Positions 1 through 26,496 of a DNA stretch of 26,496 nucleotides are shown here, piece after piece. Made by a program: the position numbers and the translations under genes. Positions within the stretch are counted from its first letter, which is position 1. The number at the start of each line of letters is the position of its first letter. The stretch comes from Baffinella frigidus (taxonomy: Eukaryota > Cryptophyceae > Cryptomonadales > Baffinellaceae): NCBI GenBank assembly GCA_026770585.1, contig MU646562.1:29385-55880 (forward strand). The letters run 5' to 3'. The notes under the pieces are model-generated. The model did not search any database, was not told where the DNA came from, and saw only the letters and a program-made list of their open reading frames with translations.

Positions 1-43
1 CCCCCCCCCCTCTCTCTCGCTCGCTTTCTCGCTCGGATCGTTG

Positions 44-190
44 ATGGAAGACATCTCCCCTGAAAGCAGTGCTCCGCAGGCATCACGGCTGACGCTGGAG
101 ACGCGGGACGGAATGGTGCTTCGCTACGCCGCTGGCCCGCCGTGGTGGGAGCAAGAGCGTGGCTCAGTACAGGGGGGAAGCGAGCTTTAA
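44..190 (+). CDS. possible small or 5'-exon coding stretch, unidentified
   Basis: An open frame of 48 codons starts at the ATG at 44 and ends at TAA 188-190. Its first part reads like ordinary protein (MEDISPESSAPQASRLTLE, then TRDGMVLRYAAGPPWW) and is not low-complexity, unlike most frames nearby. A GT at 134 and another near 141 could be donor sites, and the CAG ending at 79 could be an acceptor, so it may be an exon of a gene running right or a 5' exon. I recognise no family. No continuation exon was found before the foldback elements at 305. It could equally be chance. Confidence 0.2.
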   Translation: MEDISPESSAPQASRLTLETRDGMVLRYAAGPPWWEQERGSVQGGSEL

Positions 191-304
191 TAAATTGTCA
201 AACACGGCCGCGACACGCGAAAAGGCAACGTGGGAGCCGTGATACGCCAACAGGCAACGTGGGAGCGTTGCCACAAGAGCCGGGCCCAGTGCGCCTACAG
301 CCCT

Positions 305-426
305 TACAGGGGTACCTCGCTCATCAGAAACCGCCCCCCCCTAGGAGCCTACATTAGGGCTATGCCTAGAGCCCTACGGTGGTCCTAGGGGGGGGGGCGG
401 TTTCTTATGAGCGAGGTATCCCTGTA
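305..426. mobile_element. foldback element, family H (copy 1)
   Basis: The left end (tacaggggtacctcgctcat, then agaaaccgcccccc) is the reverse complement of the right end (ggcggtttcttatgagcgag, then gtatccctgta). The arms are about 45 nt and enclose a CCTACGGT...CCTAGG core. No coding capacity. A second copy lies 130 bp to the right and the 120 bp between the copies is itself foldback-like. Confidence 0.75.
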
Positions 427-552
427 CTCGAAGTTAACGTCACACCATTTTGAGACAGTCGGTGTGCGGACCTTGAATAATTCAGGTCCACATCCATCGG
501 AGCAACCAGTGTGTGACCTTCTATTGGGTGACCTGAACTTCGAGTGAGGACT

Positions 553-674
553 GTACAGGGGTACCTCGCTCATAAGAAACCGCCCCCCCCCTAGGACCAC
601 CATAGGGCCCTAGGCATAGCCCTACTGTAGGGTCCTAGGGGGGGCGGTTTCTTATGAGCGAGGTACCCCTGTAC
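553..674. mobile_element. foldback element, family H (copy 2)
   Basis: A near-perfect hairpin. The first ~45 nt (gtacaggggtacctcgctca...) pair with the last ~45 nt (...tgagcgaggtacccctgtac). The tip holds ccctaggcatagccctac, a variant of the CCTA-rich core found in several other families of this window. No ORF of its own. Confidence 0.8.
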
Positions 675-758
675 GCTTGCTTTGCGTTTGAATCTCTTTA
701 TTCAGTCCTGTGCCAGGTCCTAACAACGTACGACGAACGTACGAAGCCGTTCTGAAAA

Positions 759-1158
759 GTGATCAACCTACTACCCTGTACATATCCCTTAACTGGCGAG
801 TAGGCCCATACGCCCTACCGTAGGGCCCTAAGACCTGCCTAGGACCTCTTGGCGGTCAATTTTGACCGCCTCGCCACTTAAGGGATACCCTTGCCTGATC
901 ATGCGAGAAGAAGCGACTTCACTGGAAGCATGCTTCCTTGATCAACGTCAATGAAAAGTTGTATCTGCACTTGCAATCCTGCGGTTCAGGCAGTAGCACT
1001 ATCCTCCAAGTGGCCAGGCAGCCTAGGACCTCTTGGCAGTCAAATTACATGGCATGACGTCATGGGAGGGCGCGGGCGTGGCCGGCGAGGACCTAGGGCC
1101 CTACGGTAGGGCGTATGCGCCTGCTCGCCAGTTGAGGGATATGTAGTAGGTTGATCAC
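759..1158. mobile_element. composite foldback, nested around a family A element
   Basis: The outer arms gtgatcaacctacta (759-773) and tagtaggttgatcac (1144-1158) are inverted copies, followed inward by tatccctta-type ends. The left part contains a full family A element (783-887). The right part (about 1080-1142) is a second, inverted half with the same CCTACGGTAGGGCGTATG segment. It looks like a larger inverted repeat built from two family A modules with ~190 bp of other DNA between. Confidence 0.6.
783..887. mobile_element. family A foldback (TATCCCTTAA ends)
   Basis: Ends tatcccttaactggcgag and ctcgccacttaagggata are inverted copies. Inside are the CCTACCGTAGGGCCCTA core and, at 851-870, a subterminal hairpin of 9-bp stem (ggcggtcaa/ttgaccgcc). 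About 105 bp. Other copies: 9147, 10579, 15217 and 24878. Confidence 0.8.
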
Positions 1159-1289
1159 CGCACGGACGCGGATAGGGCTGTTTCACTCGAGGAGTGAGGG
1201 GAGGGCGCGAGCGTGGGTCAGGGGAGGGCGCGAGCGTGGGCAGCGAGGATGTCGCAGAGGTGCTGCACGGCATCCGCCCCTGCCCCGTC

Positions 1290-1400
1290 CACCTGCTCAC
1301 CCACTCCTCTTTTCACCTCCAGTTCCCCGACATACATGTACCCACCATCTCGATCAGGGGAGAGTATGTCGGAGTTCCGCGCCTGCCCCGTCCGCCTGCC
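1290..1400. repeat. dispersed repeat, copy 1 of a pair
   Basis: The segment with gttccccgacatacatgtac, ccaccatctcgatc, ggggagagtatgtcgg and agttccgcgcctgcccc recurs at about 1640-1740 with scattered differences. Within it gacatac and gtatgtc face each other, so it is also a short foldback. The overlapping reading frames look like chance. Confidence 0.55.
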
Positions 1401-1434
1401 CAGCCATACTGTGGGTAAGCTGGAGTCCCCCTAC

Positions 1435-1500
1435 CTACCCACACGGTGGCCTTCGAGGGTTTCGGGACCCCTAGATTTAGCGGTAACGTGACCCGACTGG
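1435..1500 (+). mobile_element. family G fragment (CCACACGGTGG end)
   Basis: Starts cccacacggtggccttcgag and carries ggtaacgtgacc, matching the left half of the family G elements at 3611 and 16108. The right half is missing. Confidence 0.4.
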
Positions 1501-1639
1501 GGGCCTGATGTGATCCGAAAGGAAGCATGGCTTTTCTGCAGAAAAGTTCCAGTATCCGCCTATGTTGGGAGCTCGAAGAACCTAAAAGACCTAAAGAAGG
1601 AAAGCCTTGAAGCGGTGCAAGTGCGCGCCCACCTGCCCA

Positions 1640-1740
1640 GACACACAAGCTGGAGTTCCCCGACATATATGTACCCACCATCTCTATCTGGGGTGAGTAC
1701 GTCAGAGTTCCGCTCCTGCCCAGTCCGCCTGCTCACCAAG
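1640..1740. repeat. dispersed repeat, copy 2 of a pair
   Basis: Direct copy of the 1290-1400 segment (gttccccgacatatatgtac ... gtgagtacgtcagagttccg). The flanking 'cctgcccagtccgcctgctcacc' type motif also recurs near 1270, 2285 and 2390. Confidence 0.55.
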
Positions 1741-1767
1741 AGAGATTGATAATTTGTTGCCAATCAG

Positions 1768-1865
1768 CCAACTGCCGCCCTATCCACCCCAACTGCCGCC
1801 CTATCCTGCCAACTGCCGCCCTATCCACCCCAACTGACGCCCTATCCACCCCAACTGACGCCCTC
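1768..1865. repeat. minisatellite, ~20-bp unit
   Basis: About five tandem copies of caactgccgccctatccacc with small variations (ccaactgacgccctatccac in the last units). Confidence 0.8.
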
Positions 1866-2305
1866 TTTGATGGAAGGTGCGGGGAGAGAGATTGATAATT
1901 TATTGCCAAACAGTGAGCGTCAGTGTCGCACGTGCTACGCATTGTGCCATTACTGTACCCCGTGTCGGCCGCTCATTCGAGCATTTTCCGGATGTGTTGT
2001 AACTTGACCTCCTACACCTGGCCACCAAAGAAGAACACCGCGTTGATTGCGGATCGAAACCATCTTGATTGATACCAGAGACACGAGTTATTGATACCAA
2101 CTGCACCGTGTATTGCCACTTAGCAGCCACTGGGGGCTTCACGAATACAATCCATCTAAACGATTTGTCCCAGAATCTTATCCATTGCCCTGGAGCCTAA
2201 CCGAAATTTCACCTTGAATGCAAGGTGAAAAGGTCTTCGCTCGCTGCTCAGTGGATACCAGCGCGGCCGGCGTGCATGCACCCATCCGCCCCTGCCCTGT
2301 CCACC

Positions 2306-2342
<37 letters not shown>

Positions 2343-2346
2343 CTCT

Positions 2347-2386
<40 letters not shown>
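2306..2386. repeat. microsatellite (CT)n then (CA)n
   Basis: Alternating TC/CT dinucleotides interrupted twice, then a run of CA. Open frames across it are pure composition artefacts. Confidence 0.95.
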
Positions 2387-2445
2387 CCATCCGCCCCTGC
2401 TCCGTTCACCTGCCCACCAAAACCGTATCCCTCAAGTGGCGAGTT

Positions 2446-2540
2446 CTGGGGATACAACCCCGTGTGTAAAGTCACTCCGGTCATCCTACACGGGGATGTA
2501 TCCCCAGACGAGTGGGCTATTCGCTCCGAGTAAGGCCTAT
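2446..2540. mobile_element. foldback with GGGGATACAACC ends, copy 1
   Basis: ctggggatacaaccccgtgt faces cacggggatgtatccccag. An inverted copy with the same inner text lies at 4345-4447. The left flank at 2426-2443 (tatccctcaagtggcgag) is a family A end, so two families are joined here. Confidence 0.65.
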
Positions 2541-2619
2541 AGGTAGGGGGTTCCACCTGCCATTGATGTATTTGTTAAGAGGGGTTGAGCCTACCACCAT
2601 ACAGGGCTCGCCACTTTGG

Positions 2620-2745
2620 CGAGCCCGGGCCCTTTCCCGCTCCAAAGTTGACGAATTTGTACCGCACACCCAGAACGTCAACGCAGGCATAGTCAGCCCG
2701 AGTGAGGCTGAGCTATCATGCAACGAGTGAGGCTGAGCTATCATG
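2620..2745 (+). repeat. dispersed repeat with the TGTACCGCACACCCAG motif, copy 1
   Basis: Carries ggcgagcccgggccctttcc, aagttgacgaatttgtaccg, cacacccagaacgtcaa and gagtgaggctgagct. Similar blocks occur near 5114-5275, 15130-15215 and 18421-18516. Flanking ctagctctg/cagagctag ends in other copies suggest another short inverted-repeat element. Confidence 0.5.
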
Positions 2746-2909
2746 CAAAAATCTAACGCCAGCGAGGTACTTAGAGCCTACCGATTGCCTACGGTAGGAG
2801 GCCCCCGCCTACGACTTTTAAAGACCTTTTTGTTTTAAACGTCGTAGGAGGAGGGGGGGTTCCTACCGTAGGCTAAGGGGTCCTCTGGCATTAGCTTGTG
2901 GCATTAGCT
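2741..2909. mobile_element. family B foldback, copy 1
   Basis: tcatgcaaaaatctaacgcc starts it. Inner arms tgcctacggtaggaggcccc and ggttcctaccgtaggcta, and cctacgacttttaaagacct against gttttaaacgtcgtaggagg, pair as a foldback. An almost identical element in opposite orientation lies at 6920-7083. Confidence 0.75.
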
Positions 2910-3052
2910 AGGGGGCGTACCAGGGTGTGTATCCCGTAGCTGCCCGGTAGGAGCATACGCCCTACGGTAGGGCCCAGTAGGAGCATACCCTAGGACCTGC
3001 GTGGGGCGAGTCAGGGAGAACATTCAGCCTGAGGGCACTTACGGAATACGAA

Positions 3053-3211
3053 CCACACAGCGGGCTACGAAGGGATTTTCGGGCACTCAGTGCCCGAGTT
3101 TCCGTTACCTCATCCACAGGAACCCCCCTATACCCCAGCGGGTTGCCTACCGTAGGGTCCTAGGTCATATTGCTTAGGGGGTATTCAAAATGGCTTGGAA
3201 GTCCGGTGCGT
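3053..3211. mobile_element. family C foldback, copy 1
   Basis: Left end ccacacagcgggctacgaag; right end attcaaaatggcttggaagt then ccggtgcgtgg. Contains the hairpin tcgggcactcagtgcccga (3079-3097) and the gttgcctaccgtagggtcct core. About 160 bp, no ORF of its own. Confidence 0.75.
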
Positions 3212-3294
3212 GGGTGGGCCCCTAGGAGAGATCTCAGCTGAGCACCGATGATGAGTCGCACAGGTTAGGGGGCTCCAGCCTCTGAGGTTCAAGG

Positions 3295-3477
3295 ACCACA
3301 CACCGGACTTCCAAAGGATTTTGAATAGCCCCTAAGCGATAAGACCGAGGACCCCACCGGCGCGCGCAGCAGCGGACGCACGACCGCTTGTTGATAGGAC
3401 CTTGTTGATTCGTACCACACAGAGGGCTACCAACCGATTTTCGGGCACTCACAATGCCTTCTCAGTCCGCTGTGTGG
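3295..3477. mobile_element. family C foldback, copy 2 (rearranged)
   Basis: Left end ccacacaccggacttccaaa with gattttgaatagcccctaag; right end agtccgctgtgtgg. The normal core is interrupted by a GC-rich insert (3350-3395, ggcgcgcgcagcagcggacg) that belongs to the repeat group described at 3750. Confidence 0.6.
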
Positions 3478-3536
3478 GTGGGGCGCGCGCACCCGCGGAC
3501 GCACGCCGGGGTGCTTGTTGTGCGCGTTCCCACTCA
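3474..3536 (-). repeat. exon-like repeat (AHNK block), copy
   Basis: Read on the - strand this segment encodes LSGNAHNKHPGVRPRVRAPH, in the same frame as the better copy at 3750-3830. It shares ttgtgcgcgtt(t/c)ccactcag with 3798 and 4146. Confidence 0.35.
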
Positions 3537-3610
3537 GCCCTACGGTAGGGCCCTAGGACCTGCCTAGGGCGAGTTAGGGTGAACATTCACCCTGTGGGCA
3601 CTTAAGGGAT

Positions 3611-3748
3611 CCACTTGGTGGGCTACGAGGGTTTCGGTGACCCCGGATTCCGGGGTGTTGCGTGACCAATCTGCATTAAAAAATCATTAAAGTTAATTGT
3701 CTTCAGGTCAGTTGATTTTTGATGAAAAGTTGGGAGTCCACCGTGTGG
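3611..3748. mobile_element. family G foldback, copy 1
   Basis: Ends ccacttggtgggctacgagg and agtccaccgtgtgg. Inside is the short hairpin ccccggattccgggg (3640-3654) and the agttaattgtcttcaggtca segment shared with the inverted copy at 20499-20616. About 138 bp. Confidence 0.7.
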
Positions 3749-3749
3749 A

Positions 3750-3830
3750 CGTGGGTGGGGCGCGCGCACCAGCGGACGCACGACCGGGAGCTTGTTGTGC
3801 GCGTTTCCACTCAGCGCTGCCGGCAGCACC
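3750..3830 (-). repeat. exon-like repeat (AHNK block), best copy
   Basis: On the - strand it reads LPAALSGNAHNKLPVVRPLV then RAPHPRP without stops. Parts of the same sequence recur at 3350, 3474 and 4138. It may be a broken exon of an unrecognised gene or simply a GC-rich dispersed repeat. No splice sites decide this. Confidence 0.3.
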
Positions 3831-4110
3831 AACACGCCCCCCCCCCCACTGCCCCCCTTCCCGCTTCCTGCTTTGGGGTTGAGGGTTGAGGGTGTAGGGT
3901 GCAGGATGTAGGGTGTAGGGTGCAGGGTGTTGGGTGTAGGGTGAGGGTGTGGGGAGTAGGGAGTAGGGTGTAGGGAGTAGGGTGTAGGGTGTGGGGTGTA
4001 GGGTGTGGGGTGTGAGGTGTAGGGTTTATGGTAGATGATAGAAGAGCCAGAACCCCCCCCCCCCACGCTGCCCCCCTTGCTGCTCCCACCTGGAGCAGAG
4101 AGTGTAGGGT
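3830..4110. repeat. poly-C repeats and GTAGGGTGTAGGG satellite
   Basis: Two poly-C blocks (3836-3849 and about 4051-4062), each followed by a tgcccccctt-type stretch, flank a tract of ggtgtagggtgtggggtgta variants at 3877-4030. Two more poly-C blocks with the same 'aacacg' lead occur at 4330 and 4465. Long - strand frames here (NPTPHTPHPTPHT) are satellite translations. Confidence 0.8.
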
Positions 4111-4175
4111 TGAGGGTTTGGCGCATGTTGAGAGCTGCCCGGGTTGTGCGCGTTTCCACTCAGCGCCGCCGGGAG

Positions 4176-4317
4176 CTTATCCGGGGAAATCTATTTTTCT
4201 TTCATTGGATGGCAACGAAAATTACTACACAATTCGTTCTTATTAGTAATATTAAAGCATTTGTGTAGTAATCTTGATTGCCACCAAACGAAAGAAAAAT
4301 AGGTTTCCCCGGATAAG
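4176..4317. mobile_element. foldback with AAAATTACTACAC core, copy 1
   Basis: Outer arms cttatccggggaaatctatt and aataggtttccccggataag are inverted copies. Inner arms ggcaacgaaaattactacac and gtgtagtaatcttgattgcc are too. About 142 bp. The inner core recurs inside two other elements (12629, 20002) whose outer arms are different. Confidence 0.75.
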
Positions 4318-4344
4318 AGCACCAACACGCCCCCCCCCCCCTTT

Positions 4345-4447
4345 CTGGGGATACAACCTTACTCGGAGCGAATAGCCTACTCGCCCGGGGATACCTCCCC
4401 GTGTAGGATGACCGGAGTGACCTTACACACACGGGGTTGTATCCCCA
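4345..4447. mobile_element. foldback with GGGGATACAACC ends, copy 2 (inverted)
   Basis: Reverse complement of most of 2446-2540: ctggggatacaaccttactc ... tacacacacggggttgtatc. A poly-C tract precedes and another follows. Confidence 0.65.
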
Positions 4448-4603
4448 CAAAACAGCACTAACACGCCCCCCCCCCCCTGCCGCCCCCGCCTGTAGAGAGT
4501 TGCCCTTAATCAGCCAGGTGGCTGGGGGTGATGACACTCTAAAAACGGTAGGGATTCCATTTTAGGAATGGCGAAGATCCAAAGAACGATACCCTGAACC
4601 CTG

Positions 4604-4728
4604 CCACGCCAGAGTCTTGAGAAGGGTTCGCCAAAAGTCAATTCTTCCTGAAGGCAGTGGTTTTCAAAAGTCAACGAACGTATCCAGATACGTTGTAAAA
4701 CATTGAACCCCCTCCTGCACTCTGGTGC
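4604..4728. mobile_element. family E foldback (CCACGCCAGAGT), copy 1
   Basis: Starts ccacgccagagtcttgagaa and ends cctcctgcactctggtg. A hairpin aacgtatc-ca-gatacgtt lies at 4677-4694. The inverted copy at 7532-7657 has a hairpin of different sequence at the same position. Confidence 0.7.
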
Positions 4729-4794
4729 TCACGAGAGTTGGTCCGGGGAACCCCCCTCCATATGATGTATTTGTTGAGGGCGTATAAGCCCATC

Positions 4795-4950
4795 GGCCGT
4801 AAGTTTACATTTCTTAGGTAAGTTAACATTTCTTAAGTGGCCGATTTCTTAAGTGGTCGATAAGCCTCCCGACTTAAGTCAACACTTCTTAAGTGGCCGA
4901 TAAGCCTCCCGACTTAAGTCAACATTTCTTAAGTGGCCGATTTCTTAAGT
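4795..4950. repeat. minisatellite, ~40-bp unit
   Basis: Tandem, slightly varied copies of ttaagtggccgataagcctc followed by ccgacttaagtcaacatttc, with shorter truncated units at the left end. Confidence 0.85.
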
Positions 4951-5113
4951 GAGCAGATCATGGATCATCCGCAGGCACGTGGGGCAGGGGGGGGTTCAGC
5001 TCTAGGGTGGTCTCTGGTCTCTGGTCTCCGAGAGAGCACTAGCGTCCCTCGAGGCGCACCTCCTTGGCGCTGCCCGGTTTCGTTACCGTCAATACGATTC
5101 ACGACTCCGGGGT
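4951..5113. other. no gene recognised
   Basis: A moderately GC-rich stretch including ggtctctggtctctggtctc. The frames here do not resemble known proteins. I see no hairpin or terminal repeat. Confidence 0.4.
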
Positions 5114-5275
5114 GGACAGCCGGCGTCTAGCTCTGGCTCAGTCTCAGTCTGTTTCGGCTCACCACTTTCGTGAGCCCGACCTCTTTTCCGCTCCAACGTC
5201 GATCGACGAGTTGGTACCGCACACCCAGAATGTCAACTTACGAATAGTCCGCTAATGCTGGCTCTTCTATCATCT
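5114..5275. repeat. dispersed repeat with the TGTACCGCACACCCAG motif, copy 2
   Basis: ctagctctggctcagtctca begins it; ggctcaccactttcgtgagc is a short hairpin; ggtaccgcacacccagaatg and tcaacttacgaatagtccgc follow. It matches 18421-18516 in the first half and 15130-15215 in the second. Confidence 0.55.
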
Positions 5276-5499
5276 ACCATGACTTGAACATGTCAACTTG
5301 AGAACAGTGGGTGAGCCCGAGTGAGGCAGCGCTAGATACCAAGCAGACACACTGTCGTTGCGAATCCCTTGGTAGCCCTCTGTGTGGTGCGACCCGCAAC
5401 GTGGGAGGCGGCATCGAGGCAGGCAGGCAGGCGGGCACTGAGGCGACGCAACCCCAAACCCCAAACCCTAAAAGGGCGTGCCACTTTAGACGTGATGGT

Positions 5500-5790
5500 G
5501 GTCAATCAAAAGTTGACGTGAGGGCAGAATCCCCCCAAAAGGGGGGATTCCGCCAAAAGTTGACGTTGCGGCCATGGTGAGTTGACTTTTGGCGATTGCC
5601 TCCTCTGAGGTCTAGCGTGGTGCGGGGGACTCTCGCCTGTCGGGCTGGAGGGGCTCGTCCCGACTATTCAAAAGTTAACACCTCGGGTTTCAAAAGTTAA
5701 CACTGCGGGTGTAAAAGTTAACACTCCGGGTGCCCGTCTATTCAAAAGTTGACACTCCGGGTTTGCCGTACAGATCCGTCAACTTTGGGG
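5500..5790. repeat. TCAAAAGTTAACACTCCGGG short tandem group
   Basis: At 5664-5765 the phrase ttcaaaagttaacac followed by cgggt occurs four times in a loose ~23-bp array. A similar set (tattcaaaagtcaacactcc, aagtaacactacgggtgtaa) lies at 6357-6400. Around 5540 ccccccaaaaggggggattc is a hairpin. No gene is evident in 5276-5834. Confidence 0.65.
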
Positions 5791-5834
5791 CGAAAGGGGC
5801 GCTCGCCTGCCGGGGGCTGGAGGGGGGGATGAAG

Positions 5835-5979
5835 TTCATCTCGAAAGATAACTGAATCAGCTCCCTAATTGGCGTCTTCATTTAATTAAGAGGCCTCATT
5901 AAATTTTCTATGCCCTAGCTAATTTCTCCTATTCAAACCCTATTGAAAAGGAACTGATTCAGTTATCTTCCGAGATGAA
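5835..5979. mobile_element. family F foldback, copy 1
   Basis: Left arm ttcatctcgaaagataactg then aatcagctccctaatt; right arm gaactgattcagttatcttc then cgagatgaa. About 145 bp, AT-rich centre. A second copy of the same length in the same orientation is at 7316-7460. Confidence 0.85.
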
Positions 5980-6008
5980 CTCGCGCTTTCGTGTTTCTGG
6001 GATGGTAA

Positions 6009-6063
6009 AGCCCTCTATCATAAGCCCTCTATTATAAGCCCTTTATTATAAGCCCTCTATTAT
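6009..6063. repeat. tandem repeat, ~15-bp unit
   Basis: Four copies of ccctctattataag-like units (one reads cctttattataag). The phrase ccgagatgaaagtggg is then repeated twice at about 6068-6115. Confidence 0.85.
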
Positions 6064-6177
6064 AAAATCCGAGATGAAAGTGGGCGTGGACACTTCCGAG
6101 ATGAAAGTGGGGGTGGACGACGTGTCCAACGACGTGTCGCGAGGACACGCCGTCTCCGCGCGGTCTCTCTCAGGAGT

Positions 6178-6300
6178 TGGGGTTCAGGCTTTGGGGATTT
6201 TGGGTGTAGCTTTTAGGGTTTAGGGTTTAGGGATTAGGGTTTAGGGTTCAGGGTTCAGGGTTTAGGGTTTAGGGTTCAAGAGTTGGGGTTTAGGGTTTGG
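6178..6300. repeat. telomere-like tract (TTTAGGG/TTCAGGG variants)
   Basis: Degenerate array of ttagggtttaggg, ggttcaggg and similar heptamers, internal to the contig and not at an end. Short runs of the same kind follow at 6490-6580 and 6770-6840. Confidence 0.85.
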
Positions 6301-6583
6301 ATTTTTCGGGTGCAGGGTTCTCGCCTGGCGGGCTTCCGACGCGCAACACTGCCTGACTATTCAAAAGTCAACACTCCGGGTTTCAAAAGTAACACTACGG
6401 GTGTAAACTTTGGAGCGAAAGGGGTTCTTGCCTGGCGGGCTTCCGACGCGGAGGGTCACGCCAAATCGCGCGCTGATTCGTCTCCACCTGGTTAGGGTTC
6501 AATCAGGCTTCAGGCTTCAGGCTTCATTGTTCAGTGCTCAGTGTGCTCAGTGTTCAGTTTTCAGTGTCCAGGGTTCAGGGTTC

Positions 6584-6700
6584 GAGAGAGAGGGAGGGAG
6601 AGGGAGAGGGAGAGGGAGAGAGGGAGAGCGAGAGACAGAGAGAGGGAGAGAGAGAGAGGGAGAGAGAGGGAGGGAGAGGGAGAGGGAGAGGGAGAGAGGC
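6584..6700. repeat. microsatellite (GA)n/(GGGA)n
   Basis: About 115 bp of gagagggagaggg permutations. The reading frames through it are arginine/glutamate repeats with no gene value. Confidence 0.95.
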
Positions 6701-6919
6701 GTCCGAAGGGAGAGGCGTCCTCTGCGTCCTCTGCTCATCGCTGATTCGTCGCCACCTGCTTGCGGAACTCGGGTTTCGGGGTTTGTGGTTTGGGGTTTAG
6801 GGTTTGGGGTTTGGGGTGTAGGGTGAGGGGTTTGGGGTTGAATCCGAGGGACCTGTTGACCACTCACAGGGCCCCTTCGGCAACTGTTGCCGTATCTGAG
6901 GGGTTCCTTCCACACGGTA

Positions 6920-7083
6920 ATGCCACAAGCTAACGCCAGCGGACCCCCTAGCCTACGGTAGGAACCCTCCCTCCTCCTACGACGTTTAAAACAAAAAGGT
7001 CTTTAAAAGTCATAGGAGGGGGGCTCCTACCGTAGGCAATCCGTAGGCTCTAAGTATCTCGCTGGCGTTAGATTTTTGCATGA
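6920..7083. mobile_element. family B foldback, copy 2 (inverted)
   Basis: Matches the reverse complement of 2741-2909: gccacaagctaacgccagcg at the left and cgctggcgttagatttttgc at the right, with cctacgacgtttaaaacaaa inside. The ends are diverged but the inner text is close. Confidence 0.75.
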
Positions 7084-7315
7084 TTCCTTCCACACGGGGC
7101 AGCACCCCGCCCCGTGTGGCCAATATTGCAAACTCAAAGCTTAGGATAGCACCAATTGAATCTTTTTCCGCGTGTTGAATCACAAGTATTCCATGCACAC
7201 GGGGGCAGCACCCGCGCACTTGGGTTGTGTGCTATGATGAAGCTATGGCGAGGCTAATGTAGCAAACTCCACCCTTAAGATAGCACGAATTGAATCTGTT
7301 CCCGCGTGTGAAATC
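7084..7315. repeat. local repeat, two ~110-bp copies, no gene
   Basis: The phrases ttccacacggggcagcaccc (7086) and tccatgcacacgggggcagc (7190) are repeated, as are gatagcaccaattgaatctt (7145) and gatagcacgaattgaatctg (7281). Two degraded direct copies seem to lie head to tail. Confidence 0.5.
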
Positions 7316-7460
7316 TCATCTCGAAAGATAACTGAATCAGTTCCCTAATTAGCGTTTTCATTTAATTAGGAAAACTAATTGAATTTACTATGCCTTAGCT
7401 AATTTCTCCTATTCGACCTCCTAGTGAAAAGGAACCGATTCAGTTATCTTCCGAGATGAA
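7316..7460. mobile_element. family F foldback, copy 2
   Basis: Arms ctcatctcgaaagataactg and cagttatcttccgagatgaa, 145 bp as in copy 1 at 5835. The centre differs by scattered substitutions. Confidence 0.85.
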
Positions 7461-7531
7461 ATCGGAGGGGTTCCATGGCCACTTCAGGGATGTTGTTGTC
7501 CACTTAAGGGATGTTGTTATAGATTATCCTG

Positions 7532-7657
7532 CCACGCCAGAGTGCAGGAGGAGGTTGATTTTTTATAACCGTGTCAGGACACGGTTGTTGACTTTTGAAA
7601 ACCACTGCCTTGAAGGGGAATCGACTTTTGGCGACCCCTTCGAAGACTCTGGCGTGG
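7532..7657. mobile_element. family E foldback (CCACGCCAGAGT), copy 2 (inverted)
   Basis: Starts ccacgccagagtgcaggagg and ends cgaagactctggcgtgg. The hairpin aaccgtgtc-ag-gacacggtt sits at 7567-7586, in the place where copy 1 has aacgtatc-ca-gatacgtt. Confidence 0.75.
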
Positions 7658-8142
7658 TGCGTCGCGCAGATCAGCGACGCATGCCTTCCGGTTTCGGTTT
7701 CGGACACGACAGGCCATCTATCGGCGAAACCGGACACGACAGGCCATCTATCGGGAAACCTCGTCTCAATTCGTGCCTCTTTCACCTTCCCCAACTCTTC
7801 ACAAAAACATTACGTTGAATTTCATGTGTTTCCGCGTGTTGAATTACCCGAGCGCTTCAAGGCGCGCGCGCGTCGAACAGATGAGCGACTCATGCCCCGC
7901 CTTTCGAAACGCCTCCCCCCCCTCCCCCCATCTCGCCGCCCCCGCCGCCGAGGGAGTAGTGGGGGAGGGTTGGGGGTGGGGGTATGTTGCGGGGGAGGGC
8001 TGGGCGGTTGGGCGTGAGGACTGGTCTGTTGCAGGGGAGGGTTGGGGGGGGAGGGGGGAGAGGGAGTCGTGAGAGGGTTGGGGGGGGAGGGGGGAGAGGG
8101 AGTCATCCCGGGGTGGCCAGGCTGCGACGTGCGTGCCTGGTT
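7658..8142. other. no gene recognised; local duplications
   Basis: A 24-bp phrase, cggacacgacaggccatcta then tcgg, is repeated in tandem at 7701-7755. At about 8020-8105 a ~42-bp G-rich unit (gggttgggggggggaggggg...) is repeated twice. The proline/glycine-rich frames do not look like genes. Confidence 0.5.
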
Positions 8143-8300
8143 TAGGGTTTAGGGTTTAGGGTTTAGGTTGTAGGGTTTAGGGCTTAGGGTTTAGGGTCTA
8201 GGGTTTAGGGTCTAGGGTTTAGAGTTTAGGGGTTTGGATTTTAGGGTGTAGGGTGTAGGGTGTAGGGTTTAGGGTTTAGGGTCTAGGGTCTAGGGTCGAG
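8143..8300. repeat. telomere-like tract (TTTAGGG with variants)
   Basis: Runs of gtttagggtttagggttta with gtctaggg and gtgtaggg variants over ~155 bp, internal to the sequence. Confidence 0.9.
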
Positions 8301-8353
8301 AGTTTACCAGAGTCGTGGATAATGTGCGGGTACGCGGGGGAGGGGGGGGAGAG

Positions 8354-8415
8354 GGAGGCCCAGTGGGGCAGGTTTCCGGAGGCGATCATTGCTGTGGGGT
8401 ACCCAACCTGCAGAG
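8354..8415 (+). repeat. exon-like repeat (PEAIIAVG block), copy 1
   Basis: In one + frame it reads PEAIIAVGYPTC after a possible acceptor (gtggggcag). The same stretch is repeated, with changes, at 8921-8967 (ARLAEAIFAVGCP) and around 9462-9482 plus 9695-9712 (ARLA / EAIMAGG). Origin unknown. Confidence 0.3.
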
Positions 8416-8494
8416 GGGGGGGGGGGCATTCAGGGTGTTTCAGTGTCTTGTCCTCAAGTCTGGTACAAAATTTGCACCAGGGCGTTACCAGCGT

Positions 8495-8653
8495 GGCTCC
8501 TTGCTTCGCGGGATTTCTGAATAACCCTCAAGCGATAAGACCTAGGACCCTACGGTAGGCAACCCGTAGAGGCATAGGGGGGTTCCTACGGACAAGGTAA
8601 CGGAAACTCGGCCCAAAATGGGCCCAAAATTCCTTGGAAGCCCTCTGTGCGGG
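8495..8653. mobile_element. family C foldback, copy 3
   Basis: gatttctgaataaccctcaa, cgataagacctaggacccta, ggcaacccgtagaggcatag and ttccttggaagccctctgtg mark it. The internal hairpin is ggcccaaaatgggcc (8610-8624). The left end is diverged. Confidence 0.7.
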
Positions 8654-8671
8654 TAACCGCGTGATCATGTA

Positions 8672-8888
8672 CCACTCGAGGCTGGAACAGGGAGCATTTT
8701 AAATGTGGGGTTGTTAAAGTTAGTAACAGTCGCGGGCAGGCTTGGTCACGTAGCTGCGGGATATCCCGCAGCTACGTGACCAAACGCCCCTATTTGTATG
8801 AAAATTACTACACCCCACTTTGTTTTCACTTGTAAAGGACTCGTCAAGTTATTTTTTAAAAAACAGTGACATTTCTAGGCTCGAGTGG
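8672..8888. mobile_element. family D foldback (CCACTCGAGGCT), copy 1
   Basis: Ends ccactcgaggctgg and ctaggctcgagtgg. At 8742-8783 is a perfect 42-bp palindrome with arm ttggtcacgt + agctgcgggat. Next to it is gaaaattactacacc, the core motif seen in other families. 217 bp, no coding capacity. Confidence 0.85.
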
Positions 8889-8920
8889 AAGGCGTTGTGA
8901 AGTATGAAGTTTGGGAAGGC

Positions 8921-8967
8921 CAGCGGGCGAGGTTGGCGGAGGCGATCTTTGCTGTTGGGTGCCCCCC
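8921..8967 (+). repeat. exon-like repeat, copy 2 (site without family D)
   Basis: gcgggcgaggttggcggagg then cgatctttgctgttgggtgc. This is an unoccupied version of the site that carries a family D element at 9483-9694. Confidence 0.5.
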
Positions 8968-9146
8968 CTGTTCGGGGCTTGGGGGTCAGGATCGTGGGTG
9001 TCAACGTTGGTGGCATCGTTGCTTGATGGAATCGTTGGTGGAATCGGTGGTGTGATCTTTGGTGTGATCGTCGGTGCTGTATCCAACACGTGTCCAAAAC
9101 GTGTCCAACACCCAGCACGTCTAAAACATCCTGGTACAAACACACG

Positions 9147-9251
9147 TATCCCTTAAGTGGCGAGCTGGTCAAATTTGACCCGCATGAGGTCCTAGGCAGG
9201 TCCTAGGACCCTACCGTAGGGCGTATGAGCCTACCCACCACTTGGGGGATA
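9147..9251. mobile_element. family A foldback, copy 2
   Basis: Ends tatcccttaagtggcgag and caccacttgggggata. The subterminal hairpin is ggtcaaatttgacc (9167-9180), and the core ggaccctaccgtagggcgta is present. Confidence 0.75.
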
Positions 9252-9482
9252 AACCGGCAGTCGCGTCCATATATATTAATATACCGCGGGGGAGGGGGGA
9301 GAAGGGAGGCCCAGTGCACTGCCAGCCGTGAAATTTCGTCCCAAGTCTCCACTAAGTCAATTTCCCCTGTAGCCACAGCCTTAAGTCAATATTGTGGGCC
9401 CGGGGCCCATTACAGTGTTTCAAACGGGTCTTTACTACACCCCTGAAATATTCTGGCTGGCAGTGCAGTGGGCGAGGTTGGC

Positions 9483-9694
9483 CCACTCGAGGCTGGAAGA
9501 GGGAGTATTTCAAATGTGGGGGTTGTAAATTTAGTACCAGTCACGGGCATGCTTGGTCACGTATCTCAAGTTATAACTTGAGATACGTGACCAAATGCCC
9601 CTATTTGTGTAAAAATTACTACACAATTCCTTTGTTTTCTTCACTTGTAAAAGAATGACTGTTTTAAAATGGTCACATTTCTAGCCTCGAGTGG
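9483..9694. mobile_element. family D foldback, copy 2, with an identifiable related empty site
   Basis: Ends ccactcgaggctgg and ctagcctcgagtgg, 212 bp. A perfect 42-bp palindrome occupies 9553-9594, arm ttggtcacgt + atctcaagtta. The left flank (ggcgaggttggc) and right flank (ccggaggcgatcatggct) join up as gaggttggcggaggcgatc in the related sequence at 8921-8967, so any target duplication is very short (1-2 bp). Confidence 0.85.
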
Positions 9695-10203
9695 CCGGAG
9701 GCGATCATGGCTGGGGGAAAACACCCGATCTGTTTTTTTGTCCCTAGGCTCTACGGTAGGCAATGCCGTAGGGACATAGGGGGGTTCCTGCGGATACGGT
9801 TACGAAAAAGGGCTACGGGGGGTTCCTACAGATATGGTTCCGGAAGGTTGAGGAGTCTCGGTACTCCGACCGGTCGGGGTCGGCGTTCCCCTCGCGAGGC
9901 ACAAACAATTTCATTTTCGATTGTTATTGAACCATTCCATGTTCGATTACCGTTTCATGTTCGATTGGTGTTGTTCTTTTGCAGGCAACCTTTCGTGTTC
10001 CAGTCTTTCCAGTGCCGGGTTTGCATCGGACGTTGTCTATCTGTCCCACGCCGGGAGAGGTGGGTTGGAGGGTTTCCAGCCAAACCCTAACCCTTCAGCC
10101 CAAAGGAGAGAAAGAGCGCAAAACCTCCCGCGATACATCGCAAGCCCGAAACAGAAACAATGCAAACACTGCACGCGAAACGGCGCACGCAATCACGTTT
10201 CCA
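9695..10203. other. mostly unassigned; family C-like fragment at 9745-9835
   Basis: taggctctacggtaggcaat, gggacataggggggttcctg and a second cggggggttcctacagatat are duplicated halves of the family C core. Beyond 9850 the frames are weak and I recognise no protein. gttcgattaccgtttcatg phrases repeat at 9935-9970. Confidence 0.45.
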
Positions 10204-10350
10204 AGGCGGGCCCGTTTCTTCAGGCCCATAGCCTTTCGTATCACTCAACTCAAGGCTCAAGGACCTCATTTAGGACTTGTATTGAGAGTAATAAAGAAGA
10301 AGAAGAAGACACACTAGAGAGATAATACTACTCTTTCTCTCCTTGTCTCT
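10204..10350 (+). mobile_element. retroposon-like (GAA)n-tailed repeat, copy 1
   Basis: Body: gggcccgtttcttcaggccc, gtatcactcaactcaaggct, caaggacctcatttaggact and tgtattgagagtaataaaga, followed by a GAA microsatellite (to about 10310) and a shared 3' flank acactagagagataatacta. Three more copies, all in the opposite orientation, lie at 19411, 24200 and 26132. AATAAA followed by a simple-repeat tail is typical of LINE-mobilised short elements. No clear RNA polymerase III box was recognised. Confidence 0.6.
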
Positions 10351-10429
10351 GCTCTCTCTCTCTCTAACTATCCCCTCTCTCTGCTAGTATCGCTCCCTCG
10401 CGAGGATTACCACAGGCGTGCCCCCCCAT

Positions 10430-10568
10430 CCCCCCAAACCGGGTGTGTCCAACACCCCACATCTAACACGCCCCGGTACAAACACACATATAAACTAAAA
10501 CACCCCGGTACAAACACACGTATAAACCAGAGGTCTCGTCCACAATAAAACGGGGGGTCTCGTCCACA
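10430..10568. repeat. direct duplication, copy 1 of 2
   Basis: ccccaaaccgggtgtgtcca, aacacgccccggtacaaaca, cacatataaactaaaacacc and ggtctcgtccaca are repeated almost exactly at 10790-10932. With the exon piece to its right this forms one half of a ~250-bp tandem duplication that was later split by a family A element. Confidence 0.85.
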
Positions 10569-10578
10569 AATAGCATTA

Positions 10579-10682
10579 TATCCCTTAATTGGCGAGGGGT
10601 CAAAATTGACCCCAAAGAGGTCCTAGGCAGGTCCTAGGGCCCTACAGTAGGGCGTATGGGCATACTCGCCACTTAAGGGATA
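10579..10682. mobile_element. family A foldback, copy 3, inserted at a TA
   Basis: Ends tatcccttaattggcgag and ctcgccacttaagggata; hairpin ggggtcaaaattgacccc at 10596-10613. The right flank ccgcggggtggttgcaggtg matches the duplicate at 10959, where ggta directly precedes ccgcgggg. The element thus sits at a TA, and TA is present at both of its ends. Confidence 0.85.
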
Positions 10683-10693
10683 CCGCGGGGTGG

Positions 10694-10730
10694 TTGCAGG
10701 TGTTCCCGTACAGGACGCGATGCTGGACGC
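10694..10730 (-). pseudogene. echo of the lipase RVLYGN exon, truncated
   Basis: On the - strand it reads QHRVLYGNTCNHPA, a copy of HHRVLYGNTCNDPA in the exon at 10960-11071. It breaks off after ~40 bp, where an inverted palindrome (10748-10785) starts. The ccgcg-gta junction is kept, but its GTA is now supplied by the inserted family A element. Confidence 0.7.
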
Positions 10731-10747
10731 GAGCGCCAGATAATACT

Positions 10748-10785
10748 GGTCACGTGATGCCCTTCGTCAAGGGCATCACGTGACC
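10748..10785. repeat. palindrome with 17-bp arms
   Basis: ggtcacgtgatgccctt-cgtc-aagggcatcacgtgacc. The right arm resembles the exon text gaagggcagcacgtgg at 11023-11038, which should follow the truncated echo here. It looks as if exon sequence was turned into a hairpin by snap-back copying. Confidence 0.8.
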
Positions 10786-10789
10786 CCCC

Positions 10790-10932
10790 CCCCACCCCCA
10801 AACCGGGTTTGTCCAACACCCCACATCTAACACATCCCGGTACAAACACACATATAAACTAAAACACCCCGGTACAAACACACGTATAAACCGGAGGTCT
10901 CGTCCACTAAACCGGGGGTCGCGTCCACAATG
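10790..10932. repeat. direct duplication, copy 2 of 2
   Basis: Second copy of 10430-10568 (aaccgggtttgtccaacacc ... ggtctcgtccactaaaccgg). It lies immediately downstream, in gene sense, of the lipase exon and is probably intron sequence. Confidence 0.85.
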
Positions 10933-10959
10933 AAGGGGAGGTCTGGTGGTGATAGGTAC

Positions 10960-11071
10960 CGCGGGGTCGTTGCAGGTGTTGCCGTAGAGGACGCGATGGT
11001 GGAAGGACGCGAGCGCGAGCGTGAAGGGCAGCACGTGGTTCAGCCCCATCTCCACCAGGAGCGGCCGGCAC
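10960..11071 (-). CDS. DUF676-type lipase, C-terminal-side exon
   Basis: Read on the - strand after a good acceptor (gcatcgcag, AG at 11073-11072) this gives CRPLLVEMGLNHVLPFTLAL then ASFHHRVLYGNTCNDPA, ending at a donor (gcg|gtacct). The family pattern at this place is a hydrophobic 'LL.M' helix, 'F..AL..F..RVLYAN' and 'D..V'; all are visible. It starts in phase 2 and ends in phase 0. The recognised 5' exons lie 9.7 kb away (20725-21320), and about 30-40 residues expected between AAPHLG and this exon were not found. It may belong to that gene or to a broken paralogue. Further 3' exons were not recognised. Confidence 0.65.
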
Positions 11072-11235
11072 CTGCGATGCCCCGCCAACCCGAACGCTGA
11101 AGCCACCCACATCATCCAATTTCGCGCGACGTAAGGCCCTTCAAGCCCGCCGCATTCCGGCGTCGCTTATTTTTTAAACTCCAAAAAGGGTGTCGAGAGT
11201 TTTAAAAACGGTACGTAACTTCCCAATTGCTCAAA

Positions 11236-11334
11236 CCGTGAGGGCTGGTGGTCATCTCAGAGTTGCGTGGGACTTGGAGCCATTTTAACCACGCGCTGCT
11301 AAAACATGACGGGGCCAGCCACCAACCCTCACGG
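11236..11334. mobile_element. foldback with CCGTGAGGGYTGGTGG ends
   Basis: ccgtgagggctggtgg faces ccaccaaccctcacgg. The same ends occur, reversed, around 16478-16657. About 100 bp. Confidence 0.6.
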
Positions 11335-11364
11335 TGGACTACGTGGTTTTCATGTTGAAAGGTG

Positions 11365-11450
11365 GCCCGTTCAACTTCACCTATTTCAGCCCTCTTGCGG
11401 TACCGGAAGACAACTAGTCACGTGACCCCTCGATTCCGGGGGTCTTGGTT
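11365..11450. repeat. dispersed repeat, homologous to 13040-13120
   Basis: cccgttcaacttcacctatt ... acaactagtcacgtgacccc. The hairpin acccctcgattccgggggt corresponds to atccctggatgccaggggt in the other copy. Confidence 0.5.
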
Positions 11451-11479
11451 CACGAGCGCCTCCGACACTAAGGTACCTT

Positions 11480-11641
11480 AATAGGGTAATGGACTAAAAA
11501 TGGGGTAGTTAGGCCTACGGCATTGCCTAGGACCTCCTACTGTAGGCCAAAATGCTAGGACTGTTTGGTCATAGGAGCCCTACGGCCTACGGTAGGCAAT
11601 TCCGTAGGCCTAACTACCCCATGTTTAGTCCATTATCCTAT
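11480..11641. mobile_element. foldback with ATAGGGTAATGGACTAAA ends
   Basis: aatagggtaatggactaaaa and gtttagtccattatccta are inverted, as are ggggtagttaggcctacggc and aggcctaactacccc inside them. The tip has the CCTACGGTAGG core. Confidence 0.8.
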
Positions 11642-11776
11642 GAAGGTAGGTCCGGTTATACATTTAGTATCGTAGGTCCTTTAGGAAGCACTTAGTTCGA
11701 GCCCTCTCTGGACGCCTTAAGTTGACGGTCCGACGTCATAAGTTCAATAAAAGTCTCTTCTCTTCTCTTCTCTTCT

Positions 11777-11813
11777 CGTCAGCCCCATCCCCACCAGCAG
11801 CGGGCGGCACCGA
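11777..11813 (-). pseudogene. echo of the lipase exon start
   Basis: On the - strand RCRPLLVGMGLT copies RCRPLLVEMGLN of the exon at 10960-11071, then runs into a TCTCT microsatellite. One small part of the exon only. Confidence 0.65.
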
Positions 11814-11977
11814 TTTTCGAGATCAGCCGATACGTGAATAATCCACAGTACCCTACGGTAGGCAAATCCGCCGGGACATATGCTCACGCAATTGTGTACC
11901 GGGGGTTTCAATTCTGGGCAAACGCCCGGACGTGGAAAGGACGAGGAGCAGCGTCTCACCGGGTCACGCACACTCGT

Positions 11978-12060
11978 TGAGTACCGCGAAATGAAACGTT
12001 GCGATGTGCGATGTGGACCGAGGTGACGGGCATCACGTGGTTCAGCCCCATCTCCATCCG
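11978..12060 (-). pseudogene. diverged echo of the lipase exon
   Basis: gcatcacgtggttcagcccc then atctccatcc (12029-12058) matches the exon closely; on the - strand it reads MEMGLNHVMPVTSVHIAHRN. The remainder (gtaccgcgaaatgaaacgtt, gcgatgtgcgatgtgg) is a poor copy of the RVLYGN part. Confidence 0.6.
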
Positions 12061-12069
12061 CCCACCCAC

Positions 12070-12231
12070 TCAGCCAGAGGCCTACCAAGCCATTTTCGGA
12101 CTCTGAGAGCCCGACTTTCCGTGACCTTGTCCGTAGGAACCCCCTATGTCCCTACGGGTTGCCTACCGTAGGGTCCTAGGTCTTATCGCTTAAGGGTTAT
12201 TCGAAATCCCTTGGAAGTCAGCTGTGTGGAC
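12070..12231. mobile_element. family C foldback, copy 4
   Basis: ggcctaccaagccattttcg at the left, aaatcccttggaagtcagct then gtgtgg at the right, with tgtccctacgggttgcctac between. The hairpin ggactctgagagccc has one mismatch. Confidence 0.7.
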
Positions 12232-12404
12232 ATGCGCATTGCAAGTTCCTGAGATCCGAGGAAGGCAGGCTGAAGAAATCTTGGGGTGTATTTATTGGAC
12301 GTGCATGGTAGTAATTTTGGACACGCCAGTACTAAATTGGTGACTTTTGATCCTGGGCAACAATCCTCATTCTCGGGAAGAAGTTGCGGCACCTGCGCAA
12401 GCAC

Positions 12405-12607
12405 CCACTCGAGGCTGGAAATGGAAATGCGACTATTTTAAAACAGGGATTCGTTTACAAGTGAAGAAAAAAAAGAAATGTGTGTAATTTTCACACAAAT
12501 GGGGGCGTTTGGTCACGTTGCGGGCGGAAATCACCACGAATGACCGTGACTGGTACTAAGTTTGACAGCCCCATATTTAAAATAGTCCCATTTCTAGCCT
12601 CGAGTGG
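12405..12607. mobile_element. family D foldback, copy 3 (decayed core)
   Basis: Ends ccactcgaggctggaaatgg and cccatttctagcctcgagtg g. It runs in the opposite orientation to copies 1-2. The central palindrome has lost symmetry (ggtcacgttgcgggcggaaa ... gaccgtgac). The bases AC occur on both sides of the ends. Confidence 0.8.
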
Positions 12608-12628
12608 ACGCGCCGCCAATCTAATCGC

Positions 12629-12783
12629 AAGTTGAATACGATCTGGCGACGAAAATTACTACACGGTTGTTTTTACTGTTACTGAATACGATCTGGCAAC
12701 GAAAATTCCTACACACTTGGTCCATACGAGTAATAGTAAAAACAATTGTGTAGTGATTTTCGTTGACAGATCGTGTTCAACTT
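12629..12783. mobile_element. foldback with AAAATTACTACAC core, copy 2
   Basis: Outer arms aagttgaatacgatctgg and cagatcgtgttcaactt; inner gcgacgaaaattactacacg faces ttgtgtagtgattttcgttg. A partial tandem copy of the left arm (ttactgaatacgatctggca) is included. Confidence 0.75.
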
Positions 12784-13196
12784 GAATACTCGTCTGGATG
12801 AAATCTTGGGTTACTCACGCGGTCGGGACTGGCGTCACTTCAATTTCATCTTGGAACATACCACAATCTGTCCACATAAAGAGGCGTAAGATAGCATCAT
12901 TGTATGTCTAAAATAGCATACACACCCTCATCTTCGGCGTCGGAAGCCTCAGATAGCGGGAGAGATTATGTCGTGTTCCGACATTAAATTCCCGTCAGTT
13001 CCAGCCCTCAAGCGCGTGAATCTTTTGTGTTGGTAATAGACCCGTTCAACTCCACCTATGTTAACCCTTTTCCAGTGAACAATTAGCCACGAGATCCCTG
13101 GATGCCAGGGGTCTAGTCATGGTCCGGAACCCGTGGGGCGCATGCCAGAGAAGCCGCGCGCCAAGAGGCGCGAAGAGGAGGGGGGGGGCGAGGGGG
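12784..13196. other. no gene recognised; repeat copy at 13040-13120
   Basis: 13040-13120 matches 11365-11450 (gttcaactccacctatgtta, hairpin ccctggatgccaggg). The last 80 bp before the gap are GC- and G-rich. Confidence 0.4.
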
Positions 13197-13836
13197 NNNN
13201 NNNNNNNNNNNNNNNNNNNNNNNNNNNNNNNNNNNNNNNNNNNNNNNNNNNNNNNNNNNNNNNNNNNNNNNNNNNNNNNNNNNNNNNNNNNNNNNNNNNN
13301 NNNNNNNNNNNNNNNNNNNNNNNNNNNNNNNNNNNNNNNNNNNNNNNNNNNNNNNNNNNNNNNNNNNNNNNNNNNNNNNNNNNNNNNNNNNNNNNNNNNN
13401 NNNNNNNNNNNNNNNNNNNNNNNNNNNNNNNNNNNNNNNNNNNNNNNNNNNNNNNNNNNNNNNNNNNNNNNNNNNNNNNNNNNNNNNNNNNNNNNNNNNN
13501 NNNNNNNNNNNNNNNNNNNNNNNNNNNNNNNNNNNNNNNNNNNNNNNNNNNNNNNNNNNNNNNNNNNNNNNNNNNNNNNNNNNNNNNNNNNNNNNNNNNN
13601 NNNNNNNNNNNNNNNNNNNNNNNNNNNNNNNNNNNNNNNNNNNNNNNNNNNNNNNNNNNNNNNNNNNNNNNNNNNNNNNNNNNNNNNNNNNNNNNNNNNN
13701 NNNNNNNNNNNNNNNNNNNNNNNNNNNNNNNNNNNNNNNNNNNNNNNNNNNNNNNNNNNNNNNNNNNNNNNNNNNNNNNNNNNNNNNNNNNNNNNNNNNN
13801 NNNNNNNNNNNNNNNNNNNNNNNNNNNNNNNNNNNN
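13197..13836. other. assembly gap, 640 N
   Basis: A run of Ns. The sequence on both sides is G-rich, which may have stopped reads. Reading frames crossing it are meaningless. A missing lipase exon could lie here. Confidence 1.
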
Positions 13837-14114
13837 TGGCACAGCCACCCGCGGGTGGGTGCTGCTCCACATTGGAGGAGAGAGAGGAAGGGGCTGCGTC
13901 GTATGCGTCGCATCGCTGATTGAAGATTGGGGGAGGGGAAGGGGGTGCGGCGGATTGGTGATTGGAGATTGGGGGAGAGGATGCCCCCAGGGCCGTGCGC
14001 ACCCGAGCAACCATCCCCCTCAGAACCCCCCCCCCCGCGGATCCTGGGTTGAGGGTTGAAGGTTGAGGTGAGTGCCGCAGACCCAGGGTGAGCACCGAGC
14101 ACGTTTGCCACACA

Positions 14115-14147
<33 letters not shown>

Positions 14148-14224
14148 GCTTTCTCTCTTTCTCTCGCACACACACATGCCCCTCAGAACCCCCCTCGGCG
14201 CCGACCCTGCCTCGCGCAAACCGT
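13837..14224. repeat. low-complexity and CT microsatellite, no gene
   Basis: gattgggggagaggatgc and gattgggggaggggaagg are local repeats (13920-13985). cccctcagaaccccccc occurs at 14018 and 14180 on either side of a TCTCT/CTTTC microsatellite at about 14115-14165. Confidence 0.7.
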
Positions 14225-14361
14225 CCACTAGCCCTCTGAGGTGGCCCAAATAGTGCTCTGGGGCATCGATTTGTCTTGGATCGAGGTCGGATCCGACCCC
14301 GATCCAAGGCAAATCGAAAATGCCCCAGAGCACTCTTTGAGCCACCTCCAAGGGCTAGTGG
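14225..14361. mobile_element. foldback with CCACTAGCCCT ends
   Basis: ccactagccctctgaggtgg and ccacctccaagggctagtgg face each other, as do gtgctctggggcatcgattt and aaatgccccagagcac. The tip gaggtcggatccgacccc is a palindrome. A fragment of one end (ccactagccctccgaagtgg) recurs at 17999. 137 bp. Confidence 0.85.
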
Positions 14362-14403
14362 TACGAGCGCGTGGTACGAGCGCGGTTAGTCATCTCGTAG
14401 GAT

Positions 14404-14567
14404 GAGGATCTCGTTTTAGATTCGTAAAGTGGCTCGTTCTGGTACAAATAATAAAACTAAAGGGGCTACACGTGACGTGTAGCCCCTTTAGTTTGTGACG
14501 TGTAGCCCCTTTAGTTTTATTATTTGTACCAGAACGAGCCACTTGACTAATCTAAAACCAGATCCTC
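14404..14567. mobile_element. foldback with internal tandem of its tip
   Basis: gaggatctcgttttagattc and taatctaaaaccagatcctc form the ends; gtggctcgttctggtacaaa pairs with tttgtaccagaacgagccac. The tip phrase gacgtgtagcccctttagtt occurs twice, after its inverted form. Confidence 0.85.
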
Positions 14568-14633
14568 TCACTATTAATCTCGTAGGGACGACCGCGGAAT
14601 GCGTGTGCGTCGACGGGAGCTTCGGGCGCGGGG

Positions 14634-14830
14634 TTTAAGGTTCAGGGTTCAGGGTTCAGGGTTCAGAGTTTACGATTTAGGTTTCAGGGTTCAGGGTGCA
14701 GGGTTCAGGGTTCAGGGTTCAGGGTTCAGGGTTCAGGGTTCAGGGTTCAGGGTTCAGGGCTCAGGGTTCAGGGTTCAGGGTTCAGGGTTCAGGGTTTACG
14801 GTTCAGGGCCAGGGTTCAGAGTTGACAGTT
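14634..14830. repeat. satellite of TTCAGGG heptamers
   Basis: Over twenty copies of ttcaggg or close variants. The + frame translates as GFRVQGS repeats, which I treat as satellite and not protein. Confidence 0.9.
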
Positions 14831-14879
14831 TAGATTTCAGGATGCGTAGGGTTAAGGTAGGGATGAGGCAGGGTTAACG

Positions 14880-15129
14880 GTGAGGGAGCACCTGGAGAAA
14901 CCACCCTCGGGGAGTCGCGCCCCCTCGAAGACCCCCCCCACGCGGCAAATCCAGCGTTTGGGCTCCCAGCGTCCGTGCCCGAGTGCGATTTCCTTTGATT
15001 CGGTTTGAATCGATTTGATTTGATGTGTGCGGATTCCTCCCCGCCCGCCTGGCCCGGTTGGGGCGGGAGTGTTCGGCCGCGGGCCTTGGTGGAGCGCCAG
15101 CCTGCGAGCGCGCTCGGGGGTCAGGGTTT
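14880..15129. other. no gene recognised
   Basis: GC-rich unique-looking sequence with ttgattcggtttgaatcgat at 14995. Frames such as RLARLGRECSAAGLGG are not recognisable. Confidence 0.35.
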
Positions 15130-15216
15130 AGGCCCAAAGTTGACGCATGTGTACCGCACACCCAGCATGTCAACTTACGAGTAGTCCGCGAGTCAACCCG
15201 ATGGAGGCAGAGCTGG
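15130..15216 (+). repeat. dispersed repeat with the TGTACCGCACACCCAG motif, copy 3
   Basis: aaagttgacgcatgtgtacc, gcacacccagcatgtcaact, tacgagtagtccgcgagtca and ggaggcagagct. It is followed directly by family A. Confidence 0.55.
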
Positions 15217-15321
15217 TATCCCTTAAGTGGCCAGTAGGCTCATACGCCCTACCGTAGGGCCCTAGGACCTGCCTAGGACCCCTTGGCCGACAAATGTGAC
15301 GGCATGGCCACTTAAGGGCTA
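15217..15321. mobile_element. family A foldback, copy 4
   Basis: Ends tatcccttaagtggccag and tggccacttaagggcta. Core catacgccctaccgtagggc then cctaggacctgcctagg. Confidence 0.8.
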
Positions 15322-15684
15322 GGGTTCAGGGTTCAGGGGTTCGGCTCTGCGCGTTGCGGCCGAGCAGTTCCGAGGGGTCAGCGTTCAAAACCGGTGGTGG
15401 AGCCATCATTGTCATTCCCCCCTGAGTTCGGCCTCCCGCTACCGAGCGAACTCGGCACACATAAGCCAGTCAGGCTCGAAAAACGACCTTGGCTTTCAAG
15501 TAAAAGTACTTGAAAACTTTAAGAACACTGCCAGGTTGGAGCTTTTGTATCAGTCAACTCAAGGCGAAAATCGATTTTCGAAGTACCCAATCTGGGTACC
15601 TCGTTTCTAAGTTGACAGATTTTGTGGGTGAATTGACTTTGACAAAAATCTCTGGATTTGCAGTGAAGTACGCCAAGCTGGCAG
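15322..15684. repeat. small palindromes, no gene
   Basis: ttcgattttcgaagtaccc at 15567 and gtacccaatctgggtac (15583-15599) are short hairpins; caagtaaaagtacttg is a 16-bp palindrome at 15497-15512. One phrase, tatcagtcaactcaaggc, resembles the retroposon body. Confidence 0.45.
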
Positions 15685-15842
15685 GCCTTGCTCGGATCGC
15701 GAGGGGGCAAACGCATCGCCTAATTTCTGGCTAGCCTTCCAAATGGGAAGTCTAGCGCCCACAACTTGAACACGACGCGAACCAATTTTTTGATTCGTAC
15801 CCGAATCAAAAAGATCCGTTTGCCCTCGCTATCCGAGCAAGG
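15685..15842. mobile_element. foldback with CCTTGCTCGGAT ends
   Basis: ccttgctcggatcgcgaggg and ccctcgctatccgagcaagg are inverted; ggcaaacg and cgtttgcc continue the pairing. gattcgtacccgaatc is an inner palindrome. 158 bp. Parts of the end (cttgctccgagcaagg) recur as a palindrome at 15941. Confidence 0.8.
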
Positions 15843-16107
15843 TCTACACCCTGAACCCAAGCGTTGCGGTTGCGGGTTGCAGGTTTGGGGAATTGGGGAT
15901 ACGCATGGTGTAGGGTGAATGGGGGGTTACGCATGGTGTCCTTGCTCCGAGCAAGGAACGTGCGCGCGCGCTACGGCCGAGCACTTCTCACCCTCCACAC
16001 CCCACCCTCCACACCTCGCAACCCTAAACCCCAAACCCCGCACCCCTAGACCCCAAACCCTAGAGGGAGTCTGGGCTGGAGAACGGGACGCAGCGCAGGG
16101 CACCTAC

Positions 16108-16246
16108 CCACACGGTGGGCTTCGAGGGTTTTGTTGGGCCTGCATTCCAGGGGGGGTACGTGACCAAACTGCACCATAAAATCTGTAAAGTTGATTGCAT
16201 CAAGGCAAGTTGACTTTTGATGAAAGGTTGGTAGTCCACCGTGTGG
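16108..16246. mobile_element. family G foldback, copy 2
   Basis: Ends ccacacggtgggcttcgagg and tagtccaccgtgtgg. Inner gcaccataaaatctgtaaag then ttgattgcatcaaggcaagt matches copy 1 at 3611-3748. Confidence 0.75.
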
Positions 16247-16920
16247 CCTGTGTGCGAAAACTGAAGAGAGTGACATCGGAGAGATGGCTAGACTCGGTAT
16301 GTGCGGACACAACGGGGTCAGGCATTGGAGCCGTTGTGTCCCAGAGGTGTTCCACACGATCCCTTAAGTTGATTTCTCGGGTTCGCAGTACAAATCCGGC
16401 AACTTTCGGCGAATCGCACCTGAAAAGGCTCGTAACCCTCGTTCCACACGAGAGCGGTGGTTCGGACGGGCCCGCCTCTCCACCCACCAACCCTCACGGC
16501 AGGACCAAATCGACTCATTTCGACCTGTTCCCCAACTTTGATTTTTGCACCAAGATTGGGACTTGAGTTGACACAGAGACCCCAGATCTGGGGTCTCTGC
16601 AAGGTGAATCTGAGGTCAGAAAATGGACGATTTGGTGTTTCCGTGAGGGTTGGTGGACCCCCGCATCTGATTCCGAGCGCTGGGCGCCCCGTGGGCAGGC
16701 TGCTGGTACACCTTGCGACGCGCGAGCATGCCTCACTCTGCCTCTGTTCATCGTTGGTCCTCAACATAAGGATACCGGGCGTTGATTGCCCTCCTATGTG
16801 GTACACTCCTATGGAGGGTAACCCTCGGTACACATGTGTCAACTTTTGGTGTGAACACGATGAGTCAACCCGACTGAGGCAGAGCTACGATGGGGCAGCG
16901 CACCGCCACCACCAACATCT
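16247..16920. repeat. foldbacks and palindromes, no gene recognised
   Basis: cccaccaaccctcacgg (16483-16499) and ccgtgagggttggtgg (about 16640) mark an inverted pair like 11236-11334. agagaccccagatctggggtctct (16577-16600, broken here as agagaccccaga + tctggggtctct) is a perfect palindrome. cacaacgg...ccgttgtg lies at 16308-16345. The long frames in both directions over 16195-16933 are explained by this symmetry. Confidence 0.55.
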
Positions 16921-16949
16921 ACCTCTGCCTTAGTTAATCTCGGCTCATC

Positions 16950-17256
16950 CAAGTGCTCGGCCGCAACTCAGAAGTGCTCGGCCGCAACTCAGTAAGTTGA
17001 CATCCCGGTTCTGTGGTACACAACCGTCAACATAGGAGCGTCGTGAGCGGCTTTTGCGCCCGGGAGACGACATTCTGAAGCCTGGAGACGAGCAGGGAGG
17101 AGATGCGCAGGGTGGGGCAGCGCACCGGCAGCGCTCGCCGCCCACGCGGCCAGCCCCGTGGCCGCCGCGTCGCTCGTCGTCGCAGCCCCGCGGGGCGACG
17201 GGGCGGTGCGCGGGGAGAGGAGGCTGGAGGAGGCGGAGGGCGATTGCATGGCCCTG
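16950..17256 (+). other. GC-rich stretch, possible exon, unidentified
   Basis: On the + strand one frame ends with VRGERRLEEAEGDCMALP just before a family D element. Short copies of that end occur at 17546 (tttcatggccatggtgatg) and 17645 (gtgcatggccctggtgatg), reading MAMVM and CMALVMP. This resembles the echo pattern around known exons, but no family is recognised and the - strand frames are equally long. aagtgctcggccgcaactca is repeated in tandem at 16951-16991. Confidence 0.25.
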
Positions 17257-17498
17257 CCACTCGAGGCTAGAAACGTGACTATTTTAAAACAGGGATTCCT
17301 TTATGAGTGAGGGGGGGGGGGAGGCGTGTAGTAATTTTGACACGAGTAGGGGCGTTGGGTCACGTCGCTGGCGGAATTTCGCAAGCTACGTGGCCAAGCC
17401 TGCCCGTGACCGCCAGCTACGTGACCACGCCTGCCCGTGACTGGTTCTAAATTCAACAAACCCACATTTAAAATGCTCCCTCTTCTAGCCTCGAGTGG
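17257..17498. mobile_element. family D foldback, copy 4
   Basis: Ends ccactcgaggctagaaacgt and cttctagcctcgagtgg. The central arms are imperfect (ggtcacgtcgctggcggaa / tttcgcaagctacgtggcc), and an extra partial arm (ccgccagctacgtgacc) follows. TG precedes and follows the element. Confidence 0.8.
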
Positions 17499-17669
17499 TG
17501 GGAGGGGGGGGGTGCGTTTTATTTTTCCTAGTGTAATTGTATTTCTCCGATTTCATGGCCATGGTGATGCGGGCGCATAGGCGGTTGGATCACTGATCTC
17601 AAGGCTTGAGAGGAACAAAGATTTCTGCCAGTGTTGTTGAATGTCTCCGAGTGCATGGCCCTGGTGATG

Positions 17670-17852
17670 CCACTCGAGGCTAGAAATGGTGACCACACGA
17701 GAACGCTAAGAGGGGCCTATTTAAAACACATGTGCTTTTAAAAGTGCGAATTTGTGTCCTTGAGTTTGCAGTCAGGAGGTTACTTTACCTTATCCGGGTA
17801 CAAATATTTTTAACCCCACATTTAAATAGGATGTTCTAGCATTCTCGAGTGG
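17670..17852. mobile_element. family D foldback, copy 5 (diverged)
   Basis: Ends ccactcgaggctagaaatgg and ttctagcattctcgagtgg. The interior has little of the usual core; cctatttaaa / tttaaatagg are kept. 183 bp. Confidence 0.7.
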
Positions 17853-18420
17853 GAGGCCTCAGACGTCCACACCCGCCCTCCAAAGTTCAACTTCAGGGTC
17901 AACGTTACTTGAACTTGAGAGGGCATCTGCTGGTATGAATTCGACAGGAGTTCACACTTTTCAAACTCCAGAGGTTTGAACTCCATCTTCGAGGTTTCCA
18001 CTAGCCCTCCGAAGTGGACCAACTCCCGATTTTAGCTTTCTCGATTTCAGGCGAGCTTTTGAGCCATTCGGGTCAATTCAGAATTGACGAACCAGGCCAC
18101 GGCAGGTCATAACTGGGAATTTCAGGACGCAACGGTTGGTTTCGTGGTACTAAATGGTACGTAGCCACCCGGCGACACGCAACTCCTCGTCCTTTCCACG
18201 TCCAATCCGAATACAAAATTTCCGGATCCGGGTACAGTTTTTTAAAAAGACTTGTATCCTGAAATTCCGATTCATGACCTGGCGTGGAAAGTCGGCCTGA
18301 AAGCCAAAATGCTAACAAGGGGGTTGTTTTCACTGCAGAAGGCTGGTGGTTAGGGTTTGGGCTCTGGAAGCTGGCATCGCGTTGGACGAGCTGTTTCATG
18401 GCGCCCCCCATCATACGTAG
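17853..18420. other. foldback-rich sequence, no gene recognised
   Basis: tccaaagttcaacttcaggg, tcaaactccagaggtttgaa and ccactagccctccgaagtgg (an end of the 14225 family) occur. aggccacggcaggtcataac / ccgattcatgacctggcgtg with aatttcaggacgc / tatcctgaaattcc form a long imperfect hairpin at 18090-18290. Confidence 0.45.
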
Positions 18421-18516
18421 GATTCTAGCTCTGTCTCAGTCTGTTTGGGCCCACCAATTCGGTGAGCCCGGGCTCTTTCTGGCCCCAAGGTTGACGGGTG
18501 TGTACCGCGAACCCAG
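18421..18516 (+). repeat. dispersed repeat with the TGTACCGC motif, copy 4
   Basis: ctagctctgtctcagtctgt, gcccaccaattcggtgagcc and gttgacgggtgtgtaccgcg match 5114-5200. Family C joins it without a gap. Confidence 0.55.
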
Positions 18517-18678
18517 CCACACAGCGGGCTTCAAAGGGATTTTCGGGCTCTGAGAGCCCGAGTGTCCGTTACCTTGTCCGTAGGAACCCCCCCGATGTCC
18601 CTACGGATTGCCTACCGTAGGGTCCTAGCTCTTATCGCTTAAGGGTTATTCAAAATGCCTTGGAAGTCCGGTGTGTGG
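18517..18678. mobile_element. family C foldback, copy 5
   Basis: Ends ccacacagcgggcttcaaag and ttggaagtccggtgtgtgg, 162 bp. The hairpin tcgggctctgagagcccga lies at 18543-18561; the core attgcctaccgtagggtcct is intact. Confidence 0.85.
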
Positions 18679-18799
18679 CATGTCAAGTTAGGAACAGTGG
18701 GTGAACCTGGCGTCGCGCAGGAAGAGTTGTTTCATGGTGCGCCCCCCGTAGGGCGCGTCAAGAAAGTCCACCTGCATACACAGTACAGGCTTGTAATCA

Positions 18800-18941
18800 G
18801 GGGACATGTTTAATTTAAAAGAAAATGGATCCCTATTTGTTCATAGGAGTTGGACGAAGATTAATTAGGGCCCTAGGTAAATTTAATCAGGACCAGAGCC
18901 CGGTTTGATAGGCTACTTTCTTTTACTTTAAACATGTTCTC
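18800..18941. mobile_element. foldback with GGGACATGTTTAA ends
   Basis: ggggacatgtttaatttaaa then agaaaatgg faces ggctactttcttttacttta then aacatgttctc. The centre has ttaattagggccctaggtaa. Single copy. Confidence 0.65.
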
Positions 18942-18963
18942 GGATGAGTTTACTAGCGAAGAT

Positions 18964-19042
18964 GGACACACACCGCCCTAGGGTCCTACCGTATGGCTAT
19001 GCCTAGGAGCATAGGACCACCCTAGGGACGGTGTGTGTCCTT
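18964..19042. mobile_element. small foldback with GGACACACACCG ends
   Basis: ggacacacaccgccctaggg and ccctagggacggtgtgtgtc c are inverted. The tip ggtcctaccgtatggctatg is a core variant close to that of family H. Confidence 0.8.
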
Positions 19043-19064
19043 ATGCGCGAGTAATGAATGTAGG

Positions 19065-19176
19065 GAGTTTGGGAATTTGTGGGCAGGAGTGGCGAGTAAT
19101 GAACGTGGGGCTGGGGTGGGCGGGGCGTTGCTGAAATGTGTGGCTGGTGTGGGCGGGGAGGGGGTGCACCTTCATA
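19065..19176 (+). pseudogene. inverted echo of the lipase 5' exon
   Basis: gggagtttgggaatttgtgg, gcaggagtggcgagtaatga and acgtggggctggggtgggcg copy, on the opposite strand, the start of the exon at 20915-21320; ggggagggggtgcacctt ends it (GEGVHL in translation). A ~30-bp partial repeat is inserted in the middle. Confidence 0.7.
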
Positions 19177-19179
19177 TGC

Positions 19180-19279
19180 GGAAACAGAATAAAAATACTG
19201 TTTTTGGCCACGCGTAAAGTTGATTATCCCCTTGAAAACGGGCAGAATGGCCAAAAACAGTATTTTTATACTGTTTCCG
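19180..19279. mobile_element. foldback with GGAAACAG...ATACTGTTTTTGGCCA arms
   Basis: ggaaacagaataaaaatact then gtttttggcca pairs with tggccaaaaacagtattttt then atactgtttcc. About 30-bp arms, single copy. Confidence 0.8.
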
Positions 19280-19410
19280 GAGATAAACCTTCAGGTGGAC
19301 TGCATAGACATGACAGGATGACCTGCGACTCGCTCAAAAAAAAAATATTATTACCCGATATTTCGACCAGCTTGCTGGTCGACATTTCCCGGGGAAGCCC
19401 CCTGTGGCTT

Positions 19411-19516
19411 CCTCTTCTTCTTCTTTATTACTCTCGATACAGGTCCTACATGAGGCCCTTGAGCCTTGCGTTGAGTGATACAAAAGTCTATGAGCCTTAA
19501 GAAACGGGCCCGCCTC
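19411..19516 (-). mobile_element. retroposon-like (GAA)n-tailed repeat, copy 2
   Basis: cctcttcttcttctttatta, ctctcgatacaggtcctaca, tgaggcccttgagccttgcg, ttgagtgatacaaaagtcta and aagaaacgggcccgcc: reverse complement of 10204-10310. Upstream, gatatttcgaccagcttgct then ggtcgacattt is a separate hairpin; a similar ccgacatttcgaccag occurs at 24742. Confidence 0.65.
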
Positions 19517-19550
19517 AGAGACAAGAGCTATAATGGCCCACTGTGTGGAT

Positions 19551-19957
19551 CCATTCGAGGCTGGAAGAGGGAGTATTTCAAATGCGGGGTTGTCGAATTT
19601 GTAGAGCGGGTCTCTGATGACTTGACACCTTTTGGGGGTCAAAAAACTTCTAAACTTTCAAACTCGTTGAGTGAACTCACCAGAAATTTACTACAGCGTA
19701 AATTTCGCCGTGGTAAATTTCAGGTGAGTTGACTAAAAGAGTTGGGAAGTTTGGAAGTTTTTCGACCCCCAAAAGGTGTCAACTAATCAGAGGCCCGCTC
19801 TACCAGTCACGGGCAAGGCTTGGTCACGTTACTGACAGATATCTGTCAGTGACGTGACCAACGCGACTATTTGTGTGAAAGTTTCTAGGTCCTACACCCC
19901 CCTTCACTTTTAAAGGTTTCTGTGTTTTAAAATAGTCACGTTTCTAGCCTCGAGTGG
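19551..19957. mobile_element. family D foldback, copy 6, interrupted by another element
   Basis: Ends ccattcgaggctggaagagg and cgtttctagcctcgagtgg. The near-perfect palindrome is at 19820-19861, arm ttggtcacgt + tactgacagat, one mismatch. A 197-bp foldback is inserted at 19604. Without it the element would be ~208 bp, like its relatives. AT occurs on both sides of the ends. Confidence 0.85.
19604..19800. mobile_element. nested foldback with TA target duplication
   Basis: Arms gagcgggtctctgatgactt then gacaccttttgggggtcaaa and ttcgacccccaaaaggtgtc then aactaatcagaggcccgctc. TA stands on both sides (19602-19603, 19801-19802), and the interrupted family D text resumes exactly (…tttgTA|ccagtcacgggc). 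TA duplication is characteristic of Tc1/mariner-type transposition. Confidence 0.85.
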
Positions 19958-20001
19958 ATGAAACGCGCTCTGCGAACAAGTTCGATTTCACAGGGACACA
20001 G

Positions 20002-20124
20002 GGAAACAGTTTTAACCAGTCGATTCAATGAAAATTACTGCACGAATGCTTTAATATTACTAGTAAAACTCATTATGTGTAGTGAATTTCATTGCCAGAA
20101 AGTTTTGAATCAAAACTGTTTTCC
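20002..20124. mobile_element. foldback with AAAATTACTRCAC core, copy 3
   Basis: ggaaacagttttaaccagtc then gattcaatgaaaattactgc faces tgtgtagtgaatttcattgc and tttgaatcaaaactgttttc. The outer arms differ from the copies at 4176 and 12629. Confidence 0.75.
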
Positions 20125-20169
20125 TACGAGGTTCTGCCTCGAGACGTCTCGATCCTGCGAACGAGCTGG

Positions 20170-20397
20170 CCACTCGAGGCTAGAAATGGGACTATTTTAA
20201 ATGTGGGGTTGTTAAATTTAGTACTAGTCACGGGCAGGCTTGGTCACGTTGCTCAAGGAATTCCTTGAGCAACGTGACCAAACGCCCATATTTGTGTGAA
20301 AATTACTGCACACTTTGTTTTCTCTTCACTTGTAACAGAATCGCTGTTTGAAAATAGAGACACTTCTGAAAATAGGGAGACTTCTGGGCTCGAGAGG
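20170..20397. mobile_element. family D foldback, copy 7
   Basis: Left end ccactcgaggctagaaatgg; right end gggctcgagagg. The perfect 42-bp palindrome lies at 20240-20281, arm ttggtcacgt + tgctcaaggaa. aaaattactgcacac is present. Near the right end aaaatagagacacttctg and aaaatagggagacttctg are tandem. Confidence 0.85.
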
Positions 20398-20498
20398 TGG
20401 GTGCCCTCCAGGTGCCCGTGCTAGCCACCAGCCCTGAGAGCGCTGCCAAATCGCCTTTCACGGGACCCCTGCCACACGTGGACGACAACCAACCTCTC

Positions 20499-20616
20499 AT
20501 CAAAAGTCAACTTACCTCAAGACAATTAACTTTAAGGATTTTTTCTAATGCAACTTGGTCGCGTAACACCCCGGAATCCGGGGTCAACGAAACCCTCGTA
20601 GCCCACCCAGTCGATT
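20499..20616. mobile_element. family G element, copy 3 (inverted)
   Basis: atcaaaagtcaacttacctc, aagacaattaactttaagga, accccggaatccggggtcaa and aaccctcgtagcccaccca: reverse complement of 3611-3735. It lies in the lipase intron after exon 2. Confidence 0.7.
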
Positions 20617-20724
20617 TGCACCACGGGTCGCCGGGTTCCGGCGACCTCCAGTACAAATCAAGCGGACTGAACCAGACGATTTTCTCGAGGGGAGTGAAAG
20701 GGCGATATGGTGGGGGGAGGAAAC

Positions 20725-20819
20725 CAGGCGCTCGACGGTTTTAGGCATCATTCCAGCGATGCCGAGGTGCGGGGCCGCCATGGACACGAACGTCACCGGC
20801 TGCAGCCCCGCCAGAAGCC
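20725..20819 (-). CDS. DUF676-type lipase, exon with AAPHLG
   Basis: After the acceptor cggcag (AG at 20821-20820) the - strand continues the split codon of the previous exon and reads LLAGLQPVTFVSMAAPHLGI then AGMMPKTVERL. The family has 'GL..GL.P..FIT.A.PHLG' at this place; PHLG is the usual signature after the nucleophile strand. The intron in front is 95 nt and its phases agree exactly. The 3' limit (ctg|gtttcc) is my choice because its donor resembles that of exon 1; the true end could differ by some codons. Confidence 0.8.
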
Positions 20820-21320
20820 CTGCCGCGCGCCTCCGTTTAGTTAAAGGTTTTGGGCGACGGAGGGGGATTGTCGCTGCCGGGGGGAGCGGGTTGGCAGGGT
20901 AGGGAGGGGCAAACCGGTGTCTGGGTTGAACAGCAGGCCGAAGGCGTAGCGGGCGATGAGTCCACCCAGCGAGTTGCCGAAGAAGGAGATGTACTTGAGG
21001 CGGGCGTGCTCCGGGCGGCGAACAAGGTCCGAGATCTCCTGCGCGAGGCGCTCCCCTCCGACGTCGATGCCGTCGTGCGTCGGGTGGAAGAGCGGGTTGT
21101 TCACGCGCGGTTGGTTGCTCCCCGCGAGATACACAACGGCAGGGCCTCCCAGCGCGGCTTTGATTCGCTTGGCAACGTATCGGAGGTGCCCCTGACAGGA
21201 GTTGAAGCCGTGCACGAGCACGTACAGGTGCACCCCCTCCCCGCCCACCCCACCCCCACGTTCATCACTCGCCACTCCTGCCGACCAATTCCCAAACTCC
21301 CCGCGCCTGGGCCCAGACAT
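20725..21320 (-). CDS. DUF676 (ROG1/FAM135-like) serine lipase, 5' part
   Basis: Two spliced exons (21320-20915 and 20819-20725) encode 167 codons of an alpha/beta-hydrolase that would cleave lipid or acyl esters. Visible motifs: a beta strand and oxyanion turn VHLYVLVHGF (residues 30-39), SNQ (68-70), T-H-D-G-I (81-85) with GGERLAQEI (88-96), nucleophile elbow FFGNSLGGLIARYA (113-126; Ser117) and AAPHLG (150-155). Family members normally have G-H-S-L-G-G; here His is replaced by Asn. The catalytic Asp and His should lie in later exons. The ATG at 21320 is the first in frame, but the first ~28 residues are low-complexity, so coding might start at an acceptor near 21278 instead. It is divergent to the Spc25 gene. 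Substrate and location cannot be told. Confidence 0.8.
20915..21320 (-). CDS. DUF676-type lipase, exon with HGF and GNSLGG
   Basis: Open throughout on the - strand. The donor is g|gtttgcccc at 20914, leaving phase 1. Conservation to the family starts at GVHLYVLVHG (about 21238 downwards) and runs to the exon end. The + strand frame over the same bases (20850-21491) is a shadow. Confidence 0.85.
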
Positions 21321-21659
21321 GGATGCACCTCCTCAAGTCAGCCCCGTCCTCCTTGGCTAGTACGCTTTCAGAACCTCTTTGGGGTCACGACTCTGCGCAG
21401 AGCGTCAGCCTCTCGAATCAGAGTGCGCCCCCCCCAATCCCCTGACCATCAGCGCCCGTTTTCTCCCTTGCCGCCCTTCGTTCTTCCCTGATGTCCTTGC
21501 CACCCCCTTCGATTCATGAAAAGGGTGAATAGAAGGACGCTTTGGACGAGGAAGGATGTGTGTCCAACACACATCGAACCCTAAAACACATTTAGCAACG
21601 GCGATTTCAAATTTCGAGACCCCCCTACCTCCTCTCCTCTCCCCGAGGAGCAAGACAGG
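21321..21659. promoter_or_regulatory. shared intergenic space of a divergent gene pair
   Basis: 339 bp between the lipase start (leftward) and the Spc25 start (rightward). It holds no recognised repeat element, unlike nearly all other non-coding parts of the window. Probably it contains both promoters. I see no clear TATA box; acacatcgaaccctaaaaca near 21570 is one short telomere-like phrase. Confidence 0.45.
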
Positions 21660-21786
21660 ATGGACATGTCCATCCAGGCCGAGCTGTCCGATGTGATGAG
21701 CAAAGTCAACGCCTGGTCGCTCGCCAGGGAGACTGATCTCCTGGCCGTCAGTGCCAAGCACAAAAGCTTCCTCGACACGCACCACG
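21660..21786 (+). CDS. SPC25: Spc25 exon 1
   Basis: Starts at the ATG in gacaggATGG. Encodes MDMSIQAELSDVMSKVNAWS then LARETDLLAVSAKHKSFLDT and HH, ends in phase 1 at g|gtgcgt. The exon is helical and charged, as expected of the N-terminal stalk. Confidence 0.8.
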
Positions 21787-24700
21787 GTGCGTTCCTTCCA
21801 CCTGGCGACCGCTCCCCGCGATTCAGTTGGCGGTTGGGGTGGGCATCTGTCGCTGGAGCGGTCGGCAGACCGCCTGCGTGTCAACATCTGGAGGGAACCA
21901 GCTCAGATGCTGCGTGCGTGCGGCTGTGTTTCGTGCGAGTGTTGGTGCGCGCGTGGGCATGCCCCGCGTTGACCAGGGCCTCGGTTTACCAATCGGTCGG
22001 TGGGCTGTTTGCAGGTTGGACGGATGAACTGAAGAAGAAGGAAAAGGAGGCAAGCGCTGATTTCAAGACGTTGACAATCGGTGAGATCATCCCGCTGCGT
22101 TGCCAGTCAGGGGTGAGGGAGGAGTAGCCCTCAGCGGCTGGAGCTCGGATGTGAGGATGGCCGAAGCGAGGGAGTTGGCGCTCAACTGTCAGTATATTGT
22201 GCTAGTCTCGAGTAGGGAGGCGCTCGATAGTCTCGAGGAGGGGCCAGATTGGCGTCAACGCCCTTGAAGGTGACGCCCCGCCGCCGCATCTGACGCTCGC
22301 CGCCCCTGCAGAGTTGAACAAGCACCAGGAGGTGCTGCAGGACATGAAGCAGGACAACGTGGCGCTGGAGAAGGAGAACGCGTCGCTGCCCGTGGAGCTT
22401 GCGTCGCTGGAGTTCAAGGTGAAAGAGGAGCTGGAGCTGGTCAAGCTCCAGCAGGCAGGTATCATAAACCTCGCCGCTCCCCTCAGTCTCGCCGGCTCTC
22501 AGAAGTCACGCGACTCTTGAACAGTTCGCGCTCTTCCTGGTGCAAACCATGATCGGATTAGTTGCTTTCCCGGCGCGAAATTGCCTGGGTTGGTCTACAC
22601 TCGTGGGCCTGTCCGACTTTGCACCGAGCGTGGCGAGGAGTCTCACCCCTCCCGGAGCGCTCTCACCCCCCCCGGAGCGCTCTCGGGCGGCTTCCTGTTC
22701 TCTCGCGCCCCTCATAGCTCCGGGGGTGCAGCCATCGACTAAGCTCCGGGTGTGTAACCCCACTACGCTCTGGAGTCAACCATGGATCTCGCTCAACACC
22801 CGCCAGGTGGGTGCCAGGCCCCAGACACACCTCCCCCTGAAATGAACATACTCGCATCGTCTGGGCCTGGCGTGTTTGTACCGTGCTTTCCATCGTGTGC
22901 GCAACCCCAGATGTGTACCGGGAGGTGACCACTTGCCGGCGTCCCCAGGAGCAAGTCCGGGGCAGCACAACGCACACAATGGACAGCACTTTGACCTGGG
23001 AGGCCTTATGGGAGGCCTCTGAGGGTGCTCATTTCTCAGGCGGGGGCTCTTGAGGGTGCTGGTTCCCGTGTATTTTAACTAGCAAGCTACGAGATCCGAA
23101 GGCTCTGCCAAAATCAAGGCAGCTTGGCGGTAACTTTTCGCAAGAGCTCTTTCCGGAGGTGCGATCCCGAGGCGTCTCGCGCTGGAAGAGCGCGGCTGGT
23201 GGCACCGGGTGTACTCGTGGCGTGCGGGTGCTCACTCTCACCCGGGGTCTCTTGAGCCTCCTGATTCTCAGGCGGGAGCTGCAAGGTCCTGATTGTGTTG
23301 TCTGGTTACCACACAGCGGACTTCCAAGAGATTTTGAATGACCCATACGCGATAAGACCTGGGACCGTACGGTAGGCAACCCGCAGGGGCATAGGGGGGG
23401 TTCCTACGGAGAAGGTAACGGAAAGGTGGCCCGATTCGGGGCGAAAGTGGCTTGGTAGGCCGGTGCGCGGGCGTGTCCTGCAGCGCTGGACACTCGACGC
23501 GGGTGTCTCGAGGCGTATCCCCCTCGGCGCGAGAGTGAGGGTGGGGGTGGTGGTTGTCTTGCGGTTGCTGAGTGGCGAGGGCGTCCCGCAGCGCTGGACG
23601 CGAGCAACCTCAACAACACGGACACCACTCACTGCCTCGAGGGAGGCCACGAGATGTACCAGAACCGCCTGGGCCTCAAGGTGCATAACCCAACCCCCTG
23701 CGCCCGCGCCCGAAGCCCTCAACCCCGCGCCCGAAGCCCTCAACCCCGCGCCCTAACGTTCACCATCCGCTTACGGATGCCACAAAGCGGGCTTCCAAGG
23801 CATTTTCGGCCCAAATCGGGCCACCTTTCCGTTACCTTGTCGGTAGGAACCCCCCCTATGTCCCTGCGGGTTGCCTACCGTAGGGTCCTAGGTCTCATCG
23901 CTTACGGGTTATTCAAAATCCCTTCGAAGTCCGCTGTGTGCATGGCGTGACGCGCCTGGACCTCAATGTAATACACCCACTCAGCACTCAGCCCTAAACC
24001 CTAAGCCCGGCTACCTAAAGTTAACCACCCGCATACGGCAGCTAAACCCATGCACCCTAAACCCCGCGCTCTAGATTTTATGTCGGGCAGACTAGCAGGG
24101 ACAGGAAGAGAGATAATTGTGTGTGCGAAAGACAGAGACAGAGAGGTGGCAATACTAGTAAGAGAGAGGGGATAGTTAGAGAGAGAGACATAGAGAAGGA
24201 GAGGAAGAGTAGTATTCTCTCTCTAGTGTCTCTTCTTCTTCTTCTTCTTTGTTTCTCTCGATACAGGTCCTAAATGAGGCCCTTGAGCCTTGAGTTGAGT
24301 GATACAAAAGTCCATGATCCTTGCGAAACGGACCCGCCTCAAAGAGCAGAGCTATGGCATTTGGCATAGCTCTCGGGGGGGGGTGCTGAAAAGCAAGGCG
24401 ACGGATCTCGCCATGGCGGTCGGACCCACGGGCGGCGGCGCGCAAGGTGCCAAATTCCTAGGCATTTCCCCTAGGCATTTCCTACCGCAGGGTCCTACGG
24501 AATGTTGACTTATGAAGTTTCGCGATCCCGAGCCACGGGAGGCAGCGCGCAAGGTGCCAGCGGGCGGATAAACACTAGGGTCTAAGGTAAAACCCCTAGA
24601 CCCTGAATAATTCAACCTCCCCCGCAGGCAGCGGGGGTGTCAATTGCTCAGAAAATAGGGTCCACTCAGTGGGCTTCGCAGATCGGTCCATTTATTTTAT

Positions 24701-25716
24701 TGGTACTAATCAAGAATTTCTCGGTACAAGGACATGTTATGAACCGACATTTCGACCAGAGTTCTTGTCCAAATTTCCTGCGGAGCCCTCCGTGTGGTGC
24801 AGCAATCAGGCACCATTTACCCACACCCTGCAACTCCTACGTACCACATGGTGCATCTCCTCAAAGCTAACAAAGAATGAGTGGCCAGTAGGCTCATACA
24901 CCGTACCGTAGGGCCCTGGGACTTGCCTAGGACCTCTTGGGGGTCTATTTTGACCCCCTGGCCACTTGAAAGATACGCCTACTTAGACATGCACGTCTTC
25001 CCGTGGTGTTTGTGATTCCCCCCCCTCACCCCTCCAGACGCGCCCCACCATACACCATAACCAATAATCCGTAACCCATAACCCATAACCCATAACCCAT
25101 AACCCATAACCCATAACCCATAACCCATAACCCATAACCTACAACAAATAACAAATAACAAATAACAAATAACAAATAACCCCCCCCGGGCAGTAGGAGC
25201 GGTTCTCAGACGGGTGCTGGATCACCCATAAGTAGACATTCCGTAGGACCCTGCGGTAGGAAATCCCTAGGGGCCTAGGAATCTAGGTGATCAAGACCCT
25301 CGCCACCTCACGCGCGACCTCCCCTACATCCTCACCCCTCACCCCGAATACATAACCCGCAACCCCGAATCCCTAGAACCCCTAGAACCCCTGGTACCCC
25401 TGGTACCGAATACCGAATACTTATCACCGAATACCTAAAACCTTATACCTAATACCTAAAACCTAATACCTAAGCCCTCAACCCCCCGGCAGTTGGAGCG
25501 GTTCTCAGATGGGTGTTTGGTGATCAAGATGTGCCACATCGTCATACCTAATGCCAAATACCTCAACTCTAAACCCTAAACCCTAAACGCTCAACGAGCA
25601 GTTCGAGCGGTTATCGGACGGGTGCCTGGTGATCAAGATGTGGCAGATCGACCCAGCCAACCCCGGGAAGCAGTTCCGCTTCTCGATCCGCCTCAACGAG
25701 GACGAGTCGTACAACG
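21660..25716 (+). CDS. SPC25: kinetochore protein Spc25, split gene, 3' end outside window
   Basis: Five exons (21660-21786, 22015-22080, 22312-22458, 23592-23680, 25602-25716) give 181 codons plus one base with unbroken phases (1,1,1,0,1) and GT-AG borders. Spc25 is one of four Ndc80-complex subunits; with Spc24 it forms the kinetochore-side globular head after a long coiled coil. Residues 1-64 are helical, 65-113 are a Glu/Lys/Leu-rich coiled coil, and MYQNRLGLK (135-143) matches YKDRLGL of animal Spc25. From there KFERLSDGCL and WQIDPANPGKQFRFSIRLNE align without gaps to the human protein as I recall it (IDPKNP, FMFSLHLNE). The human protein is ~224 residues, so ~40 are missing, beyond 26496. 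Introns 3 and 4 are full of foldback elements. Confidence 0.85.
22015..22080 (+). CDS. SPC25: Spc25 exon 2
   Basis: After ctgtttgcag; encodes WTDELKKKEKEASADFKTLT then I, very Lys/Glu-rich, and ends at g|gtgaga, a strong donor. Phase 1 on both sides. The intron before it is 228 nt. Confidence 0.8.
22312..22458 (+). CDS. SPC25: Spc25 exon 3, coiled coil
   Basis: After gcccctgcag; encodes ELNKHQEVLQDMKQDNVALE then KENASLPVELASLEFKVKEE and LELVKLQQA, with hydrophobic residues at 3-4 spacing. One proline interrupts it. Ends at g|gtatca, phase 1. The intron before it is 231 nt. Confidence 0.85.
23309..23470. mobile_element. family C foldback, copy 6, in Spc25 intron 3
   Basis: Ends ccacacagcggacttccaag and ttggtaggccggtgcgcgg. 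Same sense as 8495, opposite to the copies at 18517 and 23780. Hairpin ggcccgattcggggc near 23429-23443 has one mismatch. Confidence 0.85.
23474..23512 (+). pseudogene. echo of the Spc25 exon 4 start
   Basis: gtcctgcagcgctggacact then cgacgcggg copies gtcccgcagcgctggacgcg at the real exon 4 border (23583-23602), acceptor AG included. It breaks down after ~25 bp. Confidence 0.65.
23592..23680 (+). CDS. SPC25: Spc25 exon 4
   Basis: Acceptor cccgcag at 23585-23591. Encodes ALDASNLNNTDTTHCLEGGH then EMYQNRLGLK, ends in phase 0 at aag|gtgcat. The second half is clear Spc25; the first half is not heptad-like, so the start is slightly less certain. Confidence 0.75.
23780..23942. mobile_element. family C foldback, copy 7, in Spc25 intron 4
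   Basis: Ends ccacaaagcgggcttccaag and cttcgaagtccgctgtgtg. Inverted with respect to 23309-23470 and closely similar along its whole length. Hairpin ggcccaaatcgggcc at 23808-23822. Confidence 0.85.
24200..24340 (-). mobile_element. retroposon-like (GAA)n-tailed repeat, copy 3, in Spc25 intron 4
   Basis: agtattctctctctagtgtc, the TTC run (24230-24250), ctctcgatacaggtcctaaa, tgaggcccttgagccttgag, ttgagtgatacaaaagtcca and gaaacggacccgcctc. It shares 3' flanking text with 10312-10350. Confidence 0.65.
24446..24515. repeat. CTAGGCATTTCCTACCGCAGGGTCC repeat, copy 1
   Basis: ccaaattcctaggcatttcc and ctaccgcagggtcctacgga then atgttgacttatg: reverse complement of segments at 25227-25285 and 25970-26032 (cataagtagacattccgtag, gaccctgcggtaggaaatcc, ctaggggcctaggaat). 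Confidence 0.6.
24878..24975. mobile_element. family A foldback, copy 5
   Basis: Left end atgagtggccagtaggctca (outer bases lost), right end ctggccacttgaaagata. Subterminal hairpin gggggtc...gaccccc at 24939-24958. In Spc25 intron 4. Confidence 0.7.
25064..25180. repeat. CCCATAA minisatellite and AACAAAT array
   Basis: About nine copies of acccataac, then five of aacaaat. Imperfect CCTAAAAC and GAATAC heptamers follow at 25330-25480. Confidence 0.9.
25187..25227 (+). pseudogene. echo 1 of Spc25 exon 5 start
   Basis: ccgggcagtaggagcggttc then tcagacgggtgctgg corresponds to the real gagcagttcgagcggttatc then ggacgggtgcctgg, acceptor CAG included. It has a stop at the second codon. Confidence 0.7.
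25485..25541 (+). pseudogene. echo 2 of Spc25 exon 5 start
   Basis: ggcagttggagcggttctca then gatgggtgtttggtgatcaa and gatgtgccacatcg. After CAG it reads out of frame unless the acceptor shifts by one base; read as LERFSDGCLVIKMCHI it is a good copy of FERLSDGCLVIKMWQI. Ends after ~55 bp. Confidence 0.8.
25602..25716 (+). CDS. SPC25: Spc25 exon 5, globular domain
   Basis: Acceptor cgagcag (25595-25601), preceded by a ccctaaaccctaaac tract. Encodes FERLSDGCLVIKMWQIDPAN then PGKQFRFSIRLNEDESYN, phase 0 to phase 1, donor g|gtatgc. IDPxNP and F.FS..LNE are the Spc25 RWD signatures. Confidence 0.85.
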
Positions 25717-26101
25717 GTATGCGCCACGCCGTCCACGCCACCCGCCTCCAGGGGAACCGACGCCTTATCCGCGTCTAGTCTCACGGCGTTGACTTAACTT
25801 TCAAGCGATTTCCCCTGAAAGGTGTGGAAAGTGAATGTTTCGAGCCCTCTGGCGCTCACTCAACCGCTCCAACCGCCACCCAAAACGCACCAGCTTAGCT
25901 GCTACCACGCAAGATTGCAGGTCTGACTAACCACAATCTTATCGCCGATTCGGCCATCGCGAAAGTTCATAAGTAAACATTCCGTAGGATCCTACGGTAG
26001 GAAATCCCTAGGGGCCTAGGAATTTCCTATGGGGGGTGAATAGATGGCGAGGTGAGCCCTGCAATCGTGCGTGGTAGGAGCTCATTCTGGCAGGTGCTTT
26101 G

Positions 26102-26126
26102 GGGGGCAGTTGGAGCGGGTTAGTGA
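26102..26126 (+). pseudogene. echo 3 of Spc25 exon 5 start (short)
   Basis: gggggcagttggagcgggtt matches echo 2 and the real border for about 20 bp only. Confidence 0.45.
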
Positions 26127-26131
26127 GCTAA

Positions 26132-26242
26132 CTTCTTCTTCTTCTTCTTTATCACTCTCGATACTGGTCCTAGGTAGGCCGGCCCTTAAGCCTTGAGTTG
26201 AGTGATACAAACGTCTATGAGCCTTAAGAAACGGGCCCGCCT
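26132..26242 (-). mobile_element. retroposon-like (GAA)n-tailed repeat, copy 4
   Basis: TTC run, then atcactctcgatactggtcc, ccttaagccttgagttgagt, gatacaaacgtctatgagcc and ttaagaaacgggcccgcctc. A fragment (gccttgagttgagtgataca aaagtc) is repeated at 26262-26289 within a short hairpin. Confidence 0.65.
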
Positions 26243-26320
26243 CGGAAACGTGACAGAGGCCAAGCCTTGAGTTGAGTGATACAAAAGTCGACGCGGCTTG
26301 GCCTTGAGTGAGCAGAGCCC

Positions 26321-26353
26321 GCGCGGCAGTTCCACGTCTCGGTCCGCATCAAC
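26321..26353 (+). pseudogene. echo of the middle of Spc25 exon 5
   Basis: ggcagttccacgtctcggtc then cgcatcaac, translating as RQFHVSVRIN, copies KQFRFSIRLN of exon 5. Unlike the other echoes it starts inside the exon. Confidence 0.6.
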
Positions 26354-26496
26354 AACAATATCTATTGCGTTGCCTGTAAATCTATTGTATAACTCGTAAA
26401 TCTATTGTGTGGCGGCTCGTTCACTACTGCGCTTTTTGGGACCCGTTACCGGTTTCGTGGGGTCGGTTGCAACGCTTTTGGGATCAGTTTGGGGGG

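What the first reader, a model, noticed from the sequence alone, without database searches (positions are those of the whole stretch)
8672..20397. Family D carries a central palindrome whose sequence changes between copies while both arms stay complementary
Four copies have a 42-bp palindrome at the same place (8742-8783, 9553-9594, 19820-19861, 20240-20281). The outer 10 bases of each arm are constant (ttggtcacgt). The inner 11 are agctgcgggat, atctcaagtta, tactgacagat and tgctcaaggaa: largely different, yet the opposite arm is the exact complement in three copies and has one mismatch in the fourth. Independent mutation would destroy this. Either the hairpin is selected for, or the tip is cut, replaced and re-copied from one arm. 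The second is known in principle as template-switch correction of quasi-palindromes.
Basis: partly seen in the sequence, partly recalled or inferred. Interest (0 to 1): 0.85.

Follow-up and report, generated by a model that had tools for sequence, protein, structure and literature searches.

The report
Mobile element with co-varying central palindrome
A small mobile DNA element in what is probably an Arctic cryptophyte alga carries a 42-base mirror sequence at its centre whose letters differ from copy to copy while its two halves usually still match, most likely because DNA copying rewrites one half from the other.

Summary
Four copies of a ~210-bp MITE-like element (TIR CCACTCGAGGCT) carry a 42-bp zero-spacer palindrome where stated: 10 constant outer pairs, 11 variable inner pairs, one broken pair in 84. 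Inner arms are related (27-64% identical), not random. Two further copies have damaged palindromes (12405, 17257), and a distant relative (17670-17852) has none. Predicted proteins read through the element link it to the cryptophyte Baffinella frigidus.
Best reading: palindrome arms homogenised by local inverted copying (template switching). Inner pairs change about 2.7 times faster than non-TIR flanks, unlike slow compensatory selection; in the four intact copies all changes but one are matched on both arms, including central pairs that a hairpin loop would not need; TIR arms far apart are not homogenised; and an unrelated template-switch-like palindrome lies at 10748-10786. Against it: the outer arms are more conserved than flanks, one inner variant recurs in other copies, and rearrangements also occur outside the palindrome. 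Arm homogenisation is known; I found no report of it in a MITE in my searches. Only six DNA copies were available; the genome could not be searched.

The parts
8672..8888 (+). Family D copy 1, perfect 42-bp palindrome
   Evidence: TIR match; profile match 209.7 bits (one of the five copies that built the profile)
8742..8783 (.). Central palindrome, inner arm AGCTGCGGGAT
9483..9694 (+). Family D copy 2, perfect palindrome
   Evidence: 217.6 bits (in the profile); RNA fold of this copy -93.9 kcal/mol, z -12.2
9553..9594 (.). Central palindrome, inner arm ATCTCAAGTTA
12405..12607 (-). Family D copy 3; inner part of one palindrome arm missing, with clustered substitutions beside the gap; flanking dinucleotide AC/AC
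   Evidence: 192.1 bits (in the profile); alignment
17257..17498 (-). Family D copy 4; 31-bp tandem duplication running from the flank into one palindrome arm; remaining arms mismatched; flanking dinucleotide TG/TG
   Evidence: (two pieces, in the profile)
19551..19957 (+). Family D copy 5, interrupted by a 203-bp nested foldback insert (19601-19803); flanking dinucleotide AT/AT
   Evidence: (two pieces, not in the profile)
19820..19861 (.). Central palindrome, inner arm TACTGACAGAT, one mismatched pair
20170..20397 (+). Family D copy 6, perfect palindrome, damaged right TIR and an 18-bp tandem repeat near the right end (20349-20386)
   Evidence: 216.0 bits (in the profile); TIR mismatches; tandem repeat
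20240..20281 (.). Central palindrome, inner arm TGCTCAAGGAA
17670..17852 (-). Distant relative: ends match model 1-57 and 157-211, no central palindrome
   Evidence: 9.8 and 13.4 bits (E 0.0036 and 0.00028); no palindrome listed there
10748..10786 (.). Unrelated palindrome, 17-bp arms, 4-nt loop; looks like an inverted copy inserted into a duplicated segment (template-switch-like footprint)

Best explanation
Family D is a non-autonomous DNA transposon (MITE-like, ~210 bp, TIR of about 32 bp, perhaps a 2-bp target duplication) with a central 42-bp palindrome. A base change in one arm is copied into the other arm, or erased, by local inverted copying (template switching between arms, probably between strands or at an opened cruciform) during replication or repair. 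The palindrome therefore stays near-perfect while its sequence drifts. Some rearrangements of the palindrome (12405, 17257, perhaps P0014) may be failed processing. Shown: co-variation, faster inner change, unhomogenised TIRs, two damaged copies. Inferred: the copying step, its enzymes, that it acts on inserted copies, and that the damage comes from it.
For: Two-sided changes in 9 of 21 pairs, none one-sided while still pairing. 18 changes in 11 inner columns against 51 in 83 non-TIR flank columns, p 0.0008. The central two pairs, unpaired in the predicted DNA hairpins of the four intact copies, are complementary in 5 of 5 aligned copies although both vary. With terminal flank branches of 0.09-0.14, independent arms would give 17.3 broken pairs in the four intact copies, or 9.4 if half of the branch is post-insertion (P of at most 1: 0.0005); observed 1. 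TIR arms of the six copies, 139-343 bases apart, differ at 5-11 of 32 positions, ungapped. A separate template-switch-like inverted insertion lies in the window. Homogenisation of short inverted repeats by template switching is established (PMC8604942, abstract and introduction read; PMC8794818, abstract and two sections read).
Against: Only six DNA copies, and the four intact ones were chosen for being intact; 17257 has 5 of 21 pairs broken by one-sided changes. How much of each branch is post-insertion is unknown: at one quarter, P of at most 1 broken pair is 0.04. The flank tree is weakly supported (0.64, 0.64, 0.94). The outer pairs change less than flanks (4 changes in 20 columns, p 0.011), which simple homogenisation does not predict and selection would. 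Unbiased copying alone does not raise the inner rate; extra mutagenesis of the tip must be added. The c9483 inner variant recurs in P0015 and nearly in P0013, so part of the change predates insertion. 4 of 147 flank windows of 11 columns change as much as the inner arm. TIR differences may be old differences of the source element, so that control shows absence of homogenisation, not decay. Indels also occur outside the palindrome (20170, 8672, 12405, 19551), so the palindrome is not shown to be a hotspot.
Confidence: 0.54

Rival explanations
1. Selection in active source elements keeps a dyad-symmetric or hairpin-forming centre (for a transposase or host factor, or a transcribed foldback RNA) without caring about the inner letters; copies are recent enough to show intact arms.
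For: Outer pairs are more conserved than flanks. The one whole element that was folded as RNA is very stable (copy 9483, z -12.2). Inner variant of c9483 recurs in P0015 and nearly in P0013. The one broken pair among the intact copies is U-G on the + strand.
Against: Compensatory evolution should be slower than neutral flanks (general knowledge, not tested here), but the inner arm is faster. Central loop pairs stay complementary. A weak relative with D-like ends lacks the palindrome, though it may have lost it. Terminal flank branches are 0.07-0.14.
Confidence: 0.28
2. Subfamily inheritance only: several source elements with different perfect palindromes, each made once by an inverted duplication, gave rise to these copies, which are young.
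For: c9483-like inner residues recur with the same upstream residue H instead of Q in P0013 and P0015.
Against: Terminal branches of 0.07-0.14 and TIR ends with 1, 1 and 3 mismatches in 12 in c8672, c19551 and c20170 suggest that these copies are not young. The nearest flank pair (c9483, c12405, 0.86) has inner identity of only 0.27 (the c12405 arm is inferred from its right side).
Confidence: 0.14
3. Assembly artefact.
For: The window has a 640-base N gap.
Against: The gap is at 13197-13836, away from the six copies. Predicted proteins from other contigs can be encoded by near-palindromic DNA (P0012 with 1 broken pair, P0011 with 2), but this test is weak for P0011.
Confidence: 0.03

Closest known systems
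Quasi-palindrome correction by template switching (Ripley-type mutation)
   Same: Extends identity between arms of a short inverted repeat in one event and leaves multi-base two-sided changes
   Different: Here inferred from dispersed copies of one mobile element, with a variable core between constant outer arms; no event was observed directly
Template switching creating and maintaining RNA hairpins (PMC8794818; abstract and two sections read)
   Same: Multi-base compensatory changes explained by DNA copying; inverted insertions that create perfect stems
   Different: That work concerns RNA genes under selection and calls its evidence for stem maintenance circumstantial; here no RNA gene is known and the zero-spacer centre also co-varies
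MITEs / foldback elements
   Same: Short, TIR-bounded, repeated element; the one copy folded whole forms a stable foldback
   Different: A central palindrome with variable sequence; no MITE described by this trait was seen in the listings (on the TIR sequence, found no paper)

Membership tests
MITE (non-autonomous DNA transposon) | Short element with terminal inverted repeats | tested here: met
   About 203-242 bases without the nested insert; TIR CCACTCGAGGCT or a close form at both ends of 6 copies, 0-3 of 12 positions mismatched between ends
MITE (non-autonomous DNA transposon) | Target-site duplication | tested here: inconclusive
   Identical dinucleotides AC, TG, AT in 3 of 6 copies; the other 3 differ (flanks)
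MITE (non-autonomous DNA transposon) | Multiple copies at unrelated sites | tested here: met
   6 copies in 26 kb, with different 10-base flanks
MITE (non-autonomous DNA transposon) | Autonomous partner with matching TIR and transposase | not tested
Template-switch homogenised inverted repeat | Two-sided multi-base changes that keep arms complementary | tested here: met
   9 of 21 pairs in five copies; met in the four intact copies, not in 17257
Template-switch homogenised inverted repeat | Arms close together homogenise, distant inverted repeats do not | tested here: met
   TIRs differ at 5-11 of 32, ungapped; indels inflate the upper values, and source-element differences are included
Template-switch homogenised inverted repeat | Parent-to-child event seen at an orthologous site | not testable with these tools
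   No second strain or orthologous insertion available

The most novel reading that the evidence does not exclude
The palindrome's tip is a self-rewriting, hypermutable segment: each element copy repeatedly opens or copies its cruciform tip, so dead transposon copies act as independent recorders of template-switch events and produce strong base-pair co-variation without any selection on structure.
Probability: 0.3. Interest if true: 0.72.

Novelty: new variant of a known kind. Interest (0 to 1): 0.52.

Why it matters
Co-variation is usually taken as the strongest sign of a selected RNA structure. A dispersed, apparently non-functional element in which DNA copying alone yields such co-variation would be a natural negative control for that inference, and it would let the rate and direction of template switching be measured across many genomic copies.

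Tried and rejected
Exact palindrome pattern in viral contigs and genome contigs: 0 matches each. TIR pattern: 1 and 39 stretches; a profile search of these 40 loci (304,720 bases) gave nothing below E 0.098 and a BLAST of the window against them gave nothing at 1e-3, so they are taken as chance. A stricter TIR pattern found 0 matches even in the window: badly chosen. Plasmid search with 8900-14000: none. Rfam at gathering scores and tRNA: none. The palindrome at 10746-10787 was first counted as a possible further copy; its shared outer 8 bases look coincidental. Replaced-tip idea: no exact match of any inner 11-mer elsewhere in the window; one-mismatch hits at 934, 2931, 18680 and 22184. Protein-level palindrome test on two outside copies: P0011 at least 2 broken pairs (3.5% of random inner sequences do as well, 19% of shuffles), P0012 at least 1 (0.3% and 4.6%): suggestive only. 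P0013, P0014 and P0015 were not put to that test. P0014 and P0015 have weak E-values (0.42 and 1.9) and were accepted by eye. P0013 reads LKL after YNL, so its right arm is not followed in translation.

Prior print: searches (listings only; two returned no paper; one search listed all 7 that it found, the others only their top rows) gave no MITE described with a co-varying central palindrome. 'introner' with 'cryptophyte' gave 5 papers, none on Baffinella by title. Most subscription papers are not held.

Full report
What is there. The window (25,856 bases without N, 54.7% GC, one 640-base gap) is eukaryotic: an ORF on the minus strand matches DUF676 serine esterase (E 3e-19) and another weakly (E 0.036, below cut-off). 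Of the 9 proteins found with a typed join of two pieces of this gene, the only one whose name gives an organism is from the cryptophyte Rhodomonas salina (59% identity). Three predicted proteins that run through the repeat family discussed here are named Baffinella frigidus (P0011, P0013, P0014). The published Baffinella sp. CCMP2293 assembly is 534.5 Mbp, 53.9% GC and 41.1% repeats (PMC9756366, passages seen). The window is therefore probably from Baffinella or a near relative; this was not shown directly, because the window's own genome could not be searched.

The family. A profile built from five copies finds these five and a sixth: 8672-8888 (+), 9483-9694 (+), 12405-12607 (-), 17257-17498 (-, two pieces), 19551-19957 (+, two pieces around a 203-base nested foldback insert) and 20170-20397 (+). 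All bear the TIR CCACTCGAGGCT or a close form, extended to about 32 bases. Three of six are flanked by identical dinucleotides (AC, TG, AT), which suggests a 2-bp target duplication. A more distant element at 17670-17852 aligns weakly and only to the two ends of the profile (positions 1-57, 9.8 bits; 157-211, 13.4 bits) and has no palindrome.

The palindrome. Four copies have a 42-bp palindrome at the stated coordinates, three perfect and one with one mismatch. The outer ten pairs are constant in these four; the inner eleven vary but are homologous (27-64% identity). On five aligned copies (with 17257) 100 of 105 cells pair, 9 of 21 pairs have two-sided changes and none vary on one side while still pairing; the 5 unpaired cells are in 17257. 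0 of 500 shuffles reach the observed values. The two central pairs, which form the 4-base loop in the predicted hairpins of the four intact copies, are complementary in 5 of 5 copies, although both pairs vary. This points to symmetry at the DNA level rather than to a folded strand.

The damaged copies. In 12405 the inner part of one arm is missing, with substitutions clustered beside it; in 17257 a 31-bp tandem duplication reaches into one arm and the remaining arms are mismatched. P0014 also appears to lack one arm (by eye). Rearrangements are not confined to the palindrome, however: 20170 has an 18-base tandem repeat near its right end, 8672 and 12405 have small insertions in the right half, and 19551 has the nested insert and a small deletion. 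A hotspot is thus not shown.

Rates. On the flank tree (support 0.64, 0.64, 0.94) the inner arm has 18 changes in 11 columns (1.64 per site) against 51 in 83 non-TIR flank columns (0.61), p 0.0008 with columns taken as independent; the outer arms have 4 in 20, p 0.011 in the other direction. I left out the TIR columns and, after seeing the alignment, a poorly aligned right-hand block (18 columns, 25 changes); the inner arms of the two damaged copies were inferred. With all 157 full flank columns (99 changes, 0.63 per site), 4 of 147 windows of 11 columns changed at least as much as the inner arm, and 0 of 20,000 random sets of 11 columns did. Terminal branches are 0.07-0.14 substitutions per site. 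If arms mutated independently over these branches, the four intact copies should show 17.3 broken pairs; over half of them 9.4 (P of at most 1: 0.0005); over a quarter 4.9 (P 0.04). One is seen, but the four were chosen for being intact. The TIR arms of the six copies, 139-343 bases apart, differ at 5-11 of 32 positions without gaps, so there is no sign of homogenisation over that distance; part of this difference may be inherited from the source element.

Interpretation. Selection for pairing normally slows change, because two hits are needed (general knowledge); the inner arm is faster than its surroundings. A mutational process that copies one arm onto the other explains two-sidedness, near-perfect Watson-Crick pairing and the dependence on closeness of arms; the higher rate needs, in addition, mutagenic copying near the tip. 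Such homogenisation is established for short inverted repeats (PMC8604942, abstract and introduction; PMC8794818, abstract, 'Footprints of CMs' and Discussion; PMC3820800, start of abstract in a listing). The same window holds what looks like an independent footprint: relative to the duplicate at 10957-11019 (86% identity), the segment at 10748-10786 has gained a ~25-base insert that is mostly the inverted copy of the adjacent sequence, forming 17-bp arms. A third, weaker copy near 12000-12050 shows the same gap in the MAFFT alignment but was not found by BLAST. What homogenisation does not explain is the sharp, highly conserved outer arm, for which selection in active elements, or repair by other copies, has to be added.

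Inheritance. The inner variant of c9483 reads ISSYNL in translation; P0015 has the same residues and P0013 differs at the first, and both share the H (not Q) just upstream. P0015 has F for Y just after, where the right arm passes from inner to outer part, and P0013 does not follow the right arm. So some inner variants are shared by subfamilies, and part of the change predates insertion. This lowers, but does not remove, the argument that the arms are maintained in place.

Verdict. Real and unusual; mechanism probably of a known kind; the mobile-element setting was not seen in print in the searches listed under tried and rejected. The decisive data are the other genomic copies.

Noticed in passing
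10684-10830, 10960-11110, 11960-12110: Duplicated segment that overlaps an ORF with a weak DUF676 match; the first copy has gained an inverted copy that forms a palindrome; the third copy is only weakly similar.
   Followed up: partly
14427-14545: Long foldback: 53-base arms with 4 mismatches and a 23-base tandem duplication (14472-14517) near the centre.
   Followed up: no
19601-19803: 203-base foldback element nested inside a family D copy, with inverted ends GTAGAGCGGG/CCCGCTCTAC.
   Followed up: no
8139-8296, 6180-6298, 14631-14823: Interstitial tandem arrays of 7-base units like TTTAGGG, in several variants.
   Followed up: no
P0011 (protein named Baffinella frigidus, no window coordinates): An RPB5 gene model runs from the RPB5 domain into a family D element, so the element may lie just inside an intron; whether it acts as an introner was not tested.
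   Followed up: no
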